This document shows, piece by piece, positions 1 to 64,000 of a stretch of 64,000 nucleotides of DNA (its first letter is position 1; every line of letters begins with the position of its first letter). The stretch comes from Methanocaldococcus sp. FS406-22 (GTDB lineage Archaea; AGJL01; Methanococci; Methanococcales; Methanocaldococcaceae): the NCBI RefSeq assembly GCF_000025525.1, contig NC_013887.1, forward strand, positions 816,729 to 880,728. The letters run 5' to 3'. A program made the translations under genes and the position numbers. Below the pieces are notes generated by a model. The model saw only the letters and a program-made list of their open reading frames with translations, made no database searches and was not told where the DNA came from.

Positions 1-242
1 AAACCGAAGAAGTAGTTCCTTCAGCTATAGCAACCTATTTATTAACAGACAACTTCAAAGAAGGTATGTTAAAATGCATAAATGCTGGAGGAGATACTGA
101 TAGCTTAGCCTCTATGTATGGAGCTATGGCTGGAGCTTATTATGGTTTTAAAAGCATTCCAAAAGAATGGATTGAAGGTTTAAAAAATAAAGAAGTTATT
201 TTTGAACTTGCTGAGAAATTGTATTATCTGATTTCTAAATAA
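1..242 (+). CDS. ADP-ribosylglycohydrolase family protein, C-terminal end (partial)
   Basis: The window opens inside this gene; codons run in frame from base 3 to the TAA at 240-242. The visible 79 residues contain GGDTDS, the second metal-binding signature of the ADP-ribosylglycohydrolase (DraG) family, in the context [20 protein letters not shown]. Family members remove ADP-ribose from proteins or small molecules with two Mg ions bound by aspartates. The Asp pair visible here is intact and the tail length looks normal for the family, so the gene is probably functional. The N-terminal part and the substrate cannot be judged from here. Confidence 0.85.
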
Positions 243-252
243 TTTTTAATTT

Positions 253-742
253 TTAGTTTCTATTTTTTAGCTCTTCAACTCTATCCTTGTAATATAATAC
301 AACTGCCTTTTTGAAAATACTGCTGTGTAAAATCCAACAAAGGCAGAAACTACTGTTGATATTATTTCAATTATTAGCTGTGAAGAAGAAAGAGTAGGAG
401 AACCCAAAGGTGCTGAATTTAAACATCCGACAAGGTATTTTATTAAAATAAATGGAAGTTGCACAATAAAACTTATTACTATAACAATATTGGTACAATC
501 ATAAAGATTATTAAGAGTATAACAACTCCAATCCAATATAAAAAACCTCTTTTAAGTAAATCAGCAACATTGTCCCAGTCAGGGAGGATATCATAATTTT
601 CAACAGTTGTTTTCATTACTCTAACATAGTAGCCATCAACTATAAAACTTATAATTAACGCAATTAAAAATCCAAAACCTCCAATGACTAATAAAGACGA
701 TAACGTTAAAGAGTTGGTTACATACTCCTCAAATTTTCCCAT
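253..742 (-). pseudogene. DUF4013 membrane protein broken by two frameshifts
   Basis: The gene starts at ATG 742 behind GAGGGTT and reads MGKFEEYVTNSL, one membrane helix, then the DUF4013-like signature GYYVRVMKTTVENYDILPDW. It stops at 479-481. The reading then continues in a second frame (about 480 to 310: two hydrophobic helices) and in a third frame to TAA 253-255, giving LYYKDRVEELKNRN, the charged tail I would expect of this family. Each shift is by one base, near about 480 and near the TTTTCAAAAAGG run at about 310-315. Put together it is a roughly 160-residue multi-helix membrane protein of unknown role. It could be a true pseudogene or carry two sequencing errors. Confidence 0.6.
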
Positions 743-965
743 TCTAACCCTCAGTTTTTGACAGTATTTATTTTGGAATATTTGGAATATTATTATAATA
801 TATTTAATTTTGTAATTATTATATTGTTATTTTAGTTTATTTAAATCTTATGGACACATTATTACATACATATATTTAAATATATCAATAAATATAGTAA
901 ATAAAAAATATGTGTGGGGGAGGGGTGTTTAACTGTAAATTTTGTTAATCCACTGGAGCCGGCCC

Positions 966-1023
966 CTTATGGCGCGGGTTATCAGCGGTGAGGTGGGGGG
1001 CTCACCACTATCCCACCCGCGCC
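966..1023 (-). ncRNA. GC-rich structured small RNA, H/ACA-like hairpin
   Basis: A GC-rich island in AT-rich DNA with no ORF. Read on the minus strand it folds as a 9-bp lower stem (1015-1023 with 971-979), a symmetrical open pocket (1007-1014 opposite 980-986), a 6-bp upper stem (1001-1006 with 987-992) and a C-rich loop, with AUA directly after the stem (970-968). A pocketed hairpin followed by ANA is the layout of archaeal H/ACA guide RNAs. A good TATA box on the same strand centres about 27 bases before the 5' end. I see no clear kink-turn in the upper stem, so the class is uncertain; the target was not identified. Confidence 0.6.
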
Positions 1024-1046
1024 AACTTGTTATTACAAACTTTACC

Positions 1047-1054
1047 TATATAAA
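1047..1054 (-). promoter_or_regulatory. TATA box for the minus-strand small RNA
   Basis: TTTATATA on the minus strand, with a purine-rich stretch just upstream (CGAAAAG). Its centre is about 27 bases before G1023, where the GC-rich hairpin begins. This is the normal archaeal TATA-to-start spacing and decides the strand of the RNA. Confidence 0.6.
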
Positions 1055-1213
1055 CTTTTCGATACAAAAAACTTTAATTATATTAAAATATTCTTAAATT
1101 AAATAGAACTATTAGATTATTTAATAACTTCCATTAGGCAGTTTAAGAATATATATTTTTATAGTTATCTACCTAATTAATTGATTGTGATTTCTATTCT
1201 TGGAGGTGAATCT

Positions 1214-3187
1214 ATGTCCCCAAGAGTTGGGGTATTTGTCTGTTACTGTGGAGCGAACATCAACGGTGTTGTTGATTGTGAAGCAGTAAGAGATTTTGCT
1301 GAAAAATTAGATGGCGTGGTTGTAGCTAAGACATATCCTTTTATGTGTGCTGACCCAGGACAAAACTTGATTAAAGAGGCAATAAAGGAATACAACCTCG
1401 ATAGAGTTGTTGTTGCTGCATGTACACCAAAAATTCACGAACCTACTTTTAGAAATTGTATAAAAGAAGCAGGTTTATCTCCATATTACTTGGAGTTTGT
1501 TAATATCAGAGAGCATTGTTCATTTGTCCACATGCATGAACCAGAAAAAGCAACTAAAAAAGCAATGGAGTTAGTTGCAGGTGCTGTTGAAAGAGCTAAG
1601 AGATTAGAAGATGTTCCACAAAAAGTTGTAGACGTTGATAAATCTTGCCTAATCATTGGAGGAGGTATTGCTGGAATTCAGGCAGCCCTTGACTTAGGAG
1701 ACCAAGGGTATAAAGTATATTTAGCTGAAAAAGAGCCATCAATTGGAGGTAGGATGGCTCAGCTTGCTAAGACATTCCCAACTGATGACTGTGCGCTGTG
1801 AATTTTGGCCCCAAAGATGGTTAGCGTTGCAAACCACCCCAATGTTGAACTCATTACCTATGCTGAAGTTAAAAATGTTGAAGGATACATTGGAAACTTC
1901 GAAGTTACAATTGAAAAGAAACCAAGATACGTTGATGAAAATATCTGTACAGGATGTGGGGCTTGTGCCGCAGTATGTCCAATAGAAGTGCCAAACGAGT
2001 TTGACTTAGGTTTAGGAACAAGAAAAGCTATCTATGTTCCATTCGCACAGGCAGTTCCTTTAGTATATACAATTGATATGGATCACTGTATAAGATGTGG
2101 GTTATGTGAAAAAGCTTGTGGTCCAGGAGCTATAAAGTATGATCAAAAACCAGAGGAGATTAAGTTAAAGGTTGGGACAATCATCTGTGCAGTTGGTTAT
2201 GACGAATTTGACTGTACACTAAAAGAAGAGTATGGTTACGGAGTCTATGATAACGTCATAACAACCTTAGAATTAGAAAGAATGATTAACCCAGCAGGAC
2301 CAACAGGAGGACATGAAATAAGGCCAAGTGATGGAAAGCATCCACATAGAGTTGTATTTATCCAGTGTGTTGGTTCAAGGGATGCAAAAGTTGGAAAACC
2401 ATACTGTTCAAGAATCTGTTGTATGTTTGCTTTAAAGAACGCTCAGCTTATAAAACAACACGACCCAAGTACAGAAGTTTATATCTGTTACATGGATATC
2501 AGAGCGTTTGGTAAAGGTTATGAAGAATACTACAGAAGAGCTCAAGAGCAGTTTGGAGTTAAATTCATTAGAGGAAGACCAGCCTGTATAATGGAAGACC
2601 CAGAGACAAAGAACTTAATTGTTAGAGTAGAAGATACATTATTAGGAGAAATCGTAGAGATTGAAGCAGATTTAGTTGTATTGTCTGCTGGTTTATCACC
2701 AAGACCAGACAATCCAAAATTAGCTAAGATGCTTGGTTTAGAATTAAGTCCAGATGGATTCTTCAAAGAATTACATCCAAAGTTAGCTCCAGTTAATACA
2801 AAAGTTGATGGTATAGCAATTGCTGGGGTAGCTCAAGGGCCAAAAGATATCCCAGATACAGTAGCTCAGGCTAAAGGGGCTGCAAGTGCTGTTTCAATAC
2901 CGATGGCACAGGGACAATTCAAAATTGAGATGATAAGAGCAGTTGTTGATGAGGATGTATGTGGAGGTTGCCAAGTTTGTGCTAAGATGTGCCCATACAA
3001 CGCTATAACCTATGTAGAGAAAGATGGACATTTAGTAGCTCAAGTTAATGACGTTGCTTGTAAGGGATGTGGAGCATGTGCTGGAGCATGTCCAAGTGGA
3101 GCAATGCAGTTAAGATACTACAGAGATGAGCAGATAATCTCATTCATTGATGGAGTATTAGAAGCTCATCAAAAGTTAGAGAGCTAA
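1214..3187 (+). CDS. hdrA: Heterodisulfide reductase subunit A, selenocysteine-containing
   Basis: HdrA is the FAD-bearing, electron-bifurcating subunit that links hydrogenase, ferredoxin and CoM-S-S-CoB reduction. The start ATG 1214 follows GGAGGTGA; an upstream GTG-type start at 1181 has no ribosome site. The frame runs through TGA 1799-1801 (codon 196) to TAA 3185-3187, 657 residues. The UGA lies in FPTDDCALU, where relatives have Cys, so it encodes Sec. Other marks are the FAD fold GGGIAGIQ (about residue 150), two central ferredoxin clusters ([25 protein letters not shown]) and two C-terminal ones ([24 protein letters not shown]). It heads the vhu/fwd cluster, and its own SECIS lies 63 bases downstream. 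The segment just after the UGA (1809-1843) is complementary to the RNA at 8901-8936. Confidence 0.95.
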
Positions 3188-3250
3188 TAAACTATTAAAT
3201 TATGTCATAAATTACGAATTCAACATTAGGACAGATAAGACCAGATGAGG

Positions 3251-3280
3251 CATCACCCGAAGGATTATGCCAGGGTGGTG
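3251..3280 (+). promoter_or_regulatory. SECIS element of hdrA
   Basis: An 8-bp stem (3251-3258 with 3273-3280, one U-G pair) encloses GAA (3259-3261), a GG/CC pair step (3262-3263 with 3270-3271), a six-base loop and a single A (3272). This is the archaeal SECIS plan: GAA opposite A with a short GC stem above. It lies in the 3' UTR of hdrA, as expected for archaea. Confidence 0.85.
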
Positions 3281-3365
3281 CTGATGTTGCAAGTGCTTCT
3301 ATCAATTGAATCTAATTCCTATCATCTTATCGTTGTATAATATAACAATAATTGAGGGGTTAGTT

Positions 3366-3770
3366 ATGGATCCAGTAATAATTACATTTTGTTGCTATCA
3401 GTGAGGATATGGGGCAGCTGATTTAGCAGGAACCAGTAGAATGCAATACCCTGCAACCGTAAGAATCGTAAGGCTCCCTTGTACCGGTAAATTCGATATC
3501 ACCTACGCTTTAAGAGCTTTCCAAAAGGGAGCCGACGCGGTTATGGTTGTAGGGTGAAAGAAAGGGGAGTGTGTTTACGAAACAGGTAACTTAAAGGCTG
3601 AGGAGAGGGTTAGGTTCGCTAAACAATTGTTGGATGAATTAGGAATCGGCGGAGACAGGATAGAAATGTTCTTCATGTCTGCCGCTGAGGCAGACAAGTT
3701 CGTCTCCGCCGTTAATGAAATGACTGCAAGAATTGAAAAACTCGGACCTAACCCTCTCAAAGCTAAGTAA
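3366..3770 (+). CDS. vhuD: F420-non-reducing hydrogenase iron-sulfur subunit D with two selenocysteines
   Basis: VhuD carries electrons from the hydrogenase to HdrA. No plain ORF caller shows it because two in-frame TGA codons interrupt it: 3402-3404 (codon 13) and 3555-3557 (codon 64). Reading both as Sec gives 134 residues ending at TAA 3768-3770. The protein begins MDPVIITFCCYQU and has LPCTGKFD and VVGUKKGEC, matching the conserved Cys ligands of the MvhD/VhuD [2Fe-2S] family, with Sec at two of them. GAGGGGTTAGTT precedes the ATG. It sits between hdrA and vhuG, as in M. jannaschii. The codons use more C and G in third positions than the neighbours do. Confidence 0.93.
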
Positions 3771-3791
3771 AGCCGGAGATTAAAGGGATGA

Positions 3792-3826
3792 GTTCTCTCG
3801 GGAACCCGTTAAGGGACCGAGAGAAC
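3792..3826 (+). promoter_or_regulatory. SECIS element of vhuD
   Basis: A perfect 10-bp stem (3792-3801 with 3817-3826) with GAA 3802-3804, CCC/GGG (3805-3807 with 3813-3815), loop GTTAA and the opposing A3816. It is enclosed by an outer helix 3772-3778 with 3849-3855 that begins one base after the vhuD stop, and it shares that junction with a second hairpin (about 3832-3846). Confidence 0.92.
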
Positions 3827-3892
3827 AACCGCCCCTATGTGAGGGGTTCTCCGGCTTGGGGAATTGGATTATAACTTTTTAGGGTGATTACC

Positions 3893-4750
3893 TTGGCAGT
3901 TAAGGTAGGAATGATACAGTTGTGCAGTTGTTCTGGATGTCATATAGCGTTGCTCGACCTACACGAGAAGCTTTTAGATATTCTACCAAATTTAGAGATA
4001 GTTTTTGCTCCCCTAATTGCAGACCATAAGGAGATTCCAGAAGGTATAGATGTGTTTTTAGTTGAGGGGGGAATTAGGAACGAGCACGATGAGCATTTAA
4101 TCCATGAGATAAGAGAAAAGTCAAAGATTGTCATTGCATGGGGAACCTGTGCTGCTTATGGAGGAATTCCAGGTTTAGGTAACTTATACACAAAGGAAGA
4201 ACTTTTAAATTATGTTTATTCAACTGACTCAACTGATAACAAAGGAGAAATTCCTTCTGAAGATATTCCTCCATTGGAAGATTATGTTAAACCAATAAGT
4301 GCAGTTGTTAAAGTAGATTATGTAATCCCAGGATGCCCACCAACACCAGAGATGATAGCTGATGCAATCGTTGCATTGTTAAAAGGAGAAGAGTCAAAAT
4401 TACCAAAAAAGATTGTATGTGATGAATGCCCAAGAAAGAAAGAGAATGTATTCCCAGAGAAGTTTAAAAGGACTTATGAGGGAAGACCAGACCCTGAGAG
4501 ATGTTTGTTTGAGCAGGGTTATGTGTGCTTAGGATTTGCTACAAGAGCTGGATGTGGAGCAAGATGTCCAAGGGCAGGAGTGCCTTGTAGAGGATGCTTT
4601 GGTAAGACAGATAAATCATTAGACTTGGGAGCTAACGCTGCTAACGTATTAGCTAATGCTGGAGAGGCAGCTTTAGAGATTCCAGATAAAGTAGCGTTAT
4701 TAAACAGATTTACACTACCAGATGCTTTAATTAATAGAAAAGTAAAATAA
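3893..4750 (+). CDS. vhuG: F420-non-reducing hydrogenase small subunit
   Basis: This is the iron-sulfur (small) subunit of the Ni-Fe hydrogenase that passes electrons from the active site outward. Visible cluster ligands are CSCSGCHIALLD near the N-terminus, WGTCAAYGG, PGCPPTP and several C-terminal CPxxC and CxGC motifs. I chose TTG 3893 because AGGGTGAT ends five bases upstream, giving MAVKVGMIQL and 285 residues. The GTG at 3884 lies inside that ribosome site and would add three residues. It is followed ten bases later by vhuA, so the two subunits are translated as a pair. Cytoplasmic: no twin-arginine leader. Confidence 0.93.
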   Translation: MAVKVGMIQLCSCSGCHIALLDLHEKLLDILPNLEIVFAPLIADHKEIPEGIDVFLVEGGIRNEHDEHLIHEIREKSKIVIAWGTCAAYGGIPGLGNLYTKEELLNYVYSTDSTDNKGEIPSEDIPPLEDYVKPISAVVKVDYVIPGCPPTPEMIADAIVALLKGEESKLPKKIVCDECPRKKENVFPEKFKRTYEGRPDPERCLFEQGYVCLGFATRAGCGARCPRAGVPCRGCFGKTDKSLDLGANAANVLANAGEAALEIPDKVALLNRFTLPDALINRKVK

Positions 4751-4760
4751 GGGTGAATTT

Positions 4761-6017
4761 ATGGGGAAGATAGTAATTGAGCCCCTATCAAGATTGGAAG
4801 GGCATGGTAAGGTTACAATAACCTTAGATGAAAATGGAAAGCCTAAAGATGTTAAGTTGCATATAACTGCATTGAGAGGATTTGAGCAGTTTGTTATTGG
4901 GAGACCAGCAGAGGAAGTGCCAAGGATAGTACCAAGAATCTGTGGTATTTGTCAAACAGCTCACCACTTAGCGAGTGTTAAAGCAGTTGATGCCGCTTGG
5001 GGTGTAGAAATTCCAGAACCAGCTAAAAAATTAAGAGAGTTAATGCATATTGGGAACATGATTCATAGTCATGCATTGCACTTCTACTTCTTAGCAGCAC
5101 CTGACTTTGTTCTCGGCCCAGAGGCAGACCCGGCAATAAGAAACATTGTTGGAGTTATAGACAAAGCTCCAGAGGTTGCTAAGCAGGCAATTGCCTTAAG
5201 AAAGTTTGGTCAAAAGATTGTTGAGGCTGTTGGAGGAAAGGCAATCCACCCAGTTACTGGAATCCCAGGAGGGCAGGCAAAAAGATTAACAGAAGAAGAA
5301 AGAGATGAGTTATTGAAAGATGCTGACCAAATGATAGAATATGCAAAAAATGGAGTTGAATTAATAAAACAATTAAATGAGCAATATATGGAACAAATAA
5401 AGACATTAGGAGTTATAGACACCTATTACTTGGGTTTAGTTAAAGATGGAAAACACAACTTCTACGATGATACCTTAAGATTCTTATCACCAGATGGAAA
5501 GGAGAAGGTTGATTTCAAACCAGCTGAGTATTTGGATTACATAGGAGAACACGTTGTTCCTCACAACTACGTCAAATACCCATACTATAAAAAGGCTGGA
5601 TATCCAGATGGTATCTACAGAGTTGGGCCTTTAGCTATGTTAAATGTCTGTGATGCTATGGAGACACCAATAGCAGAAGAGTATAGGAAGGAGTTCTTTG
5701 ATATCTTTGGATTCCCAGCTAATCAGTCACTAGCTTATAATCATGCAAGATTGATAGAGTTAGTTGAAGCATGTGAAAAGGCAAAGATACTGTTAGAGGA
5801 CAACGATATTACATCAGATGATATAAAAGCAGATGTTGAACCAAAGGCTGGAAACGGTGTTGGAGTAGTTTATGCTCCAAGAGGTGTTTTAATCCACAAC
5901 TATGAAACTGACGACAATGGAATTGTTGTTAAAGCCAACATGATTGTTGCAACAACTCACAACGTCCCAACAATGGAGAAAGCTATTCAACAGGCAGCTC
6001 AAGTAATCTTCAAATAA
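4761..6017 (+). CDS. vhuA: F420-non-reducing hydrogenase large subunit, lacking the C-terminal Ni ligands
   Basis: Large subunit of the Vhu Ni-Fe hydrogenase, 418 residues. The N-terminal Ni-binding motif RICGICQTAHH is near residue 60. The usual C-terminal DPCxxCxxH is absent: the chain ends HNVPTMEKAIQQAAQVIFK. That motif is instead encoded by the separate small gene vhuU 63 bases downstream. This split, which avoids C-terminal protease maturation, is known in methanococci. The ATG follows GGGTGAATTT. Neighbours are vhuG (upstream) and vhuU and vhuB (downstream). Confidence 0.95.
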   Translation: MGKIVIEPLSRLEGHGKVTITLDENGKPKDVKLHITALRGFEQFVIGRPAEEVPRIVPRICGICQTAHHLASVKAVDAAWGVEIPEPAKKLRELMHIGNMIHSHALHFYFLAAPDFVLGPEADPAIRNIVGVIDKAPEVAKQAIALRKFGQKIVEAVGGKAIHPVTGIPGGQAKRLTEEERDELLKDADQMIEYAKNGVELIKQLNEQYMEQIKTLGVIDTYYLGLVKDGKHNFYDDTLRFLSPDGKEKVDFKPAEYLDYIGEHVVPHNYVKYPYYKKAGYPDGIYRVGPLAMLNVCDAMETPIAEEYRKEFFDIFGFPANQSLAYNHARLIELVEACEKAKILLEDNDITSDDIKADVEPKAGNGVGVVYAPRGVLIHNYETDDNGIVVKANMIVATTHNVPTMEKAIQQAAQVIFK

Positions 6018-6080
6018 ATTAAATTTTTGATATTATGATTGATATTATGATTATCAAATCATTGTTATTTGGTGATAAAC

Positions 6081-6233
6081 ATGGCTGAGAAGAGCACAGT
6101 TAAAGTTGATGAAGTGAAGTTAAACCTAATAGAGATGGTTTTAAGAGCTTACGACCCTTGATATTCATGTGCTGCTCACATAATAGTTAAAGATGAAAAA
6201 GGAAACAAAATTATTGAGGTTATTAAAGAATAA
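6081..6233 (+). CDS. vhuU: F420-non-reducing hydrogenase subunit U (selenocysteine Ni ligand peptide)
   Basis: A 50-residue protein that completes the hydrogenase large subunit. The frame from ATG 6081 (behind TTGGTGATAAAC) passes TGA 6159-6161 at codon 27 and ends at TAA 6231-6233. The motif is RAYDPUYSCAAHI, the DPUxxCxxH Ni ligand site with Sec in place of the first Cys. It is too short and too interrupted for ordinary ORF calling. Its SECIS begins one base after the stop. Established family knowledge: VhuU binds VhuA to build the Ni-Fe-Se site. Confidence 0.95.
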
Positions 6234-6234
6234 G

Positions 6235-6267
6235 CCCACAACCGAACCCAATTTGGGAGGTTGTGGG
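6235..6267 (+). promoter_or_regulatory. SECIS element of vhuU
   Basis: A 9-bp perfect stem (6235-6243 with 6259-6267), GAA 6244-6246, CCC/GGG (6247-6249 with 6255-6257), loop AATTT and A6258. It directly follows the vhuU stop codon. Confidence 0.93.
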
Positions 6268-6272
6268 TATTT

Positions 6273-6320
6273 TCCCCCTATGCGGGGGGAATTCGCTAAA
6301 ATCCTTTTTCGGATTTTAGC
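6273..6320 (+). other. Two further hairpins between the vhuU SECIS and vhuB
   Basis: The first hairpin pairs TCCCCC (6273-6278) with GGGGGA (6285-6290). The second pairs 6295-6304 with 6311-6320 (GCTAAAATCC with GGATTTTAGC). The first resembles the CCCC/GGGG hairpin after the vhuD SECIS. They may process the transcript, slow polymerase or pack the SECIS; neither has a clear T-tract, so a terminator role is doubtful. Confidence 0.5.
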
Positions 6321-6346
6321 ATATAATTTTTAGGAGGATGGGATTG

Positions 6347-7522
6347 ATGAGCATAACAATTCAGAGGGATGCTTGTTTGGTGTGTTATGCGTGTCAGGCG
6401 GAGTGTCCAACCAAAGCAATAGATATAGATAATTTTAACGTTTGTAACTTGTGTATGGAGTGTGTTAAGGCTTGTCCGACTGGGGCTTTGGTTGAGGAAG
6501 AAATAGAAATCAACGGAAAGAAGTTGAAGAGGGTTAGTTATTTGGCTCATAAGTGTGAGAAATGCGGTAACTGTGCTGAGGCTTGTCCTATTGGGATAAA
6601 GAAGGTTGATGATGACTTCCCTTACTCAAAAGGACATTGTGTCCTTTGCCAAAAATGTATTGAAGTTTGTCCGATTGAAATCATCTCCTTGCCTGGAGTT
6701 ATTGATAAGCCTAAGAGGGAGGTTAAGGCTCCGAAGGAACCGATTGTAGTTACAGAGGCTTGTGTTGGTTGTGGAATTTGTGTTCCTGAGTGTCCTGTAA
6801 GTGCAATAACCTTAGAGGATGGGAAGGCAGTTATTGATAAGAGTAAGTGTATTTACTGTAGTATTTGTGCTCAAACATGTCCATGGAATGCCATATTCGT
6901 AGCTGGTAAGATACCTAAGAAGAGGAGGAAGGAGGTTAAGAAGTTCGAAGTCAATGCAGAGAAGTGTATCTACTGTCTAAAGTGTGTCGAAGTCTGTCCA
7001 GGGAATATGATTAAGGTTGATAAAGAAAATATGATTGTCATCCCACCAAAATCATGTCCAGCTTGTAAACTCTGTGTAAACACCTGCCCAGTCAATGCAT
7101 TAGAGTTAGAGGTTAAGTTAAGCTCACCACACCCAATAACCGATGAAGGTTTAGTCATCGTAGAAGAGGACTATGAGGTTTTGAAAAAATGTGCCTCAGT
7201 CTGCCCAACTGAGGCAATAGTAGTCGATGAGGATAAAAAAGAAGTCAGAATGTGCATCGTCTGCGGAGCTTGTACTGTAGCCTGCCCAACCGGAGCTTTA
7301 AAATTAGGTAAGATAGAACATAACGGTAAAGAGTATAACAGAATCGAATTCAGCCCATACTTATGTGACAAATGCGGAAAATGTGTAGAAGTCTGCCCAA
7401 TGAAGACTTTAAGACTATCAAGAGGCAAACTACCACTAAAAGGCTACTGCGTAATGTGCTTACTCTGCTTAAGTGTTGCTGAGAAAGAGAAGAAAGGAAA
7501 GAAGGTTTTGGAATTAAGATAA
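6347..7522 (+). CDS. vhuB: Polyferredoxin of the Vhu hydrogenase cluster
   Basis: A 391-residue protein made almost wholly of repeated CxxCxxCxxxCP ferredoxin motifs; I count about a dozen 4Fe-4S binding sets from [12 protein letters not shown] to CVEVCPMK. Polyferredoxins of this kind (VhuB, MvhB) sit with the hydrogenase and act as multi-centre electron carriers or stores. I prefer ATG 6347 because AGGAGG at 6332-6337 leaves a normal gap; the ATG at 6338 directly abuts that site. The final motif is incomplete ([10 protein letters not shown]). It is followed 22 bases later by fwdB, consistent with passing low-potential electrons to CO2 reduction. Confidence 0.93.
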
Positions 7523-7544
7523 TTAAAAAAGGGGTGAATCCCTT

Positions 7545-8852
7545 ATGGTAAAGGTTGTTAGAAACGTTGTCTGTCCATTCTGTGGGACTTTATGTGATGA
7601 CTTAGAGATTTTGGTTGAAGACAACCACATAGTTGGAACAAGACATGCTTGTAGAATTGGTAACGCTAAGTTTATGCACTTTGAAGGGGCTGTGAGATAT
7701 ACAGAGCCATTGATGAGAGAAAATAAAAAGGATGAGTTCAAAAAAGTTGATTATGAAACTGCAATTGAAGAGACTGCAAGACTATTAGTTGAATCCTCAT
7801 TACCTTTAATTTACGGATGGAGTGCTACTGAATGCCACGCACATATGTACGGGGTTGAGTTAGCTGAATTGGTTGGGGCTGTTATTGATAACACTGCAAG
7901 TGTTTGACACGGGCCTTCTGTTCTGGCATTGCAGGATGTAGGATACCCGGTCTGTACCTTAGGAGAGGTTAAGAATAGAGCTGATGTAATTATTTATTGG
8001 GGTTCAAATCCAATGCACGCCCACCCAAGGCATATGAGTAGGTATTCAGTATTTGCGAGAGGATTTTTCAGGGAGAGGGGTAGAGAGGATAGGACTTTAA
8101 TTGTCGTTGACCCAAGAGAGACTGATACTGCAAAGTTGGCAGACGTGCATTTGCAGGTTGAGCCTCATAAGGATTATGAGTTAATTAGTGCAATGAGGGC
8201 TGTATTAAAAGGCTTTGAATTGCAAGTAGATAAAGTTGCAGGAGTTCCAGTTGATTTAATCTATGAAGCTATGGAAATATGTAAGAATGCCCAGTTTGGA
8301 GAGTTGTTCTTCGCTATGGGAGTAACAATGACAAGAGGTAAGCATAGAAACATTGACAATGCCATCCAATTGGTTATTGATTTAAATGCTTACACAAAAT
8401 TCGGACTAATGCCAATGAGAGGACACTACAACGTCAATGGATTCAACCAAGTATTAACATGGGTTACTGGTTTCCCATTTGGAGTTGATTTCTCAAGAGG
8501 ATATCCAAGATACAACCCAGGAGAAACAACAGCTAATGACTTGTTGCAGAGAGGAGAGACTGACATGATGTTAAACATCGCTTCAGACCCTGGGGCACAC
8601 TTCCCACAAAAGGCAGTGCAACATATGGCAAAGATACCATTAGTTTGTATCGACCCACACGAAACACCAACAACTCAGTTAGCTAACATTATAATTCCTC
8701 CAGCAATTGCTGGAGTTGAGGTTGAAGGAACTGCTTATAGAATGGATGGAGTTCCAATTCAGTTGAGAAAGGTTATAGACCCACCAGAGGGTGTTTTACC
8801 AGATAGAGAAATATTGAAGATGCTCATTAAGAAAGTTAAAGAGATGCTCTAA
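7545..8852 (+). CDS. fwdB: Formylmethanofuran dehydrogenase subunit B, selenocysteine-containing
   Basis: FwdB carries the molybdopterin active site that reduces CO2 to a formyl group in the first step of methanogenesis. ATG 7545 follows GGGGTGAATCCCTT. The frame reads through TGA 7905-7907 (codon 121) to TAA 8850-8852, 435 residues, the usual length. The UGA lies in [18 protein letters not shown], where Cys or Sec ligates the metal in this family. The N-terminus has [10 protein letters not shown], the usual 4Fe-4S site. The segment after the UGA (7931-7948) is perfectly complementary to 8934-8951 in the region after the gene, and the fwdB-associated SECIS is at 8967-8998. Confidence 0.95.
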
Positions 8853-8870
8853 AAACACTAATAAGAAAAG

Positions 8871-8878
8871 TATAAATA
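8871..8878 (+). promoter_or_regulatory. TATA box in front of the antisense/SECIS RNA
   Basis: TATAAATA preceded by the purine-rich AAGAAAAG that fits a BRE. It lies 18 bases after the fwdB stop. Its centre is about 27 bases before 8901, the exact start of complementarity to hdrA, so it predicts a transcript starting there. Confidence 0.6.
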
Positions 8879-8900
8879 TTAGATTTGTATTTAATGAGAT

Positions 8901-9010
8901 ATTGGGGTGGGCGTGCAACGCTAACCATCTTTGGGGTATCCTACATCCTGCGTTGACACGTCGTATGTTGGAGGGGAACCCGTAAGGGACCCTCCAACAC
9001 TTTATTATTT
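8901..9010 (+). ncRNA. Candidate small RNA: hdrA and fwdB antisense segments joined to a SECIS
   Basis: Seen in the sequence: 8901-8910 pairs with hdrA 1834-1843; 8914-8936 pairs perfectly with hdrA 1809-1831 (23 bp); 8934-8951 pairs perfectly with fwdB 7931-7948 (18 bp). Both targets start within 25 bases after a Sec UGA. A hairpin closes around these segments (8912-8915 with 8957-8960 and 8916-8921 with 8950-8955), followed by the SECIS at 8967-8998 and a T-rich stretch near 9001-9013. A TATA box is correctly placed for a start at 8901. Inference: either a separate RNA or the fwdB 3' UTR uses base pairing to place a SECIS near UGA codons, or to control their reading. The RNA's ends are guesses. 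Confidence 0.6.
8967..8998 (+). promoter_or_regulatory. SECIS element of fwdB
   Basis: A perfect 9-bp stem (8967-8975 with 8990-8998), GAA 8976-8978, CCC/GGG (8979-8981 with 8986-8988), loop GTAA and A8989. Same core as the vhuD and vhuU elements. Confidence 0.93.
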
Positions 9011-9074
9011 TAGACAGTTAAATTTGTTAATTCAAATATATAAATTAAAATTAAAAATAAATAAGGAGAAGAAA

Positions 9075-10631
9075 TTATTTTTCTTTTTTTACCAAGATCT
9101 TGTTTATTCCATCTATAACTGCCTCAACTGAAGCTCTAACTATATCCTCACTTGCTGCTTTTGTTGTTATCTCCCTACCATATCCTTCTAAGGTTACGAT
9201 AACCTCTGCCAATGCATCAGTTCCTCCAGTTATGGCATTTATATGATACTCTTTAAGTTTAATCTTCTCCCCAATTGCTTTTTGTATTGCTTTAACTGCC
9301 GCATCTACAGGCCCAACACCAATAGCTGAGCTTTTCTTAATCTCTTCTTCAATCTTTAAAGCAACTGATGCAGTTGGAATAACCCTATTTCCAGTCATAA
9401 CTGCTATCTGCTCTAATTCAACAACTCTCTCTTCTTTAGCTAACTTACCAACAACATCCTCAACGATTGCCTCAACATCTCTGTCAGTAACTCTCTTCCC
9501 CTTATCTCCAAGGGCTTTAATTCTCTTAACTATCTCATCAAACTGCTCTTTATTTATATCTTTACCAACCTCAATTCCCAACTCTTTTAACTTTGCCTCA
9601 ATTGCATGTGTCCCAGTGTGCTTACCTAATATTATCTTTCTCTTCTGCCCAACTAATTCTGGAGGGATAGGCTCATAGGTTAGTGCATGAGCTAAAACTC
9701 CGTGTGCATGTATTCCGCTCTCGTGAGCGAAAGCGTTTTCTCCAACGATTGCCTTGTTTGGTTGAACCTTAATTTCAGTGTATTTTGATACAAGTTGAGA
9801 TATCTCATATAATTTCTCAGTTTTAATATTAGTTTTAACACCATAAATTGACATTAAGCTCATAACTACCTCTTCTAAGGCAGCATTTCCTCCTCTCTCT
9901 CCTAAACCGTTGATTGTGCAATGAACTTGCTCTGCTCCAGCTTCTATAGCAGCTAATGAATTAGCAACAGCCAAACCAAAGTCATTATGGCAATGCACAG
10001 ATATAGGAACTTTTATCTCCTTCTTTAACTCACTTATTAAATAATACATAGCTCTTGGAATCATAACACCAACTGTATCTGGGACGTTGATTATATCTGC
10101 TCCAGCTTCAACTGCCTTTTTATAGACCTCTATTAAATAATCAAGCTCAGTTCTTGTAGCGTCTTCTGCTGAAAACTCTACTCTAATTCCATGTTCTTTT
10201 ATATACTCTATAGCCTCAACTGCTATGTTAATAATTTCCTCCTTAGATTTTTTTAGTTTGTATTTTCTGTGCAATGGAGAGGTTGCTATAAATGTGTGGA
10301 TTCTATCAACTCCGCAGTCAATAGCTACATCTATATCTTTCTTAACAGCCCTTGCCAATCCACAGATTTCAGCATCTAAGTTTAGTGAGCAGATTTTTTT
10401 AATTGCCTCCTGCTCTCCTAAGGAAGATACCGGAAATCCAGCTTCAATAACATCAACTCCTAAGTCATCTAATTTTATGGCAATTTCTATCTTTTCCTCT
10501 GGTGTTAGAGATACTCCAGGAGTTTGCTCACCATCTCTAAGTGTTGTGTCAAAGATATAAACTCTATCTGGAATATTTAGGTTTTCAAGGGCTTTTTTTA
10601 TAATCTCATTCTCATCCCTATAAATTATCAT
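9075..10631 (-). CDS. leuA: 2-isopropylmalate synthase
   Basis: Condenses 2-oxoisovalerate with acetyl-CoA in the first step of leucine synthesis. The 518 residues comprise an N-terminal TIM barrel with [15 protein letters not shown] (about 29-43), the metal site HCHNDFGLA (about 218), and a C-terminal LeuA dimer/regulatory domain ending in an EGYGREITT segment. ATG 10631 follows GGTGGGATT. The long regulatory domain and the match to M. jannaschii MJ1195 favour LeuA over citramalate synthase or homocitrate synthase (AksA), which share the barrel; the assignment within the family is by recall. It is convergent with the fwdB cluster. Confidence 0.88.
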
Positions 10632-10693
10632 AATCCCACCAAGAAACTTTTAGCATCTAACTATCTATTTTTGAAGGTATTATAAAAATTTAA

Positions 10694-11815
10694 TTAACAA
10701 CTAAAAATAAAATTATAAGCCCTAAATAATATCAACAATCCAGTTATTATCATAGAAGCTAATGATATAACCTTTATCTTTCCAACTGATTCTTTAAACA
10801 CTGCCAAATATAGCAGAAAATAAGCTATTAAAGTAGAGAACATACTCATATCTACCAAAGTCTTTGCATCAAAGATTAACAGCATTATAACCAATAATGT
10901 ATTTAAGATAACTCCATAATAGGGAATCTCTTTTCTTAGCTTTACAAATACTTTTGGGAATATCTTATCTTTTCCCATTCCATAGGGCATATATGAAAGG
11001 GTAAATAAAACACTGAAGGCACAGCTTGATATTATTATCAACATCCCAGCCAACAAAAATAGGTTATCTCCAATCAATATTTTTAATATCTCATCCAAGT
11101 TGTTTGTTTTGACATTTATGGATATTACAGTCAATGAAAACAGCAAATATAAAATTCCAATAATAAAAGTTCCTATCAAAAGCCCATAAGCTATAGCTTT
11201 TTGATTTTTAAATGCCGATAATGGCATTGTTATGCCTTCCCATCCGGTAGCTGTCCATAATCCAAAGTAAATGGTTAAGATAGCATTTTTTAGATTAAAC
11301 TCTCCAATGCTATCAATTTTTATCCCATTTGAAAATACCATATATAGAATAATGGTTATTGTTAAAATCCCAAAGATTCTGACAAAGTTGCCTACTATCC
11401 TAATCCCAGCTAAGATTAAAGCAGTTAAAATAGCAATTAGAAACAATCCAACATAAGGGATATCAAATTTAGTATTAAACACTATTTCAAAGAATGACAC
11501 CACTCCAGATAGAGCAAAAACCCCAGAGAGCCATAAAATATAAGCTGAAAAAATCCCTATCTCTCTACCTAAAATTTTCATTACAAACTTATAAACCCCT
11601 CCACTTTCACTTATCTTTGTTGATGCATAGGCAAATGGGGAAGCCATAATTAGAGATACAAATATCAACAAAACCCAACCCCATATTGTGGATTTTCCAA
11701 ATAGCAAATAGGTTAATGGGGAAAGAACAAAAATTCCTCCACCAACAATAGATGTTATTGTTAAAAATACTGCATCTTTGAGTGTTAAATGCCCCATAGC
11801 TATAACCCCATACAT
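10694..11815 (-). CDS. Amino acid permease-like membrane protein (APC superfamily)
   Basis: A 373-residue protein with about eleven hydrophobic helices. The N-terminus LTLKDAVFLTITSIVGGGIFVLSPL matches helix 1 of APC transporters, where the unwound GGGIF segment binds the amino acid backbone. The usual length is 430-480, so this is a short member. The start is uncertain: ATG 11797 (MGHLTLKD) is as plausible as 11815 because neither has a strong ribosome site. It lies downstream of a divergent thrS and 62 bases before leuA on the same strand. Substrate unknown. Confidence 0.75.
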   Translation of the reverse strand: MYGVIAMGHLTLKDAVFLTITSIVGGGIFVLSPLTYLLFGKSTIWGWVLLIFVSLIMASPFAYASTKISESGGVYKFVMKILGREIGIFSAYILWLSGVFALSGVVSFFEIVFNTKFDIPYVGLFLIAILTALILAGIRIVGNFVRIFGILTITIILYMVFSNGIKIDSIGEFNLKNAILTIYFGLWTATGWEGITMPLSAFKNQKAIAYGLLIGTFIIGILYLLFSLTVISINVKTNNLDEILKILIGDNLFLLAGMLIIISSCAFSVLFTLSYMPYGMGKDKIFPKVFVKLRKEIPYYGVILNTLLVIMLLIFDAKTLVDMSMFSTLIAYFLLYLAVFKESVGKIKVISLASMIITGLLILFRAYNFIFSC

Positions 11816-11901
11816 TACTTAGACACATCAAAGCAAAAATATTTATTTAATATTGTGTTGTTTTATAATTATCTTTATCCAAAATTCGAATGAGGGATAA
11901 G

Positions 11902-13764
11902 ATGAGGATGTTATTAATCCACTCTGATTACTTAGAGTTTGAGGCTAAACAAAAAACAAAGATTGCAGAGGAAACAGAAAACTTAAGAGGCAAGTTGGAT
12001 GAGTGTTTAGCTTGCTTTATAGCCGTTGAGAGAGAGGATGAAAACAATCCAAAAGGGACTGCAATAGGAGCAGTTGAAGAGATTGAGAAGGTTGCCAATC
12101 AATTAAAGGTTAATAATATTGTTGTTTATCCTTATGCTCACTTATCAAGTGATTTATCCTCACCAGAAACCGCTGTAAAGGTTTTGAAAGACATTGAAGA
12201 TATTTTAAAAGAGAAGGGTTATAATGTCTTAAGAGCACCATTTGGATGGTATAAGGCATTTAAAATAAGCTGTAAAGGGCATCCATTAAGTGAGTTATCA
12301 AGAAAGATTGTAGCTAAGGAAGAGAAGAAAGAGAAAGGAGAAGAATCCAAGTTTTATCTATTAAATCCAGAAACAGAGGAGATTGTTGAGCTAAGTGAAA
12401 ACAACATCAACATAATCAAAGATGATGAGTTATTAGCTTTAGCTAAACATGAGTTGGGAATTAGAGAGCATAAAGAGCATGATGAGCCTCCACATGTAAA
12501 GTTTATTAAAGAGAAAGATATCTGCAGTTATGAAGAGGCATCAGACCCTGGACACTTTAGATGGTATCCAAAAGGTAAGCTAATTAGAGATTTATTGGCA
12601 GACTATGTTTATAACTTAGTTGTTAGTATGGGAGCAATGCCAGTAGAAACACCAATCATGTATGATTTGGGTAATAAGGCAATTAGAGAGCATGCTGACA
12701 AATTTGGAGAGAGGCAGTATAGGTTTAGACAGGGAAATAGAGAGTTAATGTTGAGATTTGCAGCATGCTTTGGACAGTTTATGATGAAAAAGGACATGTA
12801 TCTATTGCCAAGATACCTCCCTTTAAAACTCTATGAATTATCAACATACAGCTTTAGATATGAGCAGAGAGGAGAGTTAGTAGGTTTAAAAAGATTAAGA
12901 TGCTTCACAATGCCAGATATGCATACCGTTTGTTTAAACTTAGAACAGGCAATGGAAGAATTTGAAAAACAATTCTGGGAGTGTTTAAAGACAGGAGATG
13001 ATTTAAATCTAAGTTATTCAGTGATATTTAGATTCACAAAGGACTTCTTTGATGAGCATAGGGACTGGTTCTTTAAGATAGCTAAAGAATATAAGAGCAA
13101 GTATGGGAAGGATGTTATCTTAGAGATATTGCCAAAAAGAAAACACTACTGGGTTGGTAAGGTAGATATTGCTGTTATAGACAGCTTAGGAAGGCCTATT
13201 GAAAACCCAACAGTCCAGATAGACGTTGAGAGTGCTAAGAGATTTGATATAAAAGTGCATACAAACGAAGGAGAGGTTTATCCAATAATATTGCACTGCT
13301 CACCAACTGGTTCAATTGAGAGGGTTTTATGTGGTTTATTAGAAAAAGCTGCTATAGAAGCTAAAGAAGGAAACGCTCCAATGCTACCAGTTTGGCTATC
13401 ACCAATACAGGTTAGGGTTATTCCAGTAGCTGAGAGGCATTACGACTATGCATTAAAAGTTGCTGAGAAGTTGAGAGAAAGCAATATTAGAGCAGATTTT
13501 GATGATAGAGAAGAAAGTGTAAGCAAAAAGATTAGAAATGCTGGAAAAGAGTGGATTCCTTATGTTGTGGTTGTTGGAGATGAAGAAATGGAATCTGGCA
13601 AATTAACAGTTACCATTAGAGAGAAATCAACCTTAAAGAAACCATATAAAGAGAAGATGACAGTTGATGAGTTAATTGAGAGGGTTAAAAAAGAAACTGC
13701 TAACTACCCATATAGACCATTACCATTACCAATAAGATGCTCATTACAACCAAAGTTCCATTAA
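11902..13764 (+). CDS. thrS: Threonyl-tRNA synthetase, archaeal type
   Basis: Charges tRNA-Thr. The N-terminal 140 residues (MLLIHSDYLEFEAK) form the archaeal editing domain related to D-aminoacyl-tRNA deacylase, not the bacterial TGS/N2 editing domain. The class II core follows, including YELSTYSFRYEQRGELVGLKR (motif 2 region) and HCSPTGSIERVLCGLLE (motif 3), and then the anticodon domain, which includes LPVWLSPIQVRVIPV. I chose ATG 11902 (MRMLLIH) with GAGGG upstream; an in-frame ATG at 11890 would add four residues. Length of about 620 is normal for the family. Monocistronic, with promoter space upstream. Confidence 0.93.
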   Translation: MRMLLIHSDYLEFEAKQKTKIAEETENLRGKLDECLACFIAVEREDENNPKGTAIGAVEEIEKVANQLKVNNIVVYPYAHLSSDLSSPETAVKVLKDIEDILKEKGYNVLRAPFGWYKAFKISCKGHPLSELSRKIVAKEEKKEKGEESKFYLLNPETEEIVELSENNINIIKDDELLALAKHELGIREHKEHDEPPHVKFIKEKDICSYEEASDPGHFRWYPKGKLIRDLLADYVYNLVVSMGAMPVETPIMYDLGNKAIREHADKFGERQYRFRQGNRELMLRFAACFGQFMMKKDMYLLPRYLPLKLYELSTYSFRYEQRGELVGLKRLRCFTMPDMHTVCLNLEQAMEEFEKQFWECLKTGDDLNLSYSVIFRFTKDFFDEHRDWFFKIAKEYKSKYGKDVILEILPKRKHYWVGKVDIAVIDSLGRPIENPTVQIDVESAKRFDIKVHTNEGEVYPIILHCSPTGSIERVLCGLLEKAAIEAKEGNAPMLPVWLSPIQVRVIPVAERHYDYALKVAEKLRESNIRADFDDREESVSKKIRNAGKEWIPYVVVVGDEEMESGKLTVTIREKSTLKKPYKEKMTVDELIERVKKETANYPYRPLPLPIRCSLQPKFH

Positions 13765-13962
13765 AAATTTCATAACAATAAATCTATATCTTTTTATTGT
13801 TATGCATGAAAAAGTATATAAACACCAATCAATATTTTTTTAAATAATTATCTGTTAGCTATTTTTTATATTACATATTCACAACTTTATAATGATTATA
13901 GCCTAACAAGCTTAATAAATTTAAAGCTATGGCTTTTTTACCATTAATTGTCGCTAAGAAAG
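13765..13962. other. Gene-free AT-rich spacer
   Basis: Between thrS and the palindromic element I see only AT-rich DNA with no ORF with a ribosome site, no tRNA and no strong hairpin. T-rich runs just after thrS may end its transcript. Confidence 0.5.
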
Positions 13963-14272
13963 CACCGCCCTTTAGGGCGGTGATGAATTAGGGGAGGTGG
14001 GTGGGACAAGCGTAATTTTTATATATTCGAAGTTAGAATCTAACGATTGTCCCCAGTCCACGTTATTATGGGTGGGATTCAGGCGAAATCAAAGATTTCG
14101 CTACCTGAAGCAGAAACTTCAGTCTCGAAAATCCCACCGCTGGGGACGTTAAGTTGGGAAAAGGTAGTCCCGAACCCCGAAAGGGGTAGGGATAGTGGGC
14201 TTGGCAACCCATGGAGGGTGAGGGTTTTAAACCCTCTGCTCTCCTAAAGAAACTCCGCCCTTTAGGGCGGAG
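13963..14272 (+). mobile_element. Palindrome-bounded IS200/IS605-like relic with a folded GC-rich RNA core
   Basis: Two hairpins with the identical 16-base core CCGCCCTTTAGGGCGG bound this GC-rich island (13963-13982 and 14253-14272), the form of IS200/IS605 ends. Inside is a dense nest of helices: GTCCCCAG with CTGGGGAC, GGTGGGATT with AATCCCACC, CGAAATC with GATTTCG, CTGAAG with CTTCAG, and CCCCGAAAGGGG. A short open frame (14047-14247) reads VVPNPERGRDSGLGNPWRVR, which by recall resembles the tails of archaeal TnpB proteins; I could not confirm this. No transposase or TnpB catalytic part remains. It may be a non-autonomous element holding the right end and guide-RNA (omega RNA) part of a lost TnpB unit. 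It ends 28 bases before the next gene. Confidence 0.55.
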
Positions 14273-14300
14273 AGTATGTCATAATTATCTGGGGGAGAGC

Positions 14301-16583
14301 ATGATAGTAAAATGTCCAATTTGTGATGGAACTGGAAAAAAGATAGTTAAATATAAAACATGCCCTGTATGTGAAGGAACTGGATTTATAGATGAATTTT
14401 CACCAAAGCAACACATGAAAAGAGTTTCTAAGAGAGCTAATTATGACTTAGATTATGGAGAGATAGAATGTCCAAAGTGTAAAGGAACAGGAAAAGTTCC
14501 AGTTTATGCAAAATGTGACTTCTGCGGTGGAAGTGGAAAGGTAGTTAAATGTGATAGATGTGGAGCTATAATTGGAAAATATCCCGACTTTAAAGATAGG
14601 ACATTGTGTGATAAGTGTTTAAAAGAAGAAGAAGAGAGGAAGAAAGGGCTTAGAAATGTGTATGTATTTGATGAACTTGCCACATTTTACGATGTTGAGC
14701 CAGGTAAATTTTACAAAGGGGTTGTTACAAGAATTGAAAAGTATGGAGCTTTCATTAACTTAAATGAGCAAGTTAGAGGGCTTTTAAGACCGAGAGATAT
14801 GATAAGCTTAAAATTAGAAAATTTAAATATTGGTGATGAAATCATAGTTCAAGCAATAGATGTAAGACCCGAAAAGAGAGAGATTGACTTTAAATATATC
14901 CCATTAACAACCTATGATTTAGTTAAGTATGAAAAAGAAGTTCCTCTAACACAGATAAAGGATATATCTCAAAATTTAGTTGAGATGAGAGACCAGGTTG
15001 TGCATATTAGAGGAGAGGTTGTTCAGATTGTTCAGACACCAGGACCTACAGTATTTACAATAACAGATGGAACTGACTTTGCTTGGGTAGCTGCTTTAGA
15101 AATAGCTGGTTTGAGAGCCCATCCAGATGTTAAAGTTGGGGATATAGTTGATGTTATTGGAAGAGTTACAATAAGGGATGGAAGATTACAGATTGAGAGA
15201 ATAAAGCTTCAAAAATTGGAAGGAGAAGAGGCAGAGGAGATTAAGAAAAAGATAGAGGAGGAAATTGATAGAAGGGCAGAACCAGCTAAGGATATACCAT
15301 TCTTAGTTAAGAGTGAGATTTTAGAGAAACTAAGACCAAAAATGGCTGATGTAGCTAAGAGGATTAGAAAGGCAGTTTTAGATGGAAGACCAATAATTAT
15401 TAGACATCATGCAGATACAGATGGTTATTGTGGAGGGATTGCATTAGAAAAGGCAATATTGCCAATAATTGATAAATTTGCTATAGATGTTGATGCAATA
15501 TGGCACTTCTTTAAGAGAAGACCATCAAAAGCACCATTCTATGAATTAGAGGATGTAACAAAGGATTTAGTATTCTCTATAGAAGATGCTTTGAAATTTG
15601 GACAGAAACTTCCTTTGATTGTATTGATTGATAATGGAAGTACCGATGAGGACATCCCAGCCATATCCAAGGCAAAGGCCTATGGTATAGAGGTTATTGT
15701 TATAGACCACCACTTCCCTGGAGAGGTTGTTGATGGTAGAGTAGAGGTTGATGACTACGTAGATGCCCATGTAAACCCTTACTTAGTTGGAGGAGACAGC
15801 AACTTAACTGCTGGTGTCTTAGGAACTGAGATAGCGAGAATGATTAATCCTGATGTTGAAGATGAAATAAAGCATATTCCAGGAATAGCAGTTGTTGGAG
15901 ACCATGCTAAAGGAGAAGAGGCAGAACAGTATGTAAAAATTGCCTTAGATAGATTAAATGAACTGAGTAAAAAATATGGTAAAGGAAGAACTTATGATAG
16001 GGAGTATTTAGAGAAAATAGCTTTGTGTATGGATTTTGAGGCATTCTACTTGAGATTTATGGATGGTAAGGGAATTGTTGATGATATATTAGCAACAAAC
16101 ATAAGAGAGTTTGGAAGGCATGAAGAATTAATAGATATATTGTATGAGCAGGCAATGAAGATGGTTGAAAGGCAGATGAAAGCTGTAATTCCAGCTTTAA
16201 AAACAGAGTTCTTAGAGAATGGCATTATATTGAACACCTTAGATGTTGAGAAATATGCCCACAAATTTACCTTCCCAGCTCCAGGAAAAACCACTGGATT
16301 TGCTCATGATTATATAGTCCAAAAATATGGTGAGGATAAGCCAATTATAACTCTCTCCTATGGTCCTGACTTTGGAGTTGTTAGGGCTACAGATGCAGTT
16401 CATGAGAAATATAACTTTAACTTAAACTTGATAGTTGAGCAGTTAATGGAAGAGATTCCAGAGGCATCTTTGGATGGAGGAGGGCATGAGTGTGCAGGTA
16501 GCTTAAAATTTGTTGAGGGGCTGAGAGATAAAGTAATTGGTAGATTTATTGAAATCATCAAAAGTATGAAACCAAAAGAGTGA
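14301..16583 (+). CDS. DHH-family phosphoesterase/nuclease with DnaJ-type zinc finger, S1 and OB domains
   Basis: A 760-residue protein, probably an archaeal RecJ-like nuclease or nucleotidase. Domains in order: DnaJ-like zinc finger with repeated CxxCxGxG (CPICDGTG, CPVCEGTG, CPKCKGTG, CDFCGGSG, residues 1-90); S1 RNA-binding domain (FYKGVVTRIEKYGAFINL, about 135-200); OB-fold nucleic-acid domain (about 230-310); DHH domain with HHADTDGYCGG (about 365), LIDNGSTDED and VIDHHFPGE; and a C-terminal DHHA1 part with DGGGHECAGS. ATG 14301 follows GGGGGAGAGC; the longer frame from 14211 is only read-through from the mobile element. Nucleic-acid processing is a safe guess; the exact substrate is not known to me. 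Confidence 0.85.
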   Translation: MIVKCPICDGTGKKIVKYKTCPVCEGTGFIDEFSPKQHMKRVSKRANYDLDYGEIECPKCKGTGKVPVYAKCDFCGGSGKVVKCDRCGAIIGKYPDFKDRTLCDKCLKEEEERKKGLRNVYVFDELATFYDVEPGKFYKGVVTRIEKYGAFINLNEQVRGLLRPRDMISLKLENLNIGDEIIVQAIDVRPEKREIDFKYIPLTTYDLVKYEKEVPLTQIKDISQNLVEMRDQVVHIRGEVVQIVQTPGPTVFTITDGTDFAWVAALEIAGLRAHPDVKVGDIVDVIGRVTIRDGRLQIERIKLQKLEGEEAEEIKKKIEEEIDRRAEPAKDIPFLVKSEILEKLRPKMADVAKRIRKAVLDGRPIIIRHHADTDGYCGGIALEKAILPIIDKFAIDVDAIWHFFKRRPSKAPFYELEDVTKDLVFSIEDALKFGQKLPLIVLIDNGSTDEDIPAISKAKAYGIEVIVIDHHFPGEVVDGRVEVDDYVDAHVNPYLVGGDSNLTAGVLGTEIARMINPDVEDEIKHIPGIAVVGDHAKGEEAEQYVKIALDRLNELSKKYGKGRTYDREYLEKIALCMDFEAFYLRFMDGKGIVDDILATNIREFGRHEELIDILYEQAMKMVERQMKAVIPALKTEFLENGIILNTLDVEKYAHKFTFPAPGKTTGFAHDYIVQKYGEDKPIITLSYGPDFGVVRATDAVHEKYNFNLNLIVEQLMEEIPEASLDGGGHECAGSLKFVEGLRDKVIGRFIEIIKSMKPKE

Positions 16584-16615
16584 TTAGGTGAAAATAAAAA
16601 TAATAAAATAATTTT

Positions 16616-17047
16616 TTAGATTTTTTTGCTCATTTCATATAAGAAGATAGCTAAATTACCCAAAGCTCCAATCTCATTTTCAACTATATATCTTCCTAAA
16701 CCTTTCTCTAACTCTAATTTTGTGAATCCAGTTGATGCCCCACAGAAAACAACCAAATCATTTTCTCCAACTTCATTAAAATCTAATTTTTCATCACAGA
16801 TGCTTTTATTTCCAATTAAAAATACCTTTTCAGGTCTTAAAACTTCTATGGCATCATCCAACTCTTCAAAGAATAAAACATTCTTTCCTAATTTGTATGC
16901 CATTTTATGTAGTGTTGGAATTCCACTCTGAGCAGCTGATGCTGTTGCCTTTGTTACAACTATTGTATTGATGTCAAATCCATAGGCAATTCTTCCAAAC
17001 TCTTCTACCTGTTTAGCACTGTATGTGTTGTGTAAGCAAATGAACAT
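16616..17047 (-). CDS. SPOUT-like (SpoU-related) protein of unknown function
   Basis: A 143-residue archaeal protein with no membrane segment. I recall it as the small family annotated SpoU rRNA methylase family (COG4080). Consistent signs are the single compact alpha/beta fold, VFLIGNKS near residue 95 and the Gly-rich VFCGASTGFTKLELEKGLG near the C-terminus, which may form the knotted cofactor site. I chose ATG 17047 because GGTGAG lies just upstream; the GTG at 17056 is part of that site. Catalytic activity and RNA target cannot be read from the sequence. Confidence 0.6.
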   Translation of the reverse strand: MFICLHNTYSAKQVEEFGRIAYGFDINTIVVTKATASAAQSGIPTLHKMAYKLGKNVLFFEELDDAIEVLRPEKVFLIGNKSICDEKLDFNEVGENDLVVFCGASTGFTKLELEKGLGRYIVENEIGALGNLAIFLYEMSKKI

Positions 17048-17114
17048 TTTTCTCACCTTTTTAATTTTTTGTAATTTTTATTTTTATAGTTTTTATTTCC
17101 ATTATTTCTTTATT

Positions 17115-17319
17115 TTAAGTTTTCTTTAACTACTTTAGCAATAGCTCTACTTAAAGCTACAGGAACACTCTCCGCCGAAACTTTTAGTAAAAGTTTCCTC
17201 GAACAACCTTTTAGGAAAAGGTTGATCAAAACTTTTTGGGGTATCCCAATAGGGGCGAAGCCCCTATGGTGCGTTCATCAAAACGGATGCATTGCCTCGC
17301 TACGCTCGGCAATGCCTCA
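17115..17319 (-). repeat. Second copy of the methyltransferase 3' end plus a four-hairpin spacer
   Basis: 17115-17174 (minus) encodes ESVPVALSRAIAKVVKENL and a stop, the same 19 residues that end the methyltransferase at 17320-17378, but with many synonymous changes. Between the copies lie four hairpins: 17177-17197, 17205-17223, 17249-17267 and 17289-17315. The layout looks like the scar of an element that inserted at the gene's 3' end and supplied a replacement end. Confidence 0.7.
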
Positions 17320-18408
17320 TCTTAGATTTTCCTTAACTACCTTAGCTATAGCCCTACTTAAAGCCACGGGGACACTTTCCCCAATCTGATTATAACAGCT
17401 TCTTATACCTCCAGCGAATAGATGATAATCAGGATAACTCATCAACCTTGCCTGTTCTCTTGGTGTTAGCAACCTATCTTCATAAGGGTGGATAAAGAAT
17501 CTCTTACCCATAACGGTCTCAGCCAATTTTAGTGGATGCAATCTTATATAGTTCCCCAACCTTCTATTAGCTCCTTTGAAATAGATAAATGCATCTCCCC
17601 ATCCTAATCTATGAACTCTTCTTCTAAACCTTGCAGGTAGAGCGGCAAATTCATGATTTGGGACATCTCTACCTTTATACATTAAATCTCCTATTGCCTC
17701 AATAACAGTTTTTGGCTGAGTTTTTTCTGGGTTTATTTCTATGTTTGAAACAAAAACTCTTCTCCTGACAGATGGATTTCCATAATCCTCTGCTCTCAAT
17801 GTGTTAAAATAAACGTCCTCATAACCAATTTCTCTAAACTCTTTTATTATCTCCCCCCTAACCTCTTTAATGCCAGGAACATTTTCCATAACAAATATCT
17901 TTGGCTGCAAATCCCCAACAATCCTTATATATTCTAAAACTAATCTTCCAGTTTCATCTTTATACAATCTATCATATGGGTTTTTCTCTCTTTTTGGATT
18001 AGCTCCTGTATATCCTTCACAAGGAGGGCCTCCAATAATAACATCTACCTTTTTATTTTTGCAGAACTTTTCTATTTCGAGTGCATGAATTTCTCTAATG
18101 TCATCATTAATAACAACAGGACTTAGTTTTTCAGTTTTTTCATTTAGTGTTCCCAAGTTTTTTAACCACTTTATATCTTCCTCTTCAAAAGGAAATTTAA
18201 ATGAGTAGATTCCAACATAACCCTTTAATTCTCTCAATTTGAATTCTCCTGGTCTTATTTTTTCATATATTTTTCCATTAAAGTTTAATGCATAAGAAAA
18301 AGCAGCATCCTCATTTAGCTCTATAGCTACTAACGGCTCAAAACCCTCTTCCACGAACCCTCTTGAAAATCCCCCACATCCACAAAATAAATCAATAAAT
18401 TTCAACAT
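17317..18408 (-). CDS. DNA (cytosine-5) methyltransferase
   Basis: A 363-residue C5 methyltransferase. Motif I DLFCGCGGFSRGF is at residues 6-18, motif IV GGPPCEGYTGANP with the catalytic Cys is near 135, and VMENVPGI (motif VI) and RAEDYGNPSVRRRVFV (motif VIII) follow. The C-terminal motif IX/X region is LSRAIAKVV. I chose ATG 18408 because GGTGATA precedes it; the TTG and GTG upstream are part of the ribosome site. No restriction endonuclease gene adjoins, so it is an orphan here. Its last 19 codons are also present as a diverged second copy just downstream, which suggests the 3' end was replaced by an insertion. Confidence 0.9.
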   Translation of the reverse strand: MLKFIDLFCGCGGFSRGFVEEGFEPLVAIELNEDAAFSYALNFNGKIYEKIRPGEFKLRELKGYVGIYSFKFPFEEEDIKWLKNLGTLNEKTEKLSPVVINDDIREIHALEIEKFCKNKKVDVIIGGPPCEGYTGANPKREKNPYDRLYKDETGRLVLEYIRIVGDLQPKIFVMENVPGIKEVRGEIIKEFREIGYEDVYFNTLRAEDYGNPSVRRRVFVSNIEINPEKTQPKTVIEAIGDLMYKGRDVPNHEFAALPARFRRRVHRLGWGDAFIYFKGANRRLGNYIRLHPLKLAETVMGKRFFIHPYEDRLLTPREQARLMSYPDYHLFAGGIRSCYNQIGESVPVALSRAIAKVVKENLR

Positions 18409-18487
18409 TATCACCAAAATAAAAGGTTATTTTAAAAAATAAGGTAAATTTAAAAATTTAAATTAAATATCAAAAAAGCCAAATAAC

Positions 18488-18700
18488 TTATTGTGATTCT
18501 TGAGCTTTCTTTAACTCTGCCTTCATATCTTGATAAACTTTAGTCCATTTTAATTTTCTTGGGTTTCTTCCCATTCTGTAGCTTTTCTCACATTTTGATG
18601 AGCAGAAATATAATACAGTTCCATCTTTTTCTACTACCATTTTTCCTTTTCCAGGTTCAATTTCATAACCACAAAAGCTGCATGTTCTCCATTCTGGCAT
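18488..18700 (-). CDS. rpl24e: 50S ribosomal protein L24e (eL24)
   Basis: A 70-residue zinc-ribbon protein. It has [11 protein letters not shown] near the start and [10 protein letters not shown] about 18 residues later, the four zinc Cys of eL24, then the basic [12 protein letters not shown]. Length fits archaeal members. GGGGGATAGCT precedes the ATG. It is third in the L7Ae-eS28-eL24 order known in archaea; the kinase ndk that often follows is absent, and the methyltransferase comes next. Confidence 0.95.
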
Positions 18701-18765
18701 AGCTATCCCCCTTTAATAGTGTTTCAGTGATTTTAAAATAAATTAGGGTTAAATTATTTTTATAT

Positions 18766-18993
18766 TTATCTTCTTCTGTCTAATGGTCTTGCTTCTCTCT
18801 CTGTCTCTCTTAACATAATGATATCTCCTACTTTAACTGGGCCTTTAACGTTTCTAACTAAAACTCTTCCAGTGTCTTTTCCACCTAAGATTTTACATCT
18901 AACTTGTATAATTCCTCCAGTAACTCCTGTTCTACCAATAACTTCAATAACTTCAGCAGCTACTGCTTCCTTATAAACAAATTCGTCTTCCAT
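18766..18993 (-). CDS. rps28e: 30S ribosomal protein S28e (eS28)
   Basis: A 75-residue OB-fold protein. [16 protein letters not shown] and the conserved tail [15 protein letters not shown] identify it. I chose ATG 18993 (MEDEF) with AGGTGATG just upstream; upstream starts at 18999 and 19002 overlap the ribosome site. It lies between rpl7ae and rpl24e on the same strand and is likely cotranscribed with them. Confidence 0.95.
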
Positions 18994-19100
18994 CCTCATC
19001 ACCTAATAATAATGAAGGGTTTAAAAATTTATAAAAAAGTTAGTAATGGTGTTTCATAATCCCCTATATAATAACATTATAGTCAATAGCTTCTAATAAT

Positions 19101-19454
19101 TTACTGCTTCAAAGCATTTACTTTTTCAATTAATGCCTTTAACTCTTCAGCATTTCCTTCGTTGATGATAGCAACTGATGATGCAGCAACTTCTAATCCA
19201 GCAGCTTTACCTAAGTCCTGTTTTGAAGCTACGTAAGCATAAGGAATTCCTTTCTCTTCACATAAGTATGGGAGATGAGCAACAACTTCTTCTGGTTTAA
19301 CATCTTCAGCAATGATAACTAATTTTGCGATACCTCTTTCAACTGCCTTTGTAACTTCGTTAGCTCCTTTTTTGATTTTTTGTGCTTTTGCAACTGCATC
19401 TAATAACTCTTTTTGAATTTCTTCTGGAACTTTAAATTTTACATAAACTGCCAT
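19101..19454 (-). CDS. rpl7ae: 50S ribosomal protein L7Ae, kink-turn binding protein
   Basis: A 117-residue protein that binds kink-turns in 23S rRNA, in C/D and H/ACA guide RNPs and in RNase P RNA. The signature [23 protein letters not shown] contains the RNA-contact residues of the L7Ae/L30e family. ATG 19454 (MAVYVKF) is preceded by AGGAGGTTGAAAG; a TTG at 19463 is not needed. The leader holds a K-loop (19506-19523) and a hairpin whose loop can pair with the ribosome site, both suitable for autoregulation. It leads eS28 and eL24. Confidence 0.96.
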
Positions 19455-19484
19455 ATCTTTCAACCTCCTTCATCTTTTAAAAAT

Positions 19485-19507
19485 GGGCAATCCGGAGGGA
19501 ATTGCCC
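19485..19507 (-). promoter_or_regulatory. Leader hairpin with anti-Shine-Dalgarno loop upstream of rpl7ae
   Basis: A 7-bp stem GGGCAAT with ATTGCCC (19501-19507 with 19485-19491) whose nine-base loop contains CCTCC. That loop can pair with the GGAGG of the L7Ae ribosome site (about 19471-19477). Two stem bases are shared with the neighbouring K-loop, so the two folds may exclude each other. Confidence 0.55.
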
Positions 19508-19523
19508 ACTCGTATCATCGTGG
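19506..19523 (-). promoter_or_regulatory. K-loop in the rpl7ae leader, probable L7Ae autoregulatory site
   Basis: On the minus strand the 18 bases read CCAC, GAU, GA, UAC, GA, GUGG: a 4-bp C-stem, a three-base bulge ending in U, tandem G-A pairs and a tri-loop. This is the K-loop that L7Ae binds. L7Ae binding to its own leader is published for other archaea; here the site is seen in the sequence and the function is inferred. Confidence 0.7.
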
Positions 19524-19524
19524 A

Positions 19525-19632
19525 TTGTAGCCAATCACCAAACTTTATTACTTAATAAAGGCATTTATAAGCCCAAAAGGGCTTATATACTTTACCATGC
19601 AAAATACTATTTTATTTGGTGATTGGCTACAA
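19525..19632. repeat. 18-bp perfect inverted repeat enclosing 72 bases
   Basis: TTGTAGCCAATCACCAAA (19525-19542) is the exact inverse of 19615-19632. The enclosed DNA holds a second small palindrome (AAGCCC with GGGCTT) and TATA-like sites facing rpl7ae. It could be a miniature inverted-repeat element or a long stem ending the hisG transcript. Confidence 0.65.
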
Positions 19633-19684
19633 GAATAGGTATAACAACTTATTGACTTTTAGTATATAAAACTTTTGGACAGCT

Positions 19685-20551
19685 TTATAAAATCCTCTCA
19701 ATAGGCACTATCAATATATCTCTTGCCCCCAAAGCATGAAGCTTAGGAACTAAGGTAAATATCTCATCCTCATTAACAACTGCATGAATAGCTACCATAT
19801 TATCGTCAGATAAAACCTTAGAAACTGTTGGACCAGCCATTCCTGGAATTAACTTTCTAATTTCCTCAACCTTATCTTTTGGGGCATTCATCATAATTAA
19901 TCTTTTTGTTTCAGCAAATAAAACACTTTTTATTGCAATAACTATTTGATTTATTTTCTCTCTCTTCTCTTTATCTTTTAAGCTATTTTTATTGGCTATT
20001 AATCTTGTAGTTGATGAAATAATTTCATCTACAACTTTTAACCTATTTAACCTTAAAGTTGTTCCTGTAGATGTCAAATCGCTAATTAAATCAGCTATTC
20101 CTATAAATGGAGCTATCTCTGTAGCTCCACTGAGTTCAATAATTTCAACTTTCTTATTTAATTTTTCAAAGTATTTTTTTGTTAGATTTGGGAATTCTGT
20201 TGCTACCCTCATCCCCTCTTTGATATCATCAACACTATTTATATTTGAATTTTCTGGAGCGGCTAAAACCAACTTTGCAAATCCAAATCCAAAATCTAAT
20301 AGAAAATCAACTTTATCTTCAACATTCCTCTCTAAAACTAAGTCATAGCCAGTTACTCCTATATCTGCTACTCCATCAGCTACAAATTCTGGAATGTCTC
20401 TTGCCCTTGCAAACATTACTTTGATGTTGTCATCTACAGTATTGGCAAATAAGCTTCTTCCCTTAACTGTAATCTTTAACCCTGCTTTCTCTAAGACTTT
20501 CATTACTGGCTCTGAAATCCTCCCTTTATTTGGTAGAGCGAACATTATCAT
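19685..20551 (-). CDS. hisG: ATP phosphoribosyltransferase, long form
   Basis: Catalyses the first step of histidine synthesis from ATP and PRPP. The 288 residues are the long HisG type: [12 protein letters not shown] at the N-terminus, [13 protein letters not shown] (about 60-72), the PRPP loop region [18 protein letters not shown] (about 160), and a C-terminal ACT-like regulatory domain (about 215-288) that usually binds histidine. AAGTGAGAG precedes ATG 20551; ATG 20545 is equally possible. Not in a his operon: neighbours are a UPF0058 gene and rpl7ae. Confidence 0.93.
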
Positions 20552-20563
20552 TCTCTCACTTAA

Positions 20564-20875
20564 TTATGTATTTATATTTTTTATTTTACATCTCTTTCTC
20601 TGAATTTCCTTTTTTATTTTTTCTCCACTAACTCTTAATAAGTTTGAGACACTTCTTGGGATTTTTCCATTGTCAGATAAAATTTTTGCTATAATGCTTG
20701 AAAGTAAAAAGATTGCATATATATGCTCTGCTTTTGTTCTATGAATATGATGGGGGTAGATATTTAGTTCATCATACTCTTTAAATTCGTTATTATCGCA
20801 ATGATATTTTTTTTCAATATATTTTCTTAAATAGATAAGGAGTTGGTGTAATTGAATCAGCTCATCCTTATGCAT
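20564..20875 (-). CDS. UPF0058 family protein
   Basis: A 103-residue archaeal protein of unknown function, by recall the UPF0058 family. It begins MHKDELIQLHQLLIYLRKYIEK and has HHIHRTKAEHIYAIFLLSSIIAKIL; the His-rich stretch could bind metal, but no catalytic motif is clear. Predicted mostly helical and soluble. Its start overlaps the dnaG stop by eight bases, so the two are translationally coupled. The basic tail KIKKEIQRKRCKIK may contact nucleic acid, which is only a guess. Confidence 0.75.
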   Translation of the reverse strand: MHKDELIQLHQLLIYLRKYIEKKYHCDNNEFKEYDELNIYPHHIHRTKAEHIYAIFLLSSIIAKILSDNGKIPRSVSNLLRVSGEKIKKEIQRKRCKIKNINT

Positions 20876-22133
20876 TTAAATCACCAAAAGTAACAACTGT
20901 CAAATTAACTGGCTTTTTTATGATTTTTGCATCCTTACAGAAAATTAAGTTTGTTTTTTCATATAAGATATCGATAAGTTTTTGAGTAACTGTCCCATTA
21001 ATTATAATGGTATCAACAGTTTTATAGCTATCTGTATTATTAATTAACTCCTCAATACTAACAACTTCCTCTTCATCGCCATTGATAATCAACGCCTTAG
21101 AATCTTCTAATCTAATAAGTTTTTCATAAAACTTTCGGTATTTATTATATTTTGGAGGAAGCTTTTCTTCACCATTAGAAGAGTTACAGCAGAAAGTTGA
21201 AACCTCTGCTTCATTAGGATTTATACCTACTTCAGGTTTTATTTCAGGTATTGCTTGAATGTCCATATTTTTAATTTCATCTTTACATACTTTTTCTTCA
21301 ATTTTTTGTTTATCTTTTAATATTTGAGCTAATATATGCTCAGCAGGAACTTTACTTCTTAAACATTTCATAATCTCTTTTTTAGATAGCTCTTCAACTT
21401 CTTTTCCTGGCGGAGCTCTTGCTACAAAATCAACATCACAAACTTGTAGTAGTTCTTTTAAAATCAGCTCTCCTCCCCTATCTCCATCCGTAAAAACAGT
21501 TACTATCTTTTTCTTACTAAGCTCTATGATAGTTTTAGGGACAGAGGTTCCTTCAACAGCTATCACATTCTTTATTCCACATCTTAATAAATTAAGGACA
21601 TCAGCTCTTCCCTCAACAACTATAATGTCATCTGAGCTATCAACTGCAGGGCCTGCTGGCAGTCTTTCAGAACCATATTCAATAATTTCTCCCATCCTTA
21701 CACTTTCTTTAACCTCTTCAACAATTGTATTCACATCTATATTACTCATCAACTGCTTTAAAATCTCTTTAGCTCTTTCAACTATATATTCTCTCTTCTT
21801 CTTTCTAATATCTTCAATGTCTATTACTTTAACTGTTGCAACACATGGCCCTACTCTGTCTATTGTCTCTAAGGTAGCAGCCAATATTGATGTCTCAATC
21901 CTGTCCAAACTTGATGGAACTATTATTTTAGCTATTGACTTTCCATTGATATTGGTTAGTTCAACATCTATCCTCCCAACTCTTCCTGTCTTTTGTAGCT
22001 CTCTCAAATCTAACTCATCCCCTAACAGCCCTTCCGTCTGCCCAAATATTGCTCCAATAACATCATGTTTTTCAACATAACCGTCAGCGATGAGTTCTGC
22101 ATAAATGATATATTTGGTAGTCCCTAAATCCAT
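20868..22133 (-). CDS. dnaG: DnaG-type primase/exosome-associated protein
   Basis: Archaeal DnaG, 421 residues. The TOPRIM domain is clear: IIVVEGRADVLNLLRCGIKN with the catalytic Glu (about 170-190), then TVFTDGDRGGELILKELL with the DxD. The N-terminal FGQTEGLLGDELDLRELQ is typical of archaeal members. In archaea this protein is associated with the RNA exosome and may also make primers; the sequence alone does not decide. ATG 22133 follows GGTGATTATC. It overlaps the UPF0058 gene downstream. Confidence 0.92.
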   Translation of the reverse strand: MDLGTTKYIIYAELIADGYVEKHDVIGAIFGQTEGLLGDELDLRELQKTGRVGRIDVELTNINGKSIAKIIVPSSLDRIETSILAATLETIDRVGPCVATVKVIDIEDIRKKKREYIVERAKEILKQLMSNIDVNTIVEEVKESVRMGEIIEYGSERLPAGPAVDSSDDIIVVEGRADVLNLLRCGIKNVIAVEGTSVPKTIIELSKKKIVTVFTDGDRGGELILKELLQVCDVDFVARAPPGKEVEELSKKEIMKCLRSKVPAEHILAQILKDKQKIEEKVCKDEIKNMDIQAIPEIKPEVGINPNEAEVSTFCCNSSNGEEKLPPKYNKYRKFYEKLIRLEDSKALIINGDEEEVVSIEELINNTDSYKTVDTIIINGTVTQKLIDILYEKTNLIFCKDAKIIKKPVNLTVVTFGDLNA

Positions 22134-22286
22134 GATAATCACCAGTAATAATTGCTACCTGTCTCATGAGTGAGAGTAATCTCACTAATATTTTAATAGA
22201 ATAAATCAAAGTATAAAAAATTATTTTGATACCCCTCTTTTAAGTTTTTAAGTTAATCAAATATTCAAAACTACAAAACCAAAAAG

Positions 22287-22294
22287 TATTTATA
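22287..22294 (+). promoter_or_regulatory. TATA box of the tRNA-Gly pair
   Basis: TATTTATA preceded by the A-rich CCAAAAAG. A start about 26 bases downstream would leave a leader of roughly a dozen bases before the first tRNA. Confidence 0.45.
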
Positions 22295-22328
22295 GGAGTT
22301 CCGCGTATGTTATTGTTGCTTACGTGGA

Positions 22329-22404
22329 GCGGCCTTGGTGTAGCCTGGTAACACACGGGCCTGCCACGCCCGGACCCCGGGTTCAAATCCCGGAGGCCGC
22401 ACCA
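22329..22404 (+). tRNA. tRNA-Gly (GCC)
   Basis: Full cloverleaf: acceptor GCGGCCT with AGGCCGC, D arm GTGTAGCCTGGTAACAC, anticodon stem CGGGC with GCCCG around CTGCCAC (anticodon GCC), T arm CCGGG-TTCAAAT-CCCGG and encoded CCA at 22402-22404. No intron. Confidence 0.97.
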
Positions 22405-22431
22405 CTGGCTTTAACAGCCTGGTTTGGATAT

Positions 22432-22507
22432 GCGCCGGTGGTGTAGCCTGGTATCACTCTGGCCTTCCAAGCCAGCGACCCGGGTTCAAATCCCGGCCGG
22501 CGCACCA
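22432..22507 (+). tRNA. tRNA-Gly (UCC)
   Basis: Cloverleaf with acceptor GCGCCGG and CCGGCGC, anticodon stem CTGGC with GCCAG around CTTCCAA (anticodon TCC), T arm CCGGG-TTCAAAT-CCCGG and encoded CCA at 22505-22507. It lies 27 bases after the GCC isoacceptor and shares its promoter. Confidence 0.97.
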
Positions 22508-22573
22508 TTTTTTATTTTATCTCTATATATTCATAAAATTAAATTAATAAATTTAAATCGTTTCTGTGATATT

Positions 22574-23254
22574 ATGAAGGTTTATTTGACCTTACACCTA
22601 AATATTCCAAAAGAGGTTTGTAGAAGCTTGGAGGTTGATAACTACAGTAAAGAGGATATTGAAATTACAGTAAAATGTGAGAAAAAGCCAACATTATATG
22701 TTAAAACTCACTCAATTGGTTCTTTAAAATCAATATTGGATGATTTTTTTAGATGTCAAAATGCAGCTATGGAAGTTTATAACTTAATAAAAACCTATAC
22801 AATAAGGAATGTAACCAAAGATGATTTAGATGACTTCCTTGAGCTCTATTTTAAGGCATATAGAGGTTTTGATAAATACTATTACAAAAAGAAAAAATGG
22901 GCGAGATGGTATTTTAAATGGTTGATGAAGAGAGATGAAGATGGATTTTTTGTATGTGAAGTTAATGGAAAGCCAGTTGGTTTTATAGCCTGTGATTGTA
23001 ATTGGATTAGCAATATAGAGAAGAGAGAGGTTGCTGAAATCCATGAGATATTTGTTGACCCAGATTTTAGGGGGAGAGGGATTGGAACAGCTTTAATAAA
23101 CAAAGCCATTGAATATGCTAAGAAAAATGGGAGAAATATTGTTGAGTTGTGGGTCGGGGTTGAGAATAAGGGAGCTATTGAATTCTATAAAAAATTGGGA
23201 TTTGAGGAAAAAGAAGTTGTCAAAGAGTGGTTGAGGATGGTAAAGAGGATTTAA
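22574..23254 (+). CDS. GNAT acetyltransferase with N-terminal Pcc1-like domain
   Basis: 226 residues. The C-terminal half (about 78-226) is a GNAT fold: YTIRNVTKDDLDDFLELY, then the acetyl-CoA loop VDPDFRGRGIGTALINKAI and VENKGAIEFYKKLGFEE. The N-terminal 75 residues (MKVYLTLHLNIP, SIGSLKSILDDFFRCQNAAMEVYNLI) resemble the small Pcc1 subunit of the KEOPS tRNA-modification complex. The start ATG 22574 has only a weak ribosome site; the longer upstream frame runs through the tRNA and is not coding. Likely an N-acetyltransferase, possibly tied to KEOPS or to protein N-termini; the substrate is unknown. Confidence 0.75.
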   Translation: MKVYLTLHLNIPKEVCRSLEVDNYSKEDIEITVKCEKKPTLYVKTHSIGSLKSILDDFFRCQNAAMEVYNLIKTYTIRNVTKDDLDDFLELYFKAYRGFDKYYYKKKKWARWYFKWLMKRDEDGFFVCEVNGKPVGFIACDCNWISNIEKREVAEIHEIFVDPDFRGRGIGTALINKAIEYAKKNGRNIVELWVGVENKGAIEFYKKLGFEEKEVVKEWLRMVKRI

Positions 23255-23376
23255 ATAGAATATTTCTTCTAATTTAACTATTTTTTAGCTCTCTATTTTA
23301 TAAGAGGATTAACTTTAAATATAAAAAATTTATTTTATCATTAGGTAATGAGAATTATTAGGATATGGTGATATAG

Positions 23377-24597
23377 ATGAGAAACATAATTGTAAAAAAG
23401 TTAGATGTTGAGCCAATTGAAGAAAGACCTGTAGAGATTGTCGAGAGAAAGGGTTTGGGGCATCCAGATTCAATTTGTGATGGTATAGCTGAGAGTGTTA
23501 GTAGGGCTTTGTGTAGGATGTATATGGAGAAGTTTGGAACTATTTTGCACCACAACACAGACCAGGTTGAATTGGTTGGAGGGCACGCATATCCTAAATT
23601 TGGTGGAGGAGTGATGGTAAGCCCTATTTATATTTTGTTATCTGGAAGAGCTACCATGGAAATTTTAGATAAGGAGAAAAATGAAGTTATAAAACTCCCA
23701 GTTGGAACAACTGCAGTTAAGGCAGCTAAAGAATATTTAAAAAAGGTTTTAAGAAACGTTGATGTTGATAAGGATGTAATCATTGATTGCAGAATTGGGC
23801 AAGGAAGTATGGACTTAGTTGATGTCTTTGAAAGGCAGAAGAATGAAGTTCCATTAGCTAACGACACTTCCTTTGGAGTTGGATATGCTCCATTATCAAC
23901 AACAGAGAGATTGGTTTTAGAAACTGAGAGATTTTTAAATAGTGATGAGTTAAAGAAAGAAATTCCTGCTGTAGGAGAGGATATAAAGGTTATGGGATTG
24001 AGAGAAGGGAAGAAGATAACTTTAACCATTGCTATGGCTGTTATTGATAAGTATGTTAAAAATATTGAAGAGTATAAAGAGGTTATTGAAAAAGTGAGGA
24101 AGAAGGTTGAAGAATTAGCTAAGAAGATAGCTGACGGTTATGAAGTTGAGATTCATATAAACACTGCAGACGATTATGAGAGGGAGAGTGTCTATTTAAC
24201 AGTTACTGGAACTTCTGCAGAGATGGGAGATGACGGTTCAGTTGGGAGAGGAAATAGGGTTAATGGGTTAATAACTCCATTCAGACCTATGAGTATGGAG
24301 GCGGCAAGTGGTAAAAACCCAGTTAATCACGTTGGAAAGATTTATAACATCTTAGCTAACTTAATAGCAAACGATATTGCTAAGTTGGAAGGAGTTAAAG
24401 AGTGCTATGTAAGAATATTAAGCCAAATAGGTAAGCCAATAAATGAGCCAAAGGCTTTGGATATAGAGATTATAACTGAAAATGGTTATGATATAAAGGA
24501 TATTGAGCCTAAAGCAAAAGAGATAGCTAATAAATGGTTAGATAACATTATGGAAGTTCAAAAGATGATTGTTGAGGGTAAGGTAAATACATTCTAA
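23377..24597 (+). CDS. mat: S-adenosylmethionine synthetase, archaeal type
   Basis: Makes AdoMet from methionine and ATP. The 406 residues match the archaeal family, which is distinct from bacterial Met[18 protein letters not shown] near residue 25, [20 protein letters not shown] (about 64-83), [11 protein letters not shown] and [18 protein letters not shown] (about 288). ATATGGTGATATAG precedes the ATG. Normal length and single gene. It supports the two methyltransferases and the radical SAM enzymes in the window. Confidence 0.95.
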
Positions 24598-24625
24598 ACT
24601 AAAAAAATAAAAAATTATTTTTTAT

Positions 24626-25393
24626 TTATCCAATGTATCTTAAATCCTCTTCACTTGGTGGTTTTGCTTGGGCAGCTTTTAACATCTCTTCTTCAAACTT
24701 CTTAATCTTTTCAATGAACTGCTCCATGCCCTTAGCTCTCTTCTCTAACTCTTCCATATTAATTTCTATATTTTCAAGCTTGCAGAATTTTTCCAAAACT
24801 GCCTTGGCAGCATTTGGATCTATTAGATAGCCCGGAGTTTCTCCCATTAAACATATCCCAGGAATGCCGTTTAAGTCAGCAAACATTAGCATTAAGCCAG
24901 CAGCTCCAACAATCCCCCCACCATCAGTTCTGAATAAAATATCATGCTCTTTTAGCTTTTCAGCAAGCTCTTTTGATGTTGTAGCTCCATAGACCTTAAC
25001 TTCTTCACACAACTTTCCAACTCCAAAACCACCCAAAGTATAGACAAAGTTAGCTCCATATTCTATACCTATTTTAACAATCTCTTCAGCTAAATGGTAT
25101 TGCCCAATTGGAGATAGAGCTTGGGTGTTACCTAAAACAACAATCATTGGTTTTGGTTCTCTTATTGCATAAAATTCAGCACACATATACTCTATAGTTC
25201 CATCATCCTTAACTAAAACTTGTGGTGGAAAGTCATAGCAAAACAGCTCTAAAAACTTCTCTCCTTTAAATTCATGAACTAAATGTTCAGCCGCTAACCT
25301 TCCAACGTGTCCAATGCCCGGTAATCCTTCAATTAATAATGCATCTTTTAGAGGTTCGATGTCTTTTATCTTTCTTGTGATAATTTTAACCAT
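24626..25393 (-). CDS. PAC2 family protein (proteasome assembly chaperone-like)
   Basis: 255 residues. DALLIEGLPGIGHVGRLAAEHLV near the N-terminus and YTLGGFGVGKL, GIVGAAGLMLMFADLNGIPGICLMGET mark the archaeal PAC2/PbaB family, related to eukaryotic proteasome assembly chaperones. It has a C-terminal helix with KFEEEMLKAA that may dock on proteasome rings. ATG 25393 follows GGTGATGCTT; the frame extends upstream to 25402 inside the ribosome site. It is downstream of the kinase-like gene on the same strand. Function in archaea is inferred from the family. Confidence 0.8.
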   Translation of the reverse strand: MVKIITRKIKDIEPLKDALLIEGLPGIGHVGRLAAEHLVHEFKGEKFLELFCYDFPPQVLVKDDGTIEYMCAEFYAIREPKPMIVVLGNTQALSPIGQYHLAEEIVKIGIEYGANFVYTLGGFGVGKLCEEVKVYGATTSKELAEKLKEHDILFRTDGGGIVGAAGLMLMFADLNGIPGICLMGETPGYLIDPNAAKAVLEKFCKLENIEINMEELEKRAKGMEQFIEKIKKFEEEMLKAAQAKPPSEEDLRYIG

Positions 25394-25420
25394 AAGCATC
25401 ACCTTAATAATTTATTATCA

Positions 25421-26050
25421 TTAGAGCTTTTTATATGTTTTTGCAAACTCCCTTATAAATTTTATTTCATCAATTCCAATATTTAGTTTTTCTCTGATTG
25501 TTTTTGCTATCCTCCCCTCTCCAAATAGTAAAGCTACTGCCCCAGTGAAGTTTTTTGTAGTTTTCTTTTCTTTAGCTTTGTCAAAATCAATGATGTAGGT
25601 TTTTTTATCGGTTATTAAGAAATGCCTTCCTCCTTGTATCTCTTTATGTTCAATTCCTAAGATGTCAAGTTTTAGAGTTATTTTTAAGATGTCTTCAACT
25701 ACTTTTAACAATCTCTCTTTGTCTAATTTATCTACAGCAGATTTTAGCTCCTCTCCATCTATAAACTCCATAATTAAATAATCTTCTTCAAACTCATAAA
25801 CCTTTGGAGCTATGTCATACTTTTCTAAGAGTTTTAAGATTTTTGCTTCGTTTTCTATGGTGTTTTTTGGACTGTCTGTTCTTGGAATTTTTATGGCAAC
25901 CTCTTTATTGTTGTAGATGCCCTTTAACACGACTCCCCTATGTCCTTTACCTAAAACATCTACAATCTCTACTCCTTTATTTTCTAACTTATTTATAGCT
26001 TCTTTATTTAAAATATTCTCTGGGATTTTTTTGAGGATTTCTTTTTTAAT
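25421..26050 (-). CDS. Small RIO/Bud32-like protein kinase with apparent ATT start
   Basis: A 209-residue predicted Ser/Thr kinase (COG2112 by recall). The Gly-rich loop VLGKGHRGVVLKG, the Lys in VAIKIPR, Glu in IENEAKIL, the hinge EFEEDYLIMEFIDGEEL and YIIDFDKAK (metal-binding Asp) are all present, in a minimal kinase fold. The loop lies upstream of the first GTG (25930), so the real start must be earlier. In frame there is no ATG, GTG or TTG back to the upstream stop. ATT 26050 lies six bases after GGTGA, which overlaps the TGA of the preceding gene, so I take it as the start with translational coupling. Confidence 0.75.
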   Translation of the reverse strand: MKKEILKKIPENILNKEAINKLENKGVEIVDVLGKGHRGVVLKGIYNNKEVAIKIPRTDSPKNTIENEAKILKLLEKYDIAPKVYEFEEDYLIMEFIDGEELKSAVDKLDKERLLKVVEDILKITLKLDILGIEHKEIQGGRHFLITDKKTYIIDFDKAKEKKTTKNFTGAVALLFGEGRIAKTIREKLNIGIDEIKFIREFAKTYKKL

Positions 26051-26056
26051 TGGTAA

Positions 26057-26659
26057 TCACCTCTTAAAGTATTTGATTATCCCATAAATGGCATAGATTA
26101 AGCATAGCAACAAAGCAAAGTGTGGAATCCCAGCTATAGCCAATCCTAAAGAGACAGCAAATAGGTAGATGAATATCTTCTTAGGATACTTTGGATACTT
26201 TATATCACTAATCATCAAAAGCCCTATCAATATAGCCAGTATTGAGTTAATTAAATAGCTATCAATTAATTGGCAGAATCCAGATAACAACAAAGCTCCA
26301 GCTGGAATTGGCAATCCAATAAAGCCCTTAACATTTAAGATACCAAACCTTGCCAACCTTAAAGCTCCACAGAGGCAGAATATTATTGCTGACAATAAAG
26401 CTAAGTTAGATTCAAAGTTGTGATATAGCAGATAAGCTGGAGCTACTCCAAAGCTAACAACGTCTGATATGCTATCAAGCTCAGCCCCAAAGTCAGAAAC
26501 TGTATTTGTTTTTCTCGCTACATAACCATCTAAGGAATCAAAGATTATTGAAAGGTAGATTAATGAGAAGCTATTTAATAGGATGGCTAAAAGCCCAGTG
26601 ACGATATTTAGCATTGTTACATAGTCCGATATTGTTATTATCTTCCTTATGCTGAACAT
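26057..26659 (-). CDS. pssA: CDP-alcohol phosphatidyltransferase, probable archaetidylserine synthase
   Basis: 200 residues, about six membrane helices. The catalytic signature DG..AR..8..G..D...D is complete in SLDGYVARKTNTVSDFGAELDSISD near residue 42. M. jannaschii MJ1212, which this resembles by recall, makes archaetidylserine from CDP-archaeol and serine. GTGAGAGA precedes the ATG. The stop codon TGA is inside the ribosome site of the downstream kinase-like gene. Substrate choice is by family, not shown by the sequence. Confidence 0.85.
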   Translation of the reverse strand: MFSIRKIITISDYVTMLNIVTGLLAILLNSFSLIYLSIIFDSLDGYVARKTNTVSDFGAELDSISDVVSFGVAPAYLLYHNFESNLALLSAIIFCLCGALRLARFGILNVKGFIGLPIPAGALLLSGFCQLIDSYLINSILAILIGLLMISDIKYPKYPKKIFIYLFAVSLGLAIAGIPHFALLLCLIYAIYGIIKYFKR

Positions 26660-26668
26660 TCTCTCACT

Positions 26669-29116
26669 TTACTTTCTTTCTAATCTTCTTTTGATTGCTA
26701 TAAAAATATTACCCAATAGGATTAATGAGATGATTCTTATAAGCCATTCATAGCTTGCTAATGTTTGTAATTCTGGATTATTATTAATTGTATTTTTATC
26801 TATTCCTAATTGGAAAAATGCTCTTAGTGTTTGTTCAAGTAATATTTTATCACTAAAAGGATTCCAACTATGTGTTATAATACAAGGAATTATTAATATC
26901 ACGAGGATTGTGATTATTATCGGTTTTACTAAGGATTCTCCATAGTTTGAAATTATTTTGTATATATCGAATGCAATCCCTTCTAAAAACTCCCTTAAAT
27001 ATCTAATTTTCAATATTTTCAGTAAATATTCTATAATTCCCAAGTATCTAATTATATACAAAATCACCCACACTAAAATTATTAGTAGTGCTGGTATTAT
27101 CACAAAATATAAACCAAATAATACTCCAAATATAATTACTAATAAAATACTAAAAATTGGAATCTTATATTTATCATAATTTGGTATGATTATTTTTCTT
27201 AACAAATCCATTTCATAAATAAACAATTCTGACGCTTCAACATAAGTTCTATTATTTTCAAAGGATTTTCTTATATCTCTATATTCCTTCAAAACTGTTT
27301 CTGGTCTTAAATATGGTGATATGCCATATACATATGCCTCTGTAAATAAGATGTATAAATCATCATTTTCAAAGTTTATTTTCTGTTTTATTTTGTTAAT
27401 TAGATTTTTCCAAGCTTCATTTAGTTGCTTTTTATAATCTCCTAACCTCTTATTTAACTTGTTTTTTTCGTCTTCTGGAAGAATGTCCCAATATGGTTCT
27501 ATTTTCTGTTTTATTTTTACTATTTTTTCTTCTATATCAAGTATTTTTTTAGCATCATCTACAAATTCCAATAACAGCTCATCGAAAATTCTTTCTGCTT
27601 CTGCAATTATTGCTATATTCTTTACATCGGTTAATAAAAATGAAGTTCTTGACAATGGAAAATTAACAAATGTTATATTATTTGGACTTTTAAAATTAAC
27701 AAAATTAAAAAGTGCTACTCCTCTGTTTTTGTCTTTATTATTTTTCTTTTTAAATTTTTTGAGGTATTCAATTTTTAATAAGTCAAATAACGTTATCTGG
27801 TTCGGGTTATTATTTTCATTTTCCATAAAATACGCAACTCCTTCGAAGATAGCACCAGTGAATTTTATTAAATCAAAAAACACTCTTGAAAATAATAACA
27901 ACTTTTCAAATACACATCCAGTAAAATCAGCATATTTAAATCTAACATCTACAAAATTCACTTCATTAAATACTGCAGTAGCAAAATCTGCTTTTTCAGT
28001 GAATTCTACATTCGAAAAAACTGCTCTTCCTTTAAAGAATGATTCTGAAAAATTAACTTCTCTATTAAATTTTAAGCCAGTGAAACTAACGTCCCTTACA
28101 AATGTTGATTTCCAAAAACTAACTACTCCTAAAAATTCTGAATACTCAAAATTAATCTCCCCATTATCGAATACTATCATAGAAAAATTAGTTTCTCCAA
28201 GAAATCTTGAACCAATAAAATTAACACTAACTCCTTCTTTAAATTCTGATTTATAGAAACTAATTTCTGTATCAAATTTTGAGTATCTAAAATTTATGTC
28301 TCCTTTAAATGTTGATTCACTGAAATCTACCATCCACCTAAATACTGAGTAGTCAAAATTAACTTTTTTCTCAAATGTTGAACCATTAAAATAGACACTC
28401 CCGTTAAACTTTGATTTTTCAAAATTTATGTCTCCTTCAAAAGTTGAATTTCCAAAATCAATATCTTTTTTAAATATTAATGTATCAAAGTATATATTTC
28501 TTTTAAGTGTTGATTTCCAAAAATCAACTTTCCCATTAAATAATGTTGAATTTCTAAAATATATATCATTTTCAAATGTCGAACTTTTAAAAACGATATC
28601 TCCTTCAAATGTCGATTTTTCAAAATAAACTATCTTTTTAAACTCTGATTTCCAAAAAATAACATTTTCCATAAATGTTGAATCTATAATATTCACTTCT
28701 CCTTGAACCACTGAATAACTAAAATCAACGTTTCCTTTAAATGAAGAGTTTATAAAATTTATATTCCCTAGTATTACCCTAATGAGTATTTTCCTAATTG
28801 ATTCTACAATTTCTATTTTATTCCTGAACATTTGAAAGTTGCCTTTGAATTCAACATCATGGAAACTAAGGTTTATATCTACATTTATAGTTGTTATGTT
28901 ATCATCTTTATGTTCAATAATTAGCTTTCTTAATTCTTTATTATCTCTAATTCTATTATAAATCTTTAAAATATCAACATTTCCATCAACAATACAATTT
29001 TCTAACTTAAAAACCTTCTTTTCACTCTTCAAAGCATCAATAAACATTTCATAAAAATCTCCAATAACCTTTACAGTTTCTTTATCAATAACTCTAACCT
29101 CCCCCACACTCCCCAC
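26669..29116 (-). CDS. Large pentapeptide-like repeat protein with C-terminal membrane channel-like domain
   Basis: About 815 residues. After about 110 N-terminal residues, some 30 short repeats of the form F-x4-F-x3-S-x-F run from about 110 to 440 (for example FEGDIVFKSSTFENDIYF). They are a Phe-rich version of the pentapeptide beta-helix. A helical linker with YRDIRKSFENNRTYVEASELFIYEMD (about 600) follows, as seen in pentapeptide proteins joined to ion-channel domains, and then four or so membrane helices to the C-terminus. The start is uncertain: GTG 29116 or GTG 29107. It lies ten bases before pssA. A membrane sensor or channel is plausible; no function is known to me. Confidence 0.7.
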   Translation of the reverse strand: MGSVGEVRVIDKETVKVIGDFYEMFIDALKSEKKVFKLENCIVDGNVDILKIYNRIRDNKELRKLIIEHKDDNITTINVDINLSFHDVEFKGNFQMFRNKIEIVESIRKILIRVILGNINFINSSFKGNVDFSYSVVQGEVNIIDSTFMENVIFWKSEFKKIVYFEKSTFEGDIVFKSSTFENDIYFRNSTLFNGKVDFWKSTLKRNIYFDTLIFKKDIDFGNSTFEGDINFEKSKFNGSVYFNGSTFEKKVNFDYSVFRWMVDFSESTFKGDINFRYSKFDTEISFYKSEFKEGVSVNFIGSRFLGETNFSMIVFDNGEINFEYSEFLGVVSFWKSTFVRDVSFTGLKFNREVNFSESFFKGRAVFSNVEFTEKADFATAVFNEVNFVDVRFKYADFTGCVFEKLLLFSRVFFDLIKFTGAIFEGVAYFMENENNNPNQITLFDLLKIEYLKKFKKKNNKDKNRGVALFNFVNFKSPNNITFVNFPLSRTSFLLTDVKNIAIIAEAERIFDELLLEFVDDAKKILDIEEKIVKIKQKIEPYWDILPEDEKNKLNKRLGDYKKQLNEAWKNLINKIKQKINFENDDLYILFTEAYVYGISPYLRPETVLKEYRDIRKSFENNRTYVEASELFIYEMDLLRKIIIPNYDKYKIPIFSILLVIIFGVLFGLYFVIIPALLIILVWVILYIIRYLGIIEYLLKILKIRYLREFLEGIAFDIYKIISNYGESLVKPIIITILVILIIPCIITHSWNPFSDKILLEQTLRAFFQLGIDKNTINNNPELQTLASYEWLIRIISLILLGNIFIAIKRRLERK

Positions 29117-29223
29117 CTATTCTTAAGGAATATTTATATCTTCCATAAAACATATTCCTACCTAACTTTACCTCTTAACTAATATTTATCACCATATATT
29201 AATTTCTCATAAGTGGTGAGAGA

Positions 29224-30117
29224 ATGAGATACATGAAAATCATCATCCCAAAGAAATTCCTAAATACAGTTGAAGAAATCCTAAAAAACAATAACGCCTA
29301 CTCAATATCAATAATTGAACCATTAAAAACATCAATTGAAGATGGAATTATTATAACATGCAATGCAGAAGCAAAGGATGCAGAAAAAATTGTCTTAGAA
29401 TTAAAAAAACTTGGTTTAGGAGAAAAAGGACATGGAAGTGTAACAATAATGCCAGCAAATATAACATTCTCATGTAGAGATGAAGGAATGGCATCAACAA
29501 GCTTATCTCCTTTAGAACTCTACTATAAAGCAAAAACTATGGTTAAAATTACAAAAAATGTTATAATCAAAGTTATCTTAGCAAGTATCATGGGAGTTAT
29601 TGGATTGATAGAGCATAACATCCCAACATTAATTGGGGCAATGATTATAGCCCCCTTAGTTGATACAGTTATGGGAAGTGCTATAGGAACTGTCTTAGGA
29701 AATAGAGAGCTATTCATCCAAGGAATGAAAAAAGAACTCCTCTGCTCTGGAATTGTTATTGTTTGTGCATTCATTCCAAGCTTATTCTTTGTTTCAAAAG
29801 AGTTGGTTTTGCAGTATCTATCAGAGACATCAATAATATTGAGTGCTATTGTAGCTATTATAGCTGGTATCTCTGGGGGCATGAGTATTGCAAGTGGAAA
29901 GGAGTATGAAATCATTGGAGTTACAATAGATGTCTCAATATTAATCCCAGCCCTATTAATGGGCATGGCTTTGGCTACTATGGACTTAAATCTAATCTAT
30001 ATAACCTTCATTCTGCTAATTATAAACATAATCCTATTGGATGTTGGTGGATACATTGGCTTAAAATACAAAGTTGGAAAGGTAGATAAAACCACATTTA
30101 AAAAATCTTCTGCATAA
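29224..30117 (+). CDS. DUF389 membrane protein (TIGR00341 family)
   Basis: 297 residues. A soluble N-terminal domain (about 1-100, [20 protein letters not shown]) precedes five to six helices with [26 protein letters not shown] and [16 protein letters not shown], the conserved Gly-rich segments of DUF389. Family function is unknown; a transporter or sensor is often guessed. GGTGAGAG precedes the ATG at 29224, and ATG 29233 is an alternative. Its 3' end overlaps the convergent glycosyltransferase gene by 20 bases. Confidence 0.8.
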
Positions 30118-30811
30118 TCAACTTAAATAAAATTTTAAATCCAGTTATGACATTTGTTCCCCTACTCATTGAATACTCAGTATAGATAGTTTTTATTGGC
30201 ACCTCTTTAAGTTTTAATCCATGCTTTTTAGCTAAGATTATAAATTCAGAAGAAACCTCATACCTATCACTCTTCAAATCTCCAATTATTTTCTTAGCCG
30301 CTTCATAAGAGAAAGCTCTCAACCCACTCTGGCTGTCTGTTACGAAATACCCTCCCATTATATAAGTTATAAAATTCAACCCAAAATTCCCTACTCTTTT
30401 AACTAAAGGCATGTTCTTTAGCTCATTCTTATCCATCATCCTACTACCAATAGCCATATCATAGCCTTCGAATAACACTGGTTTAACTACCTTTTCAACA
30501 TCCTTTGGATGATGCTGCCCATCTGCATCAAACGTAACAATAACCTTTGGTTTATACAGCAGAGCACACTTAATCCCAGTTCCTAAAGCTCCCCCTAATC
30601 CCCTATTCAATATATGCCTACAGACTATAACGCCCTCATCCTTAGCTATCTCTGATGTTTTATCCATTGAACCATCATCAACTACAACTATATTCCTATA
30701 TCCCTCATTTTTTAAACCTCTTAATGTCTCTCTAATCATCTTCTCCTCATTAAATGCGGGCATTACAATAAATATATCATCCTTATTAATTTGGTTGCTT
30801 TGCTTTCTCAT
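30098..30811 (-). CDS. Family 2 glycosyltransferase (dolichyl-phosphate mannose synthase-like)
   Basis: 237 residues. The GT2/GT-A fold is clear: [58 protein letters not shown] (DxD) and [14 protein letters not shown]. No C-terminal membrane helices, so a DPM1-type soluble enzyme acting at the inner membrane face on dolichyl phosphate is likely. ATG 30811 follows AGGTGGAAATA, which lies inside the preceding gene: the two overlap by 26 bases. The donor sugar cannot be told. Confidence 0.85.
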
Positions 30812-31064
30812 TATTTCCACCTATAACCTTACAGAAGGCAAATGCCCCAACAACACCACATATGAACATAGCTAAAGCTATTGTATTGGCAAACGCTATA
30901 TTGTATTTTTGAGAAATAACAACTATCAACGTCCCAGCAACAACGGTAATTATAGATTCTCCAACTAAAACATTGGCAGTTCCTTTTTTAAAAGATAACC
31001 TTAACCCTACCAATGCTGAAAAGCTTAGAGCTATAATTGCAAACATCCAAACAAAAGTATTCAT
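30786..31064 (-). CDS. Three-helix membrane protein, MrpF/MnhF-like
   Basis: 92 residues, three hydrophobic helices: TFVWMFAIIALSFSALVGLRLSF, then LVGESIITVVAGTLIVVIS, then TIALAMFICGVVGAFAFCKV. Size and the helix 2 to 3 pattern recall MrpF-type subunits of antiporters and energy-converting hydrogenases. The usual partner genes are not adjacent, so the match is tentative. ATG 31064 follows GGGTGGTAGA. It overlaps the downstream glycosyltransferase start by 26 bases, which suggests cotranslation. A simple structural membrane protein is the alternative. Confidence 0.55.
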   Translation of the reverse strand: MNTFVWMFAIIALSFSALVGLRLSFKKGTANVLVGESIITVVAGTLIVVISQKYNIAFANTIALAMFICGVVGAFAFCKVIGGNNEKAKQPN

Positions 31065-31160
31065 TCTACCACCCAAGTTATAAATACCATTAAGCAGTAA
31101 ATATTAACTTAGATAAGTTAAAGTTAATAATCTTTTTGGTTACAAAAAGAGGTTGGAAGT

Positions 31161-31274
31161 ATGCAGTTAGATACCTTTGCTATAATGGTTCTAATGCTAC
31201 TTGGATTCATGGCATTGTTCGTTACAATATTGGGAATATGGTATTGGAAAGTCGGAAGGAAGTTGATACAGTAG
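31161..31274 (+). CDS. 37-residue single-helix membrane peptide
   Basis: A short frame below usual cutoffs: ATG 31161 behind AGAGGTTGGAAGT, stop TAG 31272-31274. The product begins MQLDTFAIMVLM, has one membrane helix of about 25 hydrophobic residues ending in WYWKVG, and a basic tail RKLIQ that would stay inside. The proper ribosome site, clean helix and positive-inside tail support a real gene. It is divergent from the three-helix protein gene. Unknown function. Confidence 0.55.
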   Translation: MQLDTFAIMVLMLLGFMALFVTILGIWYWKVGRKLIQ

Positions 31275-31342
31275 GTTTATAGTTTTAATAATAGTTTTAA
31301 TAGCAATTTCTCTTTTCATTTAGCTTTTTATCATCCAAAATT

Positions 31343-31513
31343 TCACCAATAATACTTTATCATCAAAATTATAAAAATAATCGCCCCTAAAAATACCATC
31401 AACCAAACCCATATATTCAAGATAAACAAAAATTTAAAAATCTTCTCTCTCTTTTCTGGGTCATTTAAAAGCTTTTTTATTGGGTCTTTTCCATAATACT
31501 TTTTTGTCTTCAT
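31343..31513 (-). CDS. Small single-helix membrane protein
   Basis: 56 residues: a charged N-terminal half (MKTKKYYGKDPIKKLLNDPEKREKIF, given here only as landmarks KKYYGKDP and DPEKREK) and one long C-terminal helix (LFILNIWVWLMVFLGAIIF). ATG 31513 follows GAGGGAAATT. It lies a few bases after the UPF0216 gene on the same strand, so it is probably in that transcript. No family recognised. Confidence 0.55.
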   Translation of the reverse strand: MKTKKYYGKDPIKKLLNDPEKREKIFKFLFILNIWVWLMVFLGAIIFIILMIKYYW

Positions 31514-31521
31514 AATTTCCC

Positions 31522-31920
31522 TCAATCAAACAATGATAGTTTAAATATAAGCTGTGTTGTTGTTGGCAATTCCCTTCTAACAATCCTTAGCTCTGGTTTG
31601 TATATATACATTACATCCTTCTCTGAGAAGATATCAATCTCTCTCCCCAAAATCTTTGATATAACCCTAACCTCCTCCTTTCCACTAACCTTTATAGCCC
31701 CTCCTAAGGAGGAATCTACCTCCAAAACAATAGGGATTTTTAAGTCCTCACTTGCTATCTCTTTTAATAGTTCAAGCTCTCTCCTCTTTATTCTATGTCT
31801 CTTACCGTTTATTATTATGTGAGGTTTTTCCTCATTTAAAAGCTCTCTCAATGTTTTCCTTTTAAAACTTGGGTTCATATCTTTTATTATTCCTTTTATA
31901 ATCTTTTCAACATCTCTCAT
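31522..31920 (-). CDS. UPF0216 family protein
   Basis: 132 residues, soluble, archaeal. By recall it belongs to UPF0216. Conserved parts are PHIIINGKRHRIKRRELELL, IPIVLEVDSSLGGAIKVSGKEEVRVI and ILGREIDIF. The basic GKRHRIKRRE could contact nucleic acid; no active-site motif is evident. I chose ATG 31920 (MRDVEK) with GTGATGAGT upstream; an ATG six bases earlier is possible. Downstream is the small membrane protein gene. Confidence 0.7.
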   Translation of the reverse strand: MRDVEKIIKGIIKDMNPSFKRKTLRELLNEEKPHIIINGKRHRIKRRELELLKEIASEDLKIPIVLEVDSSLGGAIKVSGKEEVRVISKILGREIDIFSEKDVMYIYKPELRIVRRELPTTTQLIFKLSLFD

Positions 31921-32020
31921 ACTCATCACAAGGATAATCATTTTATAGGCGTTATGAAGATATAATATTATTATGTAATTTCAAATTTAAATTTAAACCA
32001 TTGAAAATTTCCTGTGAGGG

Positions 32021-32866
32021 ATGTTCGTGAAAGTGATGAAAATTGCCCAAAATAAAGAGATTATAACTGTTTATCCTACAACTACAATAAGAAAAGCCCT
32101 TATAACTATGAATGAGAATAGATACAGAAGATTGCCAGTTGTAAATGCGGGAAATAACAAAGTTGTTGGTATCATTACAAGTATGGATATTGTAAATTTC
32201 ATGGGTGGGGGTTCAAAGTACAACCTAATTAGAGAGAAGCATGGTAGAAATTTCTTAGCTGCTATAAATGAACCAGTTAGAGAGATAATGGAAGAAAATG
32301 TCGTAACTTTAAAAGAGAGTGCAGATATAGATGATGCAATTGAAACGTTCTTAACAAAAAATGTTGGGGGAGCTCCAATAGTTAATGATGACAATCAGCT
32401 AATCTCATTAATTACAGAGAGAGATGTAATAAGGGCTTTATTGGACAAAATAGATGAAAGTGAGACAATTGATGGTTATATAACAAGAAAGGTTATTGTT
32501 GCCACGCCGGGGGAGAGGTTAAAGGATGTCGCGAGAACAATGGTTAGAAATGGATTTAGAAGATTGCCAGTTGTTAGTGAGGAAAGATTGGTGGGGATTA
32601 TAACTTCAACCGACTTTATAAAACTCTTAGGCAGTGATTGGGCTTTCAACCACATGCAAACTGGAAATGTTAGAGAGATAACAAATGTCAGAATGGAAGA
32701 AATTATGAAGAGGGATGTTATTACTGCAAAGGAGGGGGATAAATTAAAGGATATAGCTGAAATAATGGTAACAAACGATATAGGGGCTTTGCCAGTGGTT
32801 GATGACGATTTGAGAATTAAAGGAATCATTACAGAGAAGGATGTTTTAAGTTATTTTGCTAAATAA
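32021..32866 (+). CDS. Four-CBS-domain adenine-nucleotide sensor (MJ1225-like)
   Basis: 281 residues forming four CBS motifs in two Bateman pairs. Each has the R-R-LPVV and GIIT pattern: RYRRLPVVNAGNNKVVGIIT, GGAPIVNDDNQLISLIT, GFRRLPVVSEERLVGIIT and GALPVVDDDLRIKGIIT. By recall it is nearly identical to M. jannaschii MJ1225, whose crystal structure binds AMP, ADP or ATP like the AMPK gamma subunit. No kinase subunits are adjacent. It stands alone upstream of the P-type ATPase. It probably reports energy state; its output partner is unknown. Confidence 0.88.
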   Translation: MFVKVMKIAQNKEIITVYPTTTIRKALITMNENRYRRLPVVNAGNNKVVGIITSMDIVNFMGGGSKYNLIREKHGRNFLAAINEPVREIMEENVVTLKESADIDDAIETFLTKNVGGAPIVNDDNQLISLITERDVIRALLDKIDESETIDGYITRKVIVATPGERLKDVARTMVRNGFRRLPVVSEERLVGIITSTDFIKLLGSDWAFNHMQTGNVREITNVRMEEIMKRDVITAKEGDKLKDIAEIMVTNDIGALPVVDDDLRIKGIITEKDVLSYFAK

Positions 32867-32922
32867 TTACTTTATTTTTTTATTTTATTTAATTAATTAT
32901 TTTCACTCATATGGGGATATTT

Positions 32923-35325
32923 ATGGACATTAAAAAAATTGAGGAAGAGTTTAAAACATCTATAGAAACTGGATTATCTACAGAAGAAGCAGGGAAAAGA
33001 TTAAAAATCTATGGTTATAATGAGATTCCAGAGAAGAAAGTTCATCCAATCATCAAGTTTTTATCTTACTTCTGGAACCCCATTGCATGGATGATTGAGA
33101 TAGCCGCTATTTTGTCAGCAATAATTAAACACTGGATAGATTTTGTTATAATTTTGATATTATTAATTGTTAATGGAGTAGTTGGTTTTTGGGAAGAGCA
33201 TAAAGCAGAAAATGTTATAGAATTTTTAAAACAAAAGATGGCTTTAAATGCAAGAGTTTTGAGAGATGGTAAATGGCAGACAATATTGGCTAAAGAGTTA
33301 GTTCCTGGAGATGTTGTTAGAATCAGAATTGGGGATATTGTCCCAGCTGATATTTTATTGGTTGATGGGGATTACTTAGTTGTTGATGAATCCGCCTTAA
33401 CCGGAGAAAGCTTACCAGTAGAAAAGAAAGTTGGAGATATCGCCTATTCTGGTTCTATTGTTAAGAAAGGAGAGATGACCGGAATTGTTAAAGCTACTGG
33501 ACTAAACACCTACTTTGGAAAAACTGTCAAATTAGTTGAGAAGGCAGAGAGTGTTAGCTCATATCAAAAGATGATTATTAAGATTGGAAACTATTTGATA
33601 GTTTTAGCGGTAATTTTAATAGCAATAATGGTTGCTGTTGAGTTGTTTAGGGGAAAGAGTTTAATAGAAACTGCCCAATTTGCTTTAGTTTTAGCTGTTT
33701 CAGCAATTCCAGCAGCTATGCCTGCTGTATTATCAATAACAATGGCTATTGGAGCATTAAATTTAGCAAGGAAGGATGCTATTGTTAAAAAGCTTGTAGC
33801 TATTGAGGAATTAGCTGGAGTTGATATCCTCTGCTCAGATAAAACTGGAACTTTAACAAAGAATCAACTTGTATGTGGAGATATAATTGCCTTAAATAAC
33901 TTTAGTAAAGAGGATGTTATTTTATTTGCTGCCCTTGCTTCAAGAGAAGAGGATGCTGACGCAATAGATATGGCAATCTTAAATGAAGCAAAGAAATTGG
34001 GTTTAACTGAGAAGATAAAAAACTATAATATAAAGAAGTTTATTCCATTTGACCCAGTTATTAAAAGGACAGAGGCAGAGATAACAAATGGAGAGACATT
34101 TAAAGTTTCAAAAGGAGCTCCTCAAGTAATATTAGACTTATGTAATGCAGATGAAAGACTTAGAGAGGAGGTAAATAAAATCGTTGATAAACTTGCTGAA
34201 AATGGGTATAGAGCTTTGGGAGTTGCGGTTTATAGAGATGGAAGATGGATTTTTGTTGGAATAATTCCGTTGTATGACCCTCCAAGAGAAGATGCTCCTT
34301 TGGCAGTTAAGAAGATTAAAGAGCTTGGAGTTAAGATAAAGATGGTTACTGGAGACCACGTCGCTATAGCTAAGAATATAGCAAAAATGTTAGGTATTGG
34401 AGATAATATAATATCAATTAGTGAGTTGCTAAAAAAACTAAAAAGAGGAGAGATTAAAGAAGAAAAGTTTGATGAGACTGTTGAAGAAGCAGATGGGTTT
34501 GCTGAGGTATTTCCAGAGCATAAGTATAAGATTGTTGATTCACTGCAAAAAAGAGGACATCTTGTAGCTATGACTGGAGATGGTGTCAATGACGCTCCAG
34601 CGTTAAAAAAAGCCAACTGTGGAATTGCAGTTTCCAATGCAACTGATGCGGCAAGGGCTGCAGCTGATATCATCTTACTATCTCCAGGAATATCTGTTAT
34701 TGTTGATGCAATCCAAGAGGCAAGGAGAATATTCCAAAGAATGGAGAGCTATGTTATTTATAGAATTACTGAAACAATAAGGGTTTTGTTCTTTGTTGAG
34801 CTATGCATATTGATCTTGGGTATTTATCCAATAACTGCATTGATGATTGTACTGTTAGCTATATTGAATGACATTCCTATATTGGCTATTGCCTACGATA
34901 ACGTTGTTGAGCCAAAATCTCCAGTAAGATGGAGGATGAGAGAGATTTTAATACTTTCAACAGCTTTAGGATTATCTGGAGTTGTTAGCTCATTCATAAT
35001 CTTCTATATATCTGATGTCTTCTTACATTTAACAATTGCAGAGTTGCAGAGCTTTGTATTTTTAAAATTAATTTTAGCTGGACATGCAACTATATTTGTT
35101 ACAAGGATTAGAGATAGGTTGTGGAAAAAGCCATATCCAAGCAAATTGTTGTTTTGGGGAGTTATGGGAACAAATATTATTGGAACAATTGTAGCCGCTG
35201 AGGGTATATTTATGGCCCCAATTGGTTGGGATTTGGCCCTATTTATGTGGCTCTATGCCCATGTTTGGATGTTGATTAACGATGAGATTAAAATACTTCT
35301 ATTAAAAAGATTAAAAATTGATTAA
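32923..35325 (+). CDS. P-type ATPase, probable plasma-membrane H+-ATPase (type IIIA)
   Basis: 800 residues with about ten membrane helices. N-terminal cation-ATPase domain (LSTEEAGKRLKIYGYNEIPE), actuator loop with ALTGESLPVEK, the phosphorylation site CSDKTGTLTKN near residue 310, and the hinge GDGVNDAPALKKANCG. No N-terminal metal-binding domain and no CPC motif in helix 4 (AIPAAMPAVLSI instead), which argues for proton or general cation pumping. M. jannaschii MJ1226 is described as a proton ATPase. ATG 32923 follows GGGGATATTT. Confidence 0.9.
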   Translation: MDIKKIEEEFKTSIETGLSTEEAGKRLKIYGYNEIPEKKVHPIIKFLSYFWNPIAWMIEIAAILSAIIKHWIDFVIILILLIVNGVVGFWEEHKAENVIEFLKQKMALNARVLRDGKWQTILAKELVPGDVVRIRIGDIVPADILLVDGDYLVVDESALTGESLPVEKKVGDIAYSGSIVKKGEMTGIVKATGLNTYFGKTVKLVEKAESVSSYQKMIIKIGNYLIVLAVILIAIMVAVELFRGKSLIETAQFALVLAVSAIPAAMPAVLSITMAIGALNLARKDAIVKKLVAIEELAGVDILCSDKTGTLTKNQLVCGDIIALNNFSKEDVILFAALASREEDADAIDMAILNEAKKLGLTEKIKNYNIKKFIPFDPVIKRTEAEITNGETFKVSKGAPQVILDLCNADERLREEVNKIVDKLAENGYRALGVAVYRDGRWIFVGIIPLYDPPREDAPLAVKKIKELGVKIKMVTGDHVAIAKNIAKMLGIGDNIISISELLKKLKRGEIKEEKFDETVEEADGFAEVFPEHKYKIVDSLQKRGHLVAMTGDGVNDAPALKKANCGIAVSNATDAARAAADIILLSPGISVIVDAIQEARRIFQRMESYVIYRITETIRVLFFVELCILILGIYPITALMIVLLAILNDIPILAIAYDNVVEPKSPVRWRMREILILSTALGLSGVVSSFIIFYISDVFLHLTIAELQSFVFLKLILAGHATIFVTRIRDRLWKKPYPSKLLFWGVMGTNIIGTIVAAEGIFMAPIGWDLALFMWLYAHVWMLINDEIKILLLKRLKID

Positions 35326-35337
35326 TTAGGTGATAGA

Positions 35338-36060
35338 GTGAAGGTTTTAGTTTCTGGAATCGTGGATTTATCAACAATAGATTATCCAAAAAAGGCATCT
35401 GCAGTTATATTTTTACATGGATGCAATATGAGATGCCCTTATTGCCATAATCTAAGGTTTATGTTGGAGCATAAGAGAGAGATGACAGTTGAGGAGATTT
35501 TTAATGATATAGATTTTTTATTTGCAGATGCCATTGTTATTAGTGGTGGAGAACCAACTCTGCAAAAAGATGCTGTAATAGAGATAGCAAGATATGCTAA
35601 AGAAAAGGGCTTTCCAGTAAAAATTGATACAAATGGGACACATCCAGAGGTTATTGAGGAGTTAATTAAAAATAATCTCATTGATTATGTGGCAATTGAT
35701 GTAAAATGCAGATTTGATAGATATAAAGAATTTGTAAAATGCAGAGAAGACGGAAATGAGATTAAAGAAAAAATATTGAAAATAATTAGTTTGTGTAAAA
35801 AGAATGGTGTTTTTGTTGAGTGTAGAACAACCTTTGTCCCAAAGGTTATGGATAAGGATGATATTGAAGATATAGCAAAAACAGTTAAAGATTGTGATTT
35901 ATATGCGATTCAGCAGTTTGAGCCAAAGGATGCCTACGATGAGGAGTTTAAAAAACTCCCTATGCCAAAGGAAAGTGAGTTGAGAGAGTTAGGAAAAATA
36001 GCAAAAAAATATATTGATAATGTTGTAATAAGAACTATAAATGGAAGTTTTGAGATTTGA
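35338..36060 (+). CDS. Radical SAM protein, anaerobic ribonucleotide reductase activating (NrdG-like)
   Basis: 240 residues. The AdoMet radical cluster motif CNMRCPYCHN is at about 30-39, then ISGGEPTLQKD. It begins VSGIVDLSTIDYPKKASAVIFLHGC, the pattern of archaeal pyruvate-formate lyase/RNR activating proteins (TIGR02495). GTG 35338 is the start, behind TTAGGTGATAGA. No class III reductase gene is adjacent, so the glycyl-radical target is inferred. It follows the P-type ATPase by 12 bases. Confidence 0.85.
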   Translation: MKVLVSGIVDLSTIDYPKKASAVIFLHGCNMRCPYCHNLRFMLEHKREMTVEEIFNDIDFLFADAIVISGGEPTLQKDAVIEIARYAKEKGFPVKIDTNGTHPEVIEELIKNNLIDYVAIDVKCRFDRYKEFVKCREDGNEIKEKILKIISLCKKNGVFVECRTTFVPKVMDKDDIEDIAKTVKDCDLYAIQQFEPKDAYDEEFKKLPMPKESELRELGKIAKKYIDNVVIRTINGSFEI

Positions 36061-36076
36061 ATAATATTATGAGAGG

Positions 36077-36475
36077 TTATTTTCCTCCAATTACTCTTGT
36101 TATTTTGTACTGACCAACTGCCTCTATATATTCAACCTCTCCTCCTGGTTCCAAACCTTCAATGCCTTCTGGTATTGGTAACTCTAATGTTTCATAGGTT
36201 TGCAAGTCCATAATTTGAACCATATCTCCCATTAAAGCTAAGACCTGTCCTTTTCTTCTGTCAATTATTGGAACTTCTACCTTGCTTGATGTTGGTGCAA
36301 CAAACTCCTTCTTAACTTTTTCAAATATCCCAATTCCTACAACTCTTGCCTTAGCTCCTCCGTGTTTTCCTGGCTTTGAAACGCTAATATCTACAATCTC
36401 ACATGGAACTCCATCAATCATAACATACTGTCCAACTTTTAATGAACCAACGTTAACCTGTTTAGTTCCTGGCAT
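36077..36475 (-). CDS. eif5a: Translation initiation factor 5A (aIF5A)
   Basis: 132 residues. The hypusine loop SVSKPGKHGGAK carries the Lys modified with deoxyhypusine; two SH3/OB domains follow in the normal length. The factor helps the ribosome through poly-proline. ATG 36475 follows AGGTGATAATA; the upstream ATT/ATG frame is the ribosome site. Convergent with the radical SAM gene. Confidence 0.96.
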   Translation of the reverse strand: MPGTKQVNVGSLKVGQYVMIDGVPCEIVDISVSKPGKHGGAKARVVGIGIFEKVKKEFVAPTSSKVEVPIIDRRKGQVLALMGDMVQIMDLQTYETLELPIPEGIEGLEPGGEVEYIEAVGQYKITRVIGGK

Positions 36476-36573
36476 TATTATCACCTTTTATTCAATTTCA
36501 TTAAAAAGGAAGCTTTTAATAACTATTGCCTTATATTATATAAATATTACTGTTATACTGTTTATAAAGATTT

Positions 36574-38079
36574 TTACTGCCCTTTTTTATTTTTTTCATT
36601 TTCTTTCATAATTTGGGAGATATACATTGTTAGACCGCCAATGGCTGCGGCTATTTTTTTATTCTTTTCAAATACCTTTTCTGATACAACACTGTATAAA
36701 TCCCTTGATTCTAATGTGTATTTAACCATTTTCTCTCTTAATTTATGCATATTCTGCTCTACATAGTGGGTTGAGATGTTTCCCTTTAAAAAGTTCTCCT
36801 CCTCTAAAACTGCCCTGTGGAATGGAATGTTTGTTGTAACTCCAACAATAACATACTCTTTTAAAGCCCTCTTCATTCTTGCTATTGCCTCCTCTCTGCT
36901 GTTACCATAAGTGATAAGTTTTGCTATCATTGAGTCGTAGTAAGGAGGAATCTCTGCTCCACCATAAACACCACTATCTATCCTAACTCCTGGTCCTCCA
37001 GGAGACCTGTATAGCTTTATCTTTCCAGGACATGGAACGAAGTCGTTTAATGGGTCTTCTGCATTTATTCTACATTCAATTGCATGCCCTCTTATCTTAA
37101 CATCTTCCTGCTTTAAGGTTAATTCTTCTCCAGCGGCTATTTTAATCATCGCTTTAACTAAATCTATTCCAGTAACTTGTTCTGTAACTGTATGCTCTAC
37201 TTGAATCCTTGTGTTCATCTCTAAGAAGTAAAAGTTACCGTTTTCATACAAAAACTCAACAGTTCCTGCACTATCATAATTTATTGCCTTTCCTGCTTTA
37301 ATTGCCGCTTCTCCCATTCTCTCTCTTAACTCTTCAGTCATTATTGGAGAAGGAGCTTCTTCAATCAACTTTTGATGCCTTCTTTGAATAGAACACTCCC
37401 TATCTCCTAAATGGATGATATTTCCATGTCTATCTCCCAATAGTTGGATTTCAATATGTCTTGGATTTTCTAAGTATTTCTCAATAAAGACAGTTGGGTC
37501 TCCAAAAGCACTTTTTGCAATGTTTCTTGCTGATTCGATAACCTCTTTTAACTCTTCCTTGCTATAGGCAACACTCATTCCCATTCCTCCACCGCCAGCA
37601 GAAGCCTTAACAACAACTGGAAAACCAATAGCTTCAGCTATTTCTACTGCTTCGTCAATATCTTCAATAGCCCCCTCACTCCCAGGGATTAAAGGAACCC
37701 CTGCCTTTTTCATAATTTTTTTAGCGTTAATTTTGCTCCCCATTGCTTCTATAGCATCAGGATTTGGCCCTATAAACTCAAAACCTGCCTTTTTAACAGC
37801 TCTTGCAAATTCAGCATTTTCAGCTAAAAATCCATATCCAGGATGGATAGCATCAACTTTAGCTTTTTCAGCCACATTTAATATGGCATCAATGTTTAAA
37901 TAACTCTTTGCCGCTGGAGCTGGACCTATACAGTAAGCTTCATCAGCCAAAGTAGCATGCAAAGACCTCTTATCTGCCTCGGAATAAACTGCTACTGTCT
38001 TAATTCCTAACTCCCAACATGCCCTTATAATTCTAATCGCTATCTCTCCCCTATTAGCAATTAAAACCTTGTTAAACAT
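36574..38079 (-). CDS. pycA: Pyruvate carboxylase subunit A (biotin carboxylase)
   Basis: Carboxylates biotin using ATP and bicarbonate. 501 residues with [19 protein letters not shown] at the start, ATP-grasp loop [14 protein letters not shown] (about 156-169), [14 protein letters not shown] and [15 protein letters not shown]. Methanogens have this as a separate subunit, paired with PycB. It lies 67 bases downstream of pycB on the same strand. The ATG follows GGTGAAAAC. It makes oxaloacetate for amino acids and the partial reductive TCA cycle. Confidence 0.96.
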
Positions 38080-38146
38080 GTTTTCACCATAAAAATAAGT
38101 TTATTATTAAAAATCTTGACAAAAACAAAAAAGTTTTAGTTCAATC

Positions 38147-39850
38147 TTATTTTATAATCATAATTACATCTCCCACATTCACAGCATCTCCTTCATCAAT
38201 TAATATCTTCTTAACAGTTCCCTCAACTGGGCTTTCTATTGGATGCTCCATCTTCATTGCTTCTAATACAACAATAACATCTCCCTTTTTAACTTTATCC
38301 CCTTCTTTAACCTTAATCTTGGTTACCATTCCTCTAAATGGTGAAGTAACAGCCCCCTCCATTTCTGCAGTTACAATCTCTTTCTTTCTCTTTAACTCTG
38401 TTCCAATCTTTGGTTCTATCTTAACTTCAAACTTCTCTCCATCAACTTCTACAATATACTCTGTTGGAATCTCTAAAATCTTTCCTATGTCTTTCTCTTT
38501 TGGTATTGGCTCAGCTTTCAACTCTCCCCTTAAGAACTTAACAGCTATTTGCGGATATAATGCATAAGTTAATATATCCTCTTCCTTCTTTACAATTCCC
38601 TTCTCTTCTGCTTCCTTCTTAACCTTCTCCCATTCTGGTTCTAATAAATCAGCTGGTCTGCATGTAATTGGCTTCTCTCCTTCATCTAAAACTCTCTTCA
38701 ATAACTCTGGGTTGATTGGAGCTGGTGGCTTTCCATAAAACCCTTTTACATAGTTAACTACTTCATTTGTTATAATCTTGTATCTCTCTTCAGTTAAAAC
38801 ATTCAAAACAGCCTGAGTTCCAACAATTTGAGATGTTGGTGTAACTAATGGTGGATAGCCCAAATCCTTTCTAACTCTTGGAATCTCCTTCAAAACATCT
38901 TCAAACTTATCCAAAGCTCCCTGTTCTTTAAGTTGTGAGACTAAGTTAGATAACATACCACCAGGAACTTGATATACCAAAACTCTCGCATCAACAATTT
39001 GAGATATTGGAGAGAATAGCATTTTATATTTCTCTCTAACCTTCATGAAGTAGTCCCTAATTTCATTCAAAAGCTTTAAATCCAAGCCAGTGTCATATTT
39101 TGTTCCTTTTAACGCCACAACAATACTCTCTGTTGGTGGTTGGGATGTCCCCATAGCAAATGGTGAGATAGCACAATCTACCATATCTGCTCCAGCTTCT
39201 ATAACCTTCAAATAAGTCATAGGGGCTAAACCACTTGTGCAATGGCTATGGACATCAATTGGAATTGAAATTTCTTCTTTTAATCTCTTAACAAGCTCAT
39301 ACCCCTCATAAGGTGTTAAAAGTCCGGCCATGTCTTTTATACAGATAGAATCACATCCCATCTCTTCCAATTTTTTAGCTAATTCAACATACTGGTCTAT
39401 TGTATGAACTGGGCTTATTGTATAACATATAGCCCCTTGAACTTCAGCCCCTACTTTTTTAGCTGTTTTTATAGCAGTTTCCATGTTTCTTACATCATTT
39501 AAAGCATCAAAAATTCTAAAAATGTCTATTCCATTCTCATAAGCTTTTATGACAAACTTCTCAACAATATCATCTGGATAATGCCTATAACCAACTAAAT
39601 TCTGCCCTCTCAAAAGCATCTGCAGGGGAGTGTTTTGAATCCTCTTCTTTAACTCCCTCAACCTCTCCCATGGGTCTTCATTCAAATATCTTATACATGC
39701 ATCAAAAGTAGCTCCACCCCAAACTTCCATAGAATAGAAACCAACCTCATCCATCTTTTCCGCTATTGGTAGCATATCTTCAGTTCTCATTCTTGTAGCA
39801 ATTAATGATTGCTGGGCATCTCTAAAAGTAGTATCTACTATCTTAACCAT
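38147..39850 (-). CDS. pycB: Pyruvate carboxylase subunit B (carboxyltransferase plus biotinyl domain)
   Basis: 567 residues. The TIM-barrel carboxyltransferase has DTTFRDAQQSLIATRMR at the N-terminus, the active Lys in CIKDMAGLL and the metal site DVHSHCTSG. A conserved domain of PYC follows, and the C-terminal biotinyl domain has VLEAMKMEHPIESP with the biotinylated Lys. It resembles the alpha chain of oxaloacetate decarboxylases, but pairing with a biotin carboxylase gene indicates pyruvate carboxylase. GAGGGATAACC precedes the ATG. Confidence 0.95.
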   Translation of the reverse strand: MVKIVDTTFRDAQQSLIATRMRTEDMLPIAEKMDEVGFYSMEVWGGATFDACIRYLNEDPWERLRELKKRIQNTPLQMLLRGQNLVGYRHYPDDIVEKFVIKAYENGIDIFRIFDALNDVRNMETAIKTAKKVGAEVQGAICYTISPVHTIDQYVELAKKLEEMGCDSICIKDMAGLLTPYEGYELVKRLKEEISIPIDVHSHCTSGLAPMTYLKVIEAGADMVDCAISPFAMGTSQPPTESIVVALKGTKYDTGLDLKLLNEIRDYFMKVREKYKMLFSPISQIVDARVLVYQVPGGMLSNLVSQLKEQGALDKFEDVLKEIPRVRKDLGYPPLVTPTSQIVGTQAVLNVLTEERYKIITNEVVNYVKGFYGKPPAPINPELLKRVLDEGEKPITCRPADLLEPEWEKVKKEAEEKGIVKKEEDILTYALYPQIAVKFLRGELKAEPIPKEKDIGKILEIPTEYIVEVDGEKFEVKIEPKIGTELKRKKEIVTAEMEGAVTSPFRGMVTKIKVKEGDKVKKGDVIVVLEAMKMEHPIESPVEGTVKKILIDEGDAVNVGDVIMIIK

Positions 39851-40078
39851 GGTTATCCCTCATTAAAATTTTGATTATTTAGTTACATACAACCATCTCA
39901 TCTAAATAAGAATTCGCATTGCAAAAATTAGTGTTATAAGTTTTATCAATGTTTTATGTTTCCTATCAAAAATTGGTGATAAAAGTTATAAGCTTCATCA
40001 CTACAAAATTCTAAAATCACAAATATATATTTTTCTAACTGAAAATTGCTCATCTATATACCGCAAAATTTTTAAGTT

Positions 40079-40975
40079 TTAATAGTTGGCTTTAAAATTT
40101 TCAGGGAATTTTCCACTGATAATCTTTAAAATGTCTGTCCTTGTTATTATACCAACAATTTTATTGTTATCATCGACTATAACCAATCTTCCTACATTAT
40201 TTTTGTTCATAATTTTTAATGCATCGTATATCTTTTCATCTTTATGTATTGTTAAAACATCCTTCCTCATAACATCCTTAACACTTTTATTAATATTTTC
40301 TATATTCTTAGCAATATCATGTAAGCTAATTATACCAACTAAACTACCATTATCAACAACTGGAGCTCCGCTGATATATTTTTCAGCAAATAATTTAGCA
40401 GTTTCTTTTAAAGTACTGTTTGGATTTATTGTATAAACCTCCTTAATCCCCACATCTCCAACTTTCACATTTGGAATGCTTGAAACCCCTAAAACATCTA
40501 TCAGTAAAATCCTGTGAATATCATCCCTACCAATAACTTTTCCATTGATGATAATTTTGTTGTGATATGTTGGCCCAACCCTAATGATATCTCCAATATT
40601 GAAGTGCTTTGTGTCTCCTTCAATGTGTATCTTTGAAGAGCAGTATTTCTCATGAGAGACAGTATCAAACTCTATTTTTACAACCTTGACGCCTTCAACT
40701 TTTTTTCCTTCTTTGTAAATTGGAACTATTATCTCCCCTTCATCCCCCAATCCTAAAGCTCTATATGCCTTACTTGTTGGAACATACCCTCCCTTAGGTC
40801 CAGGAACTCCGTCAACTAAATCTAATGCCCTTAAAGCTTGCATTTGGTTTCTTATAGTTCCAGGATTTCTATTCAATCTTAAAGCGATTTCAGTTCCTTT
40901 TATAGGTCTATTTTTTTCCCTATACAGGTTTATAAGCTCTTGCAGTATCTCCCTTTGAACAACAGTTAGCTCCAT
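40079..40975 (-). CDS. HTH and CBS-domain transcriptional regulator
   Basis: 298 residues. A winged-helix DNA-binding domain (VVQREILQELINLYREKN ... GTEIALRLNRNPGTIRNQM, about 1-70), a middle beta-rich part (about 75-165) and a C-terminal pair of CBS motifs (SGAPVVDNGSLVGIISLHD and VGRLVIVDDNNKIVGIITRTD). Such proteins sense a nucleotide or AdoMet through CBS and control transcription. It lies upstream of pycB, separated by 228 bases, on the same strand. The ligand and targets are unknown. Confidence 0.85.
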   Translation of the reverse strand: MELTVVQREILQELINLYREKNRPIKGTEIALRLNRNPGTIRNQMQALRALDLVDGVPGPKGGYVPTSKAYRALGLGDEGEIIVPIYKEGKKVEGVKVVKIEFDTVSHEKYCSSKIHIEGDTKHFNIGDIIRVGPTYHNKIIINGKVIGRDDIHRILLIDVLGVSSIPNVKVGDVGIKEVYTINPNSTLKETAKLFAEKYISGAPVVDNGSLVGIISLHDIAKNIENINKSVKDVMRKDVLTIHKDEKIYDALKIMNKNNVGRLVIVDDNNKIVGIITRTDILKIISGKFPENFKANY

Positions 40976-41113
40976 AAAAATCCCCCTATTAAGAAAAGTA
41001 ATGATTATAAATTATGATAGATTATTGACATCTATGATAAATATTTATGGCAATAAAATAAATATATACTTATCGATTTAAATCAGAATAAACAGTTGAT
41101 TTTGGTGCTGGTT

Positions 41114-41953
41114 ATGAACTATCTAACATCAAAAATAGCTAAGGAAATTTTAAATTCACAATCTGAAGAGATTTTTTTAAATTTGGATTTGAATAAAACA
41201 GAAAAGAAAGAGAAAATAGTAATAGATAGAGAAAGAAAAATTGCTAAATTTCCAGAGGGAGAGATTAGCTTTGACATTTTAAAAAAGATTGCTAAGGATG
41301 AAGGACATATTTATTTTATAAAAGATGGGGAAGTTTTTAAAGCTGCGATATCAAATAACGGCTATTATAAGTTAGTTCCAACAATTCCCCCAACTATTGA
41401 GATTAATGGAATAAGAATGCATAGAACTAAAGAGATAAACCCTTATGAAGATACACTAAATAAGATAAATGCCGTAAAAATAAAAAAAGGAGAGAAGGTT
41501 TTAGACACTTGCATGGGTTTAGGATACACTGCTATAGAGGCATATAAAAGAGGAGCTGAGGTTATAACAATAGAAAAAAATCCAAATGTTTTGGAGTTAG
41601 CTAAAATAAACCCTTATAGTGAAGAGTTGTTTAAAGGAAATATTAAGATTATTTTAGGAGATGCGTTTGATGTTATAAAGAGATTTAAAGATGAGGAGTT
41701 TGATGTTGTTATCCATGACCCTCCAAGGTTTAGCTTAGCTGGGCATCTATACAGTGAGGAATTTTATAGAGAGATTTTTAGAGTCTTAAAGCCTGGAGGA
41801 AGGTTGTTTCATTATGTTGGTAATCCAGGAAAAAAGTATAGAGGAAAGGATTTACAAAAAGGAGTAATGGAGAGATTGAGGAAAGTTGGATTTATAAATG
41901 TTAAAAGAGTTGAAGAAGCATTGGGAGTTGTTGCTGTAAAGCCAAAAAATTAA
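41114..41953 (+). CDS. AdoMet-dependent methyltransferase (COG2521-like)
   Basis: 279 residues. The Rossmann methyltransferase core is in the second half: VLDTCMGLGYTAIEAYKRGA (motif I), EVITIEKNPNVLELA and DVVIHDPPRFSLAGHLYSEEF, where the DPPR motif suggests methylation of an amino group in nucleic acid or protein. The N-terminal 110 residues are a separate domain. ATG 41114 follows GGTGCTGGTT. Convergent with the RuBisCO gene. Substrate unknown. Confidence 0.8.
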   Translation: MNYLTSKIAKEILNSQSEEIFLNLDLNKTEKKEKIVIDRERKIAKFPEGEISFDILKKIAKDEGHIYFIKDGEVFKAAISNNGYYKLVPTIPPTIEINGIRMHRTKEINPYEDTLNKINAVKIKKGEKVLDTCMGLGYTAIEAYKRGAEVITIEKNPNVLELAKINPYSEELFKGNIKIILGDAFDVIKRFKDEEFDVVIHDPPRFSLAGHLYSEEFYREIFRVLKPGGRLFHYVGNPGKKYRGKDLQKGVMERLRKVGFINVKRVEEALGVVAVKPKN

Positions 41954-41975
41954 GTTAAGAAATATATTATATTAA

Positions 41976-43253
41976 TTATTTCCAATACTCTAAAGCCTTT
42001 TTTAGCTCTGCAACTTCTTCTGCTTTTTCTTCTAATGATTTTCCTTCTATAATTGCCTCAATAGCAGCTCTCATTGCCTTAGCTCCAGCCCTTGTTCCAT
42101 CTGGATGTCCATGAACCCCTCCCCCTGCTTGAATAATTAAATCTCTACCCAAAATCTCAACTATTTTTGGGACTAATCTTGGATGAACACCTCCAGAAGA
42201 AACAGGGAATACTGGTTTAATATCAAACCATTCTTGATTGAAAAATTTATTTTCATCATCTGCCTCAACCTTATCACAAACAATCTCATCTCTAATTGAT
42301 TTAACCTCTTTCTCTCCTCCTTCCATCTTTCCAACAACTGTTCCTATATGCAATTGGTCAACTCCCAATAACCTATAAATCTTAGCCAATACAAGCATTG
42401 ATATTCCAAAATCTCTGCTTCTCGTCATTGCTGCATGCATAGCTCTGTGGGCGTGGATTATAAATTTAAATTCCTCTTCTCTAAATGATTGCACTGCAGA
42501 GAATCCACAAACAACAACATCTATCATCACATACTCACTTCCAGCATCTTCTGCAATCTCCACCCTCCTAATCATCTCTCTATATGGAGCTGTAATGTTT
42601 GGCATATAAGCTTTTCTTTCTCCAGTCTCTTCTTCTGCTTTATCCCTCATCTCTAAGGTTTTATAAATTCTATCCTCAAACTTATTAAATTCTTGAGAAG
42701 TTAGATTCTCATCATCCTTAACTAAATCAACCCCTCCAACCCACGCTTCATAAGCTACCTTTGCATGCTCTTCAGTTTTTAAACCAACCTTTGGTTTAAC
42801 TATAGTTCCTAATAGAGGTCTTTCTTTAATCTTCAAAGTTTCTCTAACTCCTTCAATTCCAAATCTCGGACCTTTATAAGCTTTAACAAATTCTTCTGGG
42901 AATCTAAAGTCCAATATCCTTAAACCCTTGGCTATCTTCATTCCAAATATATTTCCTGCAATCCCTGCCAAAACCCCTGGCATGTTGTTTATTTCAAAAT
43001 CATACAATGGATATGCAATTTTTATTAATCCAACTTTGTATTTCCCATCATTTCCAATCTCTTTAATTTCATATACTTTTGGTCTTAATTTTTCATAAAT
43101 ATCGCTTTTCATTGTTTGAACTTTTGTCCATGTCCCTATAGAACTTTCCCCAGCAATTTCATTTGCCAATTTTTCTAAATTTTCACCTTTGATTATCATA
43201 CAAGATAACAAATCGTTTTCATTTGGAGTGTAGTTTAAGTTTATATAGTCCAT
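41976..43253 (-). CDS. rbcL: Ribulose-1,5-bisphosphate carboxylase, form III
   Basis: 425 residues. The carbamylated Lys is in GGVDLVKDDENLTSQ and the loop 6 Lys in IHIGTVVGKMEGGE; SSGGVHP and QAGGGVHGHP complete the active site. The sequence type is archaeal form III. In methanogens this enzyme works in nucleoside recycling and the reductive hexulose phosphate route rather than in autotrophy, because ribulose bisphosphate is made from AMP or by phosphoribulokinase. No cfx/cbb genes adjoin. GGGGGAGGGTATATT precedes the ATG. Confidence 0.95.
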   Translation of the reverse strand: MDYINLNYTPNENDLLSCMIIKGENLEKLANEIAGESSIGTWTKVQTMKSDIYEKLRPKVYEIKEIGNDGKYKVGLIKIAYPLYDFEINNMPGVLAGIAGNIFGMKIAKGLRILDFRFPEEFVKAYKGPRFGIEGVRETLKIKERPLLGTIVKPKVGLKTEEHAKVAYEAWVGGVDLVKDDENLTSQEFNKFEDRIYKTLEMRDKAEEETGERKAYMPNITAPYREMIRRVEIAEDAGSEYVMIDVVVCGFSAVQSFREEEFKFIIHAHRAMHAAMTRSRDFGISMLVLAKIYRLLGVDQLHIGTVVGKMEGGEKEVKSIRDEIVCDKVEADDENKFFNQEWFDIKPVFPVSSGGVHPRLVPKIVEILGRDLIIQAGGGVHGHPDGTRAGAKAMRAAIEAIIEGKSLEEKAEEVAELKKALEYWK

Positions 43254-43392
43254 AATATACCCTCCCCCATATTATTATCAACTATTACTATTTTTATTGA
43301 CACTATATAAATACATTTGCTGGAAACATTTAAAATGAAAAACATACAAAACTATAAGTTAAATTATCTGATTCTATTTATTTGGTGAAATT

Positions 43393-44785
43393 ATGTTCAT
43401 AGATGGGAAGTGGATAAATAGGGAAGATATGGATGTTATTAATCCATATTCATTAGAAGTTATTAAAAAAATCCCTGCTTTAAGTAGAGATGAGGTTAAA
43501 GAGGCTATAGATACAGCTGAGAAGTATAAGGAAGTTATGAAAAACCTCTCTGTAACTAAAAGATATAATATCCTAATGAAAATAGCTAAAGAAATTAAAG
43601 AAAAGAAAGAAGAACTCGCTAAAATATTGGCTATTGATGCAGGAAAACCAATAAAACAGGCAAGAGTAGAGGTTGAAAGAAGTATTGGAACATTCAAATT
43701 AGCCGCTTTTTACGTTAAAGAGTTTAGAGATGAAGTAATTCCATCTGATGATAGATTGATTTTTACAAAGAGAGAGCCAGTTGGAATCATTGGAGCTATA
43801 ACACCTTTTAACTTCCCTCTAAATCTATCAGCTCATAAAATAGCTCCAGCCATAGCTACTGGGAATGTTATAGTTCATCATCCATCATCAAAAGCCCCTC
43901 TTGTTTGTATAGAATTAGCTAAAATTATAGAAAAGGTTTTAAAAAAATACAATGTTCCATTGGGAGCTTATAACTTACTTACTGGAGCTGGGGAGGTTGT
44001 TGGAGATGAGATAGTTGTTAATGAGAAAGTTAATATGATATCTTTTACTGGAAGTAGCAAAGTTGGAGAGATGATAACCAAAAAAGCTGGCTTTAAAAAG
44101 ATTGCCTTAGAGTTGGGGGGAGTTAATCCAAATATTGTGTTAAAAGATGCTGATTTAAATAAGGCAGTTAATTCATTAATAAAAGGTAGTTTTATATATG
44201 CTGGGCAGGTTTGTATCTCTGTAGGGATGATTTTAGTTGATGAGAGTATAGCAGATAAGTTTATAGAGATGTTTGTAAATAAAGCTAAAGAACTTAATGT
44301 AGGAAATCCATTAGATGAGAAAACTGATGTTGGGCCGTTAATAAGCGTTGAACATGCAGAATGGGTTGAAAAAATTGTTGAAAAAGCTATTGATGAAGGA
44401 GGAAAATTGCTTTTAGGAGGGAAGAGAGAAAAAGCTCTCTTTTATCCAACAATATTGGAAGTTGATAGAGATAACATTTTATGTAAAACTGAGACATTTG
44501 CCCCAGTAGTTCCAATAATTAGAACTACTGAAGAGGAGATGATTGATATAGCCAATAGCACAGAGTATGGATTGCATTCAGCTATATTTACAAATGATAT
44601 AAATAAAGCTTTAAAATTTGCAGAGAATTTGGAGTTTGGGGGGGGTAGTTATAAATGATTCATCATTATTTAGACAGGATAATATGCCATTTGGAGGAGT
44701 TAAGAAAAGTGGTTTAGGTAGGGAAGGAATTAAATATGCAATAGAAGAGATGAGTGAAATAAAGACAATAATAATCTCAAAATAA
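43393..44785 (+). pseudogene. cofA: Lactaldehyde dehydrogenase CofA with a one-base frameshift near its end
   Basis: NAD-dependent aldehyde dehydrogenase that makes lactate for coenzyme F420 (MJ1411 by recall). Present are IGAITPFNFPLNLSAHK, the Glu in ALELGGVNPNIV and the catalytic Cys in GQVCISVG. The frame from ATG 43393 (behind TTGGTGAAATT) runs to residue 417, where a run of eight G (44638-44645) shifts it and it stops at 44658. With seven G the frame continues [21 protein letters not shown] to TAA 44783-44785, the normal family end. Only the last roughly 45 residues are affected. It may be a sequencing slip, since the active site is intact. Confidence 0.85.
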
Positions 44786-44800
44786 TAATTTGGTGAAACT

Positions 44801-46297
44801 ATGGCAAAGGTAATTGTAAATGGAAAGGAAAAGGTTGGAGAAACTTTAAGAGATGTTATAAAGGATGAATACTACAAAGAAGGAGCAAACATTGTTATCA
44901 TAAAAGGAATTAAAAGAGAAGCTGAAAAAATCCCAAAGAAATTTTTAATTAAAACAACTAAAGGGAATGTAACAATAGCAATAACTGAAGATAATGAAAC
45001 AGCCAAATTTTTCATAAACAACTATAAAAATTTCGTAAAAAAACTTAGATGGGTTAGTGGGATTGATGTTGCCTTTGGTTCAACAACAATTGATTTGGAG
45101 ATATCAACAGAACCAAAAGAATTTAAAAAATGGGACGTAGTTTTAAGTATATCAGGTTTGGATAAGGATGAGGGGCATATTGTATTTATTAAGAGAAGAG
45201 TAGAGACAGTTTATGGATTAAAAGAGCCAAAGATTGGAATTGTTGTTGGAGGTAAGTGGGTTATCGATAGATTAGAAGTTGGGGATAAAATTATTGATAT
45301 AGAGCCAATTAGAGAAGAAAAAGAGGCTGTTGATTACTTAGTAACAACTGACTTAGATACAAAATTAGAAGATGGTTGGAAAATTTTTACCTATTTTGTA
45401 GCTGAGTTTGATGGAACTCCTTCAGCAGTAGAGCATTGTTTAGCTCTAATGGAAGATGGAATATTTGAGATAACTGAAAATACAAACACTTATGTGGCCG
45501 ATTGCAGATTGCAAACACTAAAAATTGAGGAAGGGAATTTAATTGATAGGGAGAGAGGGTTTATAACAGTAAGAAATTATGGAGTTGGAGAGGGTAAAGT
45601 TTATATCTATAGGGAAAGTAGAAGCTCTTCTCTATCTCACACAGTCGTTGGAAGAGTTAAGGAGGGAATAGAGCTTATTGATTTCTCTGACTCTGGAATT
45701 TTGTCTGTAAAAACAGTTCCTGAAAGGTTGTGTGCTATTGGTTTAACTATAGAAGAAGCTGAAGAGATGTTTAAAAAGTATGGTATAGAGGTAGAAAAAG
45801 AAGGGGATTTAGAAAATGCTATTGTAGTTGAGCAAGAGCCTGAATATACCTTAGATGTATTAAAGGAAAAGAAAGTTAAAATTAGGGGATTGGATAAGAG
45901 TAAAATAATAGTCATAGAGTTATATGAAGATAAAGCACCAATAACAACATGGTATTTTAGAAAAACTACTGGTTTAACTACAAAGAGAGTTGGAAAATTA
46001 CATGTATATTTCAAACATAAAGATATTGTGATGTTTAAAGGAAATCCAGAGTATGCTAAGGGATTACTCCCAGAAAACATACCTACAGATAAAGTTGAGC
46101 CATGTAGTATTGGAGTAACAAACATGGTTAGTAGATATAAAGGAATGATTGGTGTTAGATTGGGAGAAAGTGAGAAATTCGGTCCTACAGGAGAGAGCTT
46201 TGAAAAAACAAACATTGTTGGGAGAATAGTTGAAAATGCTGAGTATTTAAAAGAGGTTAAAACTGGAGATGATGTTTATGTATTGCTAAAAAAATAA
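44801..46297 (+). CDS. mmp3: Methanogenesis marker protein 3 (UPF0288)
   Basis: 498 residues, matching the methanogen-only family called methanogenesis marker 3 (MJ1412 by recall). It begins [22 protein letters not shown]. The C-terminal part ([20 protein letters not shown] and following) resembles a cyclophilin-like fold. The family occurs in organisms with methyl-CoM reductase, so a role in assembling or modifying it is inferred from distribution only. TTTGGTGAAACT precedes the ATG. It follows cofA by 15 bases, as in M. jannaschii. Confidence 0.85.
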
Positions 46298-46324
46298 AAA
46301 TAATTTAGTGATTAGGCAACTATT

Positions 46325-47053
46325 TCAATTATTATTAATATTTTTGCTTAAATCTTCTGGAATGGAAAAATCATAATATCCATTAATTCCAGATATTGTT
46401 GTTTCAACAACTATATTTCCATTTATATCTCCTTCACTTGAAGTTCCATACAATTTTCCTTTTTTAATAATCTTTATTGGAGTCCCATCTTTGTCTAAGA
46501 TGATATTTACTTCCTCCCCAGAGATTCTTAAGTCAATTCCAGGAATTTTTATTCCTCTATAGAAGAAAGGATTTAACTGCTTATTAACGGTTTCATCTTT
46601 TAATCTTATTATGTAATAACCATCTTCCTCTTCAACTTTTATGTCATTTTTTATAATTAAGTCTTTTATATAGGTTAAAATATTCCAGGTATGGTTACTT
46701 AAATCATTATTTGTTATCTTCTGCCATTTCCCCTCTAACTTTATAAATGTTCCTTCCTCATTTACATAGAAAGGAATTGTCTCATTTTTGCTACCAAAGT
46801 AATCAGTAGTGTAATAAACGTATATAACTCCTTTAGATTGTTTTCCATTGCTGTAACCGTCAATAATCATTTTCATTTCAATTTTGTTTATCATTGGATT
46901 TGAAACACTAAGGTTTATAAACACTTTTGAGTTATAAGAAAATGTGTTAATTTCATCAATCTTTTTAATTATCTCTTCCTTACTTATCTTCTCATTATTT
47001 AAACAACCGCTAGATATTATAGCCAATAAAATTAACAACACTACGAATCTCAT
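46325..47053 (-). CDS. Lipoprotein of the LolA/LppX type
   Basis: 242 residues. The N-terminus RFVVLLILLAIISSGCLNN is a lipoprotein signal with lipobox ISSGC, so the mature protein is attached to the outer face of the membrane. The rest is beta-rich with DGYSNGKQSKGVIYVYYTTDY and FYVNEEGTFIKLEGKW, like the LolA/LppX-like fold of archaeal surface lipoproteins. No catalytic motif. It stands divergent from trpS with a promoter region between. The ligand is unknown. Confidence 0.7.
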   Translation of the reverse strand: MRFVVLLILLAIISSGCLNNEKISKEEIIKKIDEINTFSYNSKVFINLSVSNPMINKIEMKMIIDGYSNGKQSKGVIYVYYTTDYFGSKNETIPFYVNEEGTFIKLEGKWQKITNNDLSNHTWNILTYIKDLIIKNDIKVEEEDGYYIIRLKDETVNKQLNPFFYRGIKIPGIDLRISGEEVNIILDKDGTPIKIIKKGKLYGTSSEGDINGNIVVETTISGINGYYDFSIPEDLSKNINNN

Positions 47054-47125
47054 CGTGCATCACCATTATATAATTATAATAAACATTATATTTAAATCTT
47101 TATATTAAAATAAAAGGTGAAACTG

Positions 47126-48229
47126 ATGGAATTAACACCATGGGAGACACCGGCAGTTATTGATTATAAAAAGACGATGGAACAGTTTGGAGTTAAGCCA
47201 ATAGCTGATGTCTTAGGGGATTTAAAAAATGAACATCATTTTTTCAGAAGGAATATTATATTGGGGCATAGGGATTTTGAGAGAATAGTTGATGCAATAA
47301 AGAATAACAAAGAGTTTGCAGTTGTTAGTGGAATGATGCCTTCTGGTAAGATGCACTTTGGGCATAAGATGGTCGTTGATTTGCTAAAATTTTATCAAAA
47401 ATACACTGACAATATAAACATCCCAATAGCTGACTTAGAGGCATACTGGGCAAGAAATATGAGCTTTGAAACAACAAAAGAACTTGCTTTAAATGAATAT
47501 ATAACAAACTACATAGCCCTTGGCTTAGACCCAGAAAAAATTAATGTTTATTTGCAATCAAAATATCAAAAAGTTAAGGATTTGGCTTTAATTTTATCTA
47601 AAAGAACAAATTGGAATGAGATGAAGGCAATTTATGGATTTAAAGGAGAAACAAATATTGGGCATGTCTTTGCCCCAATAGTTCAAGTTGCTGATATACT
47701 GCATCCTCAACTTGATGAGAATTTAAATCCAGAACCAAAGCCAGTTGTTGTTCCTGTTGGAATAGACCAAGACCCGCATATAAGATTAACAAGAGATATT
47801 GCAAATAGAGCTAAGGAATTTAAGTTCATTCCACCTTCTTCAACTTACCATAGATTTATGACTGGATTGTTAGGAGGAAAGATGAGTTCTTCAAAGCCAG
47901 AGACAGCTATATTTTTAACTGATGATGAAAAAACTGTTAAAAAGAAAATATTCTCAGCTAAAACTGGAGGAAGAGAAACTTTAGAAGAGCATAAAAAATA
48001 TGGAGGAATTCCAGAGGAATGTGTTGTTTATGAGTTATTCTTATATCACTTAATCTTAGATGATAAGGAATTAGCTGATATATATCAAAAATGTAAAAGT
48101 GGAGAGCTAACTTGTGGTAAATGTAAAAAAATGGCTTATGAAATGGTTGTAGAGTTTTTAAAAGATTTGAAAGAGAAGAGGGAGCAGGCAAAAGAAATTG
48201 CTGTAAAAATCTTAGAAGGGAAGTATTAA
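47126..48229 (+). CDS. trpS: Tryptophanyl-tRNA synthetase
   Basis: 367 residues, class I, archaeal type. GKMHFGHKMVVDLL holds the HIGH-like motif and LGGKMSSSKPETAIF the KMSKS motif; the N-terminal TPWE is typical of archaeal/eukaryotic TrpRS. ATG 47126 follows AAAGGTGAAACTG; the frame upstream to 47117 is within the ribosome site. CKSGELTCGKCKK near the end is a C-terminal Cys pair, found in methanogen members. Confidence 0.93.
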   Translation: MELTPWETPAVIDYKKTMEQFGVKPIADVLGDLKNEHHFFRRNIILGHRDFERIVDAIKNNKEFAVVSGMMPSGKMHFGHKMVVDLLKFYQKYTDNINIPIADLEAYWARNMSFETTKELALNEYITNYIALGLDPEKINVYLQSKYQKVKDLALILSKRTNWNEMKAIYGFKGETNIGHVFAPIVQVADILHPQLDENLNPEPKPVVVPVGIDQDPHIRLTRDIANRAKEFKFIPPSSTYHRFMTGLLGGKMSSSKPETAIFLTDDEKTVKKKIFSAKTGGRETLEEHKKYGGIPEECVVYELFLYHLILDDKELADIYQKCKSGELTCGKCKKMAYEMVVEFLKDLKEKREQAKEIAVKILEGKY

Positions 48230-48234
48230 TTTAC

Positions 48235-49436
48235 TTAATCATTTATTATTTTTTCAAATAGCCCCAATAATTCTTCTTTTGTTTTTGGCGGTTCATTAAA
48301 TCCTAAATCTTTAAGAGTTTTTATGTTTTTAAATTCTCCATATCCATGTTCTTTACATTTATTTTGTAGTTGTTTTATAACCGGGTCTGGATTAATATCA
48401 ATAATATATAATGGTTTTCCTTTATCAAAATTTTGGCAGATTGCTTCTACAATATGAGGGTCTGTTCTTAAAGAATTTCCCCAAATTACGAATTTTGAAC
48501 AATGTTTTAAACTATCTTTAAAATATTCAAAATATTTACTCAACACATCATTCCTTTCTATTATCTTTTGTTTAATCTTAGGATTATTGTATATTATTAC
48601 TGGAAAATCTACTTCAAAATTTCCATTTTCATATTGCTGTCTTGCATATTCTTGTGTCATTTTTACAGTTTTTTCATAAAGTCGTATAAATTTATAAGAG
48701 CCATGTATATGTAAAATCATATTTGTATTCTCTCTGTTAAATATACCGTTAAAATATTTATAATTCTTATCTACTCCTCCAAAACCATCTTTACCTAAAA
48801 ATTTTGTTCTTTTATCATCAAAATACTCCAACAACAAAGTATCAATTGGGAGTTCTAAGGGATTTTTAGAAGTGTGTTGTGTAGTTTCACTGTCATACAT
48901 CAACAAGGTATCAATAATACCATCATAGTTAGTTGTATATATGTGGATATATTTTTATTATCTTCATTATCTTTATTGTCAATTAGCTCCTTTATATAAT
49001 TTCCAAAGGGTTTTTGATTAATAGAAAATTCTTTTTTTAGTTTTCCATGATAATTGTTAAGCTCTAAATTGTGAAATTTCTCTACAATGTCCTTTGTAGA
49101 TTCATCCATAATTTCATTAAGAATTTTTCTATATTTTGGAATAATCTTATTGTTTAACTCATTTATTTCCTTATATTTCTCTGCAATTTTTGAAGATGAA
49201 GAGAATGTTTCTAATAAATTAAGGGCATTTAGGGCATCTATTGCACTATAAACCAATTTAATTGCTTCTTCTCCATTAATTTTATACTTTTTTTCAATCT
49301 CTTTGAAATATTTATCAAACTTCTCCCATAAGGATATTATATTTTTAGTTTCTTCTTTCAATTCTTCATTTTCAATTATATCCCTAACCATGTAATTAAA
49401 CCCATTCCCAATTAAAAAACAGATTAATTCTCCCAC
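48235..49436 (-). pseudogene. SIR2-like (SIR2_2) protein gene split by one frameshift
   Basis: Two frames together make one SIR2-like protein of about 400 residues. The first (49436 to about 48950) begins GELICFLIGNGFNYMV, with the GNGFN nucleotide loop. Near 48945-48960 the frame shifts, and reading frame three gives IHIYTTNYDGIIDTLLMYDS, holding the TTNYD motif of SIR2 proteins. It continues to SKFVIWGNSLRTDPHIVEAI and stops at 48235. SIR2-like NADases are parts of anti-phage systems (Thoeris ThsA, DSR, SIR2-pAgo), but no partner gene is adjacent. An AT-rich run lies at the shift. TGGGAGA precedes the start. Confidence 0.7.
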
Positions 49437-49507
49437 AATATACCTCCCCCATTTATAAACAAAAAAGAATCTTAAAAAACAGAAATATATAAAATTTACT
49501 TATTAAT

Positions 49508-50863
49508 CTATTCCAATTTCTTCCTACTCTTCAACAATTCAACAACAAAATCTTTCTTTTTAATTGCTTCATCACATGCTTTCCTAACTTTTTCCTTCAT
49601 CTCCTCAAAGTTCTCTGGTTTTTTCTCACCAACAACCTTTTTAACTGGTGTATAGGCAGATTCTCTAAACATTGGTTTTAATGGAACTCTATTATTTCCA
49701 TCAACTAAATAACTCTCATTACCTTCTTCAACATATCCAACTTCTATAGCCCCAGTAACTTTTTTTATATCCTCAGCATACTCTTCAGGGCAGATAATCA
49801 TTAAAGAATCTGTAGAAACTCCAAGAGGGTCTATATTCAATGCCTCAAGCATTTCCAAGACCTTTGGATTGATTGTTTTATAGACCTTCTCTTTATCAAA
49901 TATTAATGAAACTTTGGCTGTTTTTGATATCTCATAAGCATCTCCTCTTAAACCTCCATTAGTTACATCAGTCATAGCATGAACCTTTTTAATTAACCCA
50001 CTTCTAATCAAATTCTGACATGCCTTTATAAAATCTACATTTAAAGTTTCATAAATCACATCAAACCATCCATAATACAAAGCAGTTGTTGTTATAGTTC
50101 CTCCTCCACTACCTTCAGTCATCAATATAACATCTCCAACCTCGGCATTTCTTCTTGCAGTTGGTTCCCCTTCTTTAATAACTCCTATTGCACCAACAGC
50201 ACTAACCAACCTATCTCCAATTACCATATCTCCTCCAACTCTCAATGTACTTCCACCAATCAATGGAACATTAACAGCCTCAGAAACAGCACAAATTCCA
50301 GCTGTAAAATCAAATATCTTTCCCACATCTCCATCATCAGCTAAATGCACATCACTAATTAATGCTACTGCTTCAGCTCCCATAACATAAATATCTCTTA
50401 AAGCAGCTCTTGCAACATGAAAACCTCCCAAAAATGGAAAATCACTCAATCTTGAATGTGTCCCATCTATTGCGGCAACTATATATTTTGCATCTGCTCT
50501 AACAATTCCTGCATCATCTTGCTCTTCAGCTGAAACATAAGCTTTAACTTTAGTGCTTTTAACAATCCTTGCTATTTCTCTATGCACGAAAAAATCTCCT
50601 TCTCCTCTACTCCCAACTCCCATCTTCCCCATTGTAACGCCAGATTTTGGATAGCTTAGGAGAGTTTTTAAATCTTTATCATCAATCTCTTTAAATTTTT
50701 CAGTGGTTTTTACCTCTTCCAATATAGCTTTTATAAACTTTTTTGCAAATTCTTCACCAACATCTTCCTTAATCTCTAAAATTCTCTTAAATCCATCCTC
50801 AATAATCTTATTTTCCGGAATTTTTTTCCTTAAACATCTCCTGACATATCCCTCTAAATCCAT
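49508..50863 (-). CDS. AIR synthase-related protein (PurM/HypE/SelD superfamily)
   Basis: 451 residues. The N-terminal 80 residues are helical; the rest is the AIRS fold with DAGIVRADAKYIVAAIDGTHS (ATP-binding metal site), GGFHVARAALRDIYVMGAEAVALI and MTDVTNGGLRGDAYEIS. The family covers PurM, HypE, ThiL and selenophosphate synthetase, but this archaeal subgroup (MJ1416-like by recall) has no assigned reaction. Sec/Cys of SelD is not seen. ATG 50863 follows GGTGATATG; the 5' extension to 50947 has no ribosome site. Confidence 0.75.
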   Translation of the reverse strand: MDLEGYVRRCLRKKIPENKIIEDGFKRILEIKEDVGEEFAKKFIKAILEEVKTTEKFKEIDDKDLKTLLSYPKSGVTMGKMGVGSRGEGDFFVHREIARIVKSTKVKAYVSAEEQDDAGIVRADAKYIVAAIDGTHSRLSDFPFLGGFHVARAALRDIYVMGAEAVALISDVHLADDGDVGKIFDFTAGICAVSEAVNVPLIGGSTLRVGGDMVIGDRLVSAVGAIGVIKEGEPTARRNAEVGDVILMTEGSGGGTITTTALYYGWFDVIYETLNVDFIKACQNLIRSGLIKKVHAMTDVTNGGLRGDAYEISKTAKVSLIFDKEKVYKTINPKVLEMLEALNIDPLGVSTDSLMIICPEEYAEDIKKVTGAIEVGYVEEGNESYLVDGNNRVPLKPMFRESAYTPVKKVVGEKKPENFEEMKEKVRKACDEAIKKKDFVVELLKSRKKLE

Positions 50864-50933
50864 CATATCACCATAACTAAAAATTATAAATATAAGATTA
50901 TGATATTTATGATAAAGCATCTCCCTTTTAATA

Positions 50934-51026
50934 TAGGACTTTCGCAATTTATATATTAATTAAGGAACTTAGACATCCAAAGAGTACCAATGTGCAATAG
51001 GAAATGTTATTCCTGCGAAAGTCCTA
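50934..51026. repeat. Short element with 13-bp perfect terminal inverted repeats
   Basis: TAGGACTTTCGCA (50934-50946) is the exact inverse of 51014-51026, and AAAGTCCTA is repeated once more directly after it. The 93-base unit has no ORF. It looks like a miniature inverted-repeat element inserted between the AIRS-like gene and lonB, on the promoter side of both. Confidence 0.6.
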
Positions 51027-51105
51027 AAGTCCTACAATAGTCTCTAAAAATTTAAAAAATTTGTATATGTTAGTATATATTTACAGAAGATTTCAAGGTG
51101 TGAAT

Positions 51106-53073
51106 ATGTTTTCAATAAAATTTAAAACTACTGAAGAATTGCCAGAACCATCACCAAGATTAATTGACCAAGTTATTGGGCAGGAAGAGGCTGTTAAAAT
51201 TGTTTTATCTGCTGTAAAAAATAAGAGAAATGTTATTTTATTGGGAGAACCGGGAGTAGGAAAGTCGATGATAGTTAAAGCAGTCGGAGAAATTTTATCT
51301 GATTTTGGAGAATTTACCCCTTATTATGTAATTGCAAAACCAAATTTAAAGAATATGGAAAGACCAATAGTTGAAGTTATAGATGGGGAGTATAAAGAAG
51401 ATTTAAAAGAAATGCCAAAATTGGATTTAAAAACTCCAAGCTCAACAACTCTCCTCTTAATAATGATTGGTGCTATATTATTATCAGAGTATCTTTTAAA
51501 ATATTTGCCACAGAATTACTTACTCGCCGCTGTAACTATAACTGCTTTAATAGTATTGATATTTGGCTTTGTGGTTATATTAACAAGCATAATGGGTGCT
51601 TCAAGAGCGTCAATGCCAAATAATCTAAATCCAATGGATTTAAAGCCAGTCCTCTTATATGAATGTAAAAAAAGACCTCTTGTAAGGGCAAGTGCTTACA
51701 ACGTAACAAGATTGTTGGGAGATATAAAACACTGCCCATTAGGTGGAAGACCACCGTTAGGAACTCCTCCTCATAAAAGGATTATATTGGGAGCTATTCA
51801 TGAAGCCCACAGAGGGATTTTGTATGTCGATGAGATAAAGACAATGCCATTGGAAGTTCAAGATTATATTTTAACTGCTCTACAAGATAAACAACTTCCA
51901 ATCAGTGGAAGGAATCCAAATTCAAGTGGAGCTACAGTAGAAACAAATCCAATACCTTGTGATTTCATCTTAATAATGTCTGGAAACATGGATGATGTCT
52001 ATAACTTAAGAGCTCCATTATTGGATAGGATAGATTATAAAATAGTTTTAAAGAATAAAATGGACAATACCTTAGAAAATAGAGATAAGTTATTGCAATT
52101 TATAGTCCAAGAGATAAAGAACAACAACTTAAACCCAATGACTTACGATGGGTGTTGTGAAGTTGTTAGAATTGCTCAATACTTAGCCGGCTCTAAAGAT
52201 AAATTAACTTTAAGGTTGAGATTGCTTGCAAATATTATAAAGATGGCAAATGATGTAGCTATGGGTAGGGATGTTGAGGAATTATTAGGCAATTTTGATG
52301 AGAAAGGAAATTACAACCCAGAAACTCAGAAAGATAAAAATAACAAAGTGTATATAACAGCTGAACATGTAAGAAAGGTATTTGACACTGGAATCTACAG
52401 CATGGAGAAGCAGGTGGCATTAAACTACATCAAAAACTTCAAGAGATATAAGCATATCGTGCCAAATGATGAACCAAAGGTTGGAGTTGTATATGGCTTA
52501 GCTGTTTTAGGGGCTGGAGGCATTGGAGATGTAACAAAGATTATAGTCCAAATATTAGAATCCAAAAACCCAGGAACTCATCTGTTAAATATTTCTGGAG
52601 ATATTGCAAAACACTCAATAACTTTAGCTTCAGCATTGTCAAAAAAATTAGTAGCTGAGAAAAAACTACCTCTACCTAAGAAAGACATTGACCTAAATAA
52701 TAAAGAGATATACATCCAATTCAGTCAGTCATATTCAAAGATTGATGGAGACAGTGCTACAGCTGCAGTTTGTTTGGCTATAATCTCTGCCTTATTAAAT
52801 ATTCCATTGAAACAGGACTTTGCTATAACTGGAAGCTTGGATTTAAGCGGGAACGTCTTAGCTATTGGAGGAGTTAATGAAAAGATAGAGGCAGCTAAGA
52901 GATATGGATTTAAGAGAGTTATTATTCCAGAGGCAAACATGATAGATGTCATTGAGACAGGGGGAATAGAAATTATTCCTGTAAAAACCTTAGATGAGAT
53001 AATCCCTCTTGTATTTGATTTGGACAGCATAGATAAAAATAAATCAGAAAAAACAGAACAAGTTAATAAATAA
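51106..53073 (+). CDS. lonB: Membrane-anchored ATP-dependent Lon protease (LonB)
   Basis: 655 residues. AAA+ domain with Walker A GEPGVGKSMIVK (about 45-56), interrupted by two membrane helices (TTLLLIMIGAILLSEYLL and AAVTITALIVLIFGFVVIL, about 125-175), and Walker B ILYVDEIKTM. The C-terminal protease domain has GDSATAAVCLAI with the catalytic Ser and GGVNEKIEAAKRYG with the Lys. The helices inserted in the AAA domain are specific to archaeal LonB. ATG 51106 follows AAGGTGTGAAT. The active site faces the cytoplasm. Confidence 0.95.
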   Translation: MFSIKFKTTEELPEPSPRLIDQVIGQEEAVKIVLSAVKNKRNVILLGEPGVGKSMIVKAVGEILSDFGEFTPYYVIAKPNLKNMERPIVEVIDGEYKEDLKEMPKLDLKTPSSTTLLLIMIGAILLSEYLLKYLPQNYLLAAVTITALIVLIFGFVVILTSIMGASRASMPNNLNPMDLKPVLLYECKKRPLVRASAYNVTRLLGDIKHCPLGGRPPLGTPPHKRIILGAIHEAHRGILYVDEIKTMPLEVQDYILTALQDKQLPISGRNPNSSGATVETNPIPCDFILIMSGNMDDVYNLRAPLLDRIDYKIVLKNKMDNTLENRDKLLQFIVQEIKNNNLNPMTYDGCCEVVRIAQYLAGSKDKLTLRLRLLANIIKMANDVAMGRDVEELLGNFDEKGNYNPETQKDKNNKVYITAEHVRKVFDTGIYSMEKQVALNYIKNFKRYKHIVPNDEPKVGVVYGLAVLGAGGIGDVTKIIVQILESKNPGTHLLNISGDIAKHSITLASALSKKLVAEKKLPLPKKDIDLNNKEIYIQFSQSYSKIDGDSATAAVCLAIISALLNIPLKQDFAITGSLDLSGNVLAIGGVNEKIEAAKRYGFKRVIIPEANMIDVIETGGIEIIPVKTLDEIIPLVFDLDSIDKNKSEKTEQVNK

Positions 53074-53097
53074 TAGCAAATAACTAAAAGGGCTACT

Positions 53098-53391
53098 ATG
53101 GATGAAAAAGAGATAAATGAAAAACTCGACGCATTGAGTAAAAAAATTTTAGAAATAGAGAAGAGGGTAGATGCAAAACTAAAGGAAAATGAGAAAAAAT
53201 TAGATGAAAAAACTAATAAAATATTAAAACAAGAGGCGTTATTAGCTTTTGGCATATACGTGAAAATTATAGATGATTTAAAAAGAAACCTAAAAATAAT
53301 CCGTATTAACATCCTAATCTTGGGGATTTTAGTTATATTTCTCTATATAACCATTATCATTTTGATGTTAAAACTAATAAAAATATTTTAA
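53098..53391 (+). CDS. Coiled-coil protein with C-terminal membrane helix
   Basis: 97 residues. A charged coiled coil ([20 protein letters not shown] and on, about 1-55) leads to one or two C-terminal helices ([20 protein letters not shown]). It lies 24 bases after lonB and nine before the aldolase, on the same strand, so it is probably cotranscribed. It might anchor or space LonB, which is only a guess from position. The start has a weak ribosome site (AAGGGCT). No family recognised. Confidence 0.6.
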
Positions 53392-53399
53392 GTGAAATC

Positions 53400-53960
53400 A
53401 TGGACAAAAAGCTATTTATTGAAATATGTAGAAGATTGTATGATAGAAAATATGTCGTAGGTAGTGGAGGTAATGTGTCTGTTAGAGAGGGAGATAAAAT
53501 ATACCTAACTCCAACTGGTTCTATTTTAGGATTTTTGAAAGAAGATGAAATAGCTGAAGTTGATTTAGATGGTAATGTTATAAAAGGAAAACCCACATCA
53601 GAAAAAAATCTCCACTTAATGATTTATAGAAAAAGAGATGATATAAACGCAATAATTCACACCCACTCTCTTATATCAACTTTTTTATCAACTATAGATA
53701 AGGAGATTGAACTTTTAACACCAGAGGGAAAAATATTTTTAAAGAAAATTGGATATGTTGATTATTTTGAGGCAGGTAGTTTAAAATTAGCTGAAGAAAC
53801 TGCAAAGAGAGATGAAGATGTAATTATATTAAAAAATCATGGTGTTGTGTGCTTAGGAAAAGATTTGATGGATGCCTATATAAAAGTGGAGGTTTTAGAA
53901 GAACAAGCAAAGCTTACACTTTTAAACCATCTTGTAAAAAGAAATAAAAATCTTTTTTAA
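53400..53960 (+). CDS. fucA: Class II aldolase, L-fuculose-phosphate aldolase type
   Basis: 186 residues. Zn ligands appear in [12 protein letters not shown] and [11 protein letters not shown]; the N-terminus [21 protein letters not shown] is the class II aldolase phosphate site. M. jannaschii MJ1418 cleaves fuculose 1-phosphate to lactaldehyde, the precursor that CofA oxidises for F420. That functional link is established for MJ1418 and inferred here. AAGTGAAATC precedes the ATG. Confidence 0.88.
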
Positions 53961-53972
53961 ATTTTATTTCTA

Positions 53973-54254
53973 TTATTTAACTCTCTCCAACTCACTAACA
54001 ATGCTCCAAATCTGTGTTCTTGTGTGAAGTGGCATGTTTGGGTCATTGCTAATCTCATCTAAGATATGGATTGCTGTTGCACTTCTAACAATTGGCTCCT
54101 CCCCCTCTTTTAAAACAGCTTCTTTAGCCTTTTCAGCAGCAGCTCTAATGTTTCTTGGAACTGTTGTATCGTTAATTATCTCATCTAACATCAAAGCAAC
54201 TCCCTTTAATATCTCTTCAGGTGTTTTCTCACTCGCTGCACTACCAAATACCAT
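53973..54254 (-). CDS. UPF0147 family protein
   Basis: 93 residues, all helical. LDEIINDTTVPRNIRAAAEKAKEAV and LDEISNDPNMPLHTRTQIWSIVSELE form two repeated helical halves of the UPF0147 family, found in most archaea. Each half keeps N-D-x-x-x-P, so the protein is an internal duplication. GGAGGTGGTGAGTT precedes the ATG. Function unknown; small size and high conservation suggest a core cellular role, as inference only. Confidence 0.8.
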   Translation of the reverse strand: MVFGSAASEKTPEEILKGVALMLDEIINDTTVPRNIRAAAEKAKEAVLKEGEEPIVRSATAIHILDEISNDPNMPLHTRTQIWSIVSELERVK

Positions 54255-54388
54255 AACTCACCACCTCCAAACAAAACATTATATATAAATTATTTAAAAG
54301 AGAAGTTAAAATTAATATTAATATTACTGTTTAGTGGGCTTTAACTATTTATTACTTTAGGAAATATTTAGGTTTATCGGTGAAATTT

Positions 54389-56191
54389 ATGTGTGGTATC
54401 ATTGGCTATATAGGTAAGGATAAGGCTTCAAAAATCTTATTAAATGGCTTAAAAAGGTTGGAGTATAGGGGATATGACAGTTGTGGGATTGGGGTTGTCG
54501 ATAATGATAAATTAATCATTAAAAAAAATGTGGGAAAGGTTGAAGAGGTTGCTGAAAGAGAGGGATTTTTAGATGTTGATGGTTGTGTCGGAGTTGGGCA
54601 CACGCGTTGGGGAACTCACGGTTTTATAACTAAAGAAAACTCCCACCCACATACTGACTGTAAAGAAGAGATAGCAGTAGTTCATAATGGAATCATAAGC
54701 AATTATAAAGAACTAAAAGAAGAGTTGATAAAGAAAGGGCATAAATTTAAATCAGAAACAGATACTGAGGTAGTCCCTCATCTAATTGAAGAGGAGTTAA
54801 AAAAATTTGAAGAAATTAATGAAGAAAACTACATAAAAGCAGTTAAAAATGCAATTAAAAAATTAAAAGGAACTTATGCATTGGTTATAATAAACAAAAA
54901 CTTCCCAAATTTGTTAATTGGAGCAAGAAATGAAAGCCCTTTAATATTGGGAATTAAAGATGATAGCTATTTTTTAGGGAGTGATATAACTGCCTTTTTA
55001 GACTACACAAATACGGCAATTCCATTAGAAGATGGAGATATTGTTGTAATTAAAAAGAAAGATAATGGCTATGATGTAGTTATAGAAAATAATGGAACTC
55101 CTGTAAAAAGAGAAGTAATGGAGATTAACTGGGATATTAGCTCAGCTGAAAAGATGGGGTATCCTCACTTCATGCTAAAAGAGATTATGGAACAGCCAGA
55201 GGTTTTAAAGGTTTCTGCTAAGATATCTGCTGAAGAAATTAAAGAACTAGCAAAATGTATTAAAGATTACGATAGGATTTATTTTGTAGCTATGGGAACT
55301 TCTTTACACGCGGCAATGGTTGCTGAGTATCTATTTGCAAAACTTGGTAAGTTGGTTATAGCTTGTGATGCATCTGAATTTTTAAATAAGGGAGTTGTTG
55401 ATAAAAAAACCTTAGTTATAGGCATTACCCAAAGCGGAGAAACCTATGACACATTAAAGGCATTAAGATTTGCTAAAAGCAAAGGAGCAAAAACTGGGGC
55501 TATAGTTAATGTCTTAGGAAGCACAGCTACAAGAGAGACAGATATAACCGTTATGATAGGGGCAGGGATAGAGATAGCTGTCTGTGCCACCAAAACTTAC
55601 ACCTCCCAGTTGATGATACTCTATAGGTTGTTTATTGAGTATGGAAAATTATTGGGCAGAGATATGAGCAGATATGAGAAAGAGATTGATAAAATTCCAA
55701 ATTATATAAAGGAAGTTTTGGATAAAAAAGAAACAATTAAAAAGATAGCTAATAATCTAAAAGTAAATAACTACATATTTATATCAAAGGGAATAAATCT
55801 TGCAAGTGCTATGGAAGGAGCTTTAAAATTTAAAGAAATAACTTATTTACATGCTGAGGGAATGAGTGGAGGGATGTTAAAGCATGGAACTATTTCCCTA
55901 ATTGATGAAAATATGGATACTGTAGCAATAGTCCCTCCAAGGAATTCATCAGTATTCAGCTCAATATTATCGAACATTGAAGAAGTTAGGGCAAGAGGAG
56001 GAAAAGTTATAGCTATAACCCCAGTTGAGATAGAAGGGGCTGAAAATATCTTAGTCCCAGAAGTTATTGAGGAGATATCTCCAATTGTTTATGCCCCAGC
56101 CTTTCAGTTGTTGGCTTACTATAAAGCTGTTGAATTAGGAAGGGATGTCGATAAACCAAGAGGTTTAGCCAAGAGTGTTACTGTTGAATAA
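54389..56191 (+). CDS. glmS: Glutamine-fructose-6-phosphate aminotransferase
   Basis: Makes glucosamine 6-phosphate from fructose 6-phosphate and glutamine. About 600 residues. I chose ATG 54389 so that Cys2 (MCGIIGYIG) becomes the N-terminal nucleophile; GGTGAAATTT precedes it. The Gln amidotransferase half has GHTRWGTHG; two SIS domains follow with GITQSGETYDTLKAL and the final AKSVTVE. Starts nucleotide-sugar synthesis for surface glycans. Confidence 0.96.
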   Translation: MCGIIGYIGKDKASKILLNGLKRLEYRGYDSCGIGVVDNDKLIIKKNVGKVEEVAEREGFLDVDGCVGVGHTRWGTHGFITKENSHPHTDCKEEIAVVHNGIISNYKELKEELIKKGHKFKSETDTEVVPHLIEEELKKFEEINEENYIKAVKNAIKKLKGTYALVIINKNFPNLLIGARNESPLILGIKDDSYFLGSDITAFLDYTNTAIPLEDGDIVVIKKKDNGYDVVIENNGTPVKREVMEINWDISSAEKMGYPHFMLKEIMEQPEVLKVSAKISAEEIKELAKCIKDYDRIYFVAMGTSLHAAMVAEYLFAKLGKLVIACDASEFLNKGVVDKKTLVIGITQSGETYDTLKALRFAKSKGAKTGAIVNVLGSTATRETDITVMIGAGIEIAVCATKTYTSQLMILYRLFIEYGKLLGRDMSRYEKEIDKIPNYIKEVLDKKETIKKIANNLKVNNYIFISKGINLASAMEGALKFKEITYLHAEGMSGGMLKHGTISLIDENMDTVAIVPPRNSSVFSSILSNIEEVRARGGKVIAITPVEIEGAENILVPEVIEEISPIVYAPAFQLLAYYKAVELGRDVDKPRGLAKSVTVE

Positions 56192-56245
56192 CTTTATATA
56201 ATAAGACGCAAAATAACATTTTAAGATTTGGAAGAGGGAAGGGTT

Positions 56246-56731
56246 ATGGTCATAAAAAAAATTATAAAAAAGATTAGAGGGAATAAAGATTTGCCCACTC
56301 CAGTTGAAGTCCCTGATGAGGAGTATATAGTTATTGGAGAAGAAAAACCAGCTTACATATTGGAAAGTGAGGCTGAAACTGAATCAGAAGTTTTAGAACT
56401 TAAAGAATCCAAGGAAGAAGAAGTAAAAGAAGTAGAGACAGTAGTTAAAGTAGAGAAAATTCTACCAAAATTGTATGTTGTTAGGGTTAAGCATCCCTTA
56501 GACTTTGAAAACATAAAAGATAAAATCCCTGAATATGATGTTGTAATTGTAAATTTTGAGGAAGTGCCATTTGAATCAATTTTAAAAGAACTTAATGAAT
56601 TTAGAGATTATATGAACGTTTTAAATTATAAATTGGGGCTTGTTGCTGAAAATGTGTTGTTAGCTTATAGAGACGATGTGATGTTGGATAAATATGTCTC
56701 AGATATTACAGACGATGCTGAAAATGTGTAA
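56246..56731 (+). CDS. sepF: SepF-like cell-division protein (DUF552)
   Basis: 161 residues. A basic N-terminal amphipathic stretch (MVIKKIIKKIRGN) that could bind membrane, an acidic low-complexity linker (about 25-75), and a C-terminal SepF-like fold (KLYVVRVKHPLDFENIKDKI ... YDVVIVNFEEV ... NYKLGLVAENVLLAY). Archaeal SepF links FtsZ to the membrane. The layout fits it well, but ftsZ is not nearby. ATG 56246 follows GAAGGGTT; a longer frame from 56228 has no good site. It lies between glmS and the kinase. Confidence 0.7.
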   Translation: MVIKKIIKKIRGNKDLPTPVEVPDEEYIVIGEEKPAYILESEAETESEVLELKESKEEEVKEVETVVKVEKILPKLYVVRVKHPLDFENIKDKIPEYDVVIVNFEEVPFESILKELNEFRDYMNVLNYKLGLVAENVLLAYRDDVMLDKYVSDITDDAENV

Positions 56732-56760
56732 ATTTTTTATTTTTTTATTTTGGTGGTTAA

Positions 56761-57294
56761 ATGAGAATAGCTATAACTGGAACTCCAGGAGTTGGAAAAA
56801 CTACTGTATCAAAAATATTGGGGAAAAAATTAGGGATAAAAGTTATTGATATAACTGAGATAGTTAAAAAATATAAGCTATATAGTGAAAAAGATGAAGA
56901 TATGGATTCTTATGTTATAGATTTTGAGAAATTGGAAAAATTCATTGATGAGATTGAAGAGAAAGAAAAAACTATTATATTGGATGGACATGTATCCCAT
57001 CTTTTAAATCCCGATTATATTATAGTGCTTAGATGCAATCCAGAAATCATTAAGGAAAGATTGGAAAAAAGAGGTTATAAGCCAAAAAAGGTTTTAGAGA
57101 ATGTTCAGGCAGAGATTTTAGATGTTTGCCTTTGTGAGAGTAAAGGAAAAGTTTATGAGATAGATACAACAAATAGGGATGTTGAAGATATAGTTAATGA
57201 GATTATTGAAGCTATAAAGCATAAAAAAGAGATGAAAGGAATTGTAAATTGGATAGAGGATTATTTTGATTACCTAACCTTGGAGATTGAATAA
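56761..57294 (+). CDS. Putative adenylate kinase (AK6/Fap7 type)
   Basis: 177 residues. P-loop GTPGVGKTTVSKILGKKLG at the start, then ILDGHVSHLL and the lid-like RLEKRGYKPKKVLENVQAEI. The short NMP kinase of the AK6/Fap7 type works in ribosomal 18S/16S maturation in eukaryotes and archaea. TTTGGTGGTTAA precedes the ATG. A tail (KGIVNWIEDYFDYLTL) follows the kinase core. Nucleotide kinase and ribosome roles cannot be separated from sequence. Confidence 0.85.
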   Translation: MRIAITGTPGVGKTTVSKILGKKLGIKVIDITEIVKKYKLYSEKDEDMDSYVIDFEKLEKFIDEIEEKEKTIILDGHVSHLLNPDYIIVLRCNPEIIKERLEKRGYKPKKVLENVQAEILDVCLCESKGKVYEIDTTNRDVEDIVNEIIEAIKHKKEMKGIVNWIEDYFDYLTLEIE

Positions 57295-57298
57295 TTCC

Positions 57299-57345
57299 CT
57301 ACAGCCTTTTTAGAAAAGGTTTAATCAAAACTTTGTAATATCCTA
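57299..57345. repeat. Diverged copy of the hairpin repeat seen at 17203-17245
   Basis: CCTTTTTAGAAAAGG and ATCAAAACTTT here match the hairpin and following bases at 17207-17235 with a few changes. It lies in the 74-base gap between two convergent genes. Probably a dispersed repeat family of this genome. Confidence 0.45.
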
Positions 57346-57368
57346 ATAAAATTAAAAGAAAATTCGAT

Positions 57369-58904
57369 TTATTTAGAAATTAAATAATTCCCCAACAACA
57401 AAGCATCAAAATCTGCCTTTAAAAAGCTATTTATTGCATCTCTCTCAGTGCAAACTATCGGCTCTCCATGTAAGTTAAAGGATGTATTTAAAACCACTGG
57501 CAGATTTATAGAGTCGTAGATATATTTTATTATCTCATAATATGTTTTATTTGCCTCTCTTTTTAATGTTTGAGGTCTTGTAGTTTTATCTACATGGATA
57601 ACTCCTTCTATTTCTTTTATTTTGTCTTCTCTAACCCTAAATATCTGAGTCATAAATGGGGAGTATCTTGGGTTTATTAAATAATCATCTACAGACTCAT
57701 ACAGTATTGTTGGAGCAAATGGCATAAACCAGCTTCTTTTTAATCTTTTGTTAATTTTCTCCTTATTTTCTTTTGTTGGTAGGGCAATAATGCTCCTATT
57801 ACCCAAAGCTCTCGGTCCAAACTCCATTTTTCCTCTTGCTAAGCACACAACCTTATTCTCTAAGATTAGATTTCCAACAACTTCTGGAATATCTCTCTCT
57901 TCAACAAACTCTATTTTATAATCTTTAAGCTTATTTTTCATCTCTTCCAGGACTTTTTCAGCTATATCGTTATCTATCTCATATCCAAAGTATGTGTTAT
58001 CAATATTTATTTTATCTATTCTTTTATCAGCTAAACTTGCCCCTAAGCAAAGTCCTTCATCTCCCATAAACGGAGGGACAAACAAATTGTATCTCTCAGC
58101 AATTTTTGAATTCAATTTAACGTTTTGAGCTACTCCACCAACAAAAACGATATTATTTATGTTATATTCATAAGCCAAATCATCAATTGCCTTTAAAACT
58201 ATATCCTCTAAGGTCCTTTGAGCAAATTTTGATATTCTAACCTTATCTTCAAAAGATAACTGGCTTTTATCCATAACTATAAGTTTTCTTAATGCCTTTG
58301 TAGCTTCATAGCCAATAACTCCCAAATAGTTTTTGAATGATTTTAGCTCTTTTATATAGTCAATGGTTTTTAGATTTATATCATCCTCTCCTTCATAAGA
58401 GGATAAAGACATTACTTTGCCCTCATTTTCCATTGGTTTAAATCCTAAAAGCTCTGTTATTGAGGCATAGAAATCACCAACAGAATCGATTAAATCACTC
58501 TGAGCTATAATATCTAAGTTATTTTTGTTTGCTATGGATGCTAAAAACGATAGTCCATCTCCTCCCCCGTCTATTGAGATAATCAAAGCCTCTTTAAACT
58601 CCGACAACTTAAATAAATATGAATGTGCTATGTGGTGATAAACATAGAGGAATTTTTTGTTTATCTTATTTTGGAAGTTTTTTAGTTTTTTTATTCTTTC
58701 TCCTCTTCTAAAAACTCCTCCAATTGATACATACTCAATATTATCAGCATTAACCCTACTTAAAATATAATCTAATGATTTTTCTGGAAAACCTCTTTGA
58801 TTCTTTTTCCTTGTGAATCTCTCTTCACTCATTGCAAATAAGATTTCATCCTTTTTTATTAGAGAAGAGCTTGCATTATGTCCATCACAGATACCCAAAA
58901 TCAT
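57369..58904 (-). CDS. Carbamoyltransferase (NodU/CmcH/TobZ family)
   Basis: 511 residues. N-terminal Kae1-like ASKHA domain: ILGICDGHNASSSLIKK, YHHIAHSYLF with the metal His residues, ISIDGGGDGLSFL and VGGVAQNVKLNSKIAE. The C-terminal carbamoyl domain has MEFGPRALGNRSIIA and TSFNLHGEPIVCT. The family makes carbamoyl adenylate and carbamoylates hydroxyls of sugars or antibiotics; in methanogens the acceptor is unknown, perhaps a surface glycan. Length is close to the usual 550. Confidence 0.88.
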   Translation of the reverse strand: MILGICDGHNASSSLIKKDEILFAMSEERFTRKKNQRGFPEKSLDYILSRVNADNIEYVSIGGVFRRGERIKKLKNFQNKINKKFLYVYHHIAHSYLFKLSEFKEALIISIDGGGDGLSFLASIANKNNLDIIAQSDLIDSVGDFYASITELLGFKPMENEGKVMSLSSYEGEDDINLKTIDYIKELKSFKNYLGVIGYEATKALRKLIVMDKSQLSFEDKVRISKFAQRTLEDIVLKAIDDLAYEYNINNIVFVGGVAQNVKLNSKIAERYNLFVPPFMGDEGLCLGASLADKRIDKINIDNTYFGYEIDNDIAEKVLEEMKNKLKDYKIEFVEERDIPEVVGNLILENKVVCLARGKMEFGPRALGNRSIIALPTKENKEKINKRLKRSWFMPFAPTILYESVDDYLINPRYSPFMTQIFRVREDKIKEIEGVIHVDKTTRPQTLKREANKTYYEIIKYIYDSINLPVVLNTSFNLHGEPIVCTERDAINSFLKADFDALLLGNYLISK

Positions 58905-58924
58905 TTATAAACACCAATACAAAA

Positions 58925-59218
58925 TTATAACTCTCCAATAGCTTTTAACTTCCTTTCAATTGTATTTTCTTTATCTTTCCTTTCATCAATTTTTAAGTTA
59001 CTCACAACTCTATCAACGTCATTTAAAACTATAGAATGAGCTTCTTTAAATGCCTTCAAAATCTCATCTAAGTCCCCCTCTAACACAGTCCCCATGGCAT
59101 TTGGTTCAACTTTTAAATCATATTTCTTAAAAACCTCAATGGCTTTTTTAACATATTTTGAAACACTAGCTCCTCCTCCTAAAGGAATTATAGAGATTTC
59201 AGCAACTACTTTTCTCAT
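58925..59218 (-). CDS. Thiamine-binding (MTH1187/YkoF-like, UPF0045) protein
   Basis: 97 residues. VVAEISIIPLGGGASVSKYV, VEPNAMGTVLEGDLDEILKAF and VLNDVDRVVSNLKIDER are the family marks. Members form ferredoxin-like tetramers and bind thiamine or HMP-like ligands in some bacteria; the ligand in methanogens is not shown. ATG 59218 follows GGTGATTTTT. Downstream on the same strand is the carbamoyltransferase, 20 bases away. Confidence 0.85.
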   Translation of the reverse strand: MRKVVAEISIIPLGGGASVSKYVKKAIEVFKKYDLKVEPNAMGTVLEGDLDEILKAFKEAHSIVLNDVDRVVSNLKIDERKDKENTIERKLKAIGEL

Positions 59219-59291
59219 AAAAATCACCTAAAAATTATAAAATAAAAATTATCAAGAATAACTAAAACATTAAAAGACAAAATAGAAAGCT

Positions 59292-59783
59292 TTATTTCTC
59301 TAATTCACTTAATAATTCTTTCAACTTCTCTTTAACTTTTTCTAATTTTGCTGCCAATTCTTCATTCTCTTTCTTAAGTTTTTCAATTTCTTCTTCCAAC
59401 TTCTTAATGTCAGTTAGCTTCTCCAACTCTTCTTTTCTGACAATTGCCTCTAAGAATTTCTCTACCTCTTCAATGTTTAGTTCTCCTCTCTTCATCATCT
59501 CATAGGTTTCTTTAACAAGCTTTCCAGCCTTTGTCTCTCCTTTTAAGTGCTTTCTAATTGTTTGTTCAGTTCTTCCCAATTCATCTGCAATTTCTCTTAT
59601 TGTGTAGCCAGCTTTCTCTCTTGCTAAAGCTCCAGCGGCAATAGCTAAGGAATCAACCCATGTAACTTTCTCTACAGGGTCTTTTATTAACTCTAAAATC
59701 TCAGGTCTAAATAATGTTCCCAATATTAAAACATGCTCCAATTTGTCTATTTCTGTCTTTGATGTTGGAACTAATGGTATCAT
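59292..59783 (-). CDS. HTH protein with C-terminal coiled coil
   Basis: 163 residues. The centre holds a helix-turn-helix (AGYTIREIADELGRTEQTIRKHL, about 57-80) and the last 60 residues are a highly charged coiled coil (KKLEEEIEKLKKENEELAAKLEK). The N-terminal 50 residues (MIPLVPTSKTEIDKLEHVLILG) are distinctive of a small methanogen family of predicted regulators. GGGGGAGAGTT precedes the ATG. It probably binds DNA as a dimer; targets unknown. Confidence 0.75.
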   Translation of the reverse strand: MIPLVPTSKTEIDKLEHVLILGTLFRPEILELIKDPVEKVTWVDSLAIAAGALAREKAGYTIREIADELGRTEQTIRKHLKGETKAGKLVKETYEMMKRGELNIEEVEKFLEAIVRKEELEKLTDIKKLEEEIEKLKKENEELAAKLEKVKEKLKELLSELEK

Positions 59784-59845
59784 AACTCTCCCCCACTATA
59801 ACTTTTATTTTTTATTTAGTATTCTATTATTATCTTATAATTTGC

Positions 59846-60328
59846 TTAGTATTTAAAGTTTTTGCGGATTTCACAAACAATACCTACAACTAAAAACACG
59901 ATAACAAGAACAACAGACAGTAAAGCAACTTTTATTAAAAGATTTGGATTATATTTACTTATATATTTAAAAATTTGTAGCGTCTCTAAACATGTTGATA
60001 AAACAACGGCAATCCAAAAAGCCCTTTTTTCAGAAATGGACAAGGAAGTATCATTAAGAAACAAAAATCTCAACAAAAAATATACTACTATCGAACATAT
60101 CATGGATAATGTAATTGGATGGATTATTTCAAATAAAAAACTGTAATTTTCTATAATCAACCAATTTATTAGAAAAGCGAGAATCACACTTAATATAATA
60201 AAAACCATTTTTAGACGATTCTCTTTGAACGTTGGAAAATAATCTATCAACCTTAAACCCATAAGCTTTATGAATATTAAATATAATCCAAGAATGAAAG
60301 AAATTCCTAAAAATATAAAAATATACAT
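59846..60328 (-). CDS. Integral membrane protein of unknown function
   Basis: 160 residues with about five hydrophobic helices (MYIFIFLGISFILGLYLIF, FIILSVILAFLINWLII, MICSIVVYFLLRFLFL, FWIAVVLSTCLETLQIF, VVLVIVFLVVGIVCEI). No family recognised and no charged motif in the helices that would suggest transport. The ribosome site is weak (GGATGAATATGG). It follows the KaiC-like gene on the same strand by 31 bases. The C-terminal tail EIRKNFKY is basic, so it faces the cytoplasm. Confidence 0.55.
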   Translation of the reverse strand: MYIFIFLGISFILGLYLIFIKLMGLRLIDYFPTFKENRLKMVFIILSVILAFLINWLIIENYSFLFEIIHPITLSMICSIVVYFLLRFLFLNDTSLSISEKRAFWIAVVLSTCLETLQIFKYISKYNPNLLIKVALLSVVLVIVFLVVGIVCEIRKNFKY

Positions 60329-60359
60329 CCATATTCATCCCAAAATATCTTATTTAAGG

Positions 60360-61088
60360 TTATCTGAGCTTTAATACTTTATCTGGGTATACTATTATCC
60401 CCTCATTGGTTATATCAAATGGATGCCTCTTCAAAGAGTGGCTTGTTCCTCTCATCTTCCAGACGATTAAACTTCTCTTAAGCTCTCCATCAATTTCATC
60501 TAAATCTAACCTAATTATTCCGTCAACTGCATGTTCAACTCCCGGTCCTCCAAATCCTCTCTCTCCAACAGATATTTGAGATGTGAATATAGCAGTGCAT
60601 CCTAAGCCAGAGATAACCCTCTTTAATAAAAACACTGTCCTTCTTGCCATCATTGGCTTGTTTATATATAATGTTGTGACAGAGTCAATACCTATTCTCT
60701 TAGCTCCAATGTCATTTATAGCAGTTTTTAAAACGTCTATTAACTCCCTCTCATCGTTTGGGTCATTTACAACATACTTCTCTCTCTTTGCAGCGCTACC
60801 AATTCCATAGGTAAATGCATCAATTATAGCAAATTTTCCTTCCTCCTCTAACTTCCTAATATCCCATCCAAACTGCCTCATGTTCTCTCTAATCTGAACT
60901 GGATGCTCTTCCAAAGCTACCAAAATACTTGGCTCGTTGTAATCAACAGCCCCTTTGTATAAAAATTGCTGACAGAATATAGATTTTCCAGTTCCAGGTC
61001 CTCCAGATAGGAGAACGACGTTTCTTTCAGGTATTCCACCATGTAAGATTTCATCCATTCCTGGAATTCCTGTTTTTACCCTTTTCAT
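60360..61088 (-). CDS. KaiC-domain RecA-superfamily ATPase
   Basis: 242 residues, a single KaiC domain. [24 protein letters not shown] leads to the P-loop [30 protein letters not shown] is the Walker B strand and [12 protein letters not shown] the sensor. One domain, no extra module, as in many archaeal KaiC-like proteins that act in signalling. GGTGAGAATATG gives the start. The next gene upstream (61135-61422) may be cotranscribed. Partner and output unknown. Confidence 0.88.
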
Positions 61089-61134
61089 ATTCTCACCTTA
61101 ATTACTTTGTTAATCTTTTAATTAACTAAGAGGA

Positions 61135-61422
61135 CTAATCCCCCTCCCTAAATGACCTCATTTCTAATTTCTTTTCAGGAATATCATCTAAGAACATTAA
61201 TGACCCTTGTATCTCTACAGCACATACTTTTGATGGGTCAATAATGGCAAATGACTTACTTTCCATATTCCAAATTATTACCGGGTCTTTTTTTCCAGTC
61301 CATAGATATTTTAATATACCATTTTTTAAGTGTGTAACTGCATCAAAATCGTATTCTCCCTCTACAACATTACCCTCAAAATAAACTTTTACATATAATT
61401 TATCTATTTTTCTTCTTGGCAT
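61135..61422 (-). CDS. Small beta-rich protein of unknown function
   Basis: 95 residues, no membrane segment. It begins MPRRKIDKLYVKVYFEGNVV; later parts are LWTGKKDPVIIWNMESKSFAI and the acidic C-terminal region. The alternation suggests a beta barrel. ATG 61422 follows GTGGGGGAGT. It sits 47 bases upstream of the KaiC-like gene on the same strand, so the two may work together. No family recognised. Confidence 0.6.
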   Translation of the reverse strand: MPRRKIDKLYVKVYFEGNVVEGEYDFDAVTHLKNGILKYLWTGKKDPVIIWNMESKSFAIIDPSKVCAVEIQGSLMFLDDIPEKKLEMRSFREGD

Positions 61423-61574
61423 ACTCCCCCACATAGTTAAATTTTGATTTTATTCTAACAGAATAATACTTTATCAATTAGGTATATTTATAAATATCCT
61501 ATCAATTCAATATAGCTAAGACAAAATGCTAATAGTTTTTTGTAAAACTTATTAAAAAACTAAAAAGACATATT

Positions 61575-61591
61575 TTTTGCAAAAAACTAAT
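61575..61591 (+). repeat. Left copy of a 17-base inverted repeat around the CofE-like gene
   Basis: TTTTGCAAAAAACTAAT. Its exact inverse is at 62624-62640, on the far side of the CofE-like gene. It overlaps a small palindrome (TTTTTTGCAAAAAA). Confidence 0.5.
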
Positions 61592-61607
61592 TTTAACATG
61601 TGAGAGT

Positions 61608-62486
61608 ATGAAAGCTTATCCTATTAGAACAAAATACATAAAAAGAGGAGAAAATTTTATCCCAATTGTTGTTGAAGCAATAAAAAACAGTGGAATTAAG
61701 TTAGAGGACGGAGATTTTGTTGTATTGAGTGAGAAGATGGTATCAACTGCTGAAGGTAACTTTGTTGATGAAAGTAAATTCAAACCCGGAATTTTTGCCT
61801 ATCTTTGCTACTATTGGTCTAAGTATGTCTGGGGATATGTTCTTGGAAAGTTGTTGAAAGTTAAAGAAGATAAAATAAAAAATTTGAGAAAGATGCCAAA
61901 AGAAGAGACTTTAAGGCATAAACAAACAATTATAGAGACTGTTGGATTGAGATATGCTCTAAAGCCCTATGCTGAGGGTGGAGTAGATTTAACAAATGTT
62001 CCAGGCACTTATGTCTGCCCTCTCCCAAAAAATCCAAAGAAATGGGCTGAAATGTTATATAAAGAGATAAAAAAAGAGCTTGGTGTTGATGTTGTTGTTA
62101 TGGTTGCTGATACTGATGCCACTTATAAGGTTTTAAACTTTTATGTTACTGCTTTACCTTATGCAATTAATGGAATAATAAGTGGGATTGGTGTTTTTGG
62201 CTTCATTCTTGGAAGATTGGCTGATGTTTTAAAGATTGGTGGATTTGCTGGATGCACTCCATTAGCAATAGCTGGAAACGAAGTTTATAAAAAATATTCG
62301 ATAGGAGAGCTTGTTAGAATAGCTTTTATCTGTGATAGGGTGCATAAAACAATAAAAAACATTAACGAAGTTTTGGAGAAGTATAACAGCTATATCATAA
62401 CTGAAGAGATTTTAGAGAAGTTGGAGCACACACCGGTAGTTGTTGTTAAGATTAAGGAAGAATATAAACCAGAATCTCAAAATTAA
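61608..62486 (+). CDS. F420-0:gamma-glutamyl ligase-like protein (CofE homologue)
   Basis: 292 residues. It begins MKAYPIRTKYIKRGENFIPIV and has DGDFVVLSEKMVSTAEGNFVDE, VVVMVADTDATYKVLNFYVT and GGFAGCTPLAIAGNEVYKK, the pattern of CofE and its archaeal paralogues. True CofE adds Glu to coenzyme F420-0; this copy is longer and diverges in the middle (YWSKYVWGYVLGKLL), so it may act on another substrate. TGTGAGAGT precedes the ATG. A 17-base inverted repeat flanks the gene. Confidence 0.7.
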   Translation: MKAYPIRTKYIKRGENFIPIVVEAIKNSGIKLEDGDFVVLSEKMVSTAEGNFVDESKFKPGIFAYLCYYWSKYVWGYVLGKLLKVKEDKIKNLRKMPKEETLRHKQTIIETVGLRYALKPYAEGGVDLTNVPGTYVCPLPKNPKKWAEMLYKEIKKELGVDVVVMVADTDATYKVLNFYVTALPYAINGIISGIGVFGFILGRLADVLKIGGFAGCTPLAIAGNEVYKKYSIGELVRIAFICDRVHKTIKNINEVLEKYNSYIITEEILEKLEHTPVVVVKIKEEYKPESQN

Positions 62487-62672
62487 CATTTTTAAAGTCA
62501 AATATTTTGTAATCTTTAATGACTCTGCTATTATTAAGCAATTTTACCTCCTTCAGCATTTTCTACTCCTTTTAATTTTCTTCCCAATTCTTTAAGTTTC
62601 TTATCATAACTTAATCACTCAATATTAGTTTTTTGCAAAATATCTTAAAGTGAATAAGGAAGAAATAAGGCT
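62487..62672. other. Degenerate spacer after the CofE-like gene
   Basis: No intact gene. On the minus strand a 24-codon stretch (about 62537-62608, KLKELGRKLKGVENAEGG) reads like the tail of a small antitoxin-type protein, with no start. The right inverted repeat lies at 62624-62640. Confidence 0.35.
62624..62640 (-). repeat. Right copy of the 17-base inverted repeat around the CofE-like gene
   Basis: ATTAGTTTTTTGCAAAA, the exact inverse of 61575-61591. Confidence 0.5.
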
Positions 62673-63120
62673 CTAAAGAGCCTCAAATATCCTTTTATCT
62701 AAAAACTCCTCTAATAATTCTTTTGTATTATAAACTTTAACTTTATTTTGCTTCTTTAAATCGTTATCATTACTCCAAATTGGGCAGTTCAGCTTTAAAG
62801 CTAATGCTACATAGTGAGTGTCTTTCTCATCAATGTCTTTCATTATCTCATAAGCTTCTTTAATCTTATCTTCATAATATTTTGAAGGAACTACCTCAAC
62901 AACTTCAAAAAATGCAACTTAATAGGTAATCATAAGACAACTTTTGTTTATAGTTGTTTCTCTTCTTCAATATGTATGGTTCATACTCCCTCTATTTCTT
63001 TTAAACCATCTTCTGGGAAAAATAGAGAGAATTCATTGCTAAATATAATCCTCCCAGTTAATGACTCATCTTTTTATTAATGCTGAAAATATAATATTGG
63101 CATCAATTACAATCCATATT
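62673..63120 (-). pseudogene. Decayed PIN-domain (VapC-like) toxin gene
   Basis: On the minus strand fragments of a PIN domain lie in order across several frames and stops: WIVIDANIIFSALIK (N-terminal Asp motif) near 63115-63070, FSNEFSLFFPEDGLKEIE near 63030, and a long C-terminal piece EVVEVVPSKYYEDKIKEAYEIM, then DEKDTHYVALALKLNCPIWSND near 62820, ending EFLDKRIFEAL at TAG 62673-62675. At least three stops or shifts break it. It overlaps the end of the VapB-like antitoxin, the normal order for a VapBC pair. Confidence 0.7.
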
Positions 63121-63316
63121 TTTTCTTTATCTCCTTCCATGCTTCCTCCCGTGCTTTTTCAAAATCTTTTAAATCCTCCTCTGTTAAATTTAACTCCTCT
63201 TTTGCCTTTTCGAATAACTCCCATTTTAATTGCTCTTCTTTAATAAGTTTTTGAATCTTTCTTTTAATAATCTCTACTGGAACATTTTCTGGAACATCTA
63301 TTGTTATAGTTAGCAT
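63107..63316 (-). CDS. VapB-like antitoxin
   Basis: 69 residues. N-terminal strand MLTITIDVPENVPVEIIKRKIQKLI suggests a ribbon or similar DNA-binding part; the rest is a charged helical tail (LTEEDLKDFEKAREEAWKEI) of the kind that wraps a PIN toxin. GGTGATATT precedes the ATG. It seems intact although its toxin partner downstream is decayed, so it may persist to block related toxins elsewhere, or be on the way to loss. Confidence 0.75.
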   Translation of the reverse strand: MLTITIDVPENVPVEIIKRKIQKLIKEEQLKWELFEKAKEELNLTEEDLKDFEKAREEAWKEIKKKYGL

Positions 63317-63344
63317 AATATCACCATTTTTATTAAATCAAATT

Positions 63345-63431
63345 CTAATCTTTTCTTCTCCTCTTTCCATACCATCTCCCTAACTTTTCAAACTCTTCTA
63401 AATCTTCTTCTGTTAGATTTAACTCTTCTAC
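63345..63431 (-). pseudogene. Fragment of a second VapB-like antitoxin
   Basis: 29 codons read VEELNLTEEDLEEFEKLG and stop at 63345-63347. They match the tail of the intact antitoxin next door (EELNLTEEDLKDFEKA). No start or N-terminal part remains, so this is the stub of a tandem copy. Confidence 0.6.
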
Positions 63432-63524
63432 ATTAAATTTTTAATAATATAGTGCCTTTTCAATATTTCCCACAATTATCAATTATTCTAACCTTAGTAT
63501 GTATATATAAAAATTATTTACTCT

Positions 63525-64000
63525 CTACCATCCAAGCAATGCAAATATAAATCCAATAACTCCAATTAGTGTTGCTACATAGGAGATAGGATATATCTGC
63601 TTAAATAAAAGCACTGGAGAGAATGCCCTAACAAATGTTGCAAATATAGGGAATATCAAAGCTACAGCAAAGTTTTCAACAATTGTTATAGGATTCTCTA
63701 TATCTGGAGCTATTCCTAAGTATAGGGTTGCAAATAAACTTCCCAAGGCTATTAATAAAAGCTCCTTACTTGCCAAATATAAAGCTCTGTATTTAGCCAT
63801 CAGCTCCATAGTTGCTCCTTCAATAACATCTGCCTTTGTGTGAGTTATTGAGAATGGATATTCTTTAATCATTATCACATAACCAATGAAATAACACACA
63901 GCTCCAAATATTCCAGCCAATGAGAATAAAAACGGCTCTCCAACAATATCTTTTAAAAATATGCTCTTCTTTTGGACAAATGGTAAAAATGTTGCTAAAT
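63525..64000 (-). CDS. NuoH-like membrane subunit of an energy-converting hydrogenase (partial)
   Basis: The gene enters from the right edge; in-frame codons run from 63998 to the stop at 63525, with KDIVGEPFLFSLAG before the internal ATG at 63920. GAVCYFIGYVIMIKEYPF, THTKADVIEGATMELMAKY and FPIFATFVRAFSPVLLF are typical of the NuoH/HyfC family, including EhaJ and EhbO of methanogens. The DVIEGATMELMAKYRA loop is the conserved cytoplasmic segment near the hydrogenase module. The rest of the eha/ehb operon should lie beyond the window. Confidence 0.8.
   Translation of the reverse strand, partial: LATFLPFVQKKSIFLKDIVGEPFLFSLAGIFGAVCYFIGYVIMIKEYPFSITHTKADVIEGATMELMAKYRALYLASKELLLIALGSLFATLYLGIAPDIENPITIVENFAVALIFPIFATFVRAFSPVLLFKQIYPISYVATLIGVIGFIFALLGW

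Follow-up and report, generated by a model that had tools for sequence, protein, structure and literature searches.

The window, by which is meant the whole stretch of DNA that was analysed, comprises 64,000 nt of Methanocaldococcus sp. FS406-22 (NC_013887.1, positions 816,729-880,728, forward strand). It contains a contiguous cluster of genes on one strand in the order hdrA-vhuD-vhuG-vhuA-vhuU-vhuB-fwdB, with Sec UGA codons in hdrA, vhuD, vhuU and fwdB. That of hdrA is located at 1799-1801 (CDS 1214-3187) and that of fwdB at 7905-7907 (CDS 7545-8852, stop codon at 8850-8852); these, the SECIS hairpins and the parts and targets of the element described below are on the + strand. SECIS hairpins were identified for vhuD at 3792-3826, which lies at a short distance from its UGA and serves as an untethered control, and for vhuU at 6234-6268, approximately 75 nt past the vhuU UGA. 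The supposition that hdrA has no SECIS in the window was rejected as wrong, the hairpin at 3249-3282 (23.5 bits) being the SECIS of this gene. It falls inside a match to the flpD RNA of Rfam (3241-3287) which, together with two tRNAs, was all that was detected across the whole window at Rfam curated thresholds. This flpD RNA corresponds to the hdrA SECIS atop a kink-turn-like base (GATGAGGC/GCTGAT). Upstream of hdrA there is also a G+C-rich block (900-1045) which is conserved in 10 of the 14 genomes of the genus and matches no Rfam family at threshold; it is a candidate for an unannotated non-coding RNA or leader.

A further SECIS hairpin was found behind fwdB as part of an element of approximately 8899-9012, situated in a G+C-rich block of the fwdB 3' region and made up of a segment antisense to hdrA, a segment antisense to fwdB and the SECIS itself. 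A sequence-only reading had described this arrangement, and all of its coordinates proved correct. The hdrA antisense arm (8914-8936) is complementary without mismatch, over 23 nt, to hdrA 1809-1831, which begins 7 nt past the UGA (+11..+33, with the U of UGA numbered +1). The fwdB antisense arm (8934-8951) is in the same way complementary over 18 nt to fwdB 7931-7948, 23 nt past the UGA (+27..+44). Both targets lie just 3' of their UGA and overlap in distance as that reading had stated, the range it gave (+24 to +41) being corrected to the two intervals above. The guide 5' arm (8901-8917) extends the pairing: a run of 10 nt (8901-8910) is complementary to hdrA 1834-1843 (+36 to +45), and 8905-8917 pairs with a second fwdB site of 13 nt at 8014-8026 (+110 to +122), which the reading had missed. 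This arm is conserved across the other genomes, G008 having a match of 10 nt.

The arms are followed by a linker (8952-8965) and, 15 bases on from the fwdB arm, by the SECIS hairpin (8966-8999), which scored 35.0 bits (E 1.4e-8) with R1, a SECIS covariance model of 27 sequences with both-side changes in all 11 pairs. This single hairpin is the SECIS of fwdB and also the candidate trans SECIS. As in other methanogen SECIS elements, it has a GAA/A internal loop, G-C clamps and a long basal stem; unlike them, it bears antisense arms to two different mRNAs, and three lineages have it at a site that is not part of a selenoprotein transcript. A U-rich stretch at 9001-9013 is, from its sequence, a likely terminator, and a T-rich stretch occurs after the SECIS in all copies of the element.

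The TATA box that had been taken to predict a transcript starting at 8901 is present at 8871-8878 (TATAAATA), and in most genomes a TATA-like box begins 32-35 nt upstream of GGTGGG. It also precedes copies of the element found away from fwdB in G008 (TTTATATA, 8/8) and G012 (TATATATA), is weaker in G003 and is absent in G010. In the latter, a MAG (L132, upstream of 875), the sequence ahead of the guide is unlike that of all relatives and resembles a foreign structured RNA; this flank looks as if it may be misassembled. The conserved TATA-like box fits a separate guide transcript, predicted to be approximately 100-115 nt long and to start near GGGGTGGG. As a short intergenic candidate RNA gene with a TATA-like box and pairing to mRNAs, it resembles the trans-encoded antisense sRNAs of archaea, with the difference that the guide would promote recoding rather than repress, and carries the recoding signal. 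Neither a C box (RUGAUGA) nor a D box (CUGA) occurs in 8901-9000, unlike in C/D box guide RNAs, and against Rfam the element gave no match at threshold and sub-threshold chance matches only.

The linker can fold back onto 8910-8925 and may act as a lid closing a loop that displays both arms. This helix is paired in 95% of cells and is contained in the minimum-energy fold in G000 and G013, where it covers part of the hdrA arm. This intramolecular lid was tried and rejected: it pairs, yet shows no covariation.

Specificity and conservation of the pairing

When 8901-8966 was scanned against the remainder of the 64 kb, complements of 23 nt (hdrA), 18 nt (fwdB) and 13 nt (fwdB) came out longest, and every other one is 11 nt or shorter. 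With 400 first-order Markov shuffles of the same segment the maximum complement was 14 nt (vs 23 and 18), which rules out a chance origin of the pairing. In whole-genome searches the hdrA site was the top match outside the element in nearly all genomes of the genus. The guide duplexes are predicted to remain stable at 80 °C, with energies of -20 to -28 kcal/mol, and the self-fold of the guide -0.2 to -3.9 kcal/mol at the same temperature.

Conserved protein sequence was ruled out as the cause of pairing by means of the Cys paralogs. In G000 and G013 the Cys fwdB paralogs keep 23 of the 26 residues around the site without pairing (pairing score 14-15 vs 46.5 for Sec fwdB), and pairing of the guide with the Cys hdrA paralogs is reduced and partial; G023 is an exception, its Cys copy being nearly identical. 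A second set of fwdB and hdrA genes, of the Cys type, was located at L281 (G000:C1:195500-199800).

A DNA search identified the element in 13 of the 14 Methanocaldococcus genomes, the one without it (G007) being an incomplete assembly. Because it is carried by 13 genomes the element is not an assembly artefact, as the sequence-only reading had allowed it might be. No support was found for an explanation by chance, conserved protein sequence or artefact; the conservation of the element, its covariation and the control with Cys paralogs refute it, and its probability is regarded as negligible.

The sequences of hdrA and fwdB vary among species and the guide changes along with them, so that the covariation with the codons of both genes which it had been suggested to look for was indeed found, as compensatory changes. 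The hdrA gene of G003 reads CCCCGAAG + GTCGC in place of the CCCCAAAG + GTTGC of most genomes, and the G003 guide answers with CTTCGGGG + GCGAC; fwdB of the same genome (GGACGTAGG) is matched by guide sequence CCTACGTCC. In G008, fwdB GGATTCAGG is matched by guide CCTGAATCC with an alteration of the protein (QDV -> QDS), and hdrA GTTGCG is matched by guide CGCAAC. Both-side changes were counted in 5 columns of guide and fwdB and in 2 columns of guide and hdrA, plus one further pair in G008. Compensatory changes in the fwdB arm occur in G003, G008, G012 and other genera, and those in the hdrA arm in G003 and G008. For the compensatory changes of G003, G008 and G012 the two strands are in separate loci; the guide covaries with targets encoded elsewhere, in few lineages. 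It must be set against this that the compensatory changes touching hdrA number only 2-3. By permutation, in statistics that ignore relatedness, none of 5000 shuffles was as good for the cis pairing of hdrA, for selD, for fdhA and for fwdB when all genera are taken together, and for the trans sets, which hold 3-4 distinct rows, 222/5000 and 1654/5000 were as good, which is not significant. At the level of sequence comparison, the pairing is under selection.

Antisense tethers of distant SECIS elements in Methanococcales

SECIS elements of Methanococcales that are distant from their UGA are mostly flanked by a tether, that is, a stretch antisense to a region approximately +10 to +68 past the UGA. 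Tethers were identified for fwdB, hdrA, selD, fwuB and fdhA, and none for vhuD and fruA, whose SECIS is near the UGA. In tethered genes the control windows taken from the same CDS usually all pair less well, and the longest tethers are those of hyperthermophilic genera. In the fwdB 3'UTR of other genera the same fwdB antisense (GGGTATCCTACxTCCTGC and variants) stands immediately before the SECIS. The cis tether of hdrA is 25 nt long and perfect or nearly so in G001, G002, G005, G006, G009 and G010, 15-25 nt in other thermophiles and 10-11 nt in G016 and G017; in the window a remnant of 9 nt is left at 3219-3227. A 17-nt perfect tether (+33..+49) accompanies fwuB of G001 (L271), where the SECIS is 1 kb from the UGA, and fdhA has its SECIS in the 5'UTR with the tether 3' of it. 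The selD 3'UTR opens with 17-22 nt of perfect antisense (approximately +10..+31) directly before the SECIS (L161-L190), and this tether is found in Methanocaldococcus and genus g5, most other genera lacking it. Since in the 3'UTR type the tether precedes the SECIS, pairing would bring the hairpin to the end of the duplex nearer the UGA. Such a rule offers a physical explanation, testable gene by gene, of how a SECIS roughly a thousand bases distant can act on its proper UGA.

Beyond these cases, the fwdB locus of a deeper archaeal lineage (L034) has no convincing tether, and the fwdB genes of L035-L039 are not selenoproteins at the Sec site. Loss of the tether in Cys-type fwdB was not supported, as G018 keeps a remnant. 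At L280 and L279 an untethered SECIS lies approximately 180 nt past the UGA of a short ORF (IIIHFDGFGUGGPKFGISIGQPNE), which probably encodes a HesB-like selenoprotein.

We know of no SECIS-binding protein in archaea. In bacteria the SECIS lies directly 3' of the UGA, and the tethered signal would likewise end beside the codon; the bacterial SECIS, though, is part of the ORF and is bound by SelB, whereas that of the guide would come from a second segment or molecule.

Among the tethered genes the fdhA case alone is already published: a 5'UTR SECIS of fdhA1 with flanks complementary to the ORF was reported in 2025 (PMC11881835). The earlier statement that no such system was known holds for a trans guide and fails for cis tethering. 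In the open-access literature searched, no tether for fwdB, hdrA, selD or fwuB was found, nor was a natural trans SECIS or a dual guide. The fdhA1 type and the elements described here share a conserved and covarying flank which is antisense to the stretch of ORF immediately 3' of the Sec UGA, is longer in thermophiles and by pairing would bring the SECIS near the UGA. They differ in that fdhA1 is a single gene served in cis from a 5'UTR with the SECIS distal to the UGA, whereas here the 3'UTRs of fwdB, hdrA, selD and fwuB and a dual-target trans element are concerned and the SECIS is UGA-proximal; unlike in fdhA1, pairing would not be within one mRNA where the element is separate from both genes, as in three lineages. 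When fdhA-type flanks were placed on a reporter, raw activity was unchanged and a difference of approximately 2-fold appeared after mRNA normalisation (PMC11881835), and an untethered SECIS of Methanococcus maripaludis functions at a distance of 520-679 nt from its UGA (PMC9622424). These M. maripaludis data count against a strict need for tethering, but they concern a mesophile and short flanks.

The mRNA of the tethered reporter also fell approximately 3-fold in M. maripaludis (PMC11881835). Together with the long perfect duplexes lying inside the coding region, this would suit an antisense regulator, a guide that blocks translation past the UGA or triggers mRNA decay and so tunes HdrA and FwdB to selenium supply, its SECIS acting as the sensor. 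Against such a role, the arms are always coupled to a SECIS, the pairing is invariably just 3' of the UGA, selD, fdhA and fwuB share the layout in cis, and in three lineages the loci searched hold no SECIS of their own for hdrA and fwdB; we consider it quite improbable.

Relocated copies and the proposed trans guide

In three genomes (G003, G008 and G012) the element is found away from fwdB, at three unrelated places. That of G012 is at 315 kb of C1, with fwdB at 763 kb and hdrA at 757 kb, and stands alone between fdhD-like and oxidoreductase genes, both on the opposite strand. In G003 it lies 20 nt past rsmA, 3.8 kb beyond fwdB and with an opposite-strand gene intervening, and in G008 it lies 54 nt upstream of thi4 on another contig, fwdB of this genome being itself separate from the rest of the cluster (names of neighbouring genes were read from translations). 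The UGA codons of hdrA and fwdB are retained in all three. In the HdrA tree G003 and G008 share a single deep branch, and G012 is placed apart from them, though less firmly; the element has therefore probably left fwdB on two or more occasions.

A whole-genome SECIS search misses true elements (the guide of G012, the guide and selD of G003), and the SECIS inventories therefore rest on unfiltered R1 searches of loci of 12-19 kb rather than whole genomes. In the G003, G008 and G012 loci these searches returned the SECIS of vhuD, that of vhuU and that in the guide, and no SECIS of their own for hdrA or fwdB; around G008 fwdB none was found within the 12-kb locus. A recognisable hdrA SECIS is missing from five genomes of the genus (G003, G007, G008, G012 and G013), and that of G004 is degraded (18.4 bits). 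The sequence of the element, its conservation, its covariation, its relocation and the lack of a nearby cis SECIS in the three lineages are direct observations. With the element unlinked and hdrA and fwdB without a SECIS of their own, it is very probably trans-acting there, and the guide SECIS is not on the mRNA served, as it is for fwdB of the window. The cleanest trans case is fwdB of G008 (an assembly 85% complete), which is alone in a SECIS-free 12-kb locus with a perfectly matched distant guide.

It could be argued that the arms are simply long-range tethers within one mRNA and that there is no separate RNA, fwdB using its own 3'UTR and hdrA pairing approximately 7 kb downstream in a polycistronic transcript. 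The element is directly behind fwdB in most genomes, hdrA to fwdB form a contiguous same-strand cluster, and the tethers of other genera are all in cis. Given that the element is apart from both genes in G003, G008 and G012 and is preceded by a TATA-like box, such a purely cis arrangement is improbable.

In another explanation the vhuD and vhuU SECIS on the polycistronic mRNA serve hdrA and fwdB, and the guide raises efficiency at high temperature only. The vhuD SECIS does follow hdrA in the cluster of G003, G008 and G012, the M. maripaludis SECIS acts at a distance untethered, and in G003 and G012 the vhuD and vhuU SECIS of the shared cluster might serve hdrA and fwdB in cis. There is also hdrA of G018-G020 (L145, L146 and L147), which keeps its UGA but has no tether, no guide and, in both UTRs, nothing recognisable as a SECIS; hdrA can apparently manage, therefore, without a standard SECIS, and the notion that its SECIS is lost only alongside a guide is weakened. 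Against this auxiliary role stand G008 fwdB, isolated and with no SECIS found in its 12-kb locus, and the arms conserved with covariation; it is rather unlikely.

The reading that we prefer, and hold to be the most probable, is that 8899-9012 encodes a SECIS-guide RNA derived from the fwdB 3'UTR and acting on hdrA and fwdB. The 5' half of the guide would pair with the mRNA of hdrA or, alternatively, of fwdB, and the 3' half is the SECIS hairpin, which pairing would place at the UGA-proximal side of the duplex, beside the codon recoded as selenocysteine, and so present to the recoding machinery. We infer that the guide is transcribed independently, that the duplexes form in the cell and that they affect Sec insertion. 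The element presumably originated as the cis tether and SECIS of a fwdB 3'UTR, an arrangement seen in every other genus of Methanococcales that was tested; in Methanocaldococcus it would have gained the hdrA arm and probably a promoter of its own. Where it adjoins fwdB, as in the window, fwdB may be served in cis by read-through and hdrA either in trans or within a long operon transcript; where the guide locus is separate (G003, G008 and G012) it holds the sole SECIS found for hdrA and fwdB besides those of vhuD and vhuU, and would act in trans.

The sequence-only reading was essentially right. It had left a choice between pairing in trans, pairing in cis and an on-off switch for Sec reading, and the comparative data back delivery of the SECIS by pairing, in cis in the ancestors and, it appears, in trans in three or more lineages of Methanocaldococcus. 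It is likely that the guide represents a natural trans-acting SECIS, a guide RNA evolved from a cis tether which recodes two mRNAs and has replaced their own SECIS in some species. Viral mRNAs have been proposed to capture a host SECIS by antisense tethering (Taylor; PMC11510084). In that proposal too, antisense pairing lends the SECIS of one RNA to the UGA of another; it concerns viral and host mRNAs, however, whereas the guide belongs to cells and is conserved, and compensatory changes are seen in both pairing partners. If true, it would be the first natural RNA to supply a recoding signal to other mRNAs, and would make it possible to programme the insertion of selenocysteine through base pairing alone.

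In the five genomes in which the hdrA SECIS has been lost, a short GATGAGGC...GCTGAT-like hairpin persists, suggesting that the basal hairpin of the flpD RNA has a second function.

Follow-up and report, generated by a model that had tools for sequence, protein, structure and literature searches.

The question raised by this locus is whether the gene for L7Ae (ribosomal protein eL8) carries, in its own leader, an RNA site at which the protein could act on its own synthesis. L7Ae is known to autoregulate through kink-turns (k-turns) in its leaders by translational repression, as described in main-text passages of two papers (Daume et al. 2017, PMC5539422; Huang, Ashraf and Lilley 2019, PMC6298567). 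We have analysed a window of 64 kb (the whole stretch of DNA under study), in which an earlier note had seen the motif CCAC-GAU-GA-UAC-GA-GUGG ahead of the L7Ae start and on the same strand. This was borne out (Table 1): the motif, here called K1, is separated from the ATG by 51 nt and lies in the predicted l7ae 5' UTR, upstream of the start codon. In the PDB, chain A of 1sds, named L7Ae, is matched by the gene product along all 117 residues; we take this entry to be M. jannaschii L7Ae with k-turn RNA. Our main reading, based on comparison of sequences, is that K1 is an L7Ae operator, with a probability of about 0.78; that it acts in cis, in the 5' leader of the protein's own mRNA and by negative translational feedback, is likely as well, if slightly less so. 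We infer that L7Ae binds K1 and, with less certainty, that K1 is coupled to translation.

Table 1. Features of the L7Ae locus, in window coordinates.
Feature	Position	Strand	Sequence or evidence
K1	19506-19523	minus	CCAC-GAU-GA-UAC-GA-GUGG, 18 nt
K1 C-helix CCAC/GUGG	19523-19520 with 19509-19506	minus	four Watson-Crick pairs; sequence
K1 bulge GAU	19519-19517	minus	sequence
K1 tandem GA	19516-19515 with 19511-19510	minus	sequence
K1 triloop UAC	19514-19512	minus	sequence; where NC helix expected
Hairpin H	19485-19507	minus	GGGCAAU-UCCCUCCGG-AUUGCCC; GG 19507-19506 common to K1
Candidate K2, Kt-n strand	19489-19498	minus	CCUCC (anti-Shine-Dalgarno, 19498-19494), G, GA (19492-19491), UU; sequence
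Candidate K2, Kt-b strand	19464-19476	minus	AA, GAU bulge (19474-19472), GA (19471-19470), A, GGAGG; sequence
MITE-like inverted-repeat element	19525-19632		108 bp, 1 nt upstream of K1
L7Ae / eL8 gene	19101-19454	minus	NCBIfam TIGR03677, 170.5 bits (cut-off 134.6)
eS28 gene	18766-18993	minus	TATA-like TTTTTTATAAATTTTTAAA in preceding gap
eL24 gene	18488-18700	minus	downstream of L7Ae

With the full rule (four Watson-Crick pairs, GAU, GA, 3 nt, GA) the two strands of the window together gave a single match, where 60 first-order Markov sequences gave 0.03 on average. When any 3-nt bulge was allowed there were two matches against 2.6 expected, so the specificity of the match comes from the GAU. 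The compact sequence CCAYGATGATAYGAGTGG at up to three mismatches also gave one match in the window, with 0.06 expected. The earlier note had looked to other methanococci for conservation, and it is indeed found there: compact K1 is present without mismatches, as one copy per genome, in 22 of 36 Methanococcales genomes, and all 22 copies sit in L7Ae leaders. No second place was detected at up to two mismatches in these 36 genomes, which were also those covered by the phylum-wide search (the reversed pattern gave 0-1 matches per strand), and none was seen by eye upstream of the Nop genes at 19 of 30 loci, several of them with uncertain gene starts. That L7Ae controls its own mRNA through such a site, as had been proposed, is supported by this conservation in the leader, and autoregulation is very probable from the sequences compared.

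Here we take family f2 to be Methanococcaceae, genus g2 to be Methanococcus and genome G004 to be M. jannaschii. The L7Ae gene is present in 33 of the 36 genomes (in G007 and G032 the match is weak, with E about 1e-4, and in G031 there is none). Including enlarged loops, by a regular expression written after the leaders had been inspected, five leaders are added to the 22 compact ones and K1 is found in 27 of 33, namely in 20/20 Methanococcaceae and 7/13 Methanocaldococcus. The six leaders where it is missing (G003, G005, G006, G009, G010, G012) count against its role as operator, as does the 37 nt that separates it from the Shine-Dalgarno. Outside the order, 0 of 70 L7Ae leaders satisfied a triloop rule with 4 bp and no more than one G.U, applied to up to 160 nt ahead of the L7Ae match; these 70 were the remainder of the best 80 of 315 relatives, some of them with short upstream sequence and with L7Ae matches that do not always start at the gene start; inside the order the rule is fitted by 21 of 33 leaders at 160 nt and 22 at 230 nt. 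Among haloarchaeal leaders, L106, L118, L125, L127, L130 and L139 (and, similarly, L114 and L126) have by eye a common GGGGTTGATGACGCT(C/T)CCAGC ... GCGGGG(G/A)A(A/G)TG(C/T)GAGCCC-like arrangement, apparently a further k-turn whose NC helix is long. No Rfam family reached its gathering threshold in the L7Ae leader, and in a permissive scan of 19400-19760 each of the 14 matches fell under its gathering score. Elsewhere in the window, at 3241-3287 on the plus strand, the Rfam flpD RNA (RF01737) scores 44.9 bits, above the gathering score.

The variation among the copies bears on what kind of motif K1 is. In the k-turns of U4 snRNA and box C/D RNAs an outer C-helix is followed by a 3-nt bulge on the 5' strand, the G.A tandem and the NC stem. 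K1 is alike in having the C-helix outside, here the Watson-Crick CCAC/GUGG adjoining the bulge, and in its 3-nt bulge followed by tandem G.A/A.G, both in sequence and in conservation, and at 3b:3n it has a U facing a pyrimidine, reminiscent of the U.U of box C/D; however, it has no NC helix, the place of which is taken by a triloop in the window and in 21 other genomes. Variation among the 22 compact copies is confined to two bases: -1b, which is C or U and can pair with G either way, and the final base of the loop, also C or U. The C-helix is nearly invariant, changing only from C:G to U:G at one pair, and therefore covariation says little for it. The enlarged forms are more informative. G008, with AAU for its bulge and a loop of 8 nt (UAUAAAUA), retains the k-turn core, and in four Methanocaldococcus genomes (G002, G004, G011, G013) a hairpin replaces the triloop. 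The stem of this hairpin has two-sided, compensatory changes at 4 of 9 pairs and is placed as an NC helix would be, but with 2-3 extra nt (UA, UAA or CAA) on the 5' side.

The earlier note had K1 fitting the K-loop rule exactly. A K-loop, in the passages of PMC7991803 and PMC7994747 that describe it, is a single stem with G.A pairs in which the terminal loop stands in for the bulge. K1 shares with it the one stem, the tandem G.A and the terminal loop, and K-loops are bound by L7Ae, but there the loop replaces the 3-nt bulge side whereas in K1 it takes the place of the NC helix. The K1 of the window can also be set out in a K-loop register, CCAC-GA-UGAUAC-GA-GUGG. Nevertheless, this register is broken in G008 (AAU-GA-UAUAAAUA-GA), where the k-turn/triloop parse is intact, and the position of the hairpin in the hairpin-bearing forms does not suit it; because of these relatives the k-turn/triloop parse is favoured. 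What stands of the original fit is the motif as it had been parsed, and what falls is its exactness, as the pairs on the bulge side are kept and the helix past the G.A pairs is lost. We believe that K1 is best read as a k-turn with its NC helix reduced to a triloop and not as a classical K-loop (the K-loop is reportedly treated by Nolivos et al. 2005); that is, its sequence is that of a k-turn-like motif in which the NC helix varies, and we class it with neither the standard k-turns nor the K-loops.

The leader holds further elements that were absent from the earlier note, i.e., a possible k-turn at the Shine-Dalgarno (K2), alternative helices and the 108-bp inverted-repeat insert next to K1. 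The last has near-perfect terminal inverted repeats (TTGTAGCCAATCACCAAA) and a very stable RNA fold (z -8.4). The equivalent site in G001 is empty, and diverged, partly partial copies of the element are found at G000:C1:544088 and in G001 and G004. Within it, some 47 nt upstream of K1, is a TATA-like TTATAAAT, a box that the insertion brings to approximately the native distance; in the six other Methanocaldococcus leaders with K1 the box is not inside an insert. Two of the hairpin-bearing leaders, G011 (L006) and G004 (L010), have inserts of about 100 nt within the K1 loop that end in hairpins and are alike at their ends, the stem standing in for the NC helix and the k-turn core being kept. 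By eye, other hairpin-like inserts lie in G034 (L017), G033 (L023) and G022 (L026), between K1 and either K2 or the upstream strand discussed below, with these elements intact. The L7Ae leader seems, from its sequences, to be an insertion hot spot that tolerates hairpins.

K2 is a second k-turn candidate, with a tandem G.A and a GAU bulge at the Shine-Dalgarno. Its GGAGG (19468-19464) overlaps the Shine-Dalgarno and could form five Watson-Crick pairs with the CCUCC of the other strand, by which K2 would occlude the Shine-Dalgarno, while K1 does not touch it. The CCUCC is also the loop of hairpin H, which in the free fold extends to 13 bp, GAGUGGGCAAUUC (19511-19499) with GGAUUGCCCAUUU (19493-19481). 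Both K2 strands (TCCGGAT and nnnGAAGGAGG) occur in 9 of the 13 Methanocaldococcus leaders, and the other four (G005, G006, G009, G010) carry CTGA..GATGAAGG. These four (L011, L008, L009 and L007, respectively) form a group without K1 and without H, in which CUGA..GAUGAAGGAGG, at the Shine-Dalgarno, could be a k-turn resembling that of box C/D. The Methanococcaceae have both K2 strands in 15 of 20 leaders and neither in the other five, never one alone. No leader among the 33 is without a candidate site, and 22 combine K1 with K2.

It could then be argued that K2 is the real L7Ae operator, K1 being auxiliary or conserved for some other reason. The published leader k-turns are described, in main-text passages, as very close to the Shine-Dalgarno (PMC5539422, PMC6298567), and of the six leaders compared only that of M. 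maripaludis has 3b = C or 3n = G (Huang et al., PMC6298567). K2, with 3n = G, fits this element and K1, which has neither, does not. Moreover, the upstream fragment of M. maripaludis used was of 50 bp (Daume et al., PMC5539422), and the main-text passages have it repressed by S. acidocaldarius L7Ae in E. coli. K2-type strands are also present where K1 is missing, in the form TCCGGAT + nnnGAAGGAGG (G003, G012) or CTGA..GATGAAGG (the group of four above). On the other hand, K1 occurs without either K2 strand in the five Methanococcaceae leaders, is more strictly conserved than K2, and varies in ways that respect the k-turn. We consider it unlikely that K2 alone is the operator and retain K1 in that role. 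As far as those passages go, K1 has in common with the published k-turns the gene, the location in the leader and the GAU bulge with tandem G.A, and differs in being a second site, upstream and removed from the Shine-Dalgarno, with a triloop for the NC helix. Its -1b:-1n in the window is C:G, a pair that none of the six published sequences has (Huang et al., PMC6298567). In genus g2, K1 runs from -67 or -68 to 49-50 nt ahead of the start; judging from these positions and from the main-text passages, it would seem not to have been part of the published 50-bp fragment.

For K1 to act in the mRNA it has to be transcribed. A transcription start downstream of 19506, which had been set against the site from the outset, has no promoter-like support in the sequence; instead, all seven K1-bearing Methanocaldococcus leaders, window included, have a TATA-like box 38-47 nt ahead of K1, making a start downstream of K1 unlikely. 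We found no l7ae transcription start for Methanococcales among the open-licence papers scanned by title and abstract (the main texts of PMC10450193 and PMC6705878 make no mention of 'L7Ae'). In Methanococcaceae a TATA-like box begins 30-33 nt before a short strand, CCACTC, CCGCTC or CCAACTC, that precedes K1 in 20/20 leaders and in 0/7 of the Methanocaldococcus ones with K1. From this spacing the strand should be at or very near the start of the transcript. It starts 14-17 nt ahead of the first base of K1 (57 and 58 nt in two leaders where an insert separates them) and is complementary to the GAGUGG of K1 (helix P0), apart from a G.U in the three CCGCUC leaders and an additional A in the CCAACUC one; P0 would be cut if the transcript began a few bases later.

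This constancy might suggest that CCACUC/GAGUGG is kept for another factor, or as an initiator element, its resemblance to a k-turn being incidental. Such an explanation is very improbable, given that K1 persists in Methanocaldococcus where the P0 strand is absent, and that TATA-N18-28-CCRCTCTTTT, found at L7Ae in 7 of the 8 genomes examined (G017, the remaining one, has CCAACTC), occurs at only five other places in these genomes (reversed control, 0-3 per strand), which argues against a general initiator. Least probable of all is that the AUG in GAUGA starts a tiny upstream ORF controlling L7Ae translation: it reads Met-Ile-stop in 17 of the 27 K1 leaders, and AUG AUG AUA UGA in 15 of the 20 from Methanococcaceae, but the AUG belongs to the k-turn core and its presence is thus no independent evidence, no Shine-Dalgarno precedes it, the ORF varies in length (it has 13 codons in the window, between 2 and more than 50 in other leaders, and in G020 meets no stop before reaching L7Ae), and the bases that make or break stops vary freely while the G.A pairs do not. 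In the G020 leader (L035) the K1 AUG is in frame with L7Ae, and an N-terminally extended product is conceivable.

If K1 is the operator, it could be coupled to translation by an exchange of helices. Without L7Ae, GAGUGG (the 3' strand of K1) would pair in Methanococcaceae with CCACUC near the 5' end, forming P0, and in Methanocaldococcus with the CCAUUU after hairpin H, as in the free fold, which gives the H of 13 bp. On binding of L7Ae the core (C-helix, GAU bulge, tandem G.A and triloop) would fold as a k-turn, and the GAGUGG strand would be captured from the alternative helix. In Methanococcaceae the freed CCACUCUUUU (anti-Shine-Dalgarno) could then pair with the AAGGAG of the Shine-Dalgarno. 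In Methanocaldococcus the formation of K1 would shorten H, and the likelier lock would be K2 (CCUCC with GGAGG), held by a second L7Ae.

Folding models agree with this in part. Enforcing K1 in the 27 leaders reduced the accessibility of the Shine-Dalgarno by a mean of 0.204 at 37 C and 0.197 at 65 C, compared with 0.040 and 0.041 in shuffles, with the proviso that the leaders are related, hence not independent tests, and that the nearest-neighbour model is blind to k-turns. For the window leader the loss came to -0.02 at 37 C, a value matched or exceeded by 52 of 60 shuffles, and to +0.14 at 65 C, matched or exceeded by 9 of 60. Two Methanocaldococcus leaders went in the wrong direction at 37 C (L004, -0.12; L006, -0.14), and L016, L024, L025, L026 and L027 had little or no loss at either temperature. 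At 37 C, 18 of 20 Methanococcaceae (all but G022 and G035) gained at least 0.15 in pairing between the Shine-Dalgarno and the P0 strand when K1 formed; at 65 C, 15 of the 20 did (all but G017, G022, G023, G029 and G035). G022 and G035 showed no exchange at either temperature. The corresponding pairing of CCAUUUUU with the Shine-Dalgarno in Methanocaldococcus rose by at least 0.15 in 3 of 7 leaders at 37 C (G000, G008, G013) and in one (G013) at 65 C; in the window it went from 0.00 to 0.35 at 37 C and was 0.04 at 65 C. A uniform exchange in all K1 leaders was dropped for Methanocaldococcus after this weak modelled pairing. Strand exchange is thus a hypothesis that the models make better founded in Methanococcaceae, where we hold it tentatively, with the odds somewhat against it, than in the genus of the window, where we lowered our estimate after the pairing model and now think it improbable. 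The complete scheme, in which the Methanococcales l7ae leader would be a two-site switch operated by protein, with helix exchange at K1, a second L7Ae and K2 as lock in most species and a non-homologous partner (H and K2) in Methanocaldococcus, is doubtful as a whole.

The reach of the operator may be limited to L7Ae. The gene lies downstream of hisG, on the same strand, and the order L7Ae-eS28 is kept in 30/30 loci examined (of the 33 leaders). The gap between the two is 12-54 nt in 15 of the 17 Methanococcaceae loci examined (76 nt in G034 and 101 nt in G035) and 47-135 nt in the 13 Methanocaldococcus loci. It had been suggested that the site would also control eS28 and eL24, which is doubtful: in the window and four relatives (G001, G002, G004, G011) a TATA-like box of the TATAAATTTT type stands in the gap of 73-114 nt before eS28, and because of it these two genes probably have their own promoter in this genome. 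Besides, repression at the ribosome-binding site of L7Ae need not reach genes having ribosome-binding sites of their own.

Autoregulation by L7Ae is already known, and its feedback is a documented example of autoregulation by an archaeal ribosomal protein; the K1 site and its arrangement appear to be undescribed. We saw no upstream k-turn of Methanococcales l7ae in the main texts of the open-licence literature searched, including PMC3124441 and PMC11881835, as far as their passages go. The natural set of leaders (compact, hairpin-bearing, K1-only and K2-only) represents a collection of ready-made test RNAs. If K1 is the operator, the published work on the Methanococcus leader covered only part of it, control would be exerted through two sites, perhaps with an exchange of helices, and L7Ae would accept a k-turn that has no NC helix.
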